From contig NZ_CP040094.1 in the NCBI RefSeq assembly GCF_013343235.1, positions 2,728,501 to 2,792,500 on the forward strand: a DNA stretch of 64,000 bases, written 5' to 3'. This DNA is from Nostoc sp. TCL240-02. GTDB lineage: Bacteria > Cyanobacteriota > Cyanobacteriia > Cyanobacteriales > Nostocaceae. Positions 1 to 64,000 of this stretch are shown here, one piece after another. A program made the position numbers and the translations under genes. Positions within the stretch are counted from its first letter, which is position 1. Every line of letters starts with the position of its first letter. The notes beneath the pieces were generated by a model. It did not search any database, had not been told where the DNA came from, and worked only from the letters and a program-made list of their open reading frames with translations.

Positions 1-665
1 CACCAGCCTCCAACACCAAGAAACACTATCCCGCCTAAGGCGCTAGGTTCTGGAACAGGGGTTGAATTGGTATCGATCACAAGTCTAGCAAACCCTTGAT
101 CGCCACTCTCAGAAAAAAGATATTCCTCACTAAGATCCCCTAGAAGCGCACCTCCAATTGAGAAAAAATTTCCGCTTCTGGCGTTAATATCTGCAATGGC
201 GTTGGAGTTAAGAGCAAAACTCAGGATTTCGTTTGGATCGCCAGAAGTAGTGACATTAAAACTTCCATAGTTTTTACCACTACCCAAATCATTATAAATA
301 GTATTGTTGGGGCTATTGTTTTTCTGACTCAACACATCAGCAGGTGTTGAAACATCAAAAAAACCTAGAGTCTCGGTTGGATTTCCTGAACCCTTAAATC
401 GTTGAATTTGCAAGGTTGCTGAAGAGACTCCTACTAGATCGCCAAGATCGAATTTAAAAAAGTTACGTAAATCTGTTCCGCGTATATTTCCAGTTACGTA
501 GTTGGTATTATCGTTAGAATTAGGGCCATTCAATCCATCTTCAGCAGCCCACCAACCTTGATCTGATGCAGTTTGAGTAAAAGTTGCTGCCTCGGCTGTA
601 TTCAGCGTTCCTAATCCGAACCCAAAGATAGCAGACGCAATTGCTAATTTATAAAACTTTTTCAT
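1..665 (-). CDS. PEP-CTERM sorting-domain secreted protein (C-terminus cut by window edge)
   Basis: My translation from the ATG at 665 runs open to the window edge, giving about 221 residues. It begins MKKFYKLAIASAIFGFG, a signal peptide ending near AEAA. The middle (DLRNFFKFDLGDLVGVSSA, then TLQIQRF) resembles the beta-sandwich DNRLRE-type domain of exported proteins. Just before the edge comes VPEPSALGGIVFLGVGGW, the VPEP motif and start of the hydrophobic anchor of PEP-CTERM proteins. In that family the tail is recognised by an exosortase and removed at the membrane, with export to the sheath or exopolysaccharide. A weak Shine-Dalgarno (AAAGGGA) precedes the start. The last residues (arginine cluster, stop) lie outside the window. 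The specific role is unknown. Confidence 0.85.
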   Translation of the reverse strand, partial: MKKFYKLAIASAIFGFGLGTLNTAEAATFTQTASDQGWWAAEDGLNGPNSNDNTNYVTGNIRGTDLRNFFKFDLGDLVGVSSATLQIQRFKGSGNPTETLGFFDVSTPADVLSQKNNSPNNTIYNDLGSGKNYGSFNVTTSGDPNEILSFALNSNAIADINARSGNFFSIGGALLGDLSEEYLFSESGDQGFARLVIDTNSTPVPEPSALGGIVFLGVGGW

Positions 666-788
666 TGGATATCCCTTTAAATCAGAACCTGTTTAGCTGA
701 AACTCACAAAGCTATTCTTTATCCAATCACTGCTTGGAAAAGGACGGCGTTGGTCTAGTACTCTGTCAAGTTTGATTTCATAGGTTGG

Positions 789-820
789 TAGTTGGTGTTT
801 TAGCGCTAAAGCGCCAACTA
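789..820. repeat. Imperfect palindrome in the 554-bp intergenic gap 666-1219
   Basis: TAGTTGG and CCAACTA flank an internal TTTAGCGCTAAA palindrome, so the segment can form a hairpin on either strand. It lacks a T-run and lies between divergent genes, so it is more likely one of the dispersed palindromic repeats of Nostoc genomes than a terminator. The rest of the gap (666-1219) is A+T-rich and presumably holds both promoters. I saw no other gene in it. Confidence 0.5.
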
Positions 821-1219
821 AGAACAACCCATACTCCTCAATTTTTCTTTTACAGACTAGTCATGAAAAATTAAGTACTGGGCTAGCATTGTATTTACAT
901 TGTTAGCTTTGTATTAGATGTAACACTGAGTTACGGCCACATATTAGTTAAAATAGTTGTAATTTAGCAAGGCTAAATACATAAATTTTATACAAAATTC
1001 ACATAATCTTTATAATTTAGTGGCAATTCATAAATTGACACTACATGAAAATAATGGTTTAGGCTATTTTTTGTGTCAGTTCTATTCTTAAAGAAGTTAA
1101 TAATATTGTTGTTCGTTTTTTTAAATGCTTAAGTAAAAGTACTGTAGTAAATCCATTTTGTATTTTGGTAATTAAGGCTCGATATATGTATTTCTAAAGC
1201 ATTCCGGAAATAGGAGGGA

Positions 1220-3031
1220 ATGTCAGAAAAAGTAAATAATAAGGACTTACTGAGTAACCAGGTCATGACCAACCACATAATCGGTAAATTACTACAAGGG
1301 CGTTACCAAATTGTCCAAAGCCTGGGTGCAGGGGTATTTGGACAAACATATATAGCTGTAGACGTAGATTTTCCACAGAATCCTAAATGTGTTATTAAGC
1401 AGATAAAAGTTAGCAGTTCCGAACCTGGCTACTTAGAGATGCTGAGATTAATGTTTCTAACTGAAACTGAAACCCTCAAGCTTCTAGGAAACCATCAACA
1501 AATTCCTGAATTTATCGCCTGCTTTGAAGAAAACAGCCAGTTTTATTTAGTACAAGAGCTAATTGAAGGACATGCGCTGACTGCGGAATTGCCCATTGCT
1601 CAACAGTGGGGGTGTCTGTGGAGTGAAAGGGAAGTTGTAGAATTCCTGATAGATGTCTTAAGTATTCTAGAATTTGTTCACTCTCAAGGCGTGATCCATT
1701 GTGACATCAAACCAGAAAACTTGATTAGACGTAATAGCGATGGCAAGTTAGTTTTGATTGACTTTGGCTCAATCCAGTCTATCGATTTTGGCATAGGTGC
1801 GGAATTGCCGATTTATAGGATTCCCGTCACCTCATTGGGATACATACCACCAGAGCAATTTATTGGACAAACACAGCCCAACAGCGATATTTATGCTTTG
1901 GGTATGATTGCTATCCAGGCTTTAACTGGGTTAGAACCACTACAATTAAAAGTCGATCCTCATACTAATGAAATTTTTTGGCGTTCTCAAAACACGCCAG
2001 TTAACGATTATCTAGCTGCTGTTCTCAGTCAAATGATCCGTTACGATTCTCAAAATCGCTTCCAGTCTGCGACTGAAGTACTGCGGGTACTCAAACAAAT
2101 AACATGGGATCAGCCACCAGAAATATTAGAGGAAGATTCTCAATTTTTCCTAGAAGCTGCGATTGAGGATAATGATTTTCAAAATCCTACATCTGGCAAA
2201 TCATCCCCGTTATTAACAGGAATGAAAGTAGGACTAGCAGCTAATTCTTTATTGATGGGATTTGGTGTATATTCTTTAGTTAATACTGCACCAGCATACT
2301 CAGAAACAGATACTTTATATCAAGCAAGAAAAGAATATCAAGCTGGGGATTTGCAAGAAGCGATCGCACTTGCTAAATCAATTCCCTCCCATAGCAATGT
2401 TTATCCAGAAGCACAAGCCACAATTGAAGAATGGCAAGAGCAATGGCAAGCTGCTGCACAACAATACCAAACAGCTCAAATAGCTTTTCATGAGAGCCGA
2501 TGGTCAGATGTTCTTGATGCTGTTTCTCAAATTCCAAATATTTCATATTGGCAATCTAAAACAGATAAACTAGTTCAGCAAGCATACATTAACATTGAAG
2601 CACAGACACAAGATTTATTAGCAAAAGCTTACGAAAGTGCCGAGATCAGAGATTTTTCTACTGCATTACAATATCTGCGGGAAATTCCTAAAGAAAGTCG
2701 TGCGGGGGCTTTAGTTCAAGAAAAGCTGGCTGAGTATAATCGAAAGCGCCAAATCAGAGCAGCTTATTTTTTACAGAACGCTTACAAAAAAGCATCTGTA
2801 GGTGATTTTGATCGGGCTGTGAAATTTCTCCGAAATATTCCCCAAGATGCTCTAGTTTATGCTCAAGCTCAAGTTAAATTGAATGAGTATACTCAAAAGC
2901 AACGCGTGCAGTCTGGCAATCAAAAGATAGCTTCTGCAAAAAGAACAAATTCATTTGTCTCTAAAAATTCAGACACTAGGATTGAATATCTTCAGCAAGT
3001 AAATTATTTGCAAGAAGTTAATATTCGATAG
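1220..3031 (+). CDS. Membrane-anchored Ser/Thr protein kinase with helical-repeat C-terminus
   Basis: This 603-residue protein has an N-terminal Hanks-type kinase domain (about residues 24-300). The glycine loop reads LGAGVFGQTY, the ATP-binding Lys is in CVIKQIK, the catalytic loop is HCDIKPEN with Asp162, and the Mg-binding loop is DFG. The usual HRD arginine is Cys161, so this is a non-RD kinase. A hydrophobic stretch near residues 333-357 is a likely single membrane span. The remaining ~240 residues are alpha-helical with repeated units (YQAGDLQEAIALAKSIP, RDFSTALQYLREIP and VGDFDRAVKFLRNIP), a degenerate TPR-like scaffold. A strong Shine-Dalgarno (TAGGAGGGA) supports the ATG at 1220. It probably phosphorylates proteins at the inner face of the membrane; substrates are unknown. 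It appears monocistronic. Confidence 0.9.
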   Translation: MSEKVNNKDLLSNQVMTNHIIGKLLQGRYQIVQSLGAGVFGQTYIAVDVDFPQNPKCVIKQIKVSSSEPGYLEMLRLMFLTETETLKLLGNHQQIPEFIACFEENSQFYLVQELIEGHALTAELPIAQQWGCLWSEREVVEFLIDVLSILEFVHSQGVIHCDIKPENLIRRNSDGKLVLIDFGSIQSIDFGIGAELPIYRIPVTSLGYIPPEQFIGQTQPNSDIYALGMIAIQALTGLEPLQLKVDPHTNEIFWRSQNTPVNDYLAAVLSQMIRYDSQNRFQSATEVLRVLKQITWDQPPEILEEDSQFFLEAAIEDNDFQNPTSGKSSPLLTGMKVGLAANSLLMGFGVYSLVNTAPAYSETDTLYQARKEYQAGDLQEAIALAKSIPSHSNVYPEAQATIEEWQEQWQAAAQQYQTAQIAFHESRWSDVLDAVSQIPNISYWQSKTDKLVQQAYINIEAQTQDLLAKAYESAEIRDFSTALQYLREIPKESRAGALVQEKLAEYNRKRQIRAAYFLQNAYKKASVGDFDRAVKFLRNIPQDALVYAQAQVKLNEYTQKQRVQSGNQKIASAKRTNSFVSKNSDTRIEYLQQVNYLQEVNIR

Positions 3032-3079
3032 TTACAGCAATTTTTAGATAAATGTACTTGTTACATAGAGCAATTTTAA

Positions 3080-3141
3080 GTAGAGATGCGAAATTGTACT
3101 GGGCTGGCTTCGAACGTCCTGCCACGCTAACGCGTCTCTAC
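3080..3141. repeat. 62-bp inverted-repeat element, copy 1
   Basis: Terminal arms GTAGAGATGCG and CGCGTCTCTAC are inverted repeats with one mismatch. A related copy lies at 51602-51648 in the opposite orientation, sharing the arms and the GTTAGCGT..GGACG interior. It lies downstream of the kinase gene and upstream of the 3' end of the convergent histidine kinase gene. It looks like a dispersed non-coding repeat or small MITE. Confidence 0.6.
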
Positions 3142-3231
3142 AGGTCTAAAATCATTAACAAAAATCTTTAACTGAACCGTATTGCTAAACAAAGAAGTGA
3201 TGGTTGCTTTTATTTAGTTTAGGATTTTTAT

Positions 3232-4527
3232 TTATCGAATGGGTAGTTCAATAATAAACTCTATACCCTCACCTAGCTTGGAATCGTATGTGAGCTTGCC
3301 ATGATGGTTATTAACCACAATTTGGTAAGCAATAGATAGACCAAGCCCTGTTCCTTTACCGACAGGTTTTGTTGTGTAAAAAGCATCGAATACTTTTGTT
3401 TTATCTGCGTTTTTTATACCTAAACCATTGTCAGCAACTCTTAAAATAACTTGCTCTCCAATTACCTCAGTTTTAATTTTAATCACCCCAGAATTCCTAG
3501 AAATTGTATCAATATCTTTATTTTTATTAGCTTCCTCAATTGCATCGATTGCATTACAAATTAAATTCATAAAAACCTGATTAATTTCGCCTGGAAAACA
3601 CTCAACAAGTGGCAAACTTCCATATTCTTTAACTAATTCGATAGCTGGTTGATGAGCATTTCGCTTAAACCGATGTCCAAGAATGAGTAATGTACTTTCT
3701 AACCCTTCATGCAAGTTAACTAGTTTTTTCCCAGCTTCTCTGTGACGCGAGAAGTTGTTCAAATATGACACAATTTCTGTAACGCGATCTGTACCAACTT
3801 GCATGGATTTAATAATTTTAGATAAATCATTTAACAAAAATTCAAGATCGCTTTTTTCAATTGCGGTTTGAAGTTCATCTGGTGGATCGGGCAGATATTT
3901 TTGATAGAGGTTTAGTAAACCAACTACTTCTTGTACATACTTTTCAACAAAATTTAAGTTGCCAGCTATAAAATTGATGGGATTATTAACTTCATGAGCA
4001 ATTCCTGCTGTTAGTTGACCTAAAGCTGCTACCTTTTCTGCTTGAATCAGTTGAGTTTGAGTCTGTTGTAATTCGGCATTTTTAGCAATTAAGGTTTTTG
4101 TCAAATTTCTCAGATTGAGGTGATTTTCAATCCTCACTAATACTTCTTCATACTGAAAAGGTTTTGTAATATAGTCTACGGCTCCTAATTGCAAACCTTT
4201 AACTTTATCAGCCGTTTCTGAAAGGGCTGTCATGAAAATGACAGGAATATCTTGGACACGAGGATTGCTTTTTAGCTGTATACACGTTTCAAAACCATCT
4301 ATACCCGGCATCATTATATCCAGCAAGATTAAATCAGGTAAATCATCATTTTCTAATCGCTGAAGGGCTTTCTCTCCACTACGGGCTGCCCAGACTTCAA
4401 AGCTAGACTGATCTAGAAAGCTGGATAAAACTTGTAAATTGGCAGGGTTATCGTCAACGACTAAAATAATTCCCCTAGAATGAGCATAATTGATAGATTT
4501 GTTTTGGTTTTCAATAATTGTATTCAT
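3232..4527 (-). CDS. Receiver-histidine kinase hybrid (REC-HisKA-HATPase)
   Basis: This 431-residue protein is cytoplasmic. An N-terminal receiver domain (about residues 18-135) has the VVDDN acidic pair, the phospho-acceptor in LILLDIMMPG and Lys in TKPF. A short coiled coil leads to HisKA with GIAHEVNNP (His178). The C-terminal ATPase ends with GKGTGLGLSIAYQIV. A REC-HK order without a sensor domain fits a relay protein fed by another kinase. Its ATG overlaps the stop of the upstream 812-residue sensor kinase by 4 bp (ATGA), so the two are translationally coupled. The likely path is the Cache sensor kinase, then this protein, then an unknown output. No DNA-binding regulator lies beside them. 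Confidence 0.93.
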   Translation of the reverse strand: MNTIIENQNKSINYAHSRGIILVVDDNPANLQVLSSFLDQSSFEVWAARSGEKALQRLENDDLPDLILLDIMMPGIDGFETCIQLKSNPRVQDIPVIFMTALSETADKVKGLQLGAVDYITKPFQYEEVLVRIENHLNLRNLTKTLIAKNAELQQTQTQLIQAEKVAALGQLTAGIAHEVNNPINFIAGNLNFVEKYVQEVVGLLNLYQKYLPDPPDELQTAIEKSDLEFLLNDLSKIIKSMQVGTDRVTEIVSYLNNFSRHREAGKKLVNLHEGLESTLLILGHRFKRNAHQPAIELVKEYGSLPLVECFPGEINQVFMNLICNAIDAIEEANKNKDIDTISRNSGVIKIKTEVIGEQVILRVADNGLGIKNADKTKVFDAFYTTKPVGKGTGLGLSIAYQIVVNNHHGKLTYDSKLGEGIEFIIELPIR

Positions 4528-6962
4528 ACTCTTCCCACCGCATATTTAGTCAAGAAATTTAGAATTAAATCTTCATCAAATTGCCTTGCTAGTTGACGTA
4601 GTTCGTTAGCAAATGGGGCAAAAATTGTGTCTGTTTCCTCTAGTTTATCGGCCCACTTGAGAATGGCATTGAAGTTACCTTTAGTGGCTAAGGTGACTAG
4701 TTCTTGCAATACTTGTGGAGAAGGAGGGGTTAATTGATCGGTTAATTGATCGGTTACTATCGTTGCTTCTTGGGCTTTTTCTCCATCAGGCTGAGATTGC
4801 TTGTAAATCCATACCAAATTTAAGTATTTTTCTAGTTGATGCAATAATTCATCTACTTGTATGGGTTTGCTCAAGAAAGCATTACCTCCAGCTTGCAGAC
4901 TGCGATTTTGATCGGCTTCAAAGACACTAGCGGAAGAAACGATGATCAATACATCCTTAATTTCTGGAGTGTGACGCAGGTGTTTGATTAATTCAAACCC
5001 ATCCATTTCTGGCATCAGCAAATCTGTGATAATTAAGTCTGGCTTGAGGGCGATCGCTTTTTCTAAACCTTCTTTACCGTTGCTGGCTTCAACTACATTA
5101 AAATCCAGTGGTTGCAGTAAGTTTGTAATCACTGTGCGATTTTCCCAGCGATCGTCAACCATCAGGATGGTGTAGGGGCCACCCTCAAAACCAATGATTT
5201 GTTTCTCTGAGGCAGTCATGGCAGATTGTACCCAGTCAGTCGCTTCGGGTATCTCTAACTCAAACGAAAAGCTACTTCCCTTACTGATCTGACTCTGAAC
5301 ATGGATATCGCTACCCATCATCTGTACTAACTGCCGAGTAATAGCTAAACCTAGACCAGTACCTTCAGCTTGGCGCTTTTTATCACCTACTTGTTCAAAT
5401 GGTAAGAAAATTTGGCCCAATTCTGCGGGAGTTATACCAATCCCCGTATCTTCTACGGTAAAGCGAAGGCGATGTTTCATTATCTGCCCATCATTGGGAG
5501 GTTGATCGATTACTTCAATATTGAAAGTAACCTGACCTTCATCTGTAAATTTGATGGCATTTCCCAGCAGATTCAATAGTACCTGACGTAATCTTTTGAC
5601 ATCGACATAAATCCCTGTAGGCAAGTTAATCGGGGGTTTATAGATAAACGAAATGCCCTTTTGTTTTGCCCGAATGTGGCATATTTCGACAAGTCCTTGA
5701 AGAAAGGAAGGGAAATGCACATCATAAGGATGCAATTCTAGCTTTTTCGCTTCAATTTTGGAGAGATCCAAAATGTCATTAATTAAAGTCAGCAGATGAG
5801 AGCCACATTGTTCAATAATATTGACGTGATATAGCTCTTGCTTAGGTAAAGCTGGGGAACGCAGCAAAATTTGGGCACAACCGAGAATGCCATTTAAAGG
5901 TGTTCGCAGTTCATGACTCATATTAGCTAAAAATTCGCTTTTAGCATGGTTGGCTGTATCAGCCGCAGCTTTAGATTTTTTCAGTTCGCGTTGTTCAAAT
6001 GCTTGCACTTGCCACAAGACAGTAATCATGGTGACAGTTAATCCACCGACAATTAAGGCGATTAAATCGAGGAATTGCAATCGAGATTCGATATTTTGGC
6101 GGGGAATCACCAAAGCTACAGACCAGTTAGCAGCTTTCAACGGCAGATAAGCTACATACTTTTTAGTGCCGTCAATTTCCATTAACTCAATTCCCTGTTG
6201 TTTGTTTACCATCCTCTGAGCGATCGCATTTAAATTGCGATCGCTCATTTTCAGCAGGCTGAGTGCAGGTTTTTCTACGGTTGACATTAACGCCGAGTTA
6301 GGGTGGACGATCGCTTGTCCTTGGGAATTGAGAGCAAAAGCATAGCTGTTCGTACCGTATTGCAAGGAGTTGACAACCTCTGCAATGTGATCGACTCTCA
6401 CATTGCCTTGGAAGACTCCAATCGGTGAACTACTGCTAGCAGAACTTGACGAGATTGGAGTGGCGATCGCTATTAAAGGAATTCCTGTAGAACGGCTGAT
6501 GAAAGGGTCAGAAATGTTGCTCTTTCCTGCAATTGCTTTTTGAAAGTAGTCTCGATCCTGAATATTTTTATTGGATCGACCAACTTTTGTATTGGAAAAT
6601 GAACCATCTGGGTTGACTATTTGGAAAAAGAAAAATTCATTGATCCGCTTGACTTCTGACTTTAAATAGGGTTCTGCTACAGACCAGTTTAAGGAACGGA
6701 CAGTTAAAGTATTCGCCAGGGTTTGTACCTCCGCTTGGCGAAGATGTAACCATTCTTCAATTTCACCACTTCCTCTCTGTACCTCTAAAAAAGCACTATG
6801 TCTCAAATCTTTGAGCATCAGATTTCTAGTGGCTTGATAGCTGAAATAGGCAGAAATACTGACTATAAGGGTAGTGCTGCCAAGAAGAAATCGAATTAGT
6901 AAATTTCGTAAAGGATGATTTTCTCTGTCAGATGCCGATAGGCTGGAGTTTTTTTGTATCAA
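4524..6962 (-). CDS. Cache-domain hybrid sensor histidine kinase
   Basis: This 812-residue membrane sensor has one span at about residues 21-42 and a second at about 297-318. They enclose a ~250-residue extracytoplasmic double-Cache-like domain (RDYFQKAIAGKSNISDPF is typical). HisKA follows with SHELRTPLNGILG (His350), then HATPase_c (GTGLGLAITRQLV) and a receiver (about 597-715; DLIITDLLMPEMDG). The final ~95 residues are helical and may be a degenerate HPt-like module, but I see no clear HPt histidine motif. The ligand is unknown; Cache domains usually bind small organic molecules in the periplasm. It is first in a two-gene unit with the REC-HK gene downstream (4-bp overlap). Confidence 0.93.
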   Translation of the reverse strand: MIQKNSSLSASDRENHPLRNLLIRFLLGSTTLIVSISAYFSYQATRNLMLKDLRHSAFLEVQRGSGEIEEWLHLRQAEVQTLANTLTVRSLNWSVAEPYLKSEVKRINEFFFFQIVNPDGSFSNTKVGRSNKNIQDRDYFQKAIAGKSNISDPFISRSTGIPLIAIATPISSSSASSSSPIGVFQGNVRVDHIAEVVNSLQYGTNSYAFALNSQGQAIVHPNSALMSTVEKPALSLLKMSDRNLNAIAQRMVNKQQGIELMEIDGTKKYVAYLPLKAANWSVALVIPRQNIESRLQFLDLIALIVGGLTVTMITVLWQVQAFEQRELKKSKAAADTANHAKSEFLANMSHELRTPLNGILGCAQILLRSPALPKQELYHVNIIEQCGSHLLTLINDILDLSKIEAKKLELHPYDVHFPSFLQGLVEICHIRAKQKGISFIYKPPINLPTGIYVDVKRLRQVLLNLLGNAIKFTDEGQVTFNIEVIDQPPNDGQIMKHRLRFTVEDTGIGITPAELGQIFLPFEQVGDKKRQAEGTGLGLAITRQLVQMMGSDIHVQSQISKGSSFSFELEIPEATDWVQSAMTASEKQIIGFEGGPYTILMVDDRWENRTVITNLLQPLDFNVVEASNGKEGLEKAIALKPDLIITDLLMPEMDGFELIKHLRHTPEIKDVLIIVSSASVFEADQNRSLQAGGNAFLSKPIQVDELLHQLEKYLNLVWIYKQSQPDGEKAQEATIVTDQLTDQLTPPSPQVLQELVTLATKGNFNAILKWADKLEETDTIFAPFANELRQLARQFDEDLILNFLTKYAVGRV

Positions 6963-7162
6963 GGGTTAGCTCCTTAATTACACAGTTCGGTAAAAAATTA
7001 TCGATTATGTTTAGATTTCCCCAGAAATTACCGATGCTCACAGCTTTTGGTAAAATAAACCAGAAATTTATAGGAGTGTCATGAATTGTAAGTTTTTATC
7101 TCAAAATATTCTTTAAAATCAACTAAAATTCCAATTATTGCTCCTAATTAAGTGTTGTTAAC

Positions 7163-7187
7163 AATTCGTAATTATTAATTACGAATT
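7163..7187. repeat. A+T-rich perfect hairpin between two convergent/codirectional transcription units
   Basis: AATTCGTAATTA is followed by TTA-centred symmetry and TAATTACGAATT, then TTTTT on the + strand. It sits just past the stop of the minus-strand TPR kinase gene. Read on the minus strand the T-run is missing, so termination is only possible. The ATTCGTA heptamer also occurs near 20670, so it may be a repeat. Confidence 0.4.
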
Positions 7188-7197
7188 TTTTAGTGTA

Positions 7198-9327
7198 TTA
7201 AGGCGTTGTCTGCGGTGGATTAATAGGATTAGGAACTGGGATAACTGGCACAATTATAGGCTTTGGTTTCTCGCCTTGCAGTTGAATCTGGGCTTGATTG
7301 CGGCCATCTATAGCTTGTTGGTAATTAGGCTTGTATTTTATTGCTTGATCGTAAGACGCGATCGCATCTTGAAACCGTTTTAAATTTAAGAGAGCATTAC
7401 CTCTGCTATACCAGCTTTCAGAATGGTCTGGTTTATAACGAACTGCCTTATTATAAGACGCGAGTGCATCTTCGTATTTTTGTAAAATATATTGTGAATT
7501 ACCCAAATTGTACCAGAGTTGATAGTCTCTTGATTTAAGCGTTGCGGCTTTATTATAAGCTTTTATCGCTTCTTCATAGCGTTGATTTTGATGTAGCGAC
7601 CAGCCCAAATTATACCATGCTTGATAGCTACTAGGATTGTATTTTATTACTTGATTAAAAGATTCAATTGCTTCTGGGTAACGTCGTAAGTTGAGTAGGG
7701 TATTACCTCTTGAAAACCAGGCTTGATAATAATTTGACTTGTATTGTACAGCTTTATCATAAGCGCTGAATGCATCTTGGTAGCGTTGCAAATTAACTAG
7801 TACATTTCCCAAGTTATACCAAGCTTGCTCATAGTCTGGTTTTAAATCAACGACTTTTTGGTATGCTGCGATCGCTTCTTCATATCGGTTAGAATTTTGT
7901 AAAGCTAATCCTTTTTTATACCAAGCTTCATAATTATCTGGTTTGAATTCAATCGCTTTTTCATAAGCTTTAATTGCTTGGTCATATTGGTTTAAGTTAC
8001 TAAAAGCTTCACCCTTAGCATTCCAGACTTCTGAGCTTTCATTATTTAATTGTAGGGCTTTGTCAAAAGATGCGATCGCTTCTTGATATCGCTGTAGACT
8101 TGCCAAGACAAAGCCGCGTCCACTCCAAGCTTCAAAATAATCTGGCTTAATTTGGATTGCTCTATCATACGCAGCTAATGCTTCTTTAGATTTTTTTAAT
8201 TTATAGAGAGTTTTACCTTGACCATTCCATCCTTGAGCATAATCTGGTCTAATATTAACGGCTTTTTCATATACTTCTAATGCGTCTTGATAGCGTTGTA
8301 AATCAAAAAGTGTATTTCCTTGCTTGGATAATTCTATAGCGTTATTTGAATTAATGTGATTAAAAATAAATATTGATGCTATTCCACTTATCCCTGCTAA
8401 AAATATTGTTAGTAAAACTTTACCTAAAATCCCTTTTCTCGGTTGTGGTTTGGTTAGATTTTTGGGAAGAGAAATAGGAGTTAACGCTATTGTTTCAGCA
8501 GGTGGTAGTGTTAACTCTTTCAGTGCTTGTAATGCTACTGTAGCTGAAGGATAGCGCTGTCGAAAGTCGTAGCACACCATTTTATCTAAAAATTGAGCAA
8601 ATTCTGGCGTTACTGTAGCTTTATCGTGCCAGATAATTTCATTAGTCTCAGCATCTTTGACTATTTCCTCTGGTAATAATCCAGTGAGGGCTTGAATAGC
8701 AATGATGCCTGTAGCATAGATATCACTGCTTAATTTTGGCGTACCATGAGCTTGTTCTCCAGGAATATATCCAGGCGTACCTATGGCAACGGTACCTTTA
8801 GTTGAACCTTCGGGAGTAATTACTTGGGTCGTAATTTGTTTAACCGCACCAAAATCAATTAAAATTAATTTGCCATCCGGGTGTCGTCTGAGGATATTTC
8901 GGGGATTGACATCACGGTGAATTACATTCTGTTGATGGACAAATTCTAGAATTGTCAAAAGTTCTTGTAAAAGTGAAATTACTTGCTCTTGACTAAGGGT
9001 TTTACCTGGTATTAATTCTTGACTCAGGTCATGACCTTCAATCAATTCCTGTACGAGATAAAATTCGGCATTTTCCTCAAAATAAGCTAAAAGTTGAGGA
9101 ATGCGATCGTGAGTTCCTAATTTATACAGAACTTGTGCTTCTGTATCAAATAAACGCCTAGCCGTCTCTAAAGATACCGGATCGTTTGCTTGGGGTTTGA
9201 GTTTCTTGACCACACATTGAGGTGAACCGGGTAATTGAGTATCATAAGCAACAAAGGTTTCACCAAAACCCCCTCCTCCCAAGTTACTAATAATTTGGTA
9301 TCTTCCAACAAGCGTGTTTCCTAACAT
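7198..9327 (-). CDS. Ser/Thr protein kinase with ten TPR repeats
   Basis: This 709-residue protein has a kinase domain (about residues 8-270) with glycine loop LGGGGFGETF, ATP-site Lys in CVVKKLK, DFG present, and a transmembrane segment near 301-324. Ten consecutive 34-residue TPRs follow (WYNLGNVLVNLQRYQDAFSA is typical), then a Pro-rich tail. The catalytic loop reads HRDVNPRN: Asp139 is present, but the normally conserved Lys two positions later is Asn141. Activity may therefore be lowered or altered, or another Lys may compensate. The TPRs should bind partner proteins. The ATG at 9327 is followed directly by the family-typical LVGRYQI start. The gene stands alone, with heptamer arrays in its upstream region. 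Confidence 0.92.
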   Translation of the reverse strand: MLGNTLVGRYQIISNLGGGGFGETFVAYDTQLPGSPQCVVKKLKPQANDPVSLETARRLFDTEAQVLYKLGTHDRIPQLLAYFEENAEFYLVQELIEGHDLSQELIPGKTLSQEQVISLLQELLTILEFVHQQNVIHRDVNPRNILRRHPDGKLILIDFGAVKQITTQVITPEGSTKGTVAIGTPGYIPGEQAHGTPKLSSDIYATGIIAIQALTGLLPEEIVKDAETNEIIWHDKATVTPEFAQFLDKMVCYDFRQRYPSATVALQALKELTLPPAETIALTPISLPKNLTKPQPRKGILGKVLLTIFLAGISGIASIFIFNHINSNNAIELSKQGNTLFDLQRYQDALEVYEKAVNIRPDYAQGWNGQGKTLYKLKKSKEALAAYDRAIQIKPDYFEAWSGRGFVLASLQRYQEAIASFDKALQLNNESSEVWNAKGEAFSNLNQYDQAIKAYEKAIEFKPDNYEAWYKKGLALQNSNRYEEAIAAYQKVVDLKPDYEQAWYNLGNVLVNLQRYQDAFSAYDKAVQYKSNYYQAWFSRGNTLLNLRRYPEAIESFNQVIKYNPSSYQAWYNLGWSLHQNQRYEEAIKAYNKAATLKSRDYQLWYNLGNSQYILQKYEDALASYNKAVRYKPDHSESWYSRGNALLNLKRFQDAIASYDQAIKYKPNYQQAIDGRNQAQIQLQGEKPKPIIVPVIPVPNPINPPQTTP

Positions 9328-9387
9328 CTCGTTTGCCTACTTAAGTGCGATGCGATCTGATTTCAATCTTGCCACATGTTAAGAAGT

Positions 9388-9440
9388 GGGGAGCAGGGAG
9401 CAGGGAGCAGGGGAGCAGGGGAGCAGGGAGCAGGGAGTAG
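9388..9440. repeat. Short tandem heptamer array (GGGAGCA type)
   Basis: About seven copies of GGGAGCA, some with one extra G, are seen. This is the short tandemly repeated repetitive (STRR) class known from heterocystous cyanobacteria. Related stretches occur at 45190-45240 and, in inverted orientation, inside the coding region at 40318-40372. Confidence 0.9.
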
Positions 9441-9466
9441 AGGGAAAGAGGTAATTTTAATTCCCG

Positions 9467-9520
9467 CAATGCCCAATGCCCAATTACCAATGCCCAATGC
9501 CCAATGCCCAATTACCAATG
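9467..9520. repeat. Short tandem heptamer array (CCCAATG type)
   Basis: Repeats of CCCAATG alternate with the variant CAATTAC up to 11 bp before the next start codon at 9531. The same motif recurs at 30561-30590, 45262-45300 and (inverted) 60534-60607. It leaves almost no room for a promoter or leader for the rhomboid-like gene. Confidence 0.9.
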
Positions 9521-9530
9521 ACAAATTTAT

Positions 9531-10232
9531 ATGATTCCTATTAGTGATAATATTCGTTGTTGGAATAAGCCGATTATTAATTATTGGCTAATTGGCATTA
9601 ATATTGCCGTGTTTTTATGGGAAATTAAACTAGAGCTTAGTGATACTTTGGGCCCTTTTGTCAATAGTTTGGGTGTGATTCCGGCCCAGATTAGTGGGGC
9701 AATTACAAATGCACTCTTCTTCAACAACTCTGCTGCTTGGATAATTGTAATTTGGCGGATATTTTCATTACTTTTTGGAATATTTCTGCACGGCAGTTTT
9801 AGTCAGATATTGGGAAATCTATTATTTCTATGGGTTTTTGGTAAGACTGTAGAAAATATTTTGGGACACAGACGGTATCTGGAATTTTATCTGGTGGCTG
9901 GCATTTTAACAGGGGTTGTACAAATTTTGATTCAACCGAGTTTGACAGTACCATTAATTGGGGGCAATGGCGCGATCGCAGCTATTTTAGGAGCATACAT
10001 TATGAAGTTTTCTAAAGCTAAAATTGATACCATTTTGCCGTTAATTATTGTATATATTCCTATCGAAGTTCCCGCCTTTCTCTATATATTTTGGTGGTTT
10101 GTGCAACAGTTATTTTATGGTATAGGCAGTTTAAATATTCCCCCCATTGGCGTAAATCAATCGGGTGTTGTCTTCTGGGGGCAGATTGTGGGATTATTCA
10201 GTGGTGCGGCTTTCATGCGATTGAAGAGATAA
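9531..10232 (+). CDS. Rhomboid-family membrane protein lacking the catalytic Ser and His
   Basis: This 233-residue protein has about six hydrophobic spans. The rhomboid landmarks are visible: HGSFSQILGNLLFLWVFG (His87 and the LGN turn), a family-typical EFYLVAG segment, GGNGAIAA in the span that normally carries GxSG, and VVFWGQIVGLFSGA where active rhomboids have AHxxG. The catalytic Ser is Asn146 and the catalytic His is Gln218, so intramembrane proteolysis is not expected. It may be a pseudoprotease that binds membrane clients, by analogy to iRhoms and derlins; this is inference. The start lies directly after a heptamer array with no clear Shine-Dalgarno. Confidence 0.82.
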   Translation: MIPISDNIRCWNKPIINYWLIGINIAVFLWEIKLELSDTLGPFVNSLGVIPAQISGAITNALFFNNSAAWIIVIWRIFSLLFGIFLHGSFSQILGNLLFLWVFGKTVENILGHRRYLEFYLVAGILTGVVQILIQPSLTVPLIGGNGAIAAILGAYIMKFSKAKIDTILPLIIVYIPIEVPAFLYIFWWFVQQLFYGIGSLNIPPIGVNQSGVVFWGQIVGLFSGAAFMRLKR

Positions 10233-10408
10233 TTGATTTGTCTTATCTTTAGACATGGCTTTTAAATACTAGAAGATATCTTTTGGCTAAAACTCTTATG
10301 TGCCTTTGGATGGATTGCATTTTTTAGCTTTAAAAATCATACTGCTAAAACTAGGGTATGCCTACTCTTCAAGTCAGTATTATTTTTGGTTATTAGCGGT
10401 TTATTAAA

Positions 10409-13045
10409 ATGTCAAATGTTGATAAAATTAATTCTAGACTTACTGATGAATTAGCAGTTTTACGGCAGCGTGTAGCTGAGTTAGAGCAAGCAGAAATATT
10501 TTATCAGCAAAGGCAAGTAGAACTAGAAGAACAATTAAGAAAACTGGCAATATCGGCACAACGTTCGCATATTTCAGTTTTAGAATATGAGATTGAATGC
10601 CATCTGGAGCAGGAGAAGTCTACAGGCTTTAATGTAACAACAGATGTGGCAGTGACTTTACAGCAACTCCAACAAGAAATTTTACAGCGACAACAGCTAG
10701 AAGTAATTCTGAAAAATAGTGAAGAACGGCTGAGGCTAGCTCTGGATGTTTCTCAGATGGGCTTATGGGATTGGAATATTTTAACCAATCAAGTCATCTG
10801 GTCTGAAAATTATGAACTGCTTTTTGGTCTACTTCCAAGTAGTTTTGATGGCCCTTATGAAACTTTTCAGAAGTGCGTTTATCCTGAAGACAAGCAATCT
10901 GTAATGCAAAGGATTAGCCAGGCTTTGGCACAAAAAACTGACTACAACGATGAATTTCGGATAATTCGCTCAGACCAAAGTGTACATTGGATTTCTGCCA
11001 AGGGAAAATTTGTCTATGACGAGTGTGGACAAGCGGTGCGAATGATCGGCGTTTGTATGGAAACTACTGTATGCAAACAGGCAGAAGAAAGTACTCGCGA
11101 ACTAACCACACAAGTCCAAGAACAGGCAAATGTTTTAAATGCCATCCTCACCGCCTCAGTCGATCACATTTATATCTTTGATCGCAGAGGTTGCTATCAG
11201 TATGTTAGTCGTGATGCAGCTACTATATTAGGTTTTAAACCCCAGAATCTTGTCGGAAAAACTTTGCAAGAACTGGATTTACCCACAGAACTTGTAGAAC
11301 AGGTAGACAATCAACTAAAAGCTGTGATTAAAACTGGGCAGCCCATCAAGGATGAGTGCAAATATGTAACTGCCGATGGAGTCCATTATTATGAATACAT
11401 TCTCACACCATTACGGAATTTAAACCAAAGTATTGAAGGCGTAATTACTGTTTCTCGTGATATTACCGAACACAAACGGGCAGAAAAATCATTACGCGAA
11501 AGTGAAGCTCGATTTCGGCGTTTGTTTGAGTCTAACCTAATCGGGGTTGCTTTTTGGAATGTGGATGGCTTCGTTATTGATGCCAATGATGCCTTTCTTC
11601 AACTAGCTGGTTACACTCGTGAGGAGTTTGCTATTTTAGGTAAAGTTAATTGGCGAGAACTCACTCCTATTGAATACAAGTATTTAGACGATCGCGCCAT
11701 TTTAGAGGTGCAAACCACTGGAGTTTCCAAAATTTACGAGAAAGAGTACATCCACCACAACGGTAAGCGAGTCCCAATTGTTTTGGGGATAGCCTTGCTG
11801 AATGACTCCCAAGAACATGGTGTTGCTTTTGTACTAGATATTACCGATCGCAAATTGGCTGAAAAAGAATGCGATCGCCTCCTCCAATGCGAAAGAACAG
11901 CACGCCAAGAAGCAGAGATCGCCAACCAAATTAAAGATGAGTTTCTGGCGGTTCTCTCCCATGAACTGCGAACCCCACTCAACCCTATCCTGGGATGGTC
12001 GAAAATGTTACGGACTCGCAAGTTTGATGAACAAACCACTCATCGCGCCTTGGAAACTATTGAACGCAACGCCAAGTTACAAACCCAACTAATTGAAGAT
12101 TTGTTGGATGTGTCTCGCATCCTCCAAGGAAAATTAAACTTAAATATCTGTCCAGTGAACTTGGTAATGGTAGTTGAAGCAGCACTAGAAACGGTACGGC
12201 TAGCAGCAGAAGCTAAATCAATTGAAATTCAGACCATATTTGATGCCAGTTTAGGGCAAGTAATGGGCGATCCAAATCGGCTCCAGCAAGTTGTGTGGAA
12301 TCTACTTTCTAATGCGGTAAAATTTACACCAACCGGAGGACGGGTAGGAATTCGACTCATGGAAGCTAGTAATCAGATTCAAATTCAAGTCAGCGATACA
12401 GGTAAGGGAATTAACCCAGACTTTTTGCCATTCGTGTTTGATTACTTTCGCCAAGCTGATGGCACAACTACACGCACATTTGGCGGACTAGGTTTAGGAT
12501 TAGCGATCGTGCGTAAGGTTGTAGAAATGCATGGGGGAAAAGTTCAAGCCGAAAGTCCTGGAGAAGGATCGGGTGCAACCTTTACTGTTGAACTACCGCT
12601 TTTGGTGAGAAGTGAACAAGTTCGGTATGAAGAGAATGAGTCTTTAGATTCTCAGCCTGAATCTTCACTCCTTTCGAATACTCAAGTTTTAGTGGTAGAC
12701 GATGAACCAGATATCCGCGACTTAGTGAGCTTCATTTTGCAAGACTACGGTGTACAAGTAACCGCAGTATCCTCAGCACTGGAGGCATTACAAGCGCTGT
12801 CTGAGTCGATACCAGATGTTTTAATCAGTGATATTGGAATGCCAAAGACAGACGGTTATATGCTGATGCGGGAAGTGCGATCGCGATCGCCGCAACAAGG
12901 AGGACACGTACCAGCGATCGCTCTAACAGCTTATGCAGGCGAAATGAATCAGCAGCAAGCACTAGCAGCCGGATTTCAAATGCATATTTCTAAACCAGTA
13001 GATCCAGATGTATTGGTAAAAGCGATCGTTGATTTGATCCAGTAG
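10409..13045 (+). CDS. Multi-PAS hybrid histidine kinase (coiled coil-PAS x3-HisKA-HATPase-REC)
   Basis: This 878-residue protein has no obvious membrane span. An N-terminal coiled coil (residues 1-110) precedes three PAS/PAC modules: about 95-220 (LALDVSQMGLWDWN), 235-355 (VSRDAATILGF) and 365-485 (FRRLFESNLIGVAFW). HisKA has SHELRTPLNPILGWSKMLR (His518), a form common in cyanobacterial phytochrome-like kinases. HATPase_c has GLGLGLAIVRKVV, and a C-terminal receiver carries Asp808 (LISDIGMPKTDG). It should phosphorylate its own receiver and perhaps an HPt partner. The signal is probably a redox or small-molecule cue read by PAS; no cofactor residue is identifiable. It stands alone. Confidence 0.93.
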   Translation: MSNVDKINSRLTDELAVLRQRVAELEQAEIFYQQRQVELEEQLRKLAISAQRSHISVLEYEIECHLEQEKSTGFNVTTDVAVTLQQLQQEILQRQQLEVILKNSEERLRLALDVSQMGLWDWNILTNQVIWSENYELLFGLLPSSFDGPYETFQKCVYPEDKQSVMQRISQALAQKTDYNDEFRIIRSDQSVHWISAKGKFVYDECGQAVRMIGVCMETTVCKQAEESTRELTTQVQEQANVLNAILTASVDHIYIFDRRGCYQYVSRDAATILGFKPQNLVGKTLQELDLPTELVEQVDNQLKAVIKTGQPIKDECKYVTADGVHYYEYILTPLRNLNQSIEGVITVSRDITEHKRAEKSLRESEARFRRLFESNLIGVAFWNVDGFVIDANDAFLQLAGYTREEFAILGKVNWRELTPIEYKYLDDRAILEVQTTGVSKIYEKEYIHHNGKRVPIVLGIALLNDSQEHGVAFVLDITDRKLAEKECDRLLQCERTARQEAEIANQIKDEFLAVLSHELRTPLNPILGWSKMLRTRKFDEQTTHRALETIERNAKLQTQLIEDLLDVSRILQGKLNLNICPVNLVMVVEAALETVRLAAEAKSIEIQTIFDASLGQVMGDPNRLQQVVWNLLSNAVKFTPTGGRVGIRLMEASNQIQIQVSDTGKGINPDFLPFVFDYFRQADGTTTRTFGGLGLGLAIVRKVVEMHGGKVQAESPGEGSGATFTVELPLLVRSEQVRYEENESLDSQPESSLLSNTQVLVVDDEPDIRDLVSFILQDYGVQVTAVSSALEALQALSESIPDVLISDIGMPKTDGYMLMREVRSRSPQQGGHVPAIALTAYAGEMNQQQALAAGFQMHISKPVDPDVLVKAIVDLIQ

Positions 13046-13075
13046 TCATTAGTCATTGGTCATTGGTCACTGGTA
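13044..13075. repeat. Short heptamer array (GTCATTG type)
   Basis: Four near copies of AGTCATT/GGTCATT directly follow the kinase stop codon. This is a third heptamer flavour in the window. Confidence 0.8.
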
Positions 13076-13171
13076 CATAACGAGTGTTTTGTGGGCGAAA
13101 AAAACTTTTTTGTTAAGGATTAGTTCTTTGTGCGCGTAGTATCTCAAGGACTCATTAACAATGCAATTCGA

Positions 13172-13312
13172 AACAATAGCATTGTCAGTCAAAACTATCG
13201 CATTGTCAGCCGAAACAATCGCATTGTCGGTCAAAACAATCGCATTGTTAGTCGAAACAATGGCACTGTCAGTCAAAACTATCGCATTGTCAGCCGAAAC
13301 AATCGCATTGTT
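13172..13312. repeat. 21-bp tandem repeat array 1 (6.7 units)
   Basis: Units contain ACAATCGCATTGT, a small palindrome, followed by variants of CAGTCGA. Read on the minus strand, the unit aligns with the units of the arrays at 15665 and 49108 (shared core CTGACAATGC or CTTACAATGC). The period is exactly 21 bp with substitutions only. Both strands are open because 21 is a multiple of three, so the ORFs at 13067-13276 and 13130-13447 are most likely artefacts of the repeat. It lies in the 408-bp gap between the kinase and GTPase genes. Confidence 0.92.
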
Positions 13313-13453
13313 ACCAATAAAATAAGCATTACTGTGCCCAAAGCGTGTATTGCTTCCATTCGAGAACCGCTACATAACACTACTAACGGTACTAGTTATC
13401 ACTTTGATAATCGCTATAAGATTAGTAAAAGGGTCTTCTACGTTTGAATAGAA

Positions 13454-14788
13454 ATGATTGAGCAACGTGATGCTGACTCACCAACAACTGATTCTCAGCA
13501 ATTGAGTGAACCGACCGATGGAGCAACTACCAAGTCGGTCGATAATTCTTGGACAAACCGCATTGGTGGTGTCTGGAACACAGCAACAACACGTTTAACC
13601 AAACTCCTACCTGTAGAACAACTGGCACAAACTGTTGTTGAATGGTTTAGCGTCAGTGAAACTCAGGTTGCGGAGATTTTAGAGAAAATCCGAGCCGAAC
13701 TGCCAACCACAGAAGCACTGCTGATTGGTAAACCCCAAGCCGGGAAAAGTTCAATTGTGCGGGGATTAACAGGAGTTTCGGCTGAGATTATTGGTCAGGG
13801 TTTTCGTCCTCACACGCAACACACGCAACGCTATGCCTATCCTTCCAATGACCTGCCGCTATTAGTTTTTACTGATACGGTGGGACTAGGTGATGTCAAC
13901 CAAGATACCCAAACAATCATTCAAGAGTTAGTTGGCGATTTACAAAAGGAAACTGGTTCCGCCAGAATCCTTCTGTTGACGGTCAAAATCAACGATTTTG
14001 CAACTGATACACTCCGACAAATTGCTCAAAAGTTACGCCAGCAGTATCCAAATATTCCCTGTCTGCTAGTAGTTACTTGCTTGCATGAGGTTTATCCTGC
14101 TGATATTGTCGATCATCCTGCCTATCCGCCAGATTATCAAGAAGTCAACCGCGCATTTGCGGCAATGCAGCAAGCCTTCGCCGGGATAACTGACCGCTCT
14201 GTATTAATTGACTTTACCCTAGAAGAAGATGGCTACGATCCGGTATTTTATGGCTTAGAAGCACTGCGAGATTCTTTGGCAGAACTTCTCCCACAAGCAG
14301 AAGCGCAGGCGATTTATCAGCTATTAGATCGAGAAGAAGCTGGTAAGCAACTTGGCAACCTTTATAGAGATGCAGCACGCCGTTATATTTTGCCATTTGC
14401 AATTATGTCTGCAACTCTTGCGGCTGTACCTCTGCCTTTTGCCACAATGCCTGTACTAACTGCCTTGCAAGTATCAATGGTGGGTCTGTTGGGTAAATTA
14501 TATGGACAGACAATTACACCATCACAGGCGGGGGGTGTTGTCAGTGCGATCGCAGGTGGTTTCTTAGCACAGGCAATTGCACGGGAATTAATTAAGTTTA
14601 TACCAGGTTTTGGGAGCGCGATCGCAGCGTCTTGGGCAGCCGCCTACACCTGGGCACTAGGGGAAGCAGCCTGCGTTTATTTTGGTGATTTAATGGGAGG
14701 TAAGAAACCCGATCCCCAAAGAATTCAGTTAGTAATGCAAGAAGCGTTTCAGGCGGCGCAAGAACGGTTTAAGGGAATTAAACGTTAA
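13454..14788 (+). CDS. GTPase with C-terminal DUF697-type membrane domain
   Basis: This 444-residue protein has P-loop GKPQAGKS (residues 92-99), switch II DTVGLGD, and the beta-strand ILLLTVKINDF before the base-recognition region. The last ~150 residues (ILPFAIMSATLAAVPLPF, then LLGKLYGQ) carry hydrophobic helices typical of DUF697/YcjF-like proteins. These are dynamin- or Era-like GTPases at the inner membrane; the exact function is unknown. The base-specifying NKxD is not obvious (VTCLHE lies where it might be), so guanine specificity is not proven from sequence. A short, poorly Shine-Dalgarno-like leader (AATAGAA) precedes the ATG at 13454. It is monocistronic and converges on arfB. Confidence 0.85.
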   Translation: MIEQRDADSPTTDSQQLSEPTDGATTKSVDNSWTNRIGGVWNTATTRLTKLLPVEQLAQTVVEWFSVSETQVAEILEKIRAELPTTEALLIGKPQAGKSSIVRGLTGVSAEIIGQGFRPHTQHTQRYAYPSNDLPLLVFTDTVGLGDVNQDTQTIIQELVGDLQKETGSARILLLTVKINDFATDTLRQIAQKLRQQYPNIPCLLVVTCLHEVYPADIVDHPAYPPDYQEVNRAFAAMQQAFAGITDRSVLIDFTLEEDGYDPVFYGLEALRDSLAELLPQAEAQAIYQLLDREEAGKQLGNLYRDAARRYILPFAIMSATLAAVPLPFATMPVLTALQVSMVGLLGKLYGQTITPSQAGGVVSAIAGGFLAQAIARELIKFIPGFGSAIAASWAAAYTWALGEAACVYFGDLMGGKKPDPQRIQLVMQEAFQAAQERFKGIKR

Positions 14789-14819
14789 GACTGATTTCTC
14801 ATAACACTAAGCCTAAAAT

Positions 14820-15236
14820 CTAAAATTCTGTCACTTGTCCTCTGTTAGATTTAACCTGTCCGCGCTTAGTTTTGTAGTCAAGGCGCTTTCTTTGAGAACT
14901 GCGAGTTGGTTTCGTGGGTTTGCGTTTTATCGTCACGACAACTGCACTTTGAATGAGTTCTTGAAGTCGTTTCAAAGCTGATTCCCGATTGTTTTCTTGG
15001 CTTCGGTGTTCCTGCGCTTTGATGACAACAACTCCTTCCTGGGTAATGCGTCTATCGTTCAGCTTTAAAAGCTGTTCTTTATAATAATCTGGTAATGATG
15101 AAGCGACAATATCGAAGCGTAAGTGAATTGCTGTGGAAACCTTATTTACATTCTGGCCTCCTGCTCCTTGCGAACGAATCGCACTAATTTCAATATCACT
15201 CTGGGGGATTATAACTTTGTTGGAAATTTGCAGCAT
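14820..15236 (-). CDS. arfB: Alternative ribosome-rescue peptidyl-tRNA hydrolase ArfB (YaeJ/ICT1 family)
   Basis: This 138-residue protein has the release-factor catalytic motif in RSQGAGGQNVNKV (GGQ) near its N-terminus. It lacks the codon-recognition domain of RF1/RF2 and ends in a basic tail (KRKPTKPTRSSQRKRL and further Lys/Arg). That is the ArfB layout: the tail enters the empty mRNA channel of stalled ribosomes and GGQ hydrolyses peptidyl-tRNA. The length matches the family (about 140). It lies 45 bp downstream of a small S4-domain protein gene on the same strand, so the two may be co-transcribed as a translation-related unit. Confidence 0.93.
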   Translation of the reverse strand: MLQISNKVIIPQSDIEISAIRSQGAGGQNVNKVSTAIHLRFDIVASSLPDYYKEQLLKLNDRRITQEGVVVIKAQEHRSQENNRESALKRLQELIQSAVVVTIKRKPTKPTRSSQRKRLDYKTKRGQVKSNRGQVTEF

Positions 15237-15281
15237 CGCTCACAAGGCAAAAGAGGAACTTTTTAATTTGGGATAAAATTT

Positions 15282-15536
15282 TTACTCGGTTTGTTCGGGA
15301 AAATCTATTACTATATGTTGGTCTTCATTGTTATCCAAATTCACTTCTAAAGTCTTTCCTTCTATTGTCACTTTATCACCCGGTACTAGCCTCCGCCCTC
15401 GTCGGGTTTCTTGCATACCGTTTACTTGGACATCGCCACCTTGAATCATTAGCTTGGCTTGTCCTCCAGTTGGCACTATACCCATCAACTTTAAATATTG
15501 GTTTAACTTAATTGTGTTATCTCGGATTTTCTTCAT
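15282..15536 (-). CDS. Small S4-domain RNA-binding protein
   Basis: The 84 residues are almost entirely one S4 fold: LNQYLKLMGIVPTGGQAKLM and DVQVNGMQETRRGRRLVPGD are classic S4 alpha-L elements. This resembles the YbcJ/YaaA-type stand-alone S4 proteins that bind structured RNA or ribosomal particles. It is probably in one transcript with arfB downstream. Its target RNA cannot be told from sequence. Confidence 0.88.
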   Translation of the reverse strand: MKKIRDNTIKLNQYLKLMGIVPTGGQAKLMIQGGDVQVNGMQETRRGRRLVPGDKVTIEGKTLEVNLDNNEDQHIVIDFPEQTE

Positions 15537-15664
15537 ACTAAATAAAACTACATCATCTTAATTGTACCCTGGTGTTATCAAGGCAAAGTATGAATCTATT
15601 GCGCCACATCACCAACTAAGTACAGTATTTCATTAATTCGTAGCGAATTAATTTGGTAGCAATG

Positions 15665-15826
15665 CAATGCCAATGCGTCGGCTGACAATACCAATGCGTC
15701 GGCTGACAATGCCAATGCGTCGGCTGACAATGCCAATGCGTCGGCTAACAATGCCAATACGTTGGCTGACAATGCCAATACGTTGGCTGACAATGCTAAT
15801 GCGTCGGCTGACAATGCTAATGCGTC
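15665..15826. repeat. 21-bp tandem repeat array 2 (7.7 units)
   Basis: Units read as CAATGCCAATGCGT plus CGGCTGA, each 21 bp = three heptamers, with a few A/G and C/T substitutions. It is the same family as the 49108 array and the inverted 13172 array. Overlapping ORFs in three frames (15596-15835, 15648-15851 and 15667-15876) are repeat artefacts. Confidence 0.93.
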
Positions 15827-15875
15827 CTGATGCATTTAAAACGCAAATCAACCTTTGGGCTGATTTTACTAGTTA

Positions 15876-15915
15876 GGTGTGGTGAAGCGTAGGCGTAGCC
15901 CGTCGTAGACATCGC
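15876..15915. repeat. Fragment of a GCGTAGGCGTAGCCC-type dispersed repeat
   Basis: GAAGCGTAGGCGTAGCCCG followed by a near-palindromic TCGTAGACATCGC resembles the small dispersed repeats common in Nostoc genomes. It lies in the leader of the helicase gene. I base this on recall of such repeats rather than a second full copy in the window. Confidence 0.4.
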
Positions 15916-16033
15916 TAAAACGAAAAACAGTAATGCCAGTTTATTATCTATAATGTTGATCGACAAAACTACCAGATATAGGTGAAAAAACTAGTCTGGA
16001 AGGTTCTTTTAGTGTGTTCAGGGGACTGGATCT

Positions 16034-19000
16034 ATGATTAAGCTCGGTTTATTGGTACAGTCCCAGAATAACTCTTTGGGTATCGGCAAAGTTACGGAAA
16101 TATCTGATACCAATGCAAACGTTGAGTATTTTTGCTCTATAGGGCAGCGTCTTCAAAAAACTTTACCTTTAAGTTCTCTCTCTGAAGTCAGGCTTGAACC
16201 ACAGGCTCGATGCTATATTAAGTACCAAACTCAGGATAAATGGATAGTTGGGAGAGTTTTCATTTGGGATGAAGATACAGAAATGTATCAAATTGATTTA
16301 CCAGATAAGAAAACTGCGATCGCTACTGAAGAAGACATTTACGTTCGTTGTAATCTCCCAAACACAGACCCCATCGAAACTTTAGCGATGAAGGGTCACG
16401 AAACGCCTTACTTCCACGACAAAAGATTGGCTTTCGTCAAATCCTTGATTAAGCAACGCGCTGTCAGTCGCGGAATGACAGGACTGATTTCGGCAAATAT
16501 TAATCTTTATCCTCACCAAGTTGAAGTTGTGCGGCGGGTACTGGAAGACCCAATTCAACGCTACTTGCTAGCAGACGAGGTGGGACTCGGAAAAACCATC
16601 GAAGCGGGTGCGATTCTGCGTCAATTCCTTTTGGATGAACCGAAAAAGGGTGCGGTGGTATTAGTTCCGCAATACTTGCTTAAACAATGGCGGACTGAGT
16701 TAGAAAACAAGTTTTACATTTCCCATTTTGGCAAACGGGTAGCGATGCTGGCGGTTGAAGATATTCATAAAATCAACCTGAAAGCGAGGATAGGCTGCTT
16801 AATTTTAGATGAAGCTCATCATATCGCAGCAATGGCGACTTCCAAAGATGCAACAGTGCGCCAGCGTTTTCAGACTTGTAAAGAACTTGCTCATAAAAGC
16901 GATCGCTTACTTTTATTATCTGCCACTCCTGTTCTCAATCATGAGCAAGATTTCTTGGCAATGTTGCACTTGCTCGACCCAGCAACCTATAAAATTGGTG
17001 ATTTAGCAGGTTTTCGTGCCAAAGTTGAAAGCCGTCAGGAAATTGGTAGACTTCTGCTTTCTTTCAAAGAAGGTGCTGAACCCGTTGTTCTCAAAAGCAA
17101 CTTGCAGCAACTACGAAACCTCTTAGCTGAGGATAAGTATTTCCTGAAGCTGGCGGATGATTTAGAAAATTGTTTACAAGCAAATTCTACCGAGCAAGAT
17201 CAAATAGTCCAAGCGATTCGTACTCACGTCAGCGATATCTATCGACTACACCGCCGAATGCTTCGCAACCGTCGCGCGGCGGTAGAAGATGTGATATTTG
17301 ACCGCAATTTTACACCCAAAGAAGAGTACGATTTAGACGAGCGATCGCCTGATATCCACGAACTCCTCAATCAATGGCGTAGTGTTGCTCCTGCTGAAAA
17401 GCCATATCAGCGAATTTTTCTGCTGTTATTTCTAGCGGCTGGTACTTGGTTAGGCATTTTAGAGCAGTTAATTACCGCCCGCTTAACTGGTAAGCCTGAT
17501 GCTAAACTCATCCAGGAGTTTAAAGAAGATGATCTTCGCGTCTTAACTACAACCCCCAAATTCTTTGAGGAAGAAGAGATTCTGCAATCCTTCCTTAAAA
17601 TTATTCGTCAACCCCAAGAAGACGGAGGACGGACGGAAAATTTAAAAACTGTACTGCTGAATCAGCTAGGTACATACTTCAAAATTCCCGCAAACGTTCG
17701 GAAGAATCAAAAGGAATTCATCACGAGAATACAGCAGAGAATCAAAAGACCAATTACTGGCGATATTCTGCCCAAATTTATTGTATTCACCAGTTTTGTC
17801 CAAAGTTGTGGCGAAATAGTCCGGTATTTGTCTGATACCTTTGGTGCAGAGACAATCGTCAAACATCAATTTGGAGAATCACCAGACAAAGTTGAGGAAG
17901 GCTTAAATAAGTTTAAGAATAACCCAAACTGCTTTATTTTAGTATGCGATCGCTCAGGAGAAGAAGGGCTTAATCTCCAATTTGCCGATTGGTTAATTCA
18001 TTTTGACCTTCCTTGGTCGCCTAATCAATTAGAGCAAAGACTTGGCAGACTTGACCGCATTGGCAGCAAAATTGGAGTCCAATCTTGTGTTTTGATTGGC
18101 CCCTATTTGGAAGATAGCCCTCACAATGCTTGGTATCAAGTATTAAAAGATGGATTTGGTATTTTCCAGCAATCAATTGCAAGTTTACAGTTTTATGTGG
18201 ATGATAAGCTTGCAGAATTAGAAACAGCTTTATTTCAATCAAGTGCTGCTGGATTATTAGAGATGATTTCGCCAATTCAAGAGCAAATTGAAGCCGAAAT
18301 TGCAAAAATTAGCGAACAAAATGCTCTTGATGAAATTGACGCTAACGATGAAATTGCCACCGAATATTTTCAAGACCTCGATAATTACGATGCTTGTCAT
18401 CTAGAAATGAAACGAGCAATTGAAGGCTGGATTTGTGAGGCGCTGGGATTTCGAGGACTGAATAATCCCGACTCATCAGAAATGCGACGTTATCAACCAT
18501 CAACGCGGACATTGGTTCCGATAAATGAGTTAAAAAATCGTTTTGCTGATAGTTATCTAGACCAATTTGGTACTTATAACCGCAGAGTTGCAAACCAGAA
18601 TCCTGGTATTAAACTCTTTCGAGTTGGGGAAGGATTTGTCGAAGCACTCTGGAACTATATAAACTGGGATGACCGAGGTGAAGCCTTTGCAATGTGGCGC
18701 ACTGATGCATCTTGGGATGCGAAAGAAGGAAAAGAGTGGTTCGGTTTTCAATGCAATTATGTAGTCGAGGCAAATTTAAGAGTTGCCAAGCAAGTTTTAC
18801 TAGATAACAAACTCGATAGTTCTCAATTCAAAAACTTGCAACGACGTGTTGATGCTCTATTTCCGCCAATTATAGAAACTATCTATGTTGATGGTCGCAA
18901 TGAGCCAATCCGCGTTGTTGAAGATAAAGCTCTCTTAAGTATTCTCCAACGTCCATATAAAGATAAAAACAGTAATCAAGGACGAGATTACAATCTGGCA

Positions 19001-19345
19001 AAAGAGCGCTTAGGAATTATTGACGATTTTGTTGACCCTAGTAAATGGCAAAATTTCTGCTATCAAGTACGTAATACTTCTGCGGAATTACTTTCAAATC
19101 GTCCCGATTTTCTTGACTTATGCCAAAGTTGTGCTAAGGTCGCCGATAAGAAATTAGCCAATAGAGTAGAACAATTACGCCTGCGTCTAAACCAACAAAG
19201 TTGGGATAACGCATTAGCTGAAGAATTGAAAATAGAAACTGCTTTAAATGCAGCCATTCTCCAAGGTATTCGCCAGCCTCAGATTAGGCTTGATTCTGTC
19301 GGCTTTATTGTTGTATCGGGGCGATCGCTCGTGCAATTTGAATGA
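16034..19345 (+). CDS. Large SNF2/RapA-like helicase (possibly DpdE-like)
   Basis: This 1103-residue protein has two RecA-like lobes of superfamily 2: motif I ADEVGLGKTIEAG (Lys187), motif II LDEAHH (Asp259), motif III LLSATPVLN, and C-lobe motifs V/VI in GEEGLNLQFADW and QLEQRLGRLDRIG. The N-terminal ~130 residues form a small beta-rich domain with repeated charged strands, as in RapA-type translocases. The ~400 C-terminal residues are unrecognised and mostly helical. Such proteins translocate on duplex DNA. Orphan relatives in cyanobacteria are sometimes named DpdE after the 7-deazaguanine DNA modification cluster; I see no other dpd gene here, so that name is only a possibility. The TTTAGTGTGTTCAGGGGACTGG leader is not repeated here as a signal; a GGGGA stretch precedes the ATG. 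A terminator follows the gene. Confidence 0.85.
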   Translation: MIKLGLLVQSQNNSLGIGKVTEISDTNANVEYFCSIGQRLQKTLPLSSLSEVRLEPQARCYIKYQTQDKWIVGRVFIWDEDTEMYQIDLPDKKTAIATEEDIYVRCNLPNTDPIETLAMKGHETPYFHDKRLAFVKSLIKQRAVSRGMTGLISANINLYPHQVEVVRRVLEDPIQRYLLADEVGLGKTIEAGAILRQFLLDEPKKGAVVLVPQYLLKQWRTELENKFYISHFGKRVAMLAVEDIHKINLKARIGCLILDEAHHIAAMATSKDATVRQRFQTCKELAHKSDRLLLLSATPVLNHEQDFLAMLHLLDPATYKIGDLAGFRAKVESRQEIGRLLLSFKEGAEPVVLKSNLQQLRNLLAEDKYFLKLADDLENCLQANSTEQDQIVQAIRTHVSDIYRLHRRMLRNRRAAVEDVIFDRNFTPKEEYDLDERSPDIHELLNQWRSVAPAEKPYQRIFLLLFLAAGTWLGILEQLITARLTGKPDAKLIQEFKEDDLRVLTTTPKFFEEEEILQSFLKIIRQPQEDGGRTENLKTVLLNQLGTYFKIPANVRKNQKEFITRIQQRIKRPITGDILPKFIVFTSFVQSCGEIVRYLSDTFGAETIVKHQFGESPDKVEEGLNKFKNNPNCFILVCDRSGEEGLNLQFADWLIHFDLPWSPNQLEQRLGRLDRIGSKIGVQSCVLIGPYLEDSPHNAWYQVLKDGFGIFQQSIASLQFYVDDKLAELETALFQSSAAGLLEMISPIQEQIEAEIAKISEQNALDEIDANDEIATEYFQDLDNYDACHLEMKRAIEGWICEALGFRGLNNPDSSEMRRYQPSTRTLVPINELKNRFADSYLDQFGTYNRRVANQNPGIKLFRVGEGFVEALWNYINWDDRGEAFAMWRTDASWDAKEGKEWFGFQCNYVVEANLRVAKQVLLDNKLDSSQFKNLQRRVDALFPPIIETIYVDGRNEPIRVVEDKALLSILQRPYKDKNSNQGRDYNLAKERLGIIDDFVDPSKWQNFCYQVRNTSAELLSNRPDFLDLCQSCAKVADKKLANRVEQLRLRLNQQSWDNALAEELKIETALNAAILQGIRQPQIRLDSVGFIVVSGRSLVQFE

Positions 19346-19381
19346 TATTATGTGAGGTTAAATAGCCTTAGTCAGTATACT

Positions 19382-19412
19382 AACCCCACCCCGTAAAAGA
19401 GGTGGGGTTTTT
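19382..19412 (+). terminator. Intrinsic terminator of the helicase gene
   Basis: AACCCCACC pairs with GGTGGGGTT around a CCGTAAAAGA loop, and six T residues follow. It lies 37 bp after the helicase stop codon. This is a textbook Rho-independent terminator. Confidence 0.9.
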
Positions 19413-19582
19413 TACGACTTCCAAATAAAAGTATTTTTATCTAAACAGCTTGTATCTTTTATTGCCAAAAGTATTTTAATGCAGGTTTAAGAAAAGTAAT
19501 GATATTTTTGACTTTACCGGAAAAATAAGTAAGTATTAACACTTGTGATACAGAAACAAAGTGATGATTGTGAAAGTCGAAG

Positions 19583-20677
19583 ATGAAACGTTCAAATCGC
19601 CTTGCTTGGATGGGAGCGATCGCACTAGCTGCGATCGTTTTGCTTACTTTGTTAGTGGCTCCCAATAATACAAAAATTAGCACTGGCTCTACTTATAACC
19701 GCGCCTCTGATGGGTATGGTGCTTGGTATGCTTTTATGCAACAAAAAGGAATTTCTATCAAGCGTTGGCAAAAACCTTTTAGTGATATTCAGCCAGAAAA
19801 TAGCCCAGTTACCTTTCTACAGGTAAGCGCCTATCCAAGGGAGACAGCATTGAATGGTCAAGAGCGGGAATGGGTAGAAAAAGGGAATACTTTGGTAATT
19901 TTGGGTGCGGGGGCGCGGGTTACAGAAGCGGAGTTTAGCACTATGCAAAAATCTCCTCAAGGTGATATCAAAATTGATACACGTAGACGGTATCAGAAAG
20001 CTAACTCCAAGCAAGTTGATTTAGGCGATCGCTTTGGTGCTGTTGTCTGGGAAAAAAGTTACAAACAGGGAAAGGTAATTTTTTCTACCACCCCTTATCT
20101 AGCCGCCAACGCTTATCAAGACTATTTAAGTAATTTCAAGTATTTAGCTAGTTTAGTAACTGAAAAAAGTAACACAGTAATTGTTGATGAATACATCCAC
20201 GGCTATAAAGATGCTGATGTCAGAAAAAAAGAAAGCGAAGGTGATTTATCTAGCTTTTTTGCTAAAACTCCTTTATTTCCAATACTAATACAGTTAGGTA
20301 TTCTGCTATTGGTGCTAACTTGGGCCCAGAATCGCCGCTTTGGGAAGCCAGTGGCTTTAGATGCACCAGTTACAGATAATAGCGAAGCATACATCCAAGC
20401 TTTAGCGGGAGTCTTGCAGAAAGCTGATACCACCGACTTTGTTGTCGAGATGGTGGGTAAACAAGAACAACTCCAACTACAAAAAGCCTTGGGATTAGGA
20501 CAAGTACTTTTAGAACCTCAAGCCTTGATCAATTTCTGGAAAAAAAAAACAGGCATAAGTGCAGCAGAATTAGATGCAGTTTTAAAGCTACAATCCCACA
20601 AACAACCCATCAGTGAGCGAGAACTGTTAAGCTGGTTGGGCAAATGGCGAAATATTAGGAAAATTCGTAATTCGTAA
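19583..20677 (+). CDS. DUF4350-domain membrane protein
   Basis: This 364-residue protein has a membrane span at residues 8-29 (MGAIALAAIVLLTLLVAP) and a second near 227-247 (FPILIQLGILLLVLTWAQ). The exterior domain between them starts YNRASDGYGAWYAFMQQKG, the usual start of the DUF4350 fold, which resembles a glutamine-amidotransferase-like sheet. The cytoplasmic tail of ~110 residues is helical. In many bacteria this family lies beside a MoxR ATPase and a DUF4129 protein. Here MoxR follows 72 bp downstream, while the usual DUF4129 gene is not upstream; the helicase is there instead. A role in envelope assembly or metal-protein maturation is inferred only from that association. Confidence 0.85.
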   Translation: MKRSNRLAWMGAIALAAIVLLTLLVAPNNTKISTGSTYNRASDGYGAWYAFMQQKGISIKRWQKPFSDIQPENSPVTFLQVSAYPRETALNGQEREWVEKGNTLVILGAGARVTEAEFSTMQKSPQGDIKIDTRRRYQKANSKQVDLGDRFGAVVWEKSYKQGKVIFSTTPYLAANAYQDYLSNFKYLASLVTEKSNTVIVDEYIHGYKDADVRKKESEGDLSSFFAKTPLFPILIQLGILLLVLTWAQNRRFGKPVALDAPVTDNSEAYIQALAGVLQKADTTDFVVEMVGKQEQLQLQKALGLGQVLLEPQALINFWKKKTGISAAELDAVLKLQSHKQPISERELLSWLGKWRNIRKIRNS

Positions 20678-20749
20678 TTATTGTTTTGAAGCTGTGCATA
20701 ATATTTCTGTGCCTGAGTACTTTTGAGTAAATTATTTATAAGTAAAAAA

Positions 20750-21700
20750 ATGAGCGAAACTCATCCTATCTTAATTCGCCTTGGTCAAGGTCTTAATCAA
20801 GTAGTTGTTGGACAATCGAGCCTAATACAACAACTTTTAGTAGCACTACTAGCGGGTGGACACGTAATTTTAGAAGGAGTACCAGGAACTGGTAAAACTC
20901 TCCTGGTAAAAGTATTAGCACAGTTAATCCAAGGGGATTTTCGCCGAATTCAACTAACACCAGATGTCTTACCTTCAGATATTACTGGGACAAATATTTT
21001 TGACTTGAATAGCCGCAATTTTACTTTGAAAAAAGGGCCAATATTTACCGAAGTGCTGCTAGCAGACGAAATCAATCGTACTCCTCCAAAGACACAAGCG
21101 GCACTGCTGGAAGCGATGGAAGAGATGCAGGTAACATTGGATGGTGAAAGTTTGCCCTTACCAGATTTATTTTGGGTGATTGCAACCCAAAACCCTTTGG
21201 AATTTGAGGGGACTTATCCTTTACCAGAAGCGCAATTGGATAGATTTTTATTTAAGTTAGTGGTAGATTACCCAGATCAAGCTGCGGAAAAGCAAATGTT
21301 ACTCAATCGTCAGGCTGGGTTTTCAGCAAGGCGTTTGGATATTAGCCGTTTGAAACCAATCGCAACAGTAGCCGACATCTTACAAGCACGACAAGCAGTT
21401 AAAGAAGTTAAAGTATCAGAAGCGATCGTTGATTATTTGTTAGCCTTGGTGAGAATATCGCGTCAATATCCCGATTTAACCTTGGGTGCATCACCTCGCG
21501 CTGCTGGTGCTTGGTTGCAGACATCTCAAGCATTAGCGTGGTTAGCTGGCAGAGATTTTGTCACACCAGATGATGTGAAAGCAGTTGCATCGCCACTGCT
21601 GCGTCATCGCCTCATTTTGAAACCAGAAGCAATGCTGGATGGTTTACAAATGGATGCGGTAATTGCGTCGGTAATTAATCAAGTACCAGTTCCAAGGTGA
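20750..21700 (+). CDS. MoxR-family AAA+ ATPase
   Basis: From the ATG at 20750 the protein has 316 residues; an in-frame TTG at 20723 would add nine but has less typical sequence. Walker A is EGVPGTGKTLLVK, Walker B is LLADEINRTPPKTQAALLEA, and sensor 1 is WVIATQNPLEFEGTYPLPEA. These are diagnostic of MoxR proteins, chaperone-like ATPases that often work with VWA-domain proteins. It directly follows the DUF4350 gene and is probably co-transcribed with it. Two VWA genes occur far away at 62.3-64 kb; any link is speculative. Confidence 0.93.
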   Translation: MSETHPILIRLGQGLNQVVVGQSSLIQQLLVALLAGGHVILEGVPGTGKTLLVKVLAQLIQGDFRRIQLTPDVLPSDITGTNIFDLNSRNFTLKKGPIFTEVLLADEINRTPPKTQAALLEAMEEMQVTLDGESLPLPDLFWVIATQNPLEFEGTYPLPEAQLDRFLFKLVVDYPDQAAEKQMLLNRQAGFSARRLDISRLKPIATVADILQARQAVKEVKVSEAIVDYLLALVRISRQYPDLTLGASPRAAGAWLQTSQALAWLAGRDFVTPDDVKAVASPLLRHRLILKPEAMLDGLQMDAVIASVINQVPVPR

Positions 21701-21825
21701 AAAAATTCTTGCTATATTCCAGGCTATTTGGAAAGTAGACCCAAAAGGAAGCTCAAACTAACTGCCTCCACAAGTTATAAAGTATGTGTAGATGAAACAG
21801 CGAGTATATTGAGAAAAAAATCTGT

Positions 21826-22305
21826 ATGGCAAGCTACCAAGAAACCGTAACTAGTGACGAATCCATTAATGAGCTAATCGCCGAGACAACAGGCATTAAC
21901 CATCTGGAGGTGATTGAAAATGTCATCGACTCTTTGGAACAAGATGATAGTGCGATGGTTAGCCATACTCCAGAGGGTGGCTATCTCTGGAAGTTTAAGT
22001 ACGGAAGTGTAGAGGTATTTGTCCAACTCAACGGTACAACCGATGAAGACACCATAACGGTTTGGTCTGCGGTGCTAAATTTACCTGCTAAAGATGAACC
22101 CAGATTACTGCGTTATCTGTTGGAGTTGAACTGCTCCAGCACTTTTGAAGCGCGTTTTGGTATTATAGAAAACAGAGTGGTTGTGATCTCAACACGCACC
22201 TTAGCGGAGTTATCTCCCGGCGAAGTGTCTCGCCTCATCACCATTGTGGCAACAATCGCTGATAACAACGATGAAGCTTTACAATCTGAATTTGGTGCAA
22301 CTTAA
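21826..22305 (+). CDS. YbjN-domain protein
   Basis: The 159 residues contain the YbjN-like alpha/beta fold: an N-terminal helix, strands SMVSHTPEGGYLWKFKYG (approximate), then LLRYLLELNCSSTFEARFG and ISTRTLAELSPGEVSRLI. The fold resembles type III secretion chaperones and acts as a protein-interaction module; in other bacteria YbjN affects stress tolerance. No signal peptide or membrane segment is present. It has its own leader (126 bp after the MoxR stop). The lipoyl-transfer gene follows 38 bp later and may be co-transcribed. Confidence 0.82.
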   Translation: MASYQETVTSDESINELIAETTGINHLEVIENVIDSLEQDDSAMVSHTPEGGYLWKFKYGSVEVFVQLNGTTDEDTITVWSAVLNLPAKDEPRLLRYLLELNCSSTFEARFGIIENRVVVISTRTLAELSPGEVSRLITIVATIADNNDEALQSEFGAT

Positions 22306-22343
22306 GGAATTTGGGATTTTAGATTGGGCTTATATTGTATTAG

Positions 22344-23069
22344 ATGTATAGCAAGCAGGTGTGGCGACTAATTCCTTTGCTAGAGGCGGCTGGTAATGTG
22401 CAAATGGCCATTGACAACTGGTTACTAGAACAGCACCAGTCTGGAAAGCATCCCTCCACTTTGCGCTTTTATACCTGGTCGCCATCTGCCATTTCTCTTG
22501 GCTATCATCAACGACAATACCCTGAATATTGGCAAAATTTGACTTGGCAAGGGCAGAAATTGGATTTAGTGCAACGCCCTACTGGTGGACGGGCGGTATT
22601 ACACCAAGGTGATTTAACTTACACTGTAGTCACATCTGGAATTACGGGTAGTCGCCTCCAGGTGTATGAAAAGATTTGTGAGTTTTTGATTCAAGGGTGG
22701 CGATCGCTTGGCGTAGAATTACATTACGGTACAGAAGGGCGAGGTTACATCCACAACCCTAACTGTTTTGGTACAGCAACCAGTGCAGATTTAGTTCTGC
22801 CAGATGGTGCCAAACTCATTGGTAGCGCTCAACTGCGACGTAGTAGGGCAATTTTGCAACATGGCTCCATTCGTTTGCAACCCGATGCTGAACTGTTTGC
22901 TCAAGTATTTGGTGCAGAATCTTTTACGACTGTACAACTACCTCAAAGCCTGAGTGTGGAAAAGATTATTGCAGATTTAATCATCGCCGCTAGTGATTGT
23001 TTTGATATGCAGATAGAGTTACAACCCCTCTCGCCCTCTGAGTGGGAAGAAATTTTGGCAAAACTATGA
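22344..23069 (+). CDS. Lipoate-protein ligase / LipM-type octanoyltransferase
   Basis: This 241-residue member of the biotin/lipoate A/B ligase fold has QRPTGGRAVLHQGDLTY (the nucleotide/acyl-binding glycine motif), NCFGTATSADLV with Cys141, and KLIGSAQLRR with Lys157. Cys141 aligns with the acyl-accepting Cys of LipM octanoyltransferases, and the Lys is shared by the whole superfamily. It should attach octanoate or lipoate to E2 or GcvH lipoyl domains. LipM-type transfer and LplA-type ligation cannot be separated from sequence alone. The start ATG at 22344 gives the family-typical opening WRLIPLLEAAGNVQMAIDNW. Confidence 0.88.
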   Translation: MYSKQVWRLIPLLEAAGNVQMAIDNWLLEQHQSGKHPSTLRFYTWSPSAISLGYHQRQYPEYWQNLTWQGQKLDLVQRPTGGRAVLHQGDLTYTVVTSGITGSRLQVYEKICEFLIQGWRSLGVELHYGTEGRGYIHNPNCFGTATSADLVLPDGAKLIGSAQLRRSRAILQHGSIRLQPDAELFAQVFGAESFTTVQLPQSLSVEKIIADLIIAASDCFDMQIELQPLSPSEWEEILAKL

Positions 23070-23143
23070 TTCTCCTACTAAGTTATAGCGCTTCTGGGTT
23101 GAGTTAAATACAGACCTAACCCCCAGCCCCTTCCCTGCACCAG

Positions 23144-23203
23144 CCCCTTCCCTGCAAGGGAAGGGGAGCATGATTCAAAGCCTCTCTCCTAAAAGGAGAG
23201 AGG
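23144..23203. terminator. Two adjacent strong hairpins between convergent genes
   Basis: CCCCTTCCC and GGGAAGGGG (23144-23166) form a 9-bp perfect stem. CCTCTCTCCT and AGGAGAGAGG (23181-23203) form a 10-bp stem 14 bp later. They lie between the stop of the lipoyl-transfer gene and that of the convergent regulator gene. There is no clear T-run. These are also typical dispersed hairpin repeats of Nostoc, so a bidirectional terminator role is likely but unproven. Confidence 0.6.
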
Positions 23204-23267
23204 TCAAAGTATATTGCATACAACTGAGAACCGTTATAACTTCTGGAGATGAGTTGGAAACAGGCGG

Positions 23268-23966
23268 CTAAACTGACTCCACTGAAGAAGCACCGAAACG
23301 ATAGCCTTTGCCGTAGACTGTGTGAATCAGTGCAGTTTCTCTACCTACCTCAATCTTACGACGCAGCAAACGAATTAATGCTGCAATCACATTACTACTA
23401 GGTTGTTCTGACTCTTGCCACAAATTTTCCATAATTTGGGCATGAGTCATTAGTTGTCCAGTGTGTTCCATAAAATATTGCAGCAACTGGCTTTCTTTTT
23501 GCGATAACTCAATGATTCGTCCTTGGCGATAGGCGACTTGATTTTCACAATCTAGTTCTAAATCAGCGACGGTTAAACGTCCGGTGGTGGTTTCATAGGT
23601 TTGGGAGCCAGAACGACGCAATAAAGCACGGACTCTAGCGAGTAACTCACGCAGTTCAAAAGGTTTAACTAAATAGTCATCAGCACCAGCATCTAAACCT
23701 TGTACGCGGTCATCGAGAGTATCTTTAGCTGTGAGAAACAGCACGGGAGTGGTTTTGCCTTGTTGTCGCAATTGCTGACAAATCTCTAACCCGGTTTTTC
23801 CTGGCAGCATCCAATCTAAAATTAGTAGGTCATAACTGCCTGCTTGTGCATATTCGCTGCCACTTGTGCCATCGAAAGCGGCATCCACAACGTAACCCTC
23901 ACGAGTTAACAAGCGACTCAAGGGTTCAGTTAGTTCAACTTCATCATCAACTAATAAAATTCTCAT
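23268..23966 (-). CDS. OmpR-family response regulator
   Basis: This 232-residue protein has a receiver (residues 1-115) with VDDEVEL, phospho-acceptor Asp in LLILDWMLPGKTG and the KPFELREL switch. The C-terminal winged helix (about 125-225) ends IHTVYGKGYRFG. The LILDWMLPG form resembles the RppA/ManR-type regulators of cyanobacteria, which respond to redox or metal signals; I do not assign a name. No histidine kinase lies beside it. It is divergent from hisG with 66 bp between their starts, so the two share a promoter region. Confidence 0.92.
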   Translation of the reverse strand: MRILLVDDEVELTEPLSRLLTREGYVVDAAFDGTSGSEYAQAGSYDLLILDWMLPGKTGLEICQQLRQQGKTTPVLFLTAKDTLDDRVQGLDAGADDYLVKPFELRELLARVRALLRRSGSQTYETTTGRLTVADLELDCENQVAYRQGRIIELSQKESQLLQYFMEHTGQLMTHAQIMENLWQESEQPSSNVIAALIRLLRRKIEVGRETALIHTVYGKGYRFGASSVESV

Positions 23967-24032
23967 GCTGCTGTGGTAAGCATATAGAGATATTATTCAA
24001 CTGCCAGAACGCCAAGGATATTAAGAAAAAGA

Positions 24033-24677
24033 ATGCTGACTGTTGCATTACCAAAAGGGGAACTCCTTAAAAATAGCATCCGCTTGCTACAATCTGTGGG
24101 ATTAGATTTTAGCGCTTTTTTAGATTCAGGAACTCGCCAACTTCAAATTCCTGATACTAAGGGAATTGCAAAAGCTTTGTTGGTACGGGCGCAGGATGTG
24201 CCTGTTTATGTAGAATATGGTCAAGCACAACTGGGTGTTGTTGGTTACGATGTGTTGCGGGAGAAGCAGCCGCAAGTTGCCCACTTGGTAGATTTGCAGT
24301 TTGGGTATTGTCGGATGTCAGTAGCGGTAAAAGCATCAAGTTCTTACCGATCGCCTTTAGATTTGCCACCGCATGGTAGAGTTGCTTCAAAATATGTGAA
24401 TTGCGCTCGTGAATATTTCCACAGTCTAGATTTACCCGTGGAAATCGTACCGTTGTATGGTTCAGTGGAATTAGGCCCGATTACTGGAATGTCAGAAGCG
24501 ATCGTGGATTTGGTTTCTACAGGGCGCACCATGCGCGAAAATGGTTTAATTGAAATCGCTACTCTGTATGAAAGCACGGCTCGGTTGATTGCCCACCCTC
24601 TGAGTTACCGGATGAATACAGGTAATGTCGGTGATGTAATTGCCAAGCTGCGGGAAGCAATTTTGGTAGAGGTTTAA
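24033..24677 (+). CDS. hisG: ATP phosphoribosyltransferase, short form (HisG)
   Basis: This 214-residue enzyme catalyses the first step of histidine biosynthesis, ATP + PRPP to phosphoribosyl-ATP. The start [16 protein letters not shown], the [11 protein letters not shown] segment and [23 protein letters not shown] are family signatures. The length (~214) is that of the short HisG, which lacks the C-terminal regulatory domain and needs the HisZ subunit. No hisZ lies nearby, so it should be encoded elsewhere. The last GATATTAAGAAAAAGA stretch before the ATG acts as a weak Shine-Dalgarno. Confidence 0.96.
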
Positions 24678-24714
24678 TTGTTACAGCAGAAGTCAGAATT
24701 CAGAAGTCAGAAAC

Positions 24715-24749
24715 AAAATCATGATTTTCATTCACAAAATCATGATTTT
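24715..24749. repeat. Duplicated AAAATCATGATTTT palindrome at 21-bp spacing
   Basis: The 14-bp perfect palindrome AAAATCATGATTTT occurs twice, separated by CATTCAC, so the period is again 21 bp. The core matches units of the 44107 array (AAAAGCATGATTTT). The rest of the gap 24678-25118 has heptamer-like AGAAGTCAG repeats and no gene that I can see. It could act as a terminator hairpin for hisG, but the duplicated spacing suggests a repeat. Confidence 0.75.
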
Positions 24750-25118
24750 TCTAATGGCAGCCTTTGGCTGAGTGATAAGCTAAAAAACATTTAACTTGCA
24801 TAATCGAATTAAACATAACTCTTGTGGGGTAGGCAAGATGCCCGCCCAGGATATGCAATTTAAATGTGGGACAGCTTATATGACTAGCAGATAGTCTGCA
24901 ACAATTGAACCTCATCATGCAGACTAAAATTTGTTTACACTAGGATTAGTGCGATGGCGTATCCGCCCGCCGCAAAAGTACGACAAAATTTAAACAGAAT
25001 TCCCTGAATAGCCAGAGGTGGGGAAATAACTAATTAATTGTTAAAAAAAGTTAAGCTACTCTTGAGATAGCTACGCTCCTGACTTAAATATTACACTTAG
25101 ATTTATTAATAAAAATTA

Positions 25119-27680
25119 ATGAAAGTAGGACACATTGATACAGAAGTGGCGCGGCTAGAAGCCCTCCGCCAGTATCAAATTCTTGACACCGAACCTGAAG
25201 AAGCTTACGACAATCTTGCTCAGTTAGCGGCATTTATTTGTGATACTTCCATCTCTTTGGTAAATTTTATTGATGAAAACCGTCAATGGTTTAAGGCAAA
25301 AGTAGGTTTAGATGTATCAGAAATGCCCCGTTGTGTTGGGTTATCTTACCTTTGCCAAGAGCGGCGTAATGTTGTGGTGGTTCCTGATACCTTAGCTGAT
25401 GAAAATTTGGCCAATAATGCAGTAGTCACTGGCTATCCTTATGTACGGTTTTATGCAGGTGTACCCTTAATTACTCCCAAGGGAGATATGCTGGGAACTC
25501 TATGTGTACTTGACCAAGTTCCAAAAGAATTGAGCCAAAAACAAGTGGAGGCGCTTGTGGCTCTGAGTCACTTGATAATCGACCAACTAGAGCTTAGGCG
25601 TTATGTAACTGAGGTATCTCAAGTTACTGAAAAGCTCATGGCACACGAGCAAGCAGCCCGCGTCCAGTCTGAAGCTGCGAGAACCCACATCAATAATCTT
25701 CTTGAAAGCATTACTGATGGGTTTTTTGCCCTGGATAAAAAGTCGCGATTCACCTACATTAATGGTCAAGCAGAACGGCTGTTGCGAAAAAAACAAAATG
25801 AGCTTCTGGGTAAAAACATCTGGGAAGTGTTTCCAGAAATCATCGGCACAACATTTTACCATGAGTATCACAGGGCAATCATAGAACAGGTGAGTGTGGA
25901 ATTTGAGGAGTTTTATCCACCACTAAACTGCTGGCTTCAAGTCCATACCTATCCTGCCAAAGACGGCTTGTCTATTTATTTTCAAGACATTACTGAACGG
26001 CGGCGAACAGCAGAAGCACTACGAGAAAGTGAAGAACGTTGGCAATTAGCATTACATGGTAATAATGATGGCATTTGGGATTGGAACCTCAAGACTAATG
26101 AAGTGTTCTTCTCAACTCGGTGGAAGGAAATGCTCGGTTATAAAGACCACGAAGTTTCCAACGGTTGGGACGAATGGATAAAACAAATCCACCCCGATGA
26201 GCGAGATTGGGTACTTCAAGCCTTCCAAGACCACTTTGCCAAGAAAACACCGTTTTATGTTTGTGAATATCGAGTCCAGTGCCAAGACGGCAGCTATAAA
26301 TGGATTCTAGATCGAGGACAAGCACTTTGGGACGCATTGGGTGATATAGTTCGCATGGTGGGTTCTTATACAGATATCACAGATCGCAAGCGGGCAGATG
26401 AAGAATTAAAGCGGCAGAATTTGCGATCGCAATTATTTGCAGAAATCACCCTGAAAATTCGAGAATCTTTACAAATAAATGAAATTCTTCAAACCACAGT
26501 TACAGAAGTACAAAAATTACTACAAGCAGACCGAGTTTTAATTTTTCGACTGGAAGCTGATGGTTCGGGAACAGTAATACAAGAGGCAGTGCTACCTGGT
26601 TGGCCCGTAATTCTAGGAGAAAATATTCTCGATACCTGCTTTAAAGAAGAATATATCGAAAGATATCGCCAAGGAAGAGTCAGTGCCATGGAAGACGTTC
26701 AAGCTGCTCACATTCAACCATGCCATCGAGAATTTCTTCAGCAGTTTGCTGTCAGAGCTAACCTAATAGTACCGATTCTTGTTAGAGATAACATTTGGGG
26801 CTTATTGCTGGCTCATCAGTGTGCCGCACCTCGAAAGTGGAATAACTTTGAGATGGAGTTGTTAAAGCAACTAGCTAATCAAATTGGCATTGCTTTATCT
26901 CAAGCGCAACTATTAGAAAAAGAAACCCAGCAAAGTCAAGAACTCGTCCGTTCTAATGCGGAATTAGAACAGTTTGCTTATGTAGCTTCACATGACTTAC
27001 AAGAGCCGCTACGGATGGTAACAAGTTATTTACAACTACTAGAGCGAAGATACAAAAATCAACTTGATGACAATGCCGATCAGTTTATCACCTACGCAGT
27101 AGATGGGGCGCGGCGAATGCAGACCTTAATCAACGATTTGTTGAACTATTCCCGCGTCAGCACCCGTGGACAGCCATTTAAGTTAGTTGATTGTGATGTC
27201 ATCTTACAGCAGGCGATCGCTAATCTCCAAATTGCGATTGCAGATAGCAAGGCAATTGTCACTTACGATTCTCTACCTGAAGTGATGGCTGATACTACCC
27301 AACTAACACAAGTATTTCAAAACCTGATTGGCAACGCGATCAAATTTTGCCAGAATCAGCAGCCACAAATTCACATTGGGGTAGCCAAGCCAAATCCAAA
27401 TTCAGACGAAGAAAGTTTAAATTCTATACCATTGGCAGATGAATGGTTATTCTCGATACGTGATAATGGAATTGGTTTGGAATCCCAGTATGCAGAACGT
27501 ATTTTTATAATTTTTCAGCGTTTGCACGGTAGAGACAAGTATCCTGGTACTGGAATTGGTCTGGCAATTTGCAAGAAAATTATAGAACGGCACGGCGGCC
27601 GGATCTGGGTTGAATCGAAACCGGGTCAAGGCTCGACTTTCTACTTCACAATTCCAGATAGAGCAGGTAAGCAATCGTGA
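25119..27680 (+). CDS. Predicted DXCF cyanobacteriochrome histidine kinase (GAF-PAS-PAS-GAF-HisKA-HATPase)
   Basis: This 853-residue protein is soluble. Domains in order: GAF1 (about 20-160), PAS (180-300), PAS_3 (305-430; LHGNNDGIWDWN), GAF2 (445-605), HisKA with SHDLQEPLRMV (His625), HATPase_c (GTGIGLAICKKIIERHGG). GAF2 reads ENILDTCFKEEYIERYRQGR, then IQPCHREFLQQFAVRANL. It thus has both the DXCF motif (Asp505-Thr-Cys507-Phe508) and the canonical Cys535-His536 pair of bilin-binding cyanobacteriochromes. The 28-residue spacing equals that of TePixJ (Cys494/Cys522, from memory). It should bind phycocyanobilin or phycoviolobilin and act as a blue/green-type light sensor. Its stop overlaps a GTG of the next gene, and an Rcp1-like receiver follows, as for phytochromes. 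The photochemistry itself is inference. Confidence 0.85.
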   Translation: MKVGHIDTEVARLEALRQYQILDTEPEEAYDNLAQLAAFICDTSISLVNFIDENRQWFKAKVGLDVSEMPRCVGLSYLCQERRNVVVVPDTLADENLANNAVVTGYPYVRFYAGVPLITPKGDMLGTLCVLDQVPKELSQKQVEALVALSHLIIDQLELRRYVTEVSQVTEKLMAHEQAARVQSEAARTHINNLLESITDGFFALDKKSRFTYINGQAERLLRKKQNELLGKNIWEVFPEIIGTTFYHEYHRAIIEQVSVEFEEFYPPLNCWLQVHTYPAKDGLSIYFQDITERRRTAEALRESEERWQLALHGNNDGIWDWNLKTNEVFFSTRWKEMLGYKDHEVSNGWDEWIKQIHPDERDWVLQAFQDHFAKKTPFYVCEYRVQCQDGSYKWILDRGQALWDALGDIVRMVGSYTDITDRKRADEELKRQNLRSQLFAEITLKIRESLQINEILQTTVTEVQKLLQADRVLIFRLEADGSGTVIQEAVLPGWPVILGENILDTCFKEEYIERYRQGRVSAMEDVQAAHIQPCHREFLQQFAVRANLIVPILVRDNIWGLLLAHQCAAPRKWNNFEMELLKQLANQIGIALSQAQLLEKETQQSQELVRSNAELEQFAYVASHDLQEPLRMVTSYLQLLERRYKNQLDDNADQFITYAVDGARRMQTLINDLLNYSRVSTRGQPFKLVDCDVILQQAIANLQIAIADSKAIVTYDSLPEVMADTTQLTQVFQNLIGNAIKFCQNQQPQIHIGVAKPNPNSDEESLNSIPLADEWLFSIRDNGIGLESQYAERIFIIFQRLHGRDKYPGTGIGLAICKKIIERHGGRIWVESKPGQGSTFYFTIPDRAGKQS

Positions 27681-27697
27681 GCGTTATAACAGCGATT

Positions 27698-28123
27698 ATG
27701 CCTATTGAGGTTTTGTTAGTAGAGGACAATCCTGGCGATGCCCAACTTACACGCATCGCCTTAGAAGATAGTAAGATATCGATTCACCTCAACGTCGTCG
27801 AAGATGGTGTAGAGGCAATGGCATTCTTGCGAAAACAAGAAAAATATGTCAAAGCAGCCCATCCCGATATTGTGCTGCTCGATTTAAATCTCCCCAGAAA
27901 AGATGGGCGGGAGGTACTGGCAGAAATCAAAGGAGATGAAAAGCTCAAGCGAATTCCTGTGGTAATTTTGACGACTTCCCAAGCTGAAGAAGACATCCTC
28001 AAAGCCTATAATTTATGTGCAAACTGTTATATAACTAAGCCAGTAGATTTCGATCAATTCGTTAAAATTGTACAATCAATAGAAAATTTTTGGTTTGCGA
28101 TCGTAAAACTGCCACCGGAGTAG
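27698..28123 (+). CDS. Rcp1-like single-domain response regulator
   Basis: From the ATG at 27698 the protein has 141 residues. An in-frame GTG at 27677 overlaps the kinase stop codon and would add seven. The receiver carries VEDNPGDAQLTR, phospho-acceptor Asp62 (IVLLDLNLPRKDG), Thr in LTTSQAEEDI and Lys in ITKPVDFDQF. NPGDA with this length is the hallmark of Rcp1, the cognate regulator of cyanobacterial phytochrome Cph1. Such proteins lack an output domain and pass phosphate on or act by protein binding. Its place between a photoreceptor kinase and a second hybrid kinase fits a relay in light signalling. Confidence 0.9.
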   Translation: MPIEVLLVEDNPGDAQLTRIALEDSKISIHLNVVEDGVEAMAFLRKQEKYVKAAHPDIVLLDLNLPRKDGREVLAEIKGDEKLKRIPVVILTTSQAEEDILKAYNLCANCYITKPVDFDQFVKIVQSIENFWFAIVKLPPE

Positions 28124-28128
28124 TGGAA

Positions 28129-30408
28129 ATGGCAGGTAAAAATATTAAAGTCTTGTTAGTAGAAGATAACCCCGGTGATGTTTTTTTATTACAGGAGTTT
28201 TTAAAAGAAGTTACCACAGTTGTAGTTGATTTGATACCCGTTGAGCGGCTTTCGGAAGCAATCAACTACTTAGCAAAGGAAATTTTTGATGTGATTTTGC
28301 TAGACCTCTCGCTGCCAGATAGCCAGGGGTTAGAAAGCTTTGTCATCGCTCACCATCAGGCTAAAGCCACTCCCATAATTGTGCTGACGGGTATAGACGA
28401 TGAAACTTTGGCAATTAGGGCGATGCAAGAAGGAGCGCAGGATTATTTGGTGAAAGGGCAAGTAACTGGCGACTTGCTGGTGCGCTCCATGCGTTATGCT
28501 ATCGAACGTCAACGGGCAGACGAGGCATTGCGTCACAGTGAAGAGCGATTTCGAGTGGCCCTAAAAAACTCTCCCATCTTTGTCTACAACCAAGATATAG
28601 AGTTACGCTACACCTGGGTTTACAATCCCCCTTCTGGATTGACAGTTGAGGAAATATTAGGCAAACAAGACTTAGATATTATCCCAGGTGAAGATGCTCA
28701 ACGTCTTACCACAATTAAACGCGGGGTACTAACTACTGGCATAGGAACGCGAGAGGAAGTATCAATTACAATCAAAGATACAACTCGATATTACGATTTG
28801 ACAGTTGAGCCATTGCGGAATGAGTCGCAAGAAGTTGTGGGCGTGACGTGCGCCAGTATTGATATTAGCGAAAAACAAGCTGCGCTACGCGATCGCAAAT
28901 TGGCAGAAGAAAAAATCCGCGAACAAGCAGCATTACTCGATGTCACCACTGATGCCATTTGCGTGCGAGATTTAAACAATCAAATTATTTTCTGGAACAA
29001 AGGCGCAGAAACACTTTACGGCTGGCAAGCTGAAGAAGCTTGGGGCAAAAATGCTAGTGAGCTTTTGTTTGACGAACCTTCACCAGAAATCGAAGCGGCT
29101 CTTTTACAAGCTACTAGTAAAGGTAAGTGGCAGGGCGAGTTAACTAAACTTACCAAAGCTGACAAAGAAATCCTTGTTGCTAGTCGCTGGAGTTTGGTGT
29201 ACGGCGAACAAGGAAAACCAAAAGCGATTCTCACCGTTGACACAGATATTACCGATAAAAAACATCTAGAAGCCCAATTATTTCGCGCCCAACGCTTGGA
29301 AAGTATTGGCACTCTAGCTAGTGGCATTGCTCACGACCTCAACAATATCTTGACACCTATTCTGGCAGGAGCGCAACTTTTACCACTCAAATTTCCTGAT
29401 GCAGATGAGCGGACTCGCCATCTACTGGAAATTTTGGAAATCAACGCTAGACGCGGGGCAGATTTAGTCAAACAAGTGTTGTCATTTGCACGGGGTGTAG
29501 AAGGAAAGCGTATCACTTTGCAACTCAGACATATAATTGTGGAAGTTGCCAAGATTCTTAAAGAGACATTTCCCAAATCCATACAAATCAGCACAGATGT
29601 CCTGCAAGATTTGTGGATGGTTTCTGGAGATAGTACCCAACTACATCAAGTATTGATGAACCTCTGCGTTAATGCCCGCGATGCAATGCCAAATGGCGGT
29701 AATTTGAGCATCTATGCTGAAAATCTGTTGATTGACGAAAATTATGCCCGCATGAACCTGGAAGCCAAAGAGGGGCCTTATATAGTAATTACTGTCTCCG
29801 ATACTGGAGTTGGGATTCCCAAAGAAATCTTAGATAGAATTTTCGAGCCATTTTTTACCACAAAAGATGTCGGAAAAGGCACAGGGTTAGGACTTTCCAC
29901 CGTGCTGGGAATTATTAAAAGCCACGGTGGTTTTGTGAATGTCTATAGCGAACTGGGAAGCGGCACTAGCTTTAAGATTTACTTGCCAGCAGTGGAGGGA
30001 ATGGAAACATTTACTCCAGAAGAATCGCCAGCACAGAAAGGACATGGAGAATTGATTTTGATTGTGGATGATGAAGTTGCTATTCAAGAGATTACGAGGA
30101 CATCGCTAGAAGCTCACAACTACAAAACCCTCATTGCCAATGATGGCATTGAAGCGATCGCGCTATACGCTCAAAACCGGGATAAAATTAGTGCCGTACT
30201 GATGGATATTATGCTACCTTTACTCGATGGTTTAACTGCCATCCGTACTCTGCAAAAAATTAACCCCAAAGTCAGAGTTATTGCCAGCAGTGGACTTATG
30301 TCTGACAATAAGCTTAGTGCAGTAGCTGCTATTGGTGTGAATACGTTTTTGGTAAAGCCCTACACTGTCAACGAGTTATTGCTTTCTTTACAAAAAATCC
30401 TATCGTAA
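28129..30408 (+). CDS. Hybrid histidine kinase (REC-PAS-PAS-HisKA-HATPase-REC)
   Basis: I choose the ATG at 28129, five bases after the receiver gene stop, over a TTG at 28090 inside that gene. This gives 759 residues. An N-terminal receiver (VEDNPGDVFLLQ; Asp59) is followed by two PAS modules (about 140-270 and 275-385). HisKA has GIAHDLNNILTPI (His402), HATPase_c has GTGLGLSTVLGIIKSHGG, and a C-terminal receiver carries Asp693 (AVLMDIMLPLLDG). The N-terminal receiver can accept phosphate from the upstream photoreceptor kinase; the C-terminal one passes it on. It completes a three-gene relay: kinase, single receiver, hybrid kinase. No DNA-binding output gene is adjacent. Confidence 0.92.
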   Translation: MAGKNIKVLLVEDNPGDVFLLQEFLKEVTTVVVDLIPVERLSEAINYLAKEIFDVILLDLSLPDSQGLESFVIAHHQAKATPIIVLTGIDDETLAIRAMQEGAQDYLVKGQVTGDLLVRSMRYAIERQRADEALRHSEERFRVALKNSPIFVYNQDIELRYTWVYNPPSGLTVEEILGKQDLDIIPGEDAQRLTTIKRGVLTTGIGTREEVSITIKDTTRYYDLTVEPLRNESQEVVGVTCASIDISEKQAALRDRKLAEEKIREQAALLDVTTDAICVRDLNNQIIFWNKGAETLYGWQAEEAWGKNASELLFDEPSPEIEAALLQATSKGKWQGELTKLTKADKEILVASRWSLVYGEQGKPKAILTVDTDITDKKHLEAQLFRAQRLESIGTLASGIAHDLNNILTPILAGAQLLPLKFPDADERTRHLLEILEINARRGADLVKQVLSFARGVEGKRITLQLRHIIVEVAKILKETFPKSIQISTDVLQDLWMVSGDSTQLHQVLMNLCVNARDAMPNGGNLSIYAENLLIDENYARMNLEAKEGPYIVITVSDTGVGIPKEILDRIFEPFFTTKDVGKGTGLGLSTVLGIIKSHGGFVNVYSELGSGTSFKIYLPAVEGMETFTPEESPAQKGHGELILIVDDEVAIQEITRTSLEAHNYKTLIANDGIEAIALYAQNRDKISAVLMDIMLPLLDGLTAIRTLQKINPKVRVIASSGLMSDNKLSAVAAIGVNTFLVKPYTVNELLLSLQKILS

Positions 30409-30560
30409 CTCAATTAATTACGCAAGTATTATGGTAGTTATAAGTACAAAAGTTCGCTTCATTGATGTGAGTGTAAATTGTTGGGATTTGATATGATTGA
30501 GCATCGACTAACACACTCCTCTTACGGAGTGTAGGGGCAGGGAAAACTTTTTTTAATCCC

Positions 30561-30590
30561 ATGCCCAATGTCCAATGCCCAATGCCCAAT
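30561..30590. repeat. Heptamer array (CCCAATG type) before a start codon
   Basis: Four copies of CCAATGC/CCAATGT end 10 bp before the ATG at 30601. The ATG at 30568 lies in the array and would add an 11-residue artefactual tail. A weak hairpin (ACACTCC..GGAGTGT, 30513-30532) lies just upstream and may terminate the kinase operon, though it has no T-run. Confidence 0.85.
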
Positions 30591-30600
30591 CCTTTTTAAT

Positions 30601-31512
30601 ATGCCTCGGTTTCTCAAGTTAATTATAAATATAGTAGTCTTGAGTGCATTGTTATTCATATCTGTGCAAGTTTGGGCGCAAGATTGGCGACCAGTTCGCG
30701 GTGGTATCCCTTTCGGGATCAGTGGTATGGCTTTGATAAAGCAGCAAAGAAATACACTAGATTTTCTGATTGTCCACGACAACAAAAAACCCAATCAAGC
30801 CCGTTTAGCAATTATTAGTATTAAAGGAAAAAACCAACCTGAATATTTCCCATTAAAGTGGCCAAGTAACATAGAATTGCCCATCGACTTAGAAGCTTTA
30901 ACATCTATTCCTGAGAAAACAAAATTCTCTTTTATCGCTTTAAGCAGTTCTGGCAAAGCTTATTTTATCAGGTTAAACCCTGCCAATAAAACCATCTTGG
31001 TTCTCAAAGAATTCAATCTACCAGAAATTATTCAAGGAAATAATTTTGAGGGATTTGGATTACAAAATATAGACGGAAAATTAGTTGCTATTTGGGCACA
31101 TCGAGGCGAAGGTGAACAACCAGCAACTATATTTTGGGGAATGTTTGATTTGGCTAAATATCAAATTACTCTCGCAGGTTCTGCCAATCTGAGAGTACCG
31201 TTTCCATCTGGCAATGTACGTCATATATCAGACATTAAGGTAGACCCTGTAGGAATTGTGTACATTACCTCAGCAAATGATGCCGGAGACGATGGCCCAT
31301 TTCAGTCAGCTGTGTATATCGCTGGTTATCTGGGATTGCGTGATCACAAAATTGTATGGCAGCAAAATTCTCAACTTGTTCCTCTTTACCGCTCTGATTA
31401 CCACAAAATTGAAGGTATGGAACTTGTTCCCGGTGCGGAAGGTGGTCTGATTCTTGGTACGGATGATGAGAATTTGGGTTCTTATGTATACATGGTGGGT
31501 GGGAGTAATTGA
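30601..31512 (+). CDS. Secreted hypothetical protein
   Basis: The ATG at 30601 gives 303 residues with a clean signal peptide (PRFLKLIINIVVLSALLFI, cleavage near VWAQ). An in-frame ATG at 30568 is part of a heptamer repeat and I reject it. The mature protein is rich in beta-strands with repeats such as QARLAIISIKGKNQPEYFP and VKVDPVGIVYITSANDAG, which suggests a beta-propeller. I recognise no enzyme motif. It is probably periplasmic or extracellular, and monocistronic. Confidence 0.72.
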   Translation: MPRFLKLIINIVVLSALLFISVQVWAQDWRPVRGGIPFGISGMALIKQQRNTLDFLIVHDNKKPNQARLAIISIKGKNQPEYFPLKWPSNIELPIDLEALTSIPEKTKFSFIALSSSGKAYFIRLNPANKTILVLKEFNLPEIIQGNNFEGFGLQNIDGKLVAIWAHRGEGEQPATIFWGMFDLAKYQITLAGSANLRVPFPSGNVRHISDIKVDPVGIVYITSANDAGDDGPFQSAVYIAGYLGLRDHKIVWQQNSQLVPLYRSDYHKIEGMELVPGAEGGLILGTDDENLGSYVYMVGGSN

Positions 31513-31706
31513 GCGATATGTCCTTTGATAACCTATGCAAACTGCTATCTGAAAACAGATTGCTGGTTTATTTGCGATCGCCTAACAACTTCCTTAAAGA
31601 GTGTCAAGGTTTACAGTGTGATGGTGTACCCGCCCACTGTAGGCGATCGCAATTTGGTATAAGTTGACCATTATCTTATCGATAACGGCCACTTAATTAA
31701 TTAACC

Positions 31707-32798
31707 CTACACATTAAATCGGAACAACATTACATCCCCTTCCTGCACAACATACTCTTTCCCTTCACTGCGAACCAACCCTTTTTCCTTCGCAGCATTC
31801 ATCGAACCATTTGTTACCAAATCTTTATAAGCAACAGTTTCAGCGCGAATAAATCCCCGCTCAAAATCACTGTGGATTACACCAGCAGCTTGAGGTGCAG
31901 ACATTCCGGCATTAATTGTCCAAGCGCGGGTTTCTTTAGGGCCGCAGGTAAAATATGTCCGCAAGCCTAGAAGCGAGTATGTTGCACGAATCAAGGATTT
32001 TAAACCGCCTTCTTCCACACCTAAAGATGCGAGAAAATCAGCCTTATCTTCTTCTGGTAGTTCTACTAACTCCGCTTCAACTTGAGCCGAAACTATGACA
32101 ACTTGGGCATTTTCTGTCGATGCAATTTGTCGCACTGTTTCTACAAAATGATTACCAGTTGCCAATTCATCCTCAGATACATTGGCGGCATAAATAATCG
32201 GTTTATAAGTAAGCAGTTCTAATCCCTTAATAATTACTTCTTCTTCTTCATTCAAACTTACCTGGCGCACCGATTTACCTTCATTTAAAGCCGCAGCCAA
32301 TTTTTCTAAAACTGTGATTTCAAACTGTGCATCTTTGCTGGTACGAGCTTGTTTGCGAGTCCGGTCAATTCGCCGCTCAATTTGTGATAAATCTGATAAA
32401 CCCAGTTCTATATTAATGATTTCAATATCTCGCGCTGGATCAACAGAACCAGCAACGTGGATAATATCGTCATTTTCAAAACAACGTACCACATGGACGA
32501 TCGCATCAACTTCCCGGATGTGGGACAGGAATTGATTCCCTAGTCCCTCACCCTGACTTGCACCTTTAACTAAACCGGCAATATCTACAAATTCCACCCG
32601 CGCCGGGATAGTTTGTGCCGAACTGGCAATCTTAGCAAGAACATTTAACCGTTCATCCGGTACTGCGACAACGCCGACATTCGGTTCAATCGTGCAAAAA
32701 GGGAAGTTAGCTGCTTCTGCTTTAGCATTAGCAACTACAGCATTAAATAAAGTAGATTTTCCGACGTTGGGAAGTCCGACAATTCCGGCTCTTAGCAT
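31707..32798 (-). CDS. ychF: Redox-regulated ATPase/GTPase YchF
   Basis: The 363 residues match the family length. The G1 motif is GLPNVGKSTLF, G3 is VDIAGLVKGASQGEG, and the C-terminal TGS domain follows (AWTINAGMSAPQAAGVIHSD, then FERGFIRAETV). YchF (OLA1) is an Obg-family P-loop protein that prefers ATP and associates with ribosomes. The ATG at 32798 gives the standard start MLRAGIVGLPNVGKST. It is monocistronic. Confidence 0.96.
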   Translation of the reverse strand: MLRAGIVGLPNVGKSTLFNAVVANAKAEAANFPFCTIEPNVGVVAVPDERLNVLAKIASSAQTIPARVEFVDIAGLVKGASQGEGLGNQFLSHIREVDAIVHVVRCFENDDIIHVAGSVDPARDIEIINIELGLSDLSQIERRIDRTRKQARTSKDAQFEITVLEKLAAALNEGKSVRQVSLNEEEEVIIKGLELLTYKPIIYAANVSEDELATGNHFVETVRQIASTENAQVVIVSAQVEAELVELPEEDKADFLASLGVEEGGLKSLIRATYSLLGLRTYFTCGPKETRAWTINAGMSAPQAAGVIHSDFERGFIRAETVAYKDLVTNGSMNAAKEKGLVRSEGKEYVVQEGDVMLFRFNV

Positions 32799-32843
32799 TT
32801 TGGATTTTAGATTTGAGATTTTGGATTACATTACCAAGTTAAT

Positions 32844-33041
32844 CTAAACAGGTTCCGGTATGGTTTGGGGAATTGGCCCTGGAACTGTTTGGGGAATGGG
32901 AGCAGGTACTGGTTCTGGTACAGGCCCCGGCAAGGGTTGAGGAATCGCTGGCCCTGGCACAGGTTCAGGACTAGGTAGCGGATTCGGGCCAGGAGTAGGA
33001 ATTTGTGGTTCGGGTATAGAAATCGCAGTAAGATTTAGCAT
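32844..33041 (-). CDS. Proline-rich 65-residue ORF (uncertain)
   Basis: The ORF reads MLNLTAISIPEPQIPTPGP and goes on in PxP/PGP steps to a TIPEPV end. It has no Shine-Dalgarno, but it is longer than expected for chance, is not a shadow of another gene, and has a plausible N-terminus before its repeats. The DNA is locally G+T-rich and repeated (GGTTTGGGGAATTGG-like), so slippage may have produced it. It could be a small Pro-rich peptide or a non-coding repeat. Confidence 0.35.
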   Translation of the reverse strand: MLNLTAISIPEPQIPTPGPNPLPSPEPVPGPAIPQPLPGPVPEPVPAPIPQTVPGPIPQTIPEPV

Positions 33042-33244
33042 GGTAAGTCTAAATTAAATTATTTAACCTTCCCAAGGTAGATGACAACTTCATCTGTTGA
33101 CATCTCCCTAAATATCTATACCCACGAACATTTCCTTTAAATAATTTACGCTCTTGTGATTAATTCGTAGCTAATTCTCAGCGCCCCTCTGCGTTTAAAC
33201 TTCACCCATAAATTCGCCACCATTTTACGCAAAACTCTACTAAA

Positions 33245-33481
33245 CTACTGCCCTTTTACCTTTTCTACCACCTCTGGGACTGGATCGTAACCACCTGGAT
33301 GGAAAGGATGACAGCGTAAAATCCGCCGAGTAGCCATCCAGCTACCACGTAACACTCCAAATCGTTCAATGGCTTCAATAGCATACATCGAACAAGTTGG
33401 TTGAAAGCGACAAGTCGGGAGAAACAACGGCGATATAAACATTCGGTAGCCCCGAATCAGCCAAATAAATAATAGTTTCAT
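33245..33481 (-). CDS. yidD: Membrane protein insertion efficiency factor YidD
   Basis: This 78-residue protein shows the full YidD signature: [32 protein letters not shown], and [18 protein letters not shown]. YidD associates with the inner membrane and assists YidC in insertion. The three conserved cysteines are present. It is divergent from a phytol-kinase-like gene. Confidence 0.95.
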
Positions 33482-33542
33482 TGCAGTTACCTAAATCTTA
33501 TAAATTAGTAACAGAGGTAAAATTTTTCATTTTGTTACATCT

Positions 33543-34244
33543 TTGTTGATTACATTTTCTGACTTAACCTCAATTCCGGTTTTATGGCTGCAAATTGCGA
33601 TTACTGCAATTTGGGTGTTACTCATCCTCGTGATTGCATGGGTGGTAAACCGCTTCGCCGACGAGCCAGAAATCGTGCGGAAGATAGTTCATATAGGCAC
33701 TGGTAATGTAATTTTACTTGCTTGGTGGCTAGATATCCCCGCCAGTGTAGGGATTACAGCTTCCATTCTAGCGAGTGCAATCACCTTATTATCCTACCGA
33801 TTGCCTATTCTTCCTGGTATTAATAGCGTTGGGCGGCAAAGTTTCGGGACATTTTTTTACTCTGTTAGTTTCGGTATTTTAGTTGCCAGCTTCTGGTACT
33901 TACAACAACCCCAGTACGCAGCACTAGGAATTTTGATCATGACTTGGGGAGATGGACTAGCAGCCTTAATTGGACAACGCTTTGGTACACACAAATATAA
34001 AGTCTTTGGCACACAAAAAAGTTGGGAAGGCTCCCTAACCATGATGTTTGTTAGCTATTTAATCAGTATTTTGATTTTAGTTGCAACTCAAGGAAACAGT
34101 TGGCAAAGTTGGGTAATATCACTTGCGGTTGCATTTATCGCTACAGTTTTAGAGGCTTTTTCGTTTTTGGGTATTGATAATTTGACAGTCCCTTTGGGTA
34201 GTGCAGCCCTTGCCTTCTTTTTAAGTCAGTTAGTCTATTTCTAA
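33543..34244 (+). CDS. Phytol kinase-like / diacylglycerol-polyprenol kinase family membrane protein
   Basis: This 233-residue integral membrane protein has about six to seven spans. The signature includes VRKIVHIGTGN, MTWGDGLAALIGQRFG and GTQKSWEGSLTMM. This family includes plant VTE5 and cyanobacterial SLR1652-type phytol kinases that phosphorylate phytol from chlorophyll breakdown for tocopherol synthesis. Related members act on dolichol, so the substrate is probable, not certain. No ATG precedes the conserved start; TTG at 33543 or 33546 is the likely start. Confidence 0.85.
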   Translation: MLITFSDLTSIPVLWLQIAITAIWVLLILVIAWVVNRFADEPEIVRKIVHIGTGNVILLAWWLDIPASVGITASILASAITLLSYRLPILPGINSVGRQSFGTFFYSVSFGILVASFWYLQQPQYAALGILIMTWGDGLAALIGQRFGTHKYKVFGTQKSWEGSLTMMFVSYLISILILVATQGNSWQSWVISLAVAFIATVLEAFSFLGIDNLTVPLGSAALAFFLSQLVYF

Positions 34245-34658
34245 TTGAGCAAACAAGAGATACTTGCCCGATACGTTTCTCTAAATATCTAGTTCAAAGG
34301 ATATGGGAGCAAAAGCATAGATTTAATGGGCTGAGATAGCGATCGCACTCATCTTCAGCAATAATGCTGAAGCTAATATAGGTATTTACTACACAGACCT
34401 TCAGCCTCCTATTGTACCTGATATCTTTCTTAGCTTGGATGTTCAAGTATCTGAAAATTGGTGGGAGAAACAAAATCGTTGTTATATGGTTTGGCGTTTT
34501 GGCAAACCTCCAGAAGTTGTCCTCGAAATTGTCTCTAACAAAGAAGGTGATGAACTGGGCAAAAGCTGCGAATTTATGAACACATGCGGGCTAGTTACTA
34601 CATTGTATATGACCCAAATCAGCAATTAGCAGAAAAAACTTTGTATGTTTATGAACTA

Positions 34659-35791
34659 ATACCAATTTAATATGAAGCTGCATATAATAGAGAAAACAAA
34701 CTCGATAAATTAAAATAACCATGAGCCGCCCTTTTGAGATTGAAATCGCAGAGAGCGAAGAAGAACTTAAAAAACGTCTACAAACAGCTAATTTAGGGAA
34801 CCAGAAAGAAAAACTTATTATGCTGTGGTGGATAAAAAGCGGGCAGGCCAAGGAGCAGCAAGATATTGGAAAACGCTTGGCTAAAGATACATCAACGGTG
34901 ACAAGGTGGTTACAAAAATATAGATCGGGTGGGCTAGATGAATTATTGAAAATAAAAAAAGCTCCGGGAGCAAAACGGAAAATTCCTGAGGCAGCGATCG
35001 CGGCACTTGAGGAAGAGTTAAAAACAGGAAAAGGCTTTAGTAGCTATGGTGCAATAGTGGAGTGGTTAAAGCAAGAGCAGGGGCAAGATATCGAGTATGC
35101 AACGGTTTATGCATTGGTTCGATATCGATTAGGGGCAAAACTAAAAGTACCACGTCCTCAAAGCCATAAGCAGGATGAAAAGTTAGTATCTGAGTTTAAA
35201 AAAAACTCGGTATCATTCTGAAATTGTCTAGAAAAACATCTAGCACCCGGCAAGTGTGTTCGCTACCTGTGCCAGGATGAAACTATGGTTGGACTCAAAA
35301 CTCTTACAGGAAAAGTGATTACAGCTTCCGGAGTCAAGCCCACTGTTAAGGTGATATCGCCAAGAGATAACTTTTGGATTTATGGTGCAATTGAACCATT
35401 AACTGGAGACCACTTTCTTTATGAGTATCCGAAACTGAATGGCGAGTGTTTTCAACAGTTCTTGGACTGGCTATCTGTGCAATTAGGCTCGGATTATGCA
35501 ATTTTACAGATTGATCAAGCACCGGCTCATACAAGTTCAGTGATTAGCTGGCAAGAGTTTATTATTCCTCTATTTCAACCACCATCGGCTCCTGAACTCA
35601 ATCAAGAAAGAAAGGCTTTGGCAAGCTCTTAAGAAACCTCTCAAAAATCAACTTTTCTCTTCTTTACAAGCTTTACGCGAACGCATCCAAGAGATATTCG
35701 ACCAACTTACATTTGAGCAAGTAATTTCTGTCTCTTCTTATAACTTTATCTTAGAAGCTCTTTTCTATGCAGCTTCACATTAAATTGGTAT
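34659..35791 (+). mobile_element. IS630-family element (decayed), TA target duplication
   Basis: Terminal inverted repeats of about 25 bp (left starts ATACCAATTTAAT, right ends ATTAAATTGGTAT) differ at one position. Flanking TA dinucleotides at 34657-34658 and 35792-35793 are the target duplication typical of IS630/Tc1-type insertion. The single transposase gene is broken (see next). The element lies inside the Uma2 pseudogene. Confidence 0.93.
34721..35783 (+). pseudogene. IS630 transposase pseudogene (nonsense and frameshift)
   Basis: The N-terminal part (34721-35221, 166 residues) has the helix-turn-helix (DIGKRLAKDTSTVTRWLQKY). A TGA at 35219-35221 ends it; family members appear to have Trp here (SVSFWNCLEKH from memory), so one G-to-A change would explain it. 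The same frame continues with LCQDETMVGLKTL and LQIDQAPAH, carrying the first two Asp of the DDE triad. Near 35600-35620 a frameshift follows PELNQER, where PELNPIERFW with the catalytic Glu is expected. The C-terminus (LKKPLKNQLFSSLQALRE) continues in another frame to 35783. It is inactive. Confidence 0.9.
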
Positions 35792-35976
35792 TAGGTACAA
35801 AAAAAATGGTAGAAAGAACGATTTATCTTAAAGCCAGTAATAAAACGTATTTGGCTTCTGAATTACTGATTCCTAAATTCTGAATTCTACTGTATTAAAC
35901 ATAGTCATTGAACTTTGGCGCGATTGAATCGGTTTATTTATCTTAACACCACATCACCTTTCATCATTCTTCTGCA

Positions 35977-38900
35977 TTACCTACTAAAACACAAAGCGCG
36001 ATCGCTCTTTGTCACCTTCTGATTAGTCTGCAAATAATCATGCAGCAAATTGCAACCCCGTCCCAGTAACTTTTCCAGTTGGATATCTGCCAAATCTTGG
36101 AAAATCACTGTGCCATTACCACTACCCGCAGCCAGAGTCTTACCGTCATTACTAAAACTGACGCTGGTTAACTCTTGCTTATCACCTTTTAAAGCAATTA
36201 GTAATGTCCCTTCTCGGTTCCAAATTCTTACTTTGTCATCACTGCTAGCGGCTAAAGTCTTACCATCTGGGCTAAAACTTACACTGATGAAACTATCGCC
36301 ATCCCCCGCAAAAGTATTTAGCAAATCACCGTCCCGACTCCAAATCTTCACGGTGCTATCAATACTAGCTGAAGCGATAAGCCCTTTGGGCATGGCTTTG
36401 CTTACCACTTGACTATCAGGCGACCAAGCAACCCCATTTACCCTGCGGCTATGGCCAATTAAGGTGTAGAGCAATTTACCCTCTAAACTCCAGATTTTTA
36501 CGGTTTTGTCATCACTGGCTGAGGCTAGCAACTTACCATCGGGGCTAAAACTTACCCAATTTACTGCATCTTGATGCCCTTGCAAGGTGTTGAGTAGTTT
36601 ACCGTCTCGATTCCAAAGCTTTACTGTTTTATCTTTACTAGCTGAGGCAATTACTTGACTATTGGGCGACCAAGCTACACCCAAGACGGTACTATTATGA
36701 CCTTGTAAGGTGTTGAGCAGTTTACCGTCAACACTCCAAAGCTTCACTGTTCGATCTTTACTAGCCGAGGCAATTACTTTACCATCTGGACTGAAACTAA
36801 CTCCCCAAACTTGACCCTGATGCCCAGTGAAAGTACGGAGTAGTTTACCTTCTCGACTGAAGAGTTTTACAGTTTTGTCTCGACTTGCTGCGGCTAAAGT
36901 GCGATCGCCTGGGCTGAAACTGATGCTAGTTATCCAGTCATCATTATCGGCTTTGGGTTTTCGCAATAATACATCGTCCCAATGCCAGAGTTTAATTGTT
37001 TTATCGCGGCTTGCAGAAGCTAGGGTGCGATCGTCTGGGCTAAAACTGACGCTGTTAACCCAATTATTATGCCCCTTCAGGGTTCCTAACAGCACCCCTC
37101 TAGAACTCCAGAGTTTGATCGTTTCGTCGGTACTGGCGGAAGCGATAGTATTACCATCATGGCTAAAAGTAACGCTGGTAACTCCAGCACTATGCCCTGA
37201 TAAGGTTCGCAGTAATTTACCCTCCAGATTCCACAGTTTGATTGTCTGGTCTAAACTAGCAGAAGCAATGGTTTGTGCATCGGTTGACCAAGCGACACTC
37301 AAGACTGCATCTTCATGTCCCTGCAAGGTTTTGAGCAGCTTACCATCCCGACTCCATAATTTCACTGTCTTGTCAGCACTCCCAGAAGCAATGGTCTGTC
37401 CATCGGTTGACCAAGCGACACTCAAAACTGCACCACCATGTCCTTGCAAGGTTTTGAGCAACTTACCATCCCGACTCCACAGTTTTACTGTCTTGTCTGT
37501 ACTCGCCGAAGCAATAATTTGACCGTCTGGGCTAAAACTGACACTATTTACTACACCTTGATGCCCTAATAAGGTAACAAGCAGTACGCCTTCTCGACTC
37601 CACAGTTTCACCGTCTTATCTTGACTGGCGGAAGCAACAATTTGACCATCTGGGCTGAAACTGACGCTATTTACTACATCTTCATGCCCCGACAAGGTTT
37701 TGAATAAGCTACCATCGGGAAGCCAAAGTTTAATGTTAGTATCCGCGCTGGCTGAGGCAATTAAAGAGCGGTCAGGACTGAATGTAACACTATTTACTCC
37801 AGATATATGCCCTTCTAAACGGTTATATTCTCTCAACCCAGAAACTGCTTGATATAGCGCCGTCTGTACTTGCTCTCTTGTATAAGAATCAACCCAAACT
37901 GTTTGCTGTAATTTTCTTCCCGCCCTTAAACCATCTTTTAAAGCATCAATACCTTTTTGCGATGCAAAGAGGGCTTCACTGGATGCACTAAGGGTTTTAA
38001 TTTCGCTATCTACTGCTGTCACAATGGAAACACTTAATCCAAATATGGCGAGAACAGAAGCAGTCAGGGCAATTTTCAACGAACGATTTAATTGAGCTTC
38101 ACTAAGCCTTTGTTTCTTTTGACTTTCTGCAAGTTTTGCTGTTAATTCTTTTTCTTTGAGTTCAGCTCGTAATTGCTCAATTTGTAACTGACTCAATTCT
38201 TCCCGCTTGTGTAATTCTCGCAATTCCGTTAATAAATCTAATCCCTGCTGAGGATGAGAATCTACTAATGTAGAACGCTGCTTTTTTTGGCTAAGTTCGC
38301 TTTTAAGTCGGTCAATTTCAGCTTTACTTTGTTCTACTTTATAGCGCAACTGATTTAGTTGTACCTGTAAACTTGATTCTTGTTGTTGCAGGTAACGAAT
38401 CAAGTCTACTAAATAATCGTGAATCAGTTGATAGCGTTCTGGTACATCAGGGAATAGTACTATCAAACCGGAGCGTACTAAAATGTCTAATACTAACTCT
38501 AATTTGCTAGCATCTTCTAATTCTGCTAGCTGTGCCGCTAATTCAGCACGAGTTTTAAAAGGTCGGTTGTTACTTTCATCTGTTAATAAGTATAAGACGA
38601 GTAACGCGGCTCGTTCATTTTCTGGGCCGCAGTCTTTAATCAGTTCTTTAAGATATCGCTCAATGAGTTTGTTGGGTCTATATGGCTGATATTCTTCTAG
38701 TGTAGTAATGCGCTCATCTTGAAGTTGCGCTCCTACAACTTGCAATTCAATGGGGCGGACTTCTCCAAATTCTGTGGATAAATCTTCGATTAAGGCATCA
38801 ATTAAAGCAGGTTCTAAATTAAACTGCGATCGCTCTGTCAATTTTCGGATAATTGCTTTGGCATATTCTGGCGAAAAATTATTCAACTGGTAGCGAATAT

Positions 38901-41157
38901 GCTTGTCGAGAATATTATTATTAATCGCTTCCAGCGCCGAAAGATGTTTAAAATCTAACAAACGATGTAAGTAATCTTCTCGCAACGAAAGGATAACTTT
39001 GACAAAGGGGATATTTAGGCAATCACTAATAAATTTATCAAATTCTTGCTTCTGTTTGCGATCGCTATAACCGAAGAAAAATTCTTCAAACTGGTCAAAG
39101 ATTAAAACTGTAATCAGGTGATTATCAGCATTTTGTTTGAGTTGTTGGATAATTCTGACGATGGTGATGGGTGTATCAGAGTAAGGCAAAGCCTCCGTTT
39201 CAAGGGCTGTTTCTAGCTTAATATCAGCGTAGATGGCAAGGGATGGGTCAGCAGACATCGCCCCACTCAAAGATTTCTCTAATTCCCGCACCCAATCGGT
39301 ATAAACTTGCAATACTACAGGTACAGCTATTTGGTCGCCAATAGCTCGATTTTGCAGTGCTGGAACTAAACCAGCAGTGACAATAGAACTTTTACCCACC
39401 CCTGATTGACCGTGAATCACCGTCAGCTTTTGATCGGCGCGGCTAATTCTCCCAATTAAGTTATTAATATCACGCTCTCGACCAGAAGCGGCAATTTCTA
39501 AAGCAACGCTGCTACTTCCAGAATGTGACATCAATGCTGGGTTTGTTACCTGTCTTTGAGGTTGCAAACGTCCTGCACCAATAAAAGCCCGAAAACCATA
39601 CTGCTGCTCAACAGAACGCCGCTTCTGCCGAATGTAATAGGCTTCCAAATAGCAACTTTCTTCAAAGTATAGCGATCGCAGTGTCCGCAATAAGCGAATA
39701 TAACGATGAGCATCGTATTGATGGGCACTGCCTTCTAAGGCTGCTGGCAGTTCTTTTGTCGCTTTTTCTAAGTATTCATGAGCGATTACTAATTCACCTA
39801 AATTTCGCTGTGCTTTCGCCAACACTAAATAGTAAATTTGCCCCAGCAGTAACGGAAATAAGCAGTTATAAGGGTCGTTGTGCTTTTGCGCTTCACCTAA
39901 TTTCAGCAGTGATACGTGTGCTAATATACTTGCCTGTACCCACCGCGACTGCTGCACAGCCACTTGTGCCAGAAAACCATAGTCACAAGCTAATTGGATT
40001 TGACTACCATAAGTTTGATGCAACTCCAAAGACTTTTGAGCAACAGTCTGCAATTCTTCCCACTCTTGTAGATATTGCAAAACTTCAGCAAGTTGCCCAA
40101 TAAATCCAGCAACTATATCTAAACGCCCAGCCACCTGCAAAACATTCAAACATTGCTGAAAATAAAATTTAGCTGTGTACCAATGACGACGGTTTTCTGT
40201 TTGATTTTGCTCTGCTAAACGGCAATAACACAGTCCAATATAAAACAGCAAGATTCCCTGTCGCAGAGGTAGCACAGATGGGGGAGATGGAGGTGTAGGC
40301 GAAGAAAATACTCCCTCATCCCCCCTAGCTACCCCTGCTCCCCTGCTCCCCTGCTCCCCTGCTTTCCTCCCTATTTCCTCCAACTTTTGCCAAACTTGTA
40401 AGCTTTGCTGAAAGTGGCTTAAAGCTGTATTGATGCGATCGCTAATATAATTATCTAAACCAAAAACAAACTCTAAACTAGCGTGTAATTCTGGCTCTAA
40501 GGTAATACCACGATTGTGCAACTCTCCAATTGCAAAGTGGAGTTCATAGCTATTTTTCCAGACTTGCTCCACAGTGAAATAATGCTTTGCAACTTGAGGA
40601 GGTTGATGTTGTGCAGCATCGGTTGGTAACACCGTAGCAAATAAAGAGTCAGTTTCCTGTTGCAAAAATTGCCGCAATGATTGAGTTGTCATCTCAAATC
40701 GAATCGGTGTAGCCGCCCAACTAGCAAAATCTGGTGCTAAACGGACTATCTTTTGCAACACCTCTTCATTCACCCACACAATCATCGGGAATGGGTGGCG
40801 TTTGCGAAATTCATCACGAATATGATTGACAGACCTAAGTAAATCGTCAATTCCATCTACTGACTCTAAACCCAAAATCATCAACGCCGATGGCGGATTT
40901 TCTTCAGTTACCAGTTGTAAATGAATACTTGTGTAAAGACTTCTAGCATTATGCGGCAGAATTATCTTTTGAATATGGTGTACACCTGAAGAAATTTCTT
41001 CGAGTCGTTGCAGCATTTGTTCTTGCAAAACCCGATAATTGCAGCACACCAAAACTAGAGAGAATTGACCGCTAGAAAGGGTAATTGCTCTTCCCAAACT
41101 CCGTAAAGCCCGCTCATTAGCTGCTCTTATATCTGCTTGTGGGTGTCGTTCAACCAT
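35977..41157 (-). CDS. Giant STAND-type ATPase with TPR region and 14 WD40 repeats
   Basis: This 1726-residue protein has: residues 1-180, an unrecognised alpha/beta domain (FSLVLVCCNYRVLQEQML) that may be a degenerate NTPase; ~190-540, helical TPR-like repeats; ~560-920, an NTPase of the STAND class with GQSGVGKSSIV (Lys589) and VLIFDQFEEFFFGY; ~920-1035, coiled coil; ~1040-1062, a hydrophobic segment (ALTASVLAIFGLSVSIV); ~1118-1690, fourteen WD40 repeats (ASxDKTVKLW), enough for two seven-bladed propellers. STAND proteins use repeats as sensors and the ATPase as an oligomerising switch; many are defence or signalling proteins. A heptamer-repeat insert (residues ~262-281) lies in a linker. 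The ATPase gene overlapping its start by 31 bp is presumably its partner. Confidence 0.9.
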   Translation of the reverse strand: MVERHPQADIRAANERALRSLGRAITLSSGQFSLVLVCCNYRVLQEQMLQRLEEISSGVHHIQKIILPHNARSLYTSIHLQLVTEENPPSALMILGLESVDGIDDLLRSVNHIRDEFRKRHPFPMIVWVNEEVLQKIVRLAPDFASWAATPIRFEMTTQSLRQFLQQETDSLFATVLPTDAAQHQPPQVAKHYFTVEQVWKNSYELHFAIGELHNRGITLEPELHASLEFVFGLDNYISDRINTALSHFQQSLQVWQKLEEIGRKAGEQGSRGAGVARGDEGVFSSPTPPSPPSVLPLRQGILLFYIGLCYCRLAEQNQTENRRHWYTAKFYFQQCLNVLQVAGRLDIVAGFIGQLAEVLQYLQEWEELQTVAQKSLELHQTYGSQIQLACDYGFLAQVAVQQSRWVQASILAHVSLLKLGEAQKHNDPYNCLFPLLLGQIYYLVLAKAQRNLGELVIAHEYLEKATKELPAALEGSAHQYDAHRYIRLLRTLRSLYFEESCYLEAYYIRQKRRSVEQQYGFRAFIGAGRLQPQRQVTNPALMSHSGSSSVALEIAASGRERDINNLIGRISRADQKLTVIHGQSGVGKSSIVTAGLVPALQNRAIGDQIAVPVVLQVYTDWVRELEKSLSGAMSADPSLAIYADIKLETALETEALPYSDTPITIVRIIQQLKQNADNHLITVLIFDQFEEFFFGYSDRKQKQEFDKFISDCLNIPFVKVILSLREDYLHRLLDFKHLSALEAINNNILDKHIRYQLNNFSPEYAKAIIRKLTERSQFNLEPALIDALIEDLSTEFGEVRPIELQVVGAQLQDERITTLEEYQPYRPNKLIERYLKELIKDCGPENERAALLVLYLLTDESNNRPFKTRAELAAQLAELEDASKLELVLDILVRSGLIVLFPDVPERYQLIHDYLVDLIRYLQQQESSLQVQLNQLRYKVEQSKAEIDRLKSELSQKKQRSTLVDSHPQQGLDLLTELRELHKREELSQLQIEQLRAELKEKELTAKLAESQKKQRLSEAQLNRSLKIALTASVLAIFGLSVSIVTAVDSEIKTLSASSEALFASQKGIDALKDGLRAGRKLQQTVWVDSYTREQVQTALYQAVSGLREYNRLEGHISGVNSVTFSPDRSLIASASADTNIKLWLPDGSLFKTLSGHEDVVNSVSFSPDGQIVASASQDKTVKLWSREGVLLVTLLGHQGVVNSVSFSPDGQIIASASTDKTVKLWSRDGKLLKTLQGHGGAVLSVAWSTDGQTIASGSADKTVKLWSRDGKLLKTLQGHEDAVLSVAWSTDAQTIASASLDQTIKLWNLEGKLLRTLSGHSAGVTSVTFSHDGNTIASASTDETIKLWSSRGVLLGTLKGHNNWVNSVSFSPDDRTLASASRDKTIKLWHWDDVLLRKPKADNDDWITSISFSPGDRTLAAASRDKTVKLFSREGKLLRTFTGHQGQVWGVSFSPDGKVIASASKDRTVKLWSVDGKLLNTLQGHNSTVLGVAWSPNSQVIASASKDKTVKLWNRDGKLLNTLQGHQDAVNWVSFSPDGKLLASASDDKTVKIWSLEGKLLYTLIGHSRRVNGVAWSPDSQVVSKAMPKGLIASASIDSTVKIWSRDGDLLNTFAGDGDSFISVSFSPDGKTLAASSDDKVRIWNREGTLLIALKGDKQELTSVSFSNDGKTLAAGSGNGTVIFQDLADIQLEKLLGRGCNLLHDYLQTNQKVTKSDRALCFSR

Positions 41158-42464
41158 GATTTAAATTTTTCCGTCTCTGCTAAAACTGGGTTGACGGCAA
41201 ACCAAGCTCCTTGATGATCTCGGTATTCAAATACAAATAAACTTCGCAATAAAGTATGGTATTCTATATCACCTCTAACCCTCTGCTGTTGCACCACCTG
41301 AAAGATTAGTTCCCACTCATGAGGGTCAATAGCATTGGCTCGGTAATCTCGCTGTCTTTGAATCACCAAATCAACACACTCCCGCTCAAAAGGTGGATCT
41401 TGTTCTCGCAGACAGTCAAACAGTAACCCTAGCAAGTCGCGGACATGACCACCACTAATCAAGCACAACCGATCTAAGGTTTCCACACTATCAAACACCT
41501 CTGTAATTAAGCCTAACCGATCGCTAGGTAAAATGTCTGGGAAAGCTCTAGCTAGCACCATTTGCCGTAACATTGCTAGCCCTTGAGGAAAAATCTCTCC
41601 AGAGCGCAGGCGTACAGGGATCATCGGTAGCATTTTTGGTGCAACTCCTCCCCCCAAACGATGCTGAAGTTCGGCGCTATCGTTGGAGAAAGTCAACGCT
41701 AAAGGAATAGTGTAGACTACATGACAATTTAGTTTGCGTAACTGTTCGCCACGCTGAATAAATAAATATTCTGGCAGCGATCGCCCCGATGGTAAAGGTC
41801 GAATTGCAACTCTATCCAAGTTATCAACGATAACTACCAGTCCTTTTTTACCCCTGGTTTTCAGTTCCTTGATAGCACGTTCTAGCAATTCTTGATTAAT
41901 TGACTGTAAAATATTTGCTGTTCGCGGTTCTAAATAATCTCTTAACCGCCGCCGCAATTGGGGACTTTCTTTAGTTTTAGCTGTAATTTTGGCAATTCCC
42001 ATAGATAATTCTGCTTCTACCCCAAGGTCAATTGGCGTTTGCAGAAAATCCACAATTTCACCAAACAACTTGGTAAAGTAAGCAGGTTTGAGCCTAATTT
42101 TCATAGCTTCTAGGCTTTCGCTTACTTGTCCAGCGATCGCCAACAAAATATCAGTCACATCCACATCTGCCATTTCTAAGACATGGGTAGACTCAAAGTA
42201 AACTACATGAAATTGCTGCGCTTCTAACTCAGCTTTGAGTCGCAACAACTCCGTTGATTTTCCACAGCCGAGATGTCCTGTAAATAGCTGACAAGTTGGT
42301 TCATCTGGAGAGATTCGAGCGATCGTGCGTTGCAAAGCCTCGATAATTTTGCCACCCCGCACCGCAGCAAAATCGATATAGTACCTGCGATCGCTGGCAT
42401 TTCCTATAATTAGAGGTCTGCTCGGATTGCAAGCCTGATAAAATCTTTCTAAATCTAGGAGCAT
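41127..42464 (-). CDS. AAA-type ATPase partner of the WD40-STAND protein
   Basis: This 445-residue protein has Walker A in FTGHLGCGKSTELLRL and Walker B in GLVVIVDNLDRV, followed by an arginine-rich helical region (RRRLRDYLEPR). The C-terminal half is helical without a recognised effector. The fold resembles KAP/STAND-like ATPases. The 31-bp overlap with the giant WD40-STAND gene downstream shows translational coupling. I recall similar neighbouring pairs in other cyanobacteria. The start ATG at 42464 gives LDLERFYQACNPSRPLIIG. Its function is unknown; regulation of the STAND partner is inferred. Confidence 0.85.
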   Translation of the reverse strand: MLLDLERFYQACNPSRPLIIGNASDRRYYIDFAAVRGGKIIEALQRTIARISPDEPTCQLFTGHLGCGKSTELLRLKAELEAQQFHVVYFESTHVLEMADVDVTDILLAIAGQVSESLEAMKIRLKPAYFTKLFGEIVDFLQTPIDLGVEAELSMGIAKITAKTKESPQLRRRLRDYLEPRTANILQSINQELLERAIKELKTRGKKGLVVIVDNLDRVAIRPLPSGRSLPEYLFIQRGEQLRKLNCHVVYTIPLALTFSNDSAELQHRLGGGVAPKMLPMIPVRLRSGEIFPQGLAMLRQMVLARAFPDILPSDRLGLITEVFDSVETLDRLCLISGGHVRDLLGLLFDCLREQDPPFERECVDLVIQRQRDYRANAIDPHEWELIFQVVQQQRVRGDIEYHTLLRSLFVFEYRDHQGAWFAVNPVLAETEKFKSWLNDTHKQI

Positions 42465-42931
42465 ATCTAATCAAGTTCACTCAGGAATGAGTATGACAAA
42501 ATTTACTGAATAAATATATTGATTTTAGGGAATTTATGCTTTATTTTAATCAAACTACTAACTACACTAGCAAAATTTCGGATAATTGTTTGTACATAAG
42601 TTAGATGTAGCACATAGCTATCCTGAGATTTTAGTTAAAGTAAGCAGAAATACTCCTATAAGTATAAATAGCGAAAAAGTTTAATATTAAATAAGGTACT
42701 CTTATGAATATTAAAAATATCCAATACAAAAAAAGGTACTGTTAAGTACAATTTTGTAGCTCTATTGAACTCATCATCAGCTTGAATTATTAAGAGCTTC
42801 CGTTACTTTTGCGAAAAAATAATCTACAACCCTTAGAGAATAAGACTTTTAACAAAAACGTTGCTTAAATAAACTTCAGATCAGAGTTAATTTTTTAGCT
42901 AGATTTTGCCTCTGATTACAAAAATTATGCC
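42465..42931. other. A+T-rich intergenic region upstream of the AAA/STAND pair
   Basis: This 467-bp stretch holds no ORF or RNA I can support. It must contain the promoter of the minus-strand AAA gene. GGTACT motifs recur at 42692, 42735 and nearby, but I cannot assign a regulator. It ends in AATTATGCC, the left target duplication of the ISKra4-type element. Confidence 0.6.
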
Positions 42932-43004
42932 GGGAGCATCCCAGTTTTTTGCAAAGAAGACGAAAATCAGTCAGGATAGGTAAGACGAGTGTATTTACTT
43001 ACCG

Positions 43005-44071
43005 ATGACCCCAGAACAAAAGCAAGCTCTTCAAAAACATATTCAGGCGATTGCTAAAATATTGTATGAAGATACGTCAAAAGAAAAGCTCACAAATCTT
43101 GCAGCAATTGAAGAAGCAGTGCGGAGTCAAATGCAGAAGCATGTTATGCCAGAAGTAGGGGTTTTTTTATCGAAACGATTACAGGGACAACCGCAGGATA
43201 CCAACGACGGCTCAAAAGCATTCTTGGAGAGTTAGCAATAACGAGCAAACAAGCCATTGAATTAGAAGTCGCACCAAGTACTCAACTGAGTCCATATCTA
43301 GAAACTTGTTGTTTGAGGGTAAGTGCGAATGTCAGCTATGAAGATGCGGCATCAGACATCAAGTATTTTACGGGCATAGAGGTTTCTCACAGCAGTCAAC
43401 AGAGATTAGTGCATCGCCAGAATTTTGAGTTGCCAACACCAGAACAGACAATTGAAGAATTAAGCGTCGATGGTGGAAACATCCGTGTCCGAACTCCTAA
43501 AGGTCAAATATGTGCATGGCTTGGCTATAAAGCAATTAGCTTACATCATCTCGGAATCTTGGGAACTTCATTTCAGAATAATCAGATTGTGATTGATTGG
43601 GTTAATGACCAACCACTGGCTAGCCCACTCACTTGTATTGGTGATGGACATGACGGCATTTGGAATATAATTGACCAATTAGCACCTGATGCACAACGTC
43701 GAGAAATACTTGATTGGTTCCATTTAATAGAAAACCTCCACAAAGTTGGGGGTTCACAAAAACGCTTGAAACAAGCACAAAATCTACTATGGAAAGGCCA
43801 AGTTGAGGCTACTATTGCCTTATTTACAGATTGTAAAGGCAAACAAGTACAAAACTTTTGCCGTTATCTTGATAAGCATCGCAATCGCATTATCAACTAC
43901 GAATATTATCAAGCTGAAGAAATTTGTTCAATTGGTTCAGGTTCAGTTGAATCTGCCGTTAAACAGGTTGACCGTCGAACAAAAATTTCCGGGGCACAAT
44001 GGAAACGAGAAAATGTGCCTCAAGTCCTAGCCCATCGCTGTGCTTACCTCAATGGATTATTGTCAGTTTGA
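43005..44071 (+). CDS. ISKra4-type transposase, expressed by programmed -1 frameshift
   Basis: ORF A (43005-43235, 76 residues) starts MTPEQKQALQKHIQAIA and ends at TAG. ORF B, one base back, begins at the shift and runs to TGA at 44069-44071. The joined protein has about 355 residues. ORF B includes IEELSVDGGNIRVRTPKG, the IGDGHDGIWNIIDQL and EILDWFHLIENLHKVG segments, and SIGSGSVESAVKQVDRR, features of ISKra4-type DDE transposases. Some ISKra4 subgroups (ISMich2 type) are reported to use a frameshift; I recall this rather than verify it. ORF B has no ATG of its own near its start, so the fusion is the likely product. Confidence 0.88.
43163..43169 (+). promoter_or_regulatory. T TTT TTA slippery heptamer for -1 frameshift
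   Basis: In the frame of ORF A the codons are GTT TTT TTA, so the heptamer T TTT TTA fits X XXY YYZ exactly; HIV-1 uses the same sequence. Slipping back one base makes the next codon ATC and joins ORF A to ORF B, giving GVFLIETITGTTAGYQRR. No downstream structure was folded here. Confidence 0.82.
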
Positions 44072-44106
44072 GCCACTTTAAAAAGTGAGATGCTCCCAAT
44101 TATGCC

Positions 44107-44226
44107 TTTGTTGATGAAACGCATGAGTTTATTGATGAAAAGCATGAGTTTGTTCATGAAACGCATGAGTTTGTTCATGAAACTCATGCTTTTTTTGATG
44201 AAAAGCATGATTTTGTTGATGACAGC
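44107..44226. repeat. 21-bp tandem repeat array 4 (5.7 units)
   Basis: Units read TTTGTTGATGAAA plus CGCATGAG with substitutions, each exactly 21 bp. The array begins directly after the right target duplication of the ISKra4-type element, so the IS landed at its edge. One unit (AAAAGCATGATTTT) resembles the palindrome at 24715. The sequence differs from the CAATGC family of the other three arrays, while the period is identical. The ORF 44090-44371 across it is an artefact. Confidence 0.92.
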
Positions 44227-44271
44227 TTTTAAATTTAGAGTGACGACCTCTAAAGCATTGACAATTAGTAA

Positions 44272-45129
44272 CTACAGGCCCATTGAGTATAAAATTACCT
44301 TGTCATGTAGGCGATCGGGCAGAATATGCTTTAGCACCGCTCCAATTTTGGCATCATGTCCAACGAGATAGCGTGTCTTGGGCTGCTTTGCAGTGAGTGC
44401 ATGAACAACAGTCTGAGCAACAATATCCGCAGAAATTCCCTTAGAAGCGAGAATCTGCATTTTCTTGCGAACAATATTCATCGCTTGACCGTAGAGATTT
44501 TGTGCCGATTGTGGTAAATCGTACTGTGCTACTTCAGATTGATTTAAAGACTTTTCCCAAATTGGGGTAGCGATGGAACCAGGTTCAATAATTGAAACCG
44601 AGATTCCCCAAGGCCGTAACTCCATCCGCATCACGTCAGTAAGTGCTTCTAAGGCAAATTTAGAAGCATTGTAAGCTCCTAACAACGGCGTAGGACTTCT
44701 ACCAGCAATGGAACCCATATTGATAATTCGACCCCGACTTTGGCGTAAAAGCCCAAGAAATGCTTGTGTCACAGCTAATTGTCCGGTGACATTAACTTGC
44801 ATCTGGTGTTGAAATTCTGCGATCGCTAATAATTCTAAAGGCCCAGGGATAGCAATTCCCGCATTATTCACTAAACCTACAATTCCAGTACCACCGACTG
44901 CATTTGTTACCTTATCAACCGCAGCTGCGATCGATTCAGCATCAGTAACATCTAAAAAAATCGGAATGAGTCTTGACGATCCTTTTTGCTTAAGTGTTTG
45001 AGCATCAATATCTTGACGCACGCCAGCAAAAACAGAGAAGCCCAACTGGTCTAAAAGCAAAGCAGATGCTTGGCCAATTCCTGTTGAAGCTCCTGTAACC
45101 ACTACTGTACGTTGATTTGCTACAACCAT
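44272..45129 (-). CDS. Short-chain dehydrogenase/reductase (SDR)
   Basis: This 285-residue classical SDR has TGASTGIGQAS (NAD(P)-binding glycines), NNAGIAIPGPLE, the catalytic Ser region MGSIAGRSP, and the active-site Tyr and Lys in YNASKFALEAL. The C-terminal extension (~30 residues) covers the substrate site. The cofactor cannot be assigned firmly; the Arg in FAGVRQ suggests NADP. The substrate is unknown. The ATG at 45129 gives MVVANQRTVVVTGAS. Confidence 0.9.
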   Translation of the reverse strand: MVVANQRTVVVTGASTGIGQASALLLDQLGFSVFAGVRQDIDAQTLKQKGSSRLIPIFLDVTDAESIAAAVDKVTNAVGGTGIVGLVNNAGIAIPGPLELLAIAEFQHQMQVNVTGQLAVTQAFLGLLRQSRGRIINMGSIAGRSPTPLLGAYNASKFALEALTDVMRMELRPWGISVSIIEPGSIATPIWEKSLNQSEVAQYDLPQSAQNLYGQAMNIVRKKMQILASKGISADIVAQTVVHALTAKQPKTRYLVGHDAKIGAVLKHILPDRLHDKVILYSMGL

Positions 45130-45159
45130 TAATTTTCTTTTTTTATAATGTGACTACGT

Positions 45160-45345
45160 AATTCCCAATCCCCAAAGAGGTAGAGGGAAGGGAGCAGGCT
45201 TGCCGTGAGCGTAGCCGAACGGGAGCAGGGAGCAGGGGGACAAGGAGAATAACTATATTCAATTCCCAATGCCCAATGCCCAATGCCCAATGCCCAATTC
45301 CCACTTGCCCTGAGCGGAGCCGAAGGGATGCCCAATTCCCAACTA
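45160..45345. repeat. Heptamer arrays with two nested 25-bp hairpin inserts
   Basis: GGGAGCA repeats (45190-45240) and CCCAATG repeats (45262-45345) lie upstream of the SDR gene. The GGGAGCA block is split at 45199-45223 by a 25-bp insert beginning CTTGCCGTGAGCG, and the CCCAATG block at 45304-45328 by a 25-bp insert beginning CTTGCCCTGAGCG. The second is identical, inverted, to one at 60561-60585. The ORFs on this DNA are artefacts. Confidence 0.88.
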
Positions 45346-45348
45346 GTA

Positions 45349-45579
45349 TCAATCTTTGCAAGTACCAAACCTAAGACAATCTTCGGTTTGGTCATCTCTA
45401 GCTGATATTTGCCACGGCAATATGCGTAACGGAGCATTTGCACTGTAAACAATTAGACCAGCGATTGTAGGAAGCTGGTTGTTGACAATCGTCACGTCAC
45501 TGCTAAGAGCATTACTTAGCCCAACATTGTATAAATAAACAGGCAATGCCATTAAGACAAAGCAAATTGTCCGGTTCAT
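45349..45579 (-). CDS. Small secreted hypothetical protein
   Basis: The ATG at 45579 gives 76 residues with a signal peptide (MNRTICFVLMALPVYLYN, cleavage near SNA). GAGG lies at about -11. The mature part ends DQTEDCLRFGTCKD with two cysteines that could form a disulfide. I recognise no family. It lies downstream of no other gene on its strand and may be exported. Confidence 0.6.
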   Translation of the reverse strand: MNRTICFVLMALPVYLYNVGLSNALSSDVTIVNNQLPTIAGLIVYSANAPLRILPWQISARDDQTEDCLRFGTCKD

Positions 45580-45736
45580 AACCAACCTCAGTTAAAAATT
45601 TCCGATTGCGCTATGTATGTATAGATGCCACCTTGATGAACCGGATTTTCAAAACTGAGTATTAAATATTAATGTTGTGTGAATTTACCCAGCACTACCA
45701 GTAGGCTATCAACTTGAAATTGATGGGTAGACAACC

Positions 45737-45786
45737 TTGTAGTAAGGATTTTAGCCCTTATTCTTGCACTAAAGTGCTTACTACAA
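45737..45786. repeat. TTGTAGTAAG...CTTACTACAA palindromic repeat
   Basis: Ten-base perfect arms are separated by 30 bp that contain a smaller hairpin (GCACTAAAGTGC). It is probably a dispersed Nostoc repeat. It lies in the 492-bp gap 45580-46071; apart from this and the inverted repeat at 45990-46042 I see nothing else in the gap. Confidence 0.6.
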
Positions 45787-45989
45787 ACCATCAAAACTAG
45801 TTTTACAAGCTACTAGCCGCAGAGACGTGATTTCTAAATTATCAGTTCCACCCTTTTTTTAGGTTAGGCATTGCCTACAAGATGGCTTCCTACTAACTTA
45901 TGCAGATGCAACCTTAAAAAACAGGAAAAAAAACCCACAGCATCCAAAAACATATCTTGGTAGCTGCATTCCCCAGATAAAATAATGAA

Positions 45990-46042
45990 GAGTGCTAAGT
46001 TAAAAGCGCTGAGTGAACAATTTTGCTCATTACTTAGCACTC
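45990..46042. promoter_or_regulatory. 11-bp inverted repeat upstream of tatC
   Basis: GAGTGCTAAGT and ACTTAGCACTC form perfect inverted arms with a 31-bp spacer, ending 29 bp before the tatC start. It could be an operator, a leader hairpin or a repeat. No known box matches. Confidence 0.45.
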
Positions 46043-46071
46043 AGTTATAAATGTTGCCTACTAACTGACTC

Positions 46072-46866
46072 ATGCCGCCTTTACAAGACGCAGATACTGT
46101 AAACGTTCCCAACATCGATCCAGAAGAATATGGCAACTCAGACACAGATCCTCTCAATGAGTTGCCCGATGAAGTCGAAATGTCCCTTTTCGACCACTTA
46201 GAAGAGTTACGACAGCGCATTTTCTATTCGTTGATTGCCGTAGCAATAGGTATTATTGGCTGTTTCTTTGCCGTTAAGCCGATTGTCCAGCTGCTTGAGG
46301 TTCCAGCACAAGGAGTAAAATTTCTCCAACTTGCACCCGGAGAATATTTCTTTGTCTCCTTCAAAGTTGCAGCCTACACTGGTTTAGTACTTTCTAGTCC
46401 TTTCATTCTTTACCAAATTATCCAGTTTGTGCTTCCTGGACTGACTCGCCGCGAACGCCGTTTACTGGGGCCTGTGGTTTTGGGTTCGAGTGTACTGTTT
46501 GGCGCGGGTTTAGCATTTGCTTATTTACTCCTTATCCCCGCAGCTTTGAAATTTTTCATCAGTTACGGAGCAGATGTAGTTGAACAACTTTGGTCAATAG
46601 ATAAATATTTTGAATTTGTGCTGCTACTGTTATTCAGCACTGGTTTAGCATTTCAAATTCCTATCATCCAATTATTGCTCGGTAATTTGAACATTGTCTC
46701 ATCTGAACGGATGGTTTCTGGTTGGCGTTACGTGATTATGGGAGCAGTAGTTTTAGGAGCCGTACTTACACCTTCTACCGATCCTCTAACTCAAAGTCTT
46801 TTAGCAGGAGCCGTTTTAGGGCTTTATTTCGGTGGTGTTGGGCTGGTGAAGCTCACAGGTAAATAA
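46072..46866 (+). CDS. tatC: Twin-arginine translocase subunit TatC
   Basis: This 264-residue protein has six membrane spans and the TatC landmarks: [16 protein letters not shown] at the N-terminus, [19 protein letters not shown], and the [20 protein letters not shown] region (as [19 protein letters not shown]). TatC recognises the twin-arginine signal and, with TatA/B, exports folded proteins across thylakoid and plasma membranes. An acidic N-terminal extension (~40 residues, DEVEMSL) is typical of cyanobacterial TatC. A csaA-like gene follows 45 bp later on the same strand. Confidence 0.95.
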
Positions 46867-46911
46867 CATAGAAAATAGGTAAAAAGATTTTAATGCTGAG
46901 TTTTTGAGCAA

Positions 46912-47256
46912 ATGTTTATTAGCTATAGTGATTTTGAGAAAATCGAGATTCATATTGGCAAAGTCATTAAAGTCGAAGAATTTCCTCAAGCAAAAAAACC
47001 AGCTTATAAATTGTGGATAGATTTTGGCGATTTGGGCATTAAAAAATCTAGTGCCCAAATTACTAAACTTTATGACCAAGACAAATTAATCAACAGATTA
47101 ATATTAGCTGTGACTAACTTTCCACCCCGTCAAATAGCCAATTTCATCTCCGAAGTTTTAGTCTTGGGAGTGGTTTTAGACGATGGAGAAGTTGTATTAA
47201 TTCAGCCAGATAGAGATGTAGCCCACATTCCGCAGGTATATCAGGTGAGAAGATAA
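46912..47256 (+). CDS. CsaA-like tRNA-binding-domain protein with replaced C-terminus
   Basis: The 114-residue protein is a single tRNA-binding (EMAP II/CsaA-like) OB-fold: FEKIEIHIGKVIKVEEFP, YKLWIDFGDLGIKKSSAQI and LVLGVVLDDGEVVLIQPDR are family features. CsaA has chaperone or tRNA-binding activity. The last residues, AHIPQVYQVRR, are read from the left end of the IS1634 element, whose inverted repeat starts at 47222. Family members usually end shortly after the QPDRDV motif (from memory), so only the extreme C-terminus is altered. Function is probably kept. Confidence 0.88.
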   Translation: MFISYSDFEKIEIHIGKVIKVEEFPQAKKPAYKLWIDFGDLGIKKSSAQITKLYDQDKLINRLILAVTNFPPRQIANFISEVLVLGVVLDDGEVVLIQPDRDVAHIPQVYQVRR

Positions 47257-48918
47257 TATTTTCGGCAAGGCGCACCAAGAAATTGGAGAATCCATCGTCG
47301 TTCGTCAGTAAGATTGGTAATGTGTTGAAAGCCAGCGATCGTTACCAGATGAATCGACATGAAACATTGAAACACCCACCGCATCGTAGGAGAGGCAGTT
47401 GGTTTACCCAATTGATTGTTGATGGTTTGTTTTGCTTGAGCTAGAGCTTGGCGTAACGCCCGTTGTCCCAAAGTGTAAACTAACAAGCATAGACCCATGA
47501 CCATTGCTAAAGCAGCAACACGTTCTTTCGAGTTGAGAAAAACACTGCTGGTAAAAAATAAAGGGTCTTTGAGAAAACGAAAACCACGCTCAGTAGATTG
47601 CTGGGCTTTGTACTGCTTGAGTAAGTCATCATTGCTCAATTGTTGAGCATCAAGAACATTGGTAGCCAAAATAAAACGTCCGGCTCGTTGTTTTTCAGTG
47701 GCAATTGCTAGCTCGTTAGGTACAACAGTCGCACGAATTTGATAGTAACACTGTTGTGGTTGAGCATCTTTACGTGGTCTGCCTGATTTGGCATGGCGTT
47801 TGTGTTCGATAATTTCTAGTTCAGCAAGTTCATGAAAGCGTTGCTGAGTCTCAAAACGCCCTGAAGCCTGTATCGCGTCTGCGGCACAAGCAAATTCTTG
47901 TTGTGACAACTGTCGCAGTTGAGATTGTGCTTGTTGGAGGTGCTTAGTCAGACGTTTTTCCAGTTGCTTTAAATCTGCTGCGGCACGAGCTTCACTTTCC
48001 ACCACTAGCCAACGCTGTTTGACTCCACCATAATCGCAGCAACACTCTGCTATTCGGTAGCCTGTGACTATGCTATCCACAAAAGCTTCCTGACTCATTT
48101 TCTCCAAGAGTAATTGGGCAGTAGTCAGTGTGGCTGGAACTCGTGATAGCCATCGCAAAGAATCCATTTGTTTAAGATTGCCTTCGGTGTAGAGTGCTGC
48201 ATCCGCTACAAACAAAGCATCTATTTCCCATTGGTGACGAAATTCTTTCAAGATTTGAGCAAACACGGCTGAGTCGGCTTCATTCCCATCTGCCACTCTT
48301 AGATTTAGATATAGAGGAATATCCCCGTCTCCACTGCACATCAGGTCTACAATAAACTGTTTCAGGTCTGGTCGATGATCTCTTGAGTATCCTTTTGTGA
48401 TTGTTATCTCTCCTGGCTTGCCTGAACCTTCTGTTGAGTTGTTGGTATATTCTCCATGCACATGAAACGAACTTGAATCCAAGTGTAAACTGTCCTTTTC
48501 CACCCCAAACTTCTTGGCTGCTGCCAGTGCTACTGTCACAAATACTTGTGTTAATCCCGCTTCATACAGTTTGTCCAAGACTCTGCCCAAGCGGTCATCA
48601 TTCAAGTGTTCTGGACTTATACCTTCCCCTAGTAAATGCTCTGTGGCTTTGCCTACAAAGAACTTCTCAAATAGGTATAGTGGCGCACTTACTAAACCCA
48701 AGCCATTGAGAATCATTGCTTTGACTGCTTGACCTGAACTGACTATTTCTTGGTAATGTGTTCCCAGTATTTGGTTGATTTGCTCTACCAAACACATTTG
48801 ATCAATAATCCCTGCCACTATCCCACAGTGGTCAATATCTTGTACTCTTATTTCTGATACTGATGGTGTCATTCATCAAAAATACCATTGATCTCCTCTC
48901 TTACCTGCGGAATGTAGG
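47222..48918 (-). mobile_element. IS1634-family insertion sequence
   Basis: The ends CCCACATTCCGCAGG (47222-47236) and CCTGCGGAATGTAGG (48904-48918) are inverted repeats with one mismatch, and the similarity extends further inward. The 1697-bp element holds one long transposase gene on the minus strand. I see no clear direct target duplication. The left end lies inside the last codons of the csaA-like gene. Confidence 0.88.
47241..48872 (-). CDS. IS1634-family transposase
   Basis: This 543-residue protein appears intact. It starts MTPSVSEIRVQDIDHCGIVA and includes KDSLHLDSSSFHVHGEY (likely first catalytic Asp), DALFVADAALYTEGNL (second Asp) and STERGFRFLKDPLFFTSSVF (catalytic Glu). This is the IS4-superfamily DDE order of IS1634. 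It overlaps the csaA-like gene tail by 16 bp on the opposite strand. It should be able to mobilise this element. Confidence 0.93.
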   Translation of the reverse strand: MTPSVSEIRVQDIDHCGIVAGIIDQMCLVEQINQILGTHYQEIVSSGQAVKAMILNGLGLVSAPLYLFEKFFVGKATEHLLGEGISPEHLNDDRLGRVLDKLYEAGLTQVFVTVALAAAKKFGVEKDSLHLDSSSFHVHGEYTNNSTEGSGKPGEITITKGYSRDHRPDLKQFIVDLMCSGDGDIPLYLNLRVADGNEADSAVFAQILKEFRHQWEIDALFVADAALYTEGNLKQMDSLRWLSRVPATLTTAQLLLEKMSQEAFVDSIVTGYRIAECCCDYGGVKQRWLVVESEARAAADLKQLEKRLTKHLQQAQSQLRQLSQQEFACAADAIQASGRFETQQRFHELAELEIIEHKRHAKSGRPRKDAQPQQCYYQIRATVVPNELAIATEKQRAGRFILATNVLDAQQLSNDDLLKQYKAQQSTERGFRFLKDPLFFTSSVFLNSKERVAALAMVMGLCLLVYTLGQRALRQALAQAKQTINNQLGKPTASPTMRWVFQCFMSIHLVTIAGFQHITNLTDERRWILQFLGAPCRKYYLLT

Positions 48919-49107
48919 TTACATGAATCAAGCAAATAATACCTGTGATATAGCAAGGGACTGGGGACTGGGTGAAAAGTCTTTTTGTGTCTAAGTTTCA
49001 TCATTTGTTGATGTCCTAACCACCAAATCTTGTGCTATATCATGTCCGCTAAATGGCTATGGTGTACACACAAATTTTCTAAATATTTCCTTATATCATT
49101 TGCTCTG

Positions 49108-49257
49108 CAATGCTAATGCATCGACTTACAATGCTAATGTATCGACTTGCAATGCCATTGCATCGACTTGCAATGCTAATGCATCGACTTACAATGCCAA
49201 TGCATCGGCTTACAATGCCAATGCATCGGCTTACAATGCTATTGCATCGACTTACAA
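49108..49257. repeat. 21-bp tandem repeat array 3 (7.1 units)
   Basis: Units read CAATGCTAATGCAT plus CGACTTA, with A/G and T/C changes. They align base for base with the array at 15665 and with the inverted array at 13172. It lies in the gap 48919-49313, between the IS1634 end and panE. I see no other feature in this gap. Confidence 0.93.
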
Positions 49258-49313
49258 GTGCTAATTAATGCATGGTAAAGCCTCTGCTTAATCCCATGAA
49301 AACTTCGGGACTG

Positions 49314-50294
49314 TCAGATTTTGACTTTGGTCACTTCCAGCAGTTTAACGCTGGCATAAATAGCATCAATATAAGGTGTGGGAATTTGAGTCAGTTTTCC
49401 CAATTCTGCCACCGCGCCAACAATAGCGTCTATTTCCGTAGCGCGTCCTGCTTCAATATCTTGTAACATCGAGGTTTTATGGGCACCAACATTTTCTGCC
49501 CCATTAATTCGCTGTTCTAAAGTGATACCAAACTTTATACCCAAATTTTCCGCGATCGCTTGAGTTTCTGTCATCATAAACCGCGCTAATTCACGGGTGA
49601 GGGGATAGCGGCAAATATCTTCTAGAGTAGCACCAGTCAGCGCACTGATAGGATTAAACGCCACATTTCCCCACAACTTGATCCAAATTTCCGTGCGAAT
49701 TTGATTGCGGATTGGTGCTTTGAATCCTGCCTGTTTTAAAGCCTGTGCTAATAATTGGATGCGATCGCTTTTACTACCGTCGATTTCACCGAGAGTAAAG
49801 CGATCGCCTTCAATATGTTTAATTACACCTGGTTCAATTATCTCAGTTGCCGGGTAAACAACACAACCAATGGCACGTTCAGCCCCAATACTACTTTCAA
49901 TAATCCCATCTGGGTCAACAGATTTAATTCGCGTACCTTCATACTCACCGCCATGCTGACGAAAGTACCACCAAGGAACGCCATTTTGGGCTGTCACCAC
50001 CATTGTGTGAGGATTGTAGAGTGCAGGTAGAAGAGGTGCGATCGCAGGCACACTGTGAGCCTTGACAGTTAGAATTACTACATCCTGTGGCCCCGCTTCC
50101 TGAATATTGCTAGTTGCCAAAAACGGAGTAGCAATTTGGCTAGAACCGTCTGCCATGAGCAACTTCAGCCCATTTTCTTTAATCGCCTCCAAATGGGAAC
50201 CACGTGCAATTAGCGTCACTGCTTCACCTGCCAGTGCCAGTTTTGCCCCTAAATATCCACCAATTGCACCCGCGCCAACAATACAGATTTTCAT
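49314..50294 (-). CDS. panE: 2-dehydropantoate 2-reductase (ketopantoate reductase family)
   Basis: This 326-residue NADPH enzyme has GAGAIGGYLGAKLA at the N-terminus, the TVKAHSVPAI strand, NGVPWW, the catalytic Lys region IWIKLWGNVAFNPISALTG, and a C-terminal helix-rich domain ending HKTSMLQDIEAGRATEIDAI. It reduces ketopantoate to pantoate in pantothenate/CoA biosynthesis. Family members with other substrates exist, so panE is probable. The ATG at 50294 is standard. It lies 45 bp downstream of the IMPase-family gene on the same strand and may share its transcript. Confidence 0.9.
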   Translation of the reverse strand: MKICIVGAGAIGGYLGAKLALAGEAVTLIARGSHLEAIKENGLKLLMADGSSQIATPFLATSNIQEAGPQDVVILTVKAHSVPAIAPLLPALYNPHTMVVTAQNGVPWWYFRQHGGEYEGTRIKSVDPDGIIESSIGAERAIGCVVYPATEIIEPGVIKHIEGDRFTLGEIDGSKSDRIQLLAQALKQAGFKAPIRNQIRTEIWIKLWGNVAFNPISALTGATLEDICRYPLTRELARFMMTETQAIAENLGIKFGITLEQRINGAENVGAHKTSMLQDIEAGRATEIDAIVGAVAELGKLTQIPTPYIDAIYASVKLLEVTKVKI

Positions 50295-50338
50295 TTTGTT
50301 TAGGGATAGTTAGCAAATAATTAACTACTTATTTACCC

Positions 50339-51208
50339 TCAAACAGCTAGGCTTTGGATAGCTTTCAGTAAATCTTGATGAACAGATTTTGAGGCAGCTA
50401 TTATCAATCCAGGCAGACTATAGTTTTGACAAGTATGCAATGGCGGTAAAGTCGAACCGTCCAGAGTCGTTACAATCCAACCAGCCTCTTTCGCAATAAA
50501 AGCGAGTGCAGCAACATCAATAAATTTACCCGATTTAATCACTGCTCCACTCAAGTCACCAGTGAGAATACCATTAAGATTAGGAATTTGAATATCACTA
50601 GAGTAATCATTCGCTATATCAATTACTTGATATCGATCTTTTAGTAAATGTCCAATAGAATTCATTGCCCATCCCAACAAAATAGCAGGTTTGGCAGATG
50701 TTATGTGTAATGGGGCACAGGCTTCTAGGCTCATGTCCAGAGTCCCTTTAAAAGCACCTTCACCTCGAAGGGCATAAAAATAAATGTTTTGGGCAGGAGA
50801 AATGGCGATTACGGCTTCAAAGTTATCTGAATTTAGAATACTGAGAATAATTTGGTAATTAGAATGTCCATCCATGTAAAACTTTGTACCATCAATTGGG
50901 TCGAGTGTGACTAAGTAATCACCTTCTGAACCGAGTTCGGTAGCACGAAAATACTTGGTGTTATTAGAACTTGCATACTCTTCTCCATAAAAGCGAATAT
51001 CTGCAAAAGTGCCCAGTAATACTACTTCTACTAGATTTTGAATAGCCACATCCGCATCAGTAAGTGCAGCACTAAAAAAGTTGTTTCCTTCTCCTTTGGC
51101 GGGAAGTGCAGCAATTTTTGGTTGAAGAAAATGGGCATAAGCTGCTGCTACTTTCAGATGGGGGAGTAAAGTCTCCAAAATTAGCCGAGTAGTGGGTGTT
51201 GTGGACAT
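50339..51208 (-). CDS. Inositol monophosphatase-superfamily phosphatase (possibly CysQ-like)
   Basis: This 289-residue protein has the metal-binding motifs: FYGEEYASS (Glu pair), TLDPIDGTKFYMDG (the DPIDGT signature), and KSGKFIDVAALAFIAKEAGW where family members carry the second Asp. Substrate could be inositol phosphate, PAP or another sugar phosphate; the length and order do not decide. It is upstream of panE on the same strand. Confidence 0.85.
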   Translation of the reverse strand: MSTTPTTRLILETLLPHLKVAAAYAHFLQPKIAALPAKGEGNNFFSAALTDADVAIQNLVEVVLLGTFADIRFYGEEYASSNNTKYFRATELGSEGDYLVTLDPIDGTKFYMDGHSNYQIILSILNSDNFEAVIAISPAQNIYFYALRGEGAFKGTLDMSLEACAPLHITSAKPAILLGWAMNSIGHLLKDRYQVIDIANDYSSDIQIPNLNGILTGDLSGAVIKSGKFIDVAALAFIAKEAGWIVTTLDGSTLPPLHTCQNYSLPGLIIAASKSVHQDLLKAIQSLAV

Positions 51209-51280
51209 TGCAGCAAACTCCTTTCAGAAATAATCTACCGTTGGCAGAGCGATAGAATTCTATAATCTAGACAAAATTAC

Positions 51281-51310
51281 GGTATCATTGTGGTGCAATG
51301 ATACCACAAT
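51281..51310. promoter_or_regulatory. Overlapping inverted repeats upstream of the IMPase gene
   Basis: GGTATCATTG pairs with CAATGATACC (51281-51305), and ATTGTGGT pairs with ACCACAAT (51287-51310). The two hairpins share bases and exclude each other. It lies 73-102 bp upstream of the IMPase-family ATG. It could be an operator or a switching leader. The rest of the gap 51209-51797 has short gene-like remnants, the repeat at 51602 and no intact gene. Confidence 0.5.
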
Positions 51311-51601
51311 CTTTCCCAATCTACTGGATGTTAGAGGAACTATGGCACTGATTGCAGAAACTGCTAGTTAATGCCTATAAATGTAATAGCTGTTGCTGCT
51401 TCAGCAGGATTTGTGGGTGGCTGTCTCTTATCTAACTTCTGAAAATAACTCCAAAAGCTCCTAGTGGTCTGTCAAGAACTAATTGACGGATAAGTAAATC
51501 TTGCAATTTTTCTTCTTTCCTTCTTCCTTAGCGCTCTTTGCGTCCTTTGTGGTTCGTTCCTTTATCCATCAAAATGTATTAGATATCTCCGAAAAAGAAT
51601 C

Positions 51602-51648
51602 TAGAGACGCGTTAGCGTAGCGGGACGAAGTACAATGTCGCGTCTCTA
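51602..51648. repeat. 47-bp inverted-repeat element, copy 2
   Basis: Arms TAGAGACGCG and CGCGTCTCTA are perfect inverted repeats. The inside (GTTAGCGTAGCGGGACG, then AGTACAATGTCG) matches copy 1 at 3080-3141 in inverted orientation; copy 1 has about 13 extra bases in the middle. Confidence 0.65.
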
Positions 51649-51797
51649 CAAGGGTTCTGAATAAGGCATATTTAATTTCTGGAAATGTCTATTTGACAGA
51701 CTACTAGCAACTTCTACTGAATTAGAAGAAGATGCGACTGATGATGTTATAAATGCAACATTAATCAGTTTCTAATTATCTGAAATTGGTACAAGAA

Positions 51798-52445
51798 TTA
51801 TTTAATACTATTGGCAAAGTCGTATCTGCCCCCACGTTCAAGAGCGCGTTTGTAAGCGGGCCGCGCATGGATGCGCTCGATAAATTGCTTAATTTTCGGT
51901 CGGCTTGAGATGAGTTCGGCTTCCACAGCGACTATTTCCAAAGGAAAGCTCATTTGGATATCGGCGGCGGTGAATTCTTCGCCTACAAACCATGTACTCT
52001 TACCAAGTTCATCTTCTATATAGTCAAAATAGTCAAAGTGAAGCTTAATTTGGGGTGCGATAAATCCTTCGTTTACGCTGTCTCCTAGCCCAAAACGGTT
52101 GAAGACGAGATTCATTACCAGAGGTGGCATTGCAGAGCCTTCGGCATAATGCAGCCAATAAGTGTAGCGCAGACGCTCTGGTGTACCAGATGGCAGGATT
52201 AGCTGACCATTGCCGTAGCGTTCGACGATGTATTCGATGATAGCACCCGACTCAGCAACAGTATTTTCTGCATCTGTGATTACTGGTGACTTGCCGAGGG
52301 GATGGACTTCACGCAGGGATGCTGGTGCCAGCATCGTCTTCTGGTCGCGTTCGTAAAACTTAATTTCATAATCGATCCCTAATTCTTCAAGCAGCCATAG
52401 CACGCGCTGCGATCGCGAGTTGTTAAGATGATGGACAACGATCAT
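51798..52445 (-). CDS. Glutathione S-transferase family protein
   Basis: This 215-residue protein has an N-terminal thioredoxin-like domain (IVVHHLNNSRSQRVLWLLEE, then HPLGKSPVITD with the cis-Pro, and AESGAIIEYI) and an all-helical C-terminal domain with AADIQMSFPLEIVA. SRSQR with Ser before the helix resembles bacterial GSTs that use Ser/Cys. It may conjugate glutathione to electrophiles or reduce peroxides. The substrate is unknown. It is monocistronic. Confidence 0.9.
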   Translation of the reverse strand: MIVVHHLNNSRSQRVLWLLEELGIDYEIKFYERDQKTMLAPASLREVHPLGKSPVITDAENTVAESGAIIEYIVERYGNGQLILPSGTPERLRYTYWLHYAEGSAMPPLVMNLVFNRFGLGDSVNEGFIAPQIKLHFDYFDYIEDELGKSTWFVGEEFTAADIQMSFPLEIVAVEAELISSRPKIKQFIERIHARPAYKRALERGGRYDFANSIK

Positions 52446-52606
52446 AATAGCTACTTTTATTACAATAGAGTTATTACTGACTTTTCATCATCTGAAACTA
52501 CCATCAGGTGACTAATTCTTCATCTATCTAATGGTTTGTTTTGGGTTTTGGGTAGAGCTAAATCAACCACTGATTTCTGGATTTGGAATTCTTCTTTAAT
52601 TTCCTC

Positions 52607-53341
52607 CTACTGTGATTCAATAATTCGTGGGAAAAAATAACCATTACCTCTTGCTGTGATAATCAACTCTGGTAAGTTGGGGTCATCTTCTACCTTTGTC
52701 CGCAATCGGGAGATATGCACGTCTACTACACGGGTGTCTAAATGAAGTCCTGGTACGCAACCCCACAATAGCTGCAACATTTCTAATCGGGAAAAAACTT
52801 TTCCAGAATTGTTCACTAACAACTCTAGTAAGCTAAATTCCACACCTGTCAGGCGAATGCGTTGCTCATTTTTATAGACTTGCCGCTTATTCGTATCAAT
52901 TTTGAGATTTCCCACATGGATAATCGTGGAATTAGGAGTGGTATTGACACTACTTTTATGGAAGCATCGCCTTAGTATGCAGGCAATCCGAGCTTCTAGT
53001 TCCTTGGGAGAGAAAGGCTTTGTCATATAGTCATCAGCACCTAACTCTAGCCCAGTAATCCTATCGGCTACGTTTCCCAAGGCTGTAAGCATAATAATTG
53101 GTACATCTGACTCTTTCCGTAATTCTTGGCATACACCGTAGCCATCGAGCTTTGGCATCATCACATCCAAAACTATTAAGTCAGGAGTGGATACACGAAA
53201 AGTTGACAAAGCTTCTTCACCATCGCTAGCTGTGACGACATCATAGCCAATCATGGAAAGACGCGTCTCTAAAATCCGACGTATGCTCGCTTCGTCGTCT
53301 ACTACCAGGATTTTTCCTTTATGACCTGACAAGTTTCTCAA
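52607..53341 (-). CDS. RpaB-like (Ycf27) OmpR-family response regulator, divergent paralogue
   Basis: This 244-residue protein has a receiver with VVDDEASIRRILETRLSMIG, phospho-acceptor Asp in LIVLDVMMPKLDGYGVCQ, and KPFSPKELEARI. The winged helix (about 145-240) has LTGVEFSLLELL, HLDTRVVDVHISRLRTK and ITARGNGYFF. The first ~120 residues closely match RpaB (Ycf27), the essential regulator of photosynthesis and light-stress genes. The C-terminal half differs from canonical RpaB (RIRLTGVEFS, FSRLEMLQLLWG), so it may be a second paralogue with other targets. No kinase (such as NblS/Hik33) lies nearby. Confidence 0.9.
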   Translation of the reverse strand: MRNLSGHKGKILVVDDEASIRRILETRLSMIGYDVVTASDGEEALSTFRVSTPDLIVLDVMMPKLDGYGVCQELRKESDVPIIMLTALGNVADRITGLELGADDYMTKPFSPKELEARIACILRRCFHKSSVNTTPNSTIIHVGNLKIDTNKRQVYKNEQRIRLTGVEFSLLELLVNNSGKVFSRLEMLQLLWGCVPGLHLDTRVVDVHISRLRTKVEDDPNLPELIITARGNGYFFPRIIESQ

Positions 53342-53677
53342 TGCTCCTTTACAGCGAGAACTCTTAACCCTCTATTATCAGGCTTGATTGAGTCTAAAAC
53401 ACAAAACGGCCTTGGACTTACTCTAAAGCAGTAGTGTAAATTGCTCAAAGCACCTGTGCAAAATTATACTAAGGCATCTGCACGAAAAAGAGATTTGCAC
53501 TCAATTAAGAAATTCTTCAGCAGGGGACTCGTATTTTCCATAGATTTAGTGTATCTTGTTTATTCCGTGCAATTATTAACACTCATTTTACCCCCGACTT
53601 TTTACAACTGTCTTGTCATCCGACTTTTCAGCCAATGGCTTCGATATTCAGTGAATGAAAACTTTTAATTAGTAGAT

Positions 53678-53944
53678 ATGAAGATCATCAAAAAATCTGA
53701 CACGCTGACCCTGAAGAAAATGATGGAAATCCAAGACGCTGAAGACCAAAATCTTCAAGCTGATACCGTCAATTTTTCAGCCCCTGTGGTTGATGAGCAA
53801 CCAGTAGCGATCCCAGAGCCGAGAGAACCCGACTACATTCCATTGCGCGATAATCCCATAGTCCAATCTGTTGGCAATTCCGGCTGGCAGATTTCTGATA
53901 TTTGGCGGGATATCCGCGTAGATGATTTTTGTAATTTTGGATAA
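53678..53944 (+). CDS. Small hypothetical protein (uncertain)
   Basis: The 88-residue ORF starts MKIIKKSDTLTLKKMMEIQD and ends WRDIRVDDFCNFG. It is hydrophilic at the start, Pro-rich in the middle (AIPEPREPDYIPLRD), and has one Cys near the end. No Shine-Dalgarno is visible. It is not a shadow of another gene. Leader-like charge followed by a small core could hint at a peptide precursor, but no maturation gene lies beside it. It may equally be an ordinary unknown protein. Confidence 0.5.
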   Translation: MKIIKKSDTLTLKKMMEIQDAEDQNLQADTVNFSAPVVDEQPVAIPEPREPDYIPLRDNPIVQSVGNSGWQISDIWRDIRVDDFCNFG

Positions 53945-54190
53945 CTGTCAACTGTAGTTGTTGAAACTGCAATAAAGCTTTTAACGTATCGGTAATTTGT
54001 CAACCTCAAGAATTTAAGGTAATTCCGAATTTATCTTTGATTTTGACTGGGATTGATTGGATCTATTAGGTGGTTTATCCATCTTTTAGTCAAGTTAACT
54101 GTATTTCTGGCGTAATCGCCCGGCTCAAAGCTAGCAATTATTTACGAGATCCATTCAATACTGTTTTAAGACAGCTTATGGCTTGGGAAT

Positions 54191-54214
54191 CTTGCCCGTT
54201 AAAAGACGGGCGAG
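54191..54214. repeat. Stable hairpin in the 543-bp gap upstream of purH
   Basis: CTTGCCCGT pairs with ACGGGCGAG (one G-U) around a TAAAAG loop. No T-run follows. The gap 53945-54487 otherwise shows no gene I can support. The hairpin may be a repeat or an RNA leader element of purH. Confidence 0.45.
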
Positions 54215-54487
54215 GTGCCTATGCTTGTTGTATTCCAAGTAAAGGATTGTATACGTCTCCCAACTTTCAATACTATTAAATGTAACAGTGCGTTACAACT
54301 TCTTTCTAACCTCTTAGGCACAGCCTACTTATTCCTTATTTCCAGCATTTTCGACAGTGCTGACTTTGAGGAATGTAACCATATAAATTACACAAGTCAA
54401 TATTATTCCTCATGGTCTTGAAGTGAACCAAGGCTTATGCAAAACTTGAGATCCTTCGCTTCTAGCCTACTTTTAAGGAATTGATCA

Positions 54488-56008
54488 ATGGCGCGTCTAG
54501 CCCTGCTGAGTGTATCTAACAAAACTGGTATAATTGACCTAGCCCGTAGCTTGGTTGAAGAATTTGACTTTGATTTAATCAGCAGTGGGGGAACAGCCCA
54601 AGCCCTCAAAGATGCGGGACTCCCTGTTACAAAGGTTGCAGATTACACAGGTTCGCCAGAAATTTTAGGTGGCCGAGTCAAAACCCTACATCCCCGAATC
54701 CATGGCGGAATTTTGGCACGGCGAGATGTTCCCCAAGATATTACAGATTTAGAAAATAACCAAATTCGCCCGATTGATTTAGTGGTGGTGAATCTATATC
54801 CCTTTGAGGAAACGATCGCTAAACCAGGGGTAACATTATTAGAAGCTGTTGAACAAATTGATATCGGTGGGCCTGCTATGCTACGGGCATCATCGAAAAA
54901 CTTCGCCCATCTGGCTGTATTATGCGATCCGGCACAGTATGACGAGTATTTGCAGGAATTGCGCCAAAATAACGGCATAGCATCCCTAGAGTTTCGGCAA
55001 AAGGCAGCATTAAAAGGATTTTCGCACACTGCTAGCTATGATCGAGCGATCGCATTTTACCTCGCAGAAGCACAGCAATACACCCTTAGCGGCACACAAT
55101 TACAATCTCTGCGTTACGGTGAGAACCCCCATCAACCCGCCACCTGGTATCAAACTGGGACTACTCCAACGGGATGGGCAGCTGCAACAAAGCTGCAAGG
55201 CAAAGAACTTAGTTACAATAACTTAGTTGATTTAGAAGCCGCACGCCGAATCATTGCTGAATTTACTGATACTCCAGCCGCAACGATTATTAAACATACA
55301 AATCCCTGTGGTACGGCATTGGGAAGTAGTATTTTCGAAGCGTATCAAAAAGCTTTCAATGCTGATTCGACTTCTGCCTTTGGTGGGATTGTCGCACTCA
55401 ACCGCCCGATTGATGCGGCTACGGCTAGCGAGTTAACTAAAACATTTTTAGAATGTGTGGTTGCACCAAGTTGTGACGCAGAAGCTCAAGAAATCCTGGC
55501 TAAGAAATCTAACGTGCGGGTTTTGACTCTAGCTGATTTGAGCAGTGGCCCTAAGGATACAGTGAAAGCGATCGCAGGTGGTTTCCTTGTCCAAACTAGC
55601 GATGATGTAATTGCTGATACTAGCCAATGGCAAGTAGTCACTGAACGTCAAGCCACTGACAGCGAATTAGCCGAATTACTATTTGCTTGGAAAGTTTGCA
55701 AACACGTAAAATCTAATGCCATTGTTGTAACTAGCGATCGCACTACAATAGGAGTAGGCGCTGGTCAAATGAACCGCGTCGGATCAGTTAAAATTGCCCT
55801 AGAACAAGCTGGAGAAAAAGCCAAAGGTGCAATACTCGCCAGCGATGGATTCTTCCCCTTCGATGATTCCGTGAGAACAGCCGCAGCCGCAGGAATTACA
55901 GCCATCGTCCAACCAGGGGGAAGTTTGCGCGATAAAGATTCTATCATTGCTGCTAACGAACTGGGTTTGCTGATGGTCTTAACTGGTGTACGTCACTTTT
56001 TACACTAA
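54488..56008 (+). CDS. purH: Bifunctional AICAR formyltransferase / IMP cyclohydrolase (PurH)
   Basis: This 506-residue enzyme performs the last two steps of IMP synthesis. The N-terminal MGS-like IMP cyclohydrolase domain (1-140) has LLSVSNKTGIIDLAR, the SSGGTA loop and VKTLHPRIHGGILARRD. The C-terminal formyltransferase domain has LRYGENPHQPA and the catalytic Lys-His in IKHTNPCG. The end DSVRTAAAAGITAIVQPGG is standard. AAGGAATTGATCA before ATG serves as Shine-Dalgarno. It is monocistronic; small-RNA genes follow. Confidence 0.97.
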   Translation: MARLALLSVSNKTGIIDLARSLVEEFDFDLISSGGTAQALKDAGLPVTKVADYTGSPEILGGRVKTLHPRIHGGILARRDVPQDITDLENNQIRPIDLVVVNLYPFEETIAKPGVTLLEAVEQIDIGGPAMLRASSKNFAHLAVLCDPAQYDEYLQELRQNNGIASLEFRQKAALKGFSHTASYDRAIAFYLAEAQQYTLSGTQLQSLRYGENPHQPATWYQTGTTPTGWAAATKLQGKELSYNNLVDLEAARRIIAEFTDTPAATIIKHTNPCGTALGSSIFEAYQKAFNADSTSAFGGIVALNRPIDAATASELTKTFLECVVAPSCDAEAQEILAKKSNVRVLTLADLSSGPKDTVKAIAGGFLVQTSDDVIADTSQWQVVTERQATDSELAELLFAWKVCKHVKSNAIVVTSDRTTIGVGAGQMNRVGSVKIALEQAGEKAKGAILASDGFFPFDDSVRTAAAAGITAIVQPGGSLRDKDSIIAANELGLLMVLTGVRHFLH

Positions 56009-56090
56009 ATTTAGTGCTTACCAGGTGTACAGTTGAGAAAGTGTCATACAATATACTTTCTTTATAATTGAATTCGTGATATCTTTCAGT

Positions 56091-56162
56091 TGTGTGTGAG
56101 GAGCAAGTTAAAAATGAAAAGCGTTTGGGGTGGAAACACGGCAACACTCCCAAGCGCTTTTT
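56091..56162 (+). ncRNA. yfr2: Yfr2-like small RNA, copy 1
   Basis: About 72 nt begin TGTGTGTGAGGAGCAAGTT and end with a terminator hairpin. The stem (AAAGCGTTTGGG with CCCAAGCGCTTT, one G-U) encloses the core GGTGGAAACACGGCAACACT. It carries GGAAACA, the hallmark of the cyanobacterial Yfr2 (Cyano-1) RNA family. The stem arms differ from copies 2 and 3 with matching changes on both sides, while the core is identical in all three. This covariation supports a functional RNA. A promoter is inferred from TGTCATACAATATAC about 45 bp upstream and GTGATATCTTT just before the start. Confidence 0.88.
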
Positions 56163-56250
56163 AATTAGTCAGAAATTGCATTGCTTGTGCAATTTTAAAA
56201 ATGTCTCTCAATATACTTGCCATCAGATAGAAGTAGTGATATGGTTTATT

Positions 56251-56322
56251 TGTGTGTGAGGAGCAAGTTGAGAATAAAAAATGCCTGGGGTGGAAACACG
56301 GCAACACTCCCAGGCATTTTTT
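56251..56322 (+). ncRNA. yfr2: Yfr2-like small RNA, copy 2
   Basis: It has the same leader (TGTGTGTGAGGAGCAAGTT) and core as copy 1. The stem AAATGCCTGGG / CCCAGGCATTT is perfect and differs from copy 1 at several paired positions. A T-run ends it. Upstream TGTCTCTCAATATAC and GTGATATGGTT parallel copy 1. The copies are spaced about 160 bp apart, consistent with three separate transcription units arising from tandem duplication. Confidence 0.88.
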
Positions 56323-56413
56323 AATTTTCATATAAGAATTAGATTATTGGTACAGTTTTGAAACTGTCACTCGCAATAACCGACTATTAATTGAACCAGT
56401 GATAGTATTTAGC

Positions 56414-56484
56414 TGTGTGAGGAGCAAGTTAAAAATTAAAGAACGTCTGGGGTGGAAACACGGCAACACTCCCAGACGTTTTTT
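56414..56484 (+). ncRNA. yfr2: Yfr2-like small RNA, copy 3
   Basis: The leader is TGTGTGAGGAGCAAGTTAA and the core is identical to copies 1 and 2. The stem GAACGTCTGGG / CCCAGACGTTT differs from both again with matching changes on both arms, and a T-run follows. It ends 102 bp before the likely GTG start of the HD-domain gene. An ATG inside it (56452) opens the reading frame of that gene, but I consider that start an artefact. Confidence 0.87.
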
Positions 56485-56586
56485 GATTGGTATGTAAAAA
56501 CGAGTACTTGCAAATATGCTGGAATTATTGAGATAATCACCTACAGTCTAAAATCCAGTAAACCTCACCCCCAATCAGAAATTCAG

Positions 56587-57219
56587 GTGCAAATCAATCG
56601 GCTGACTCAACAAATTCAATTCATCATCGAAATTGATCGGTTGAAACACGTGATGCGCCAAACCCTACTTATTGATGGGTCACGCCGAGAAAATAGTGCA
56701 GAACACTCTTGGCATATAGCTGTAATGGCGATCGCCTTAGTAGATTATGCCCCAGACGGTGTTGATATATTCCATGCCATCAAAATGCTGCTAATTCACG
56801 ATTTGGTAGAAATTGATGCAGGTGACACCTTTTGTTACGATGTGCAGGGTAATGACAGCAAAGCAGCAAGAGAAGCACAAGCAGCATTGCGTTTATTCGG
56901 ACTTTTGCCAGCAGACCAAGGTAGCGAGTTGCGTTTACTCTGGGATGAGTTTGAAGCAGGAGAAACACCCACCGCCAAATTTGCCGCAGCCCTAGACCGG
57001 ATACAGCCTTTGCTGCATAATCAGCAAACTCAGGGCGGGACTTGGCGTATTCATGGCATTAGCCGCAATCAGGTGATGAAACGGTTAGCACCAGTAGAAA
57101 CAGGTGCGCCGGAACTGTGGCCTTTTGTCCTGCAATTGATTGATGATTGTGTGATAGCAGGATATCTTAAAGATGATGCTGCCCTAATTACTCAAGATTT
57201 TCGGGCTGAAAATTATTAG
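56587..57219 (+). CDS. HD-domain phosphohydrolase (YfbR-like nucleotidase)
   Basis: From GTG at 56587 the protein has 210 residues. The HD motif is complete: AEHSWHIAVMAIAL (His), LLIHDLVEIDAGD (His-Asp), and a distal Asp in AAALDRIQPL. The family includes 5'-deoxynucleotidase YfbR and relatives acting on dNMPs. IRFI-like IQFIIEIDRLKHVMRQTL is the conserved start. The frame opens upstream at ATG 56452 inside the third Yfr2-like RNA, which would add 45 unusual residues; I prefer GTG 56587. Confidence 0.88.
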   Translation: MQINRLTQQIQFIIEIDRLKHVMRQTLLIDGSRRENSAEHSWHIAVMAIALVDYAPDGVDIFHAIKMLLIHDLVEIDAGDTFCYDVQGNDSKAAREAQAALRLFGLLPADQGSELRLLWDEFEAGETPTAKFAAALDRIQPLLHNQQTQGGTWRIHGISRNQVMKRLAPVETGAPELWPFVLQLIDDCVIAGYLKDDAALITQDFRAENY

Positions 57220-57395
57220 ATTTTTTTTGAGCCTAAGTATTAAGTATATAGTTTCTAAAATCGTTTCTTAACCATTTAATCTATAGATTTTGGGTTGCGG
57301 AGGTGAACTCACAACCTTTTGCAATTACTCTCCATTTTGTTGAAGATTAAAAGCAGTTCTATATTTGCAAAAGAGTCTGCACCAAATACCTGATT

Positions 57396-57480
<85 letters not shown>

Positions 57481-57826
57481 TAGTAGCTAGTGAAACATAT
57501 TATATCCAGTGTTTATTATTGGTTTTCTCTCAATCCGGCAATTAAGTTGAGAGAGAAATGAGAGATATTTTTAACAGTTCATAGCAACTCATAAAACACA
57601 ACTTTATAAGTACTAAATACCAAAAATAAACGTGTATAAAAACATCCTATAGAAATATTATATTCTATAATTTTCATACAAAAATCAGTCTAAGGATAAT
57701 TCTAAAGATAGAAGACACAAAAAACTAGAACGATTAAACTCTCTTAAAGCTAGAAATCAGTAATCGTTTATAGGCTTATAAGTGTGTGTACCTATGTTCA
57801 TTTAAATTTAAAAACAGGTACTAATC

Positions 57827-58129
57827 GTGTTGAAACCTTTCTTCAAATTCTTCACTTGCTTTGCTCTCATAATTTCTATGGTATTTAGTACCGTAGAATC
57901 TGCTCATGCTTTGTCATTATTCCCAACTCCCATATTAGCAACCACATCCTATGGGGAGACTTTCTGGAATAATGTTATAGCTGGTATAGGTTTTGGAGCA
58001 GGTGGTGCTGCACTTTGTGTTGCTACAGTTGTAACCGCACCTCCATTAGCACCATTTGTTTGTGGTGGTGCTGCTACTGCTGAAGCTGTTGCTATATGGC
58101 TTGGTACAAAAGCAATATTACAGTCGTAA
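57827..58129 (+). CDS. Small secreted hydrophobic peptide (bacteriocin-like?)
   Basis: The 100-residue ORF starts at GTG (57827) with AGG about 9 bp upstream. A signal peptide (KPFFKFFTCFALIISMVF, cleavage near SAHA) precedes a glycine/alanine-rich hydrophobic mature part (GIGFGAGGAALCVATVV, then GGAATAEAVAIWLG). Such GxxxG-rich small exported proteins include class II bacteriocin-like and membrane-active peptides; no immunity or transporter gene is beside it. It lies inside the tRNA-Lys-bracketed segment and has degenerate 3' copies downstream. Confidence 0.72.
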   Translation: MLKPFFKFFTCFALIISMVFSTVESAHALSLFPTPILATTSYGETFWNNVIAGIGFGAGGAALCVATVVTAPPLAPFVCGGAATAEAVAIWLGTKAILQS

Positions 58130-58310
58130 CTGCACCTCTATTAGGAGTCTTGCAAAAATAACTTGAACATTTTTGATGGAGAAGTTAAGCTTACTGCTTA
58201 TTCCAAATTCAATTTGTACAACTTATTTTTACATGATAATGCATTAACGCCATTTGTTTGCGGTAGTGCTACAACATAGCTTATTGCAAAAGCAATTGCT
58301 ATATAAATTT
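58130..58310 (+). pseudogene. Degenerate partial copies of the small peptide gene
   Basis: Directly after the stop, GTAACTGCACCTCTATTAGG resembles internal codons of the peptide gene (GTAACCGCACCTCCATTAGC). Further on, GCCATTTGTTTGCGGTAGTG copies the APFVCGG region and then meets stops. They look like decayed tandem duplications of the 3' half. The rest of this gap to 58563 has no supported gene. Confidence 0.6.
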
Positions 58311-58563
58311 TTTCACATTAAATATTGCTTTAGACCCTTCCAAACCTCAATGATGGAAGGGATTTTTAATAATACTATTCTCAATAAAAATTTTTCCTGT
58401 AACTTTTTAGATTTCAAAACTATTGGTGATATGGGCTTCGTAACACACCATCTAATAATTAGGAATCGACTATCTAAAAGCCGAGACTAGTTTATAAGCA
58501 AAAATAACTCAAATCCATTATCTAGTAACTTCTTAGCAATTATCAGATACAGCTTTTATAGAT

Positions 58564-58656
58564 TAGGACTTACGCAAAAATACACGCTGTAGGGGGAATT
58601 CATTAATTGGCCCTACGTGAAATTAGGAGTTTCAGCTATTGTTTGCGTAAGTCCTA
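58564..58656. mobile_element. 93-bp MITE with 15-bp inverted ends and TAGAT duplication
   Basis: TAGGACTTACGCAAA at the left end and TTTGCGTAAGTCCTA at the right are perfect 15-bp inverted repeats. TAGAT lies directly outside both ends (58559-58563 and 58657-58661), a 5-bp target duplication. It codes for nothing, so it must depend on a transposase elsewhere. The GGACTTACGCA end is familiar from Nostoc repeats. Confidence 0.9.
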
Positions 58657-58775
58657 TAGATAAGTTATAATCCAAATTATATTATTAAGTATTAATTATA
58701 GTTTTCTATTATTCTAGCTGTCCACCCTTATTCTGTCTTTTGGCTTAAATTAAATTTATCCCTGAGATGAAAAAC

Positions 58776-58840
<65 letters not shown>

Positions 58841-58850
<10 letters not shown>

Positions 58851-59142
58851 GGAAGAGACTGAATATTTCCGTCGCTGGTTTGCAACACCTGTGGAACAGA
58901 GGTGGACAGATCCTAGCCTCGAAACTCCTTGGGACTTTTTTTCTATGTTTGATGCTTTTCAAAATGGTGAATATCAATTAATTGCTTGTAGAATGGTTTC
59001 TGCCAACAGAGCTAAACTTGAGTTTGAACCCTTTAGCTATCCCTATGGCGGAACTGGTGCAATACAGGCGTTAGTTGAGTCCTTCGATTTTATAATTCTT
59101 GCAGAAGACGACGGTACAGGATACACAAAATTTAACCTGTAG
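58841..59142 (+). pseudogene. Truncated hypothetical protein gene fused to the tRNA fragment
   Basis: The frame is open from GTG 58789, but its first ~18 residues (GDEGFEPATNRLRIYCS) are read from antisense tRNA. The genuine part begins about EEETEYFRRWFATPVEQRW and runs to the stop at 59142, about 100 residues (LETPWDFFSMFDAFQNGEY, FSYPYGGTGAIQALVE). It looks like the C-terminal part of a small unknown protein whose start was lost. A short start within the fusion may still be used. Confidence 0.6.
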
Positions 59143-59182
59143 TTTGGGAAAAGAGTGAGGCAATTTAATCCTTTGCCGATCG

Positions 59183-59599
59183 CTATTGGATGAGATAACT
59201 ACGCCAAATAGGTTGAGTATTTTTAATACCCTTTTCTGGAATTAGCGATCGCCAAGTTTTACCTTCTTGCTGAATTTGCAAGTAAACATTAAAGGGTTGT
59301 TTTGGTTGCGTCAAGCGCCGTTTTGGTAGCTTGAGAATCAAGTCGTAGGTTCCCCGAACGTGGAAAGTTGGTAAATTTTCAATCGTTAGGGGTTGTTCTT
59401 GGGTAATTGATAGCCGCTTGATTTCAAATCCTTGAAAATCTAGATCCAACTGTTGGCTAAGTTTTTGTTGAGTTTGCTCTAGCCCAAGTGCGATCGCTTT
59501 TTGCACTAACTCGCTAGTTGGTAGCAATCCAATACTGCCACAAGCTGTAACTAGCATCAGCAATATTGCTGTCAAAACTAACCGCACTATGTTATTCAC
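59183..59599 (-). CDS. Predicted lipoprotein of unknown function
   Basis: This 138-residue protein has a type II signal peptide with lipobox LVTAC (Cys at about residue 20), so it should be lipidated and membrane-anchored. The mature part is mixed alpha/beta (LEQTQQKLSQQLDLDFQGF, ENLPTFHVRGTYDLILKLP) and resembles small periplasmic lipoproteins of cyanobacteria. I recognise no enzyme motif. Confidence 0.78.
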   Translation of the reverse strand: MNNIVRLVLTAILLMLVTACGSIGLLPTSELVQKAIALGLEQTQQKLSQQLDLDFQGFEIKRLSITQEQPLTIENLPTFHVRGTYDLILKLPKRRLTQPKQPFNVYLQIQQEGKTWRSLIPEKGIKNTQPIWRSYLIQ

Positions 59600-59789
59600 T
59601 GCCTAATCTGCTATTTTCTTCCTTATCAGTTTAACCGGACGGGTTGCTGCTTTTTCCGCGTCGAGTAATTTAGGAATTATGCAAACAATAGCCGAAAAAT
59701 TTTAATTACAGATAAGGGCAATTTATGAATTGCCCCTGTTGTTAGAATTTGGTAACGAGATTTTGATTTTCAATAAATTTTGTAAATCT

Positions 59790-60410
59790 TTAAAAAATTT
59801 GTTCTAAGCGTTGGAAATCACGTTGCACTTCATACCAGAGACTTTTATTGTGGGGGTCTGTTTTCAAAGCTTTTTTAAGATAAATTCTGGCTTTAAGCAG
59901 TTGGTTTTCCGAAATTAGCGCCCGTCCCCAAATTTGATAAGCGATCGCTTGCCATTGGCGAACTTCTGCATCTGTTGACAAACGATCTGCTAAAGCTTCC
60001 ACCAGTGCGATCGCTTGCGGAAATCGTTTCTCTTGCAAAAATCGCTGCAATTGATCATAAGTCTTCCACTTCAGCCGTTCTTCTATTTCTAACAGATTAG
60101 GCGGTTTTGGTTTCCCTGGTTGCTGGTTTACCACCGTTGTGACTGGTGTTTTCTGTCGCTGCGTTGTCTTAGCAGCATCACGCCCAGTTGACACCTGAGT
60201 TGAATGTGCAGCAGTTTCCTCTGGCAGTACTACCGTCAGCAGGAGTTTGTAAGCCTCTGTCAAGGCAATAAACTTATCTTTGGCTTTGTTGTCATCTGGG
60301 TTGATATCGGGATGATATTGCTGCGCCAATCGTCGATAAGACGCTTTGATATCAGCAAAAGAAGCTCCCGATCTTAAACCTAGCAAACGGTAGCAATCTC
60401 CAAGATCCAT
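59790..60410 (-). CDS. J-domain protein with TPR-like C-terminus
   Basis: The 206-residue protein has an N-terminal J-domain (residues 3-65) with the HPD motif in AQQYHPDINPDD, so it should stimulate an Hsp70. A flexible Pro/Thr/Gln linker (60-115) precedes a helical repeat region (ALVEALADRLSTDAEVRQW, YLKKALKTDPHNKSLWYEV). This layout is common for cyanobacterial co-chaperones. Its client is unknown. Confidence 0.9.
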   Translation of the reverse strand: MDLGDCYRLLGLRSGASFADIKASYRRLAQQYHPDINPDDNKAKDKFIALTEAYKLLLTVVLPEETAAHSTQVSTGRDAAKTTQRQKTPVTTVVNQQPGKPKPPNLLEIEERLKWKTYDQLQRFLQEKRFPQAIALVEALADRLSTDAEVRQWQAIAYQIWGRALISENQLLKARIYLKKALKTDPHNKSLWYEVQRDFQRLEQIF

Positions 60411-60533
60411 CTTGAGCTATGAGCTATCGAATATTTAGCTATCGGCTATTATCTGTCAATATCAGCTTTAAGCCTGGACTATTAATGATAAAGGCTAATT
60501 TTCTATTTTAAAGTTCAATGTTGACAGTTTGTT

Positions 60534-60650
60534 TTGGGAATGGGCATTGGGCATTGGGCATCCCTTCGGCTCCGCTCAGGGCAAGTGGGAATTGGGTATT
60601 GGGTTATTAATTCTGCCCCTTGCCCTCTTCTCCCTGCCCCCTGCCTCCCT
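60534..60650. repeat. Heptamer array with nested 25-bp insert, downstream of clpP
   Basis: TGGGCAT repeats (60534-60560) and TGGGTAT/TGGGAAT repeats (60583-60607) are separated by a 25-bp insert at 60561-60585 that starts TCCCTTCGGCTCC. It is the exact inverse of that at 45304-45328. CCCTGCC-type repeats follow to the clpP stop. The 80-residue ORF 60534-60776 is an artefact of this repeat and the clpP antisense. Confidence 0.85.
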
Positions 60651-61261
60651 TACTCGCCTGTTACTATAGAGGTTCGTTCTTCAATCACACGGTCAATTAA
60701 ACCGTATTCTTTAGCCTCTTCAGCAGACATGAAAAAGTCACGATCCATATCTTTTTCAATTTTTGCTATGGTCTGACCAGTTTTATCGGCATAAATGCCA
60801 TTAAGCTGGTGACGAATCCGCAGAATCTCTCTAGCTTCAATTTCGATATCGGTTGCTTGTCCACGGGTTCCACCTGAAGGCTGGTGAATCATAATCCGTG
60901 AATGAGGCAATGCTAGGCGTTTACCTTTGGTGCCAGCGGCCAACAGGAAAGACCCCATTGAAGCAGCTAAACCAACGCAAATAGTCACTACATCTGATTT
61001 TATATGTTGCATGGTGTCAAAAATAGCCATGCCAGATGTAACCATTCCACCTGGGGAATTGATGTATAAATAAATATCTTTACCTGGATCATCTGAATCC
61101 AGATACAGCATTACAGCAATTATTTGATTGGCAATTTCATCATCAATGTCTCGTCCCAAGAATATAATCCGTTCCCGGTAAAGGCGATCGTAGATGCTAA
61201 TCCAATCTGTATATTGTCCTCCGGGCATCCGGTAAGGAACTTTAGGAACGCCTATAGGCAT
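60650..61261 (-). CDS. ATP-dependent Clp protease proteolytic subunit (ClpP3-type)
   Basis: The 203-residue protein has the full catalytic set: Ser in [13 protein letters not shown], His in [11 protein letters not shown] and Asp in [11 protein letters not shown]. It is co-directional with clpR 121 bp upstream, the arrangement of the clpP3-clpR operon in Synechococcus, so it is probably ClpP3. ClpP3 and ClpR form the mixed core that works with ClpC in the essential protease of cyanobacteria. I do not assign a numbered symbol firmly. The stop lies beside a heptamer array. Confidence 0.94.
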
Positions 61262-61382
61262 AACTTACTCCGTTTTTAATAATTTGGGCGCGGTAGGAGA
61301 GTTAGAAATAACTCATAACTCCTAACTTAATAACTCAGTACTCAGCACGGGCTAAACGCCCCGCTATCGCTAACAGCACTCA

Positions 61383-62045
61383 CTAAAGGACACTGGCTGG
61401 AAGGGGGGGATTTGCGAGTTCTTCTTTCTCAAAAACTCTGTCAATTAGTCCGTATTCCTTCGCTTCGTAAGGTGTTAGATATAACAACCTATCCATGTCT
61501 TTAGCAATTTTTTCTGGGGGCTGTCCGGTGGTGCGATGTAAAATATCAACTAACGCACCTTTGTTTACCAAAACTTCCCTTGCCCGAATTTGAATATCCG
61601 TTGCTTGACCTTGGGCGTAGCTCTTAGGCTGATGCAGGATAATCGAAGAGTGAGGCAAACTAGCGCGGCAACCTTTTGTCCCAGCACTGAGAAGCATGGC
61701 TGACATACCCATCGCAGAACCGACGCAGATGGTGTGGATAGGAGGCTTGATATATTTCATGGTGTCATAGATGGCGAAGGCTTCGGTTTCAAAGCCAATG
61801 GGTTCGCCACTGTAACCAGATGTACCGGTGGAGTTGATATAGATTTTAATGGGCTTTTCTGGGTCATCGGATTGCAAAAACAGCAACTCAGCCACGATTA
61901 ATTCCGTGACAGCAGGCACCAGTGGCATCCCAATATAGACTATTCGCTCCTTCAATAAGAGGGAAGGTAAATCTGGCGGTGGTGTCCGGTAGAAGTTATC
62001 GCCGTAATATGGGGCTTGAACAGCTTTGATTGGGGAAATGTCCAT
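61383..62045 (-). CDS. clpR: ClpR, catalytically inactive Clp protease subunit
   Basis: This 220-residue ClpP homologue lacks the catalytic Ser: where ClpP has ASMGS, this reads CVGSAMGMSAMLLSAG with Gly at the Ser position. His (SSIILHQPKS) and Asp (AKDMDRLL) are kept. That is ClpR of cyanobacteria and plastids. The N-terminal extension (MDISPIKAVQAPYYGDNFYR) is family-typical. It pairs with the active ClpP downstream. Confidence 0.94.
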   Translation of the reverse strand: MDISPIKAVQAPYYGDNFYRTPPPDLPSLLLKERIVYIGMPLVPAVTELIVAELLFLQSDDPEKPIKIYINSTGTSGYSGEPIGFETEAFAIYDTMKYIKPPIHTICVGSAMGMSAMLLSAGTKGCRASLPHSSIILHQPKSYAQGQATDIQIRAREVLVNKGALVDILHRTTGQPPEKIAKDMDRLLYLTPYEAKEYGLIDRVFEKEELANPPLPASVL

Positions 62046-62283
62046 AGCAACTGATCGCCTGAAACTATGCCGTTAACTGTAATACATCCTAGCGCGATGC
62101 ACGCTTCCCTCAAGGTGCGGATTTCTCCCTAATGCTTAAGGTGGCTTTGCATCTGCCAATGTTTGGCTTCTAAGATATTCTGATTATATTCATGTATTTG
62201 TGTTGGATAGGTTTTCCGTAGAGCTAAAGTGGTGCTTTGAAGTTATTTATTAATATGTATATCCTGAATAGGGACTTTAAGTT

Positions 62284-63540
62284 ATGAAGGTTAGCTTGCA
62301 GCCTGCCTTGAATGATGGTAATTTGGACGCGAATCAACTGAATAGTCAACGTCAGTTGGGAATTTCGATTTCGGCGATCGCAGAGACTCAAGACCGCCAT
62401 GTACCCCTGAATTTATGCTTAATTCTGGATCACAGTGGTTCTATGAATGGGCGATCGCTAGAAACGGTCAAAAAAGCAGCGAATCGTCTGGTAGATAGAC
62501 TCAATCCTAGCGATCGCCTCAGTGTTGTAGTTTTCGATCACCGTGCCAAAGTCTTAGTACCTAGCCAAAGTGTCGAAGATCCAGAAAAAATCAAACAACA
62601 AATCAACCGCCTAGCCGCCGATGGTGGGACTGCAATTGATGAAGGATTGCGTTTGGGGATTGAGGAGTTGGCGAAGGGAAAGAAAGATACTGTTTCCCAA
62701 GCCTTCTTATTAACCGACGGTGAAAATGAACATGGTGATAATAATCGCTGTTTGAAATTCGCCCAATTAGCTGCTAGCTATAACTTGACTTTGAACACTC
62801 TGGGATTTGGTGACAACTGGAACCAAGATGTTTTAGAAAAAATTGCTGATGCTGGTTTAGGGACTTTATCTTACATTCAAAAGCCGGAAGAGGCAGTGGA
62901 TGAGTTTAATCGCCTGTTTAGCCGCATTCAAACAGTGGGATTGACTAATGCTTATCTGTTACTGTCTCTGATGCCCCATGTCCGGTTAGCAGAACTTAAA
63001 CCCGTTGCCCAAGTTTCCCCAGACACAATTGAGTTACCACTGCAACAAGAAGCTGATGGACGTTTCGCTGTGCGGTTGGGAGATTTAATGAAAGATGCAG
63101 AACGGATAATCTTAGCTAATATTTATTTGGGACAATTGCCAGCAGGTGAACAAGCGATCGCTAATGTGCAAGTCCGCTACGACGATCCAGCCGCCAACAA
63201 GGTAGGTTTAGTTACACCAAATATCCCAGTTTATGCCCATGTAGTGAAAAACTACCAAGCAGATCCGAATCCCCAAGTGCAACAGTCTATTTTGGCATTA
63301 GCTAAATATCGCCAAACCCAGCTAGCCGAAACGAAATTGCAACAGGGCGATCGCTCTGGTGCAGCAACAATGCTACAAACGGCTGCTAAAACGGCTCTGC
63401 AAATGGGAGATACTGGGGCCGCGACGGTGTTGCAAACTTCTGCCACTCAGCTACAATCTGGTGGGGATTTATCTGAAAGCGATCGCAAGAAAACCAGAAT
63501 TGTCTCAAAAACAGTTTTGCAAGATACCCCTCCCCAGTAA
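62284..63540 (+). CDS. VWA-domain protein
   Basis: The 418-residue protein has a von Willebrand A domain (about residues 40-220) with a complete metal-ion site: DHSGSMNG (DxSxS), the Thr of DGGTAIDEG and Asp in LLTDGENEHGD. The C-terminal ~200 residues are a beta-rich segment and a helical tail with repeats (AATMLQTAAKTALQMGD). No signal peptide is visible, so it is cytoplasmic. VWA proteins of this kind bind partners through a divalent metal and often act with MoxR ATPases. A close paralogue follows 13 bp later. Confidence 0.88.
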   Translation: MKVSLQPALNDGNLDANQLNSQRQLGISISAIAETQDRHVPLNLCLILDHSGSMNGRSLETVKKAANRLVDRLNPSDRLSVVVFDHRAKVLVPSQSVEDPEKIKQQINRLAADGGTAIDEGLRLGIEELAKGKKDTVSQAFLLTDGENEHGDNNRCLKFAQLAASYNLTLNTLGFGDNWNQDVLEKIADAGLGTLSYIQKPEEAVDEFNRLFSRIQTVGLTNAYLLLSLMPHVRLAELKPVAQVSPDTIELPLQQEADGRFAVRLGDLMKDAERIILANIYLGQLPAGEQAIANVQVRYDDPAANKVGLVTPNIPVYAHVVKNYQADPNPQVQQSILALAKYRQTQLAETKLQQGDRSGAATMLQTAAKTALQMGDTGAATVLQTSATQLQSGGDLSESDRKKTRIVSKTVLQDTPPQ

Positions 63541-63552
63541 ACTCAGGTTTAG

Positions 63553-64000
63553 ATGAAAGTTAAATTGCTATCGGCGTTAAATGACAATAATGTTGATGTG
63601 GCTCAAACAAATAGCCAACGTCAACTAGCAATAACGATTTTTGCGATTGCTGGTGAGTTTGACCAAAATCTACCCCTTAACCTCTGCTTGATTCTGGATA
63701 GAAGTGGTTCTATGCACGGACAACCGATTAAAACGGTAATTCAGGCAGTGGAAGGATTAATAGATCGGTTGAAAGTTGGCGATCGCATCTCTGTTGTGGC
63801 TTTTTCCGGTTCTGCGGAAGTCATTATCCCCAACCAAGCGATCGAAGACCCCGAAAGCATCAAATCCCAAATAAAAAGCAAACTCAGCGCTAGTGGCGGC
63901 ACTGCGATCGCCGAGGGTTTGGAACTGGGAATTACAGAACTGATGAAGGGCACAAGAGGAGCAGTTTCTCAGGCGTTTCTGCTGACGGATGGGCATGGTG
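63553..64000 (+). CDS. VWA-domain protein, second tandem paralogue (cut by window end)
   Basis: The frame starts MKVKLLSALNDNNVDVAQ at 63553, 13 bp after the first VWA gene stop, and is open to the window end (149 codons). It has DRSGSMHG, SASGGTAIAEG and FLLTDGHG, so the metal site is complete. The closely aligned start to the preceding gene (LNDGNLDANQ vs LNDNNVDVAQ) shows tandem duplication. The two are probably co-transcribed. Confidence 0.9.
   Translation, partial: MKVKLLSALNDNNVDVAQTNSQRQLAITIFAIAGEFDQNLPLNLCLILDRSGSMHGQPIKTVIQAVEGLIDRLKVGDRISVVAFSGSAEVIIPNQAIEDPESIKSQIKSKLSASGGTAIAEGLELGITELMKGTRGAVSQAFLLTDGHG

Follow-up and report, generated by a model that had tools for sequence, protein, structure and literature searches.

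The two described systems that bear most directly on the locus analysed here are RcaE (7ckv, 8k9o), a green/red cyanobacteriochrome (CBCR) of chromatic acclimation, and TePixJ (3vv4, 4fof), a blue/green CBCR of the DXCF type. In DXCF domains, according to PMC11284453, a second cysteine bonds to C10 of the bilin and gives a blue-absorbing dark state, and typical members convert phycocyanobilin (PCB) to phycoviolobilin (PVB). PMC9415938 refers to a protochromic triad, gives CcaS and RcaE a Leu instead of the His beside the bilin-attaching Cys, and ascribes to that His a role in thioether cleavage. Other colour cycles are also on record: a table in PMC4469895 enters NpF4973 as a DXCF domain with PCB and 435/600 nm, and Oscil6304_2705 is presented in PMC10296107 as a blue/orange switch that loses its Cys bond, for which a deprotonated green intermediate is proposed.

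The window, a 64,000-nucleotide stretch of the Nostoc sp. TCL240-02 genome (7,887,247 bases, one contig), encodes a sensor histidine kinase followed by two further signalling genes (Table 1). Pfam assigns GAF (two stretches), PAS, PAS_3, HisKA and HATPase_c domains to the kinase, and an NCBIfam scan gives it no specific name, the listed rows lying far below their cut-offs except for a generic PAS model. A sequence-only reading of this DNA had called the second GAF domain (GAF2) a DXCF-type CBCR, and translation of the open reading frame places D505-T-C507-F and C535-H536 where it had claimed, with ERYRQGR at residues 514-520 and VRANLIVPIL at 545-554. The spacing from Cys507 to Cys535 is 28 residues, the same as in the TePixJ chain. 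GAF1 had been described as devoid of these motifs, and a scan of the whole protein for D-x-C-F and Cys-His/Tyr bears this out, since DTCF and CH each occur once, both within GAF2. By motif, GAF2 joins the known DXCF CBCRs.

Table 1. Features of the kinase locus, in window coordinates.
Feature	Position	Strand	Residues, content or basis
Sensor histidine kinase, 853 aa	25119..27680	+	Order GAF1 - PAS - PAS_3 - GAF2 (CBCR) - HisKA - HATPase_c
GAF1, approximate	25173..25613	+	Residues 19-165; second Pfam GAF stretch; without DXCF and Cys-His
GAF2, bilin-type GAF	26475..26897	+	Residues 453-593; best PF01590 stretch, trees
DXCF motif, Asp505-Thr506-Cys507-Phe508	26631..26642	+	Cys507 would supply the second (C10) thiol
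Predicted bilin-attachment Cys535, with His536	26721..26726	+	Translation of the open reading frame; 55-row alignment
Asn548, equivalent to the RcaE triad Lys	26760..26762	+	Asn in 55/55 relatives
HisKA and HATPase_c	26964..27659	+	Residues 616-680 and 725-847; Pfam
Rcp1/RcpA-like single-domain response regulator	27677..28123	+	Overlaps the kinase stop by 4 bases
Hybrid kinase	28090..30408	+	REC - PAS - PAS - HisKA - HATPase_c - REC; third gene, conserved

Comparison with known GAF domains places GAF2 among CBCR domains, apart from other GAFs. The best solved relative is 8k9o (E 4.6e-51), a histidine kinase chain with the RcaE sequence in the alignment, and further matches are PPHK (6oap, 1.1e-46), RcaE (7ckv, 1e-41), miRFP670nano (6mgh, 2.6e-37) and TePixJ (3vv4, 6.6e-35). 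Within one alignment, identity to GAF2 is 53.5% for RcaE (over 172 positions), 47.2% for miRFP670nano, 47.0% for PPHK, 41.6% for Slr1393g3, 37.9% for TePixJ, 36.1% for AnPixJg2 and 35.5% for NpR6012g4. A 192-row GAF tree was built from seven solved references (no named CcaS row among them), the window's domain, 13 orthologues, 33 host rows and 138 representatives drawn from 362 GAFs of 120 proteins; the two groupings that contain the window's GAF2, one of 33 rows (97) and one of 34 (99), include RcaE and exclude the six other references. With the motif columns removed, a midpoint-rooted tree of 89 chosen rows, several of them long, joins the window type and RcaE in a 72-row clade (96/92). These placements indicate that GAF2 descends from the RcaE green/red lineage, not from the TePixJ lineage, and the kinship with TePixJ implied by the sequence-only reading is set aside. 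Its call of a DXCF-type CBCR in a histidine kinase, on the other hand, agrees with the motif, the spacing, the place among CBCR GAFs and the host's bilin-pathway genes, and on these sequence grounds GAF2 is classed as a DXCF-type CBCR domain. A TePixJ-type blue/green sensor, in which PCB becomes PVB and the cycle runs at about 430 / 530 nm, is possible but unlikely: the DXCF and CH motifs stand at TePixJ's distance and PVB is the bilin bound by typical DXCF domains (PMC11284453), whereas identity and both trees separate GAF2 from TePixJ. The blue/green colour is still conceivable, since lineage does not settle PVB formation.

The pocket of GAF2 differs from that of its closest solved relative. 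The protochromic triad of RcaE, reportedly described by Hirose et al. in 2013, consists of Glu217, Leu249 and Lys261, and in the RcaE sequence of our alignment just these distances (32 and 12) separate the QEVF Glu, the Leu that follows the Cys and KAK's second Lys. The corresponding sites in the window's kinase are 506, 536 and 548, where GAF2 has Thr506, His536 and Asn548. As regards the features of an RcaE/CcaS-type sensor, GAF2 has no Glu/Leu/Lys triad and possesses the DXCF cysteine, invariant in all 55 relatives. An RcaE-like protochromic green/red sensor in which this cysteine has no role would suit the position of GAF2 in the RcaE clade, but with all three triad sites different and Cys507 never replaced, we consider it very improbable.

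Conservation was assessed in 55 of 77 related loci, those whose GAF2 row spanned 100 or more aligned residues; the other 22 yielded no such row and are left uncounted. By their titles, all 55 are Nostocales. Cys507, Phe508, Cys535 and Asn548 are identical in every row, 54 rows have Asp505 and 53 have His536, against a mean identity to the window's GAF2 of 0.81 over 188 positions, and the conservation of the motifs exceeds chance. The sole His536 exceptions are two Brasilonema loci, one with Tyr536 (L047) and one with Tyr536 and Glu505 (L051). Residue 506 is Pro in 40 of the 55 rows and acidic in none; P0093, an orthologue beyond this set, combines Glu506 with His536 and Asn548. According to Pfam, the N-terminal modules vary among six orthologues (no PAS match in L048, one PAS region in L041, L030 and L047, several in L036 and L054), and the GAF2-HisKA-HATPase_c portion is constant.

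The host genome contains two haem oxygenase genes and three genes for bilin reductases, of which two are neighbours, a set that fits PcyA plus a PebA-PebB pair. When the RcaE GAF domain was compared with this genome, GAF2 was the top match (54%, E 6.2e-51) among 17 matches at E <= 1e-30, and the x-Glu-Val-Phe plus Cys-Leu pattern occurred in none of 36 further host GAF rows (from 30 of 59 matches); on both counts, no RcaE-type sensor was seen in the host. The adjacent reductase genes (G000:C1:2142929-2144426), perhaps pebA-pebB, lie in a genome in which no such sensor was seen. The two host paralogues closest to GAF2, 63% and 62% identical to it, have D-x-C-F and Cys-His intact (L103/L081, a 1375-aa frame, and L082, a 1118-aa frame). 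The next two, L083 and L084, are long hybrid kinases of the same clade in which both bilin cysteines are lost, so the bilin is dispensable in some relatives. These two lend something to the idea that GAF2 itself no longer binds bilin and that its cysteines have taken on a different task, redox sensing for example, or none; we judge this improbable, the residues of bilin chemistry being kept in all 55 loci (both cysteines and Phe508) or nearly all of them (Asp505 in 54, His536 in 53). As a separate observation, the GAF of host protein L108 is nearly identical over its full length to the solved NpR6012g4 (E 1e-112), which suggests a close kin of Nostoc punctiforme.

The gene that follows the kinase encodes a protein with a single REC domain. 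Its top solved match is 5te9 (E 3.9e-46), named only as a response regulator receiver protein, and RcpA (1k68, E 1.3e-42) and Rcp1 (1i3c and 1jlk, E 1.6e-40) rank just behind, in keeping with the earlier description of this neighbour as Rcp1-like. The listed start is GTG, with an ATG 21 bases further on; the TTG start listed for the hybrid kinase may be too early. The Rcp1-like gene lies 3' of the kinase in 53 of the 55 loci (exceptions L022, at a contig end, and L040, where the kinase frame is split), as does the hybrid kinase downstream in 53/55 (exceptions L022 and L031). In 34 of the 55, hisG is located no more than 4 kb upstream; some of the others have short upstream flanks. Gene order and kinship together suggest phosphotransfer from the kinase to the Rcp1-like regulator.

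We put at roughly three in four the probability that GAF2 is a bilin-binding dual-cysteine (DXCF) CBCR of RcaE descent that absorbs blue light in the dark state, yields a product that is orange or green, and controls both the kinase and the Rcp1-like regulator. The motifs, their conservation, the lineage, the gene order and the bilin-pathway genes are what the data show; the binding of bilin, the colours, the direction of kinase control and the partner are what we infer. PCB would be attached at Cys535, and in the dark 15Z state Cys507 would add to C10 of the bilin, shortening the conjugation and producing a blue-absorbing form. Blue light would isomerise the 15,16 bond, upon which the Cys507 bond would break, probably with help from His536. 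The photoproduct would be orange if PCB is kept and green if PCB is converted to PVB, and light of the photoproduct's colour would drive GAF2 back. The signal would pass from GAF2 through a helix to HisKA and the kinase, and then as phosphate to the regulator encoded next door, the downstream hybrid kinase probably acting in the same pathway. A blue-absorbing dark state is still the likeliest reading. For the product, a blue/orange cycle on unconverted PCB appears at least as likely as blue/green and is slightly favoured, because the descent of GAF2 adjoins a PCB-using green/red sensor; blue/green, which requires conversion of PCB to PVB, is not the obvious choice. The part of PMC11284453 available offers no reliable sequence predictor of that conversion.

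Comparison of the lineage at sites 506, 536 and 548 reveals three main pocket states. The alignment comprises 164 rows: the window's GAF2, RcaE, and the 162 of 664 GAFs (227 proteins) that best matched this lineage's anchors. The window type has D-x-C-F, Cys-His and Asn, and the RcaE type has x-E-V-F and near variants, Cys-Leu and Lys. The third, intermediate state has D-D-C-F or D-E-C-F, Cys-Leu and Lys, and so bears the second cysteine together with the whole triad (11 + 3 rows). Within a 71-row clade, an acidic residue 506 accompanies Lys548 in 42 rows, a non-acidic one accompanies Asn548 in 23 and 6 are otherwise; these pocket-state counts are not natural frequencies, because the selection took in many distant rows fitting no class and a second protein search was seeded with an intermediate. 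The intermediates include P0207, P0133, P0156, P0067 (residues 359-547), P0225, P0196, P0085, P0096 and P0139, sister kinases whose kinase modules are 62-67% identical to the window's over ~240 aa; these retain the second Cys and have Asp-Leu-Lys at the triad sites. Further intermediates are P0220 and P0221, with kinase modules at 42-44%, as well as P0226 and P0213. Among window-type proteins, the kinase module of P0149 is 63% identical to the window's and that of P0189 29%; both P0149 (864 aa) and P0189 (1004 aa) are listed with a PHY domain (PF00360) and a window-type DXCF GAF in one kinase. P0082 retains the second Cys but has a Trp at the canonical Cys position, which is taken as decay. 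When 292 genomes of the phylum were searched with an intermediate GAF (DDCF, Cys-Leu, Lys) at E <= 1e-72, 7 genomes gave a match, all of the window type (D-x-C-F, Cys-His, Asn), with no intermediate seen; the intermediate state was seen among database proteins only.

On the motif-free tree, the minimum number of changes is 4 at site 536, 5 at site 548 and 9 at site 507. Monophyly of the triad rows (48 rows) is weakly rejected at p-AU 0.025, and so is that of the window-type rows (22 rows) at p-AU 0.041, both values being marginal and both groups having been named after the tree was seen. An earlier test of a clade of 45 Lys548 rows (p-AU 4.0e-9) was dropped, as it omitted three nested rows. 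Co-change of pocket sites on independent branches amounts to 1-2 supported pairs, too few to reach significance. Repeated switching between photocycles is likely from these reconstructions. We propose only tentatively the fuller account, in which dual-cysteine (DXCF) sensing and protochromic green/red sensing replaced one another more than once within one histidine-kinase family via sites 506, 536 and 548, with living intermediates that bear the second Cys and the triad. If that account holds, the window type would be a dual-Cys sensor re-derived within the chromatic-acclimation lineage, or a remnant at its base, and the intermediates would be expected to have a photocycle of mixed blue/green/red type. 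The sister kinases, distinct at three known colour-tuning sites and alike in the second Cys and in a 62-67% identical kinase module, offer a natural experiment on how Cys-adduct and proton-transfer photocycles interconvert, and on which arose first. Among the open-licence papers searched, a set outside which several main CBCR papers fall, neither this kinase nor the DXCF-plus-triad intermediates were found described. The kinase itself is a well-conserved and fairly ordinary photoreceptor; the interesting part is its lineage, an informative branch of the family in which a conserved DXCF sensor kinase is nested within the line of descent of a sensor for chromatic acclimation.

Set against the described systems, GAF2 is nearest to RcaE by identity, shares its clade and, like it, belongs to a histidine kinase. 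RcaE, however, has Gln-Glu-Val-Phe and Cys-Leu, with the protochromic triad and no second Cys, whereas GAF2 is without the triad. With TePixJ, GAF2 has in common the DXCF motif, Cys-His and the 28-residue spacing, but TePixJ lies in another clade and has a chemotaxis-type output where a kinase is found here. Oscil6304_2705 is likened to GAF2 by behaviour and not by sequence, its two-Cys blue/orange cycle and green intermediate being the behaviour expected of GAF2. NpF4973 of Nostoc punctiforme, a PCB-binding DXCF domain from the same genus, is likened by its table entry, again not by sequence; since neither protein was placed on the tree, the analogy of colour is not one of descent. The match of the neighbouring regulator to Rcp1 and RcpA spans nearly the whole protein, yet those are phytochrome response regulators, and here the regulator gene adjoins a CBCR kinase, not a phytochrome.
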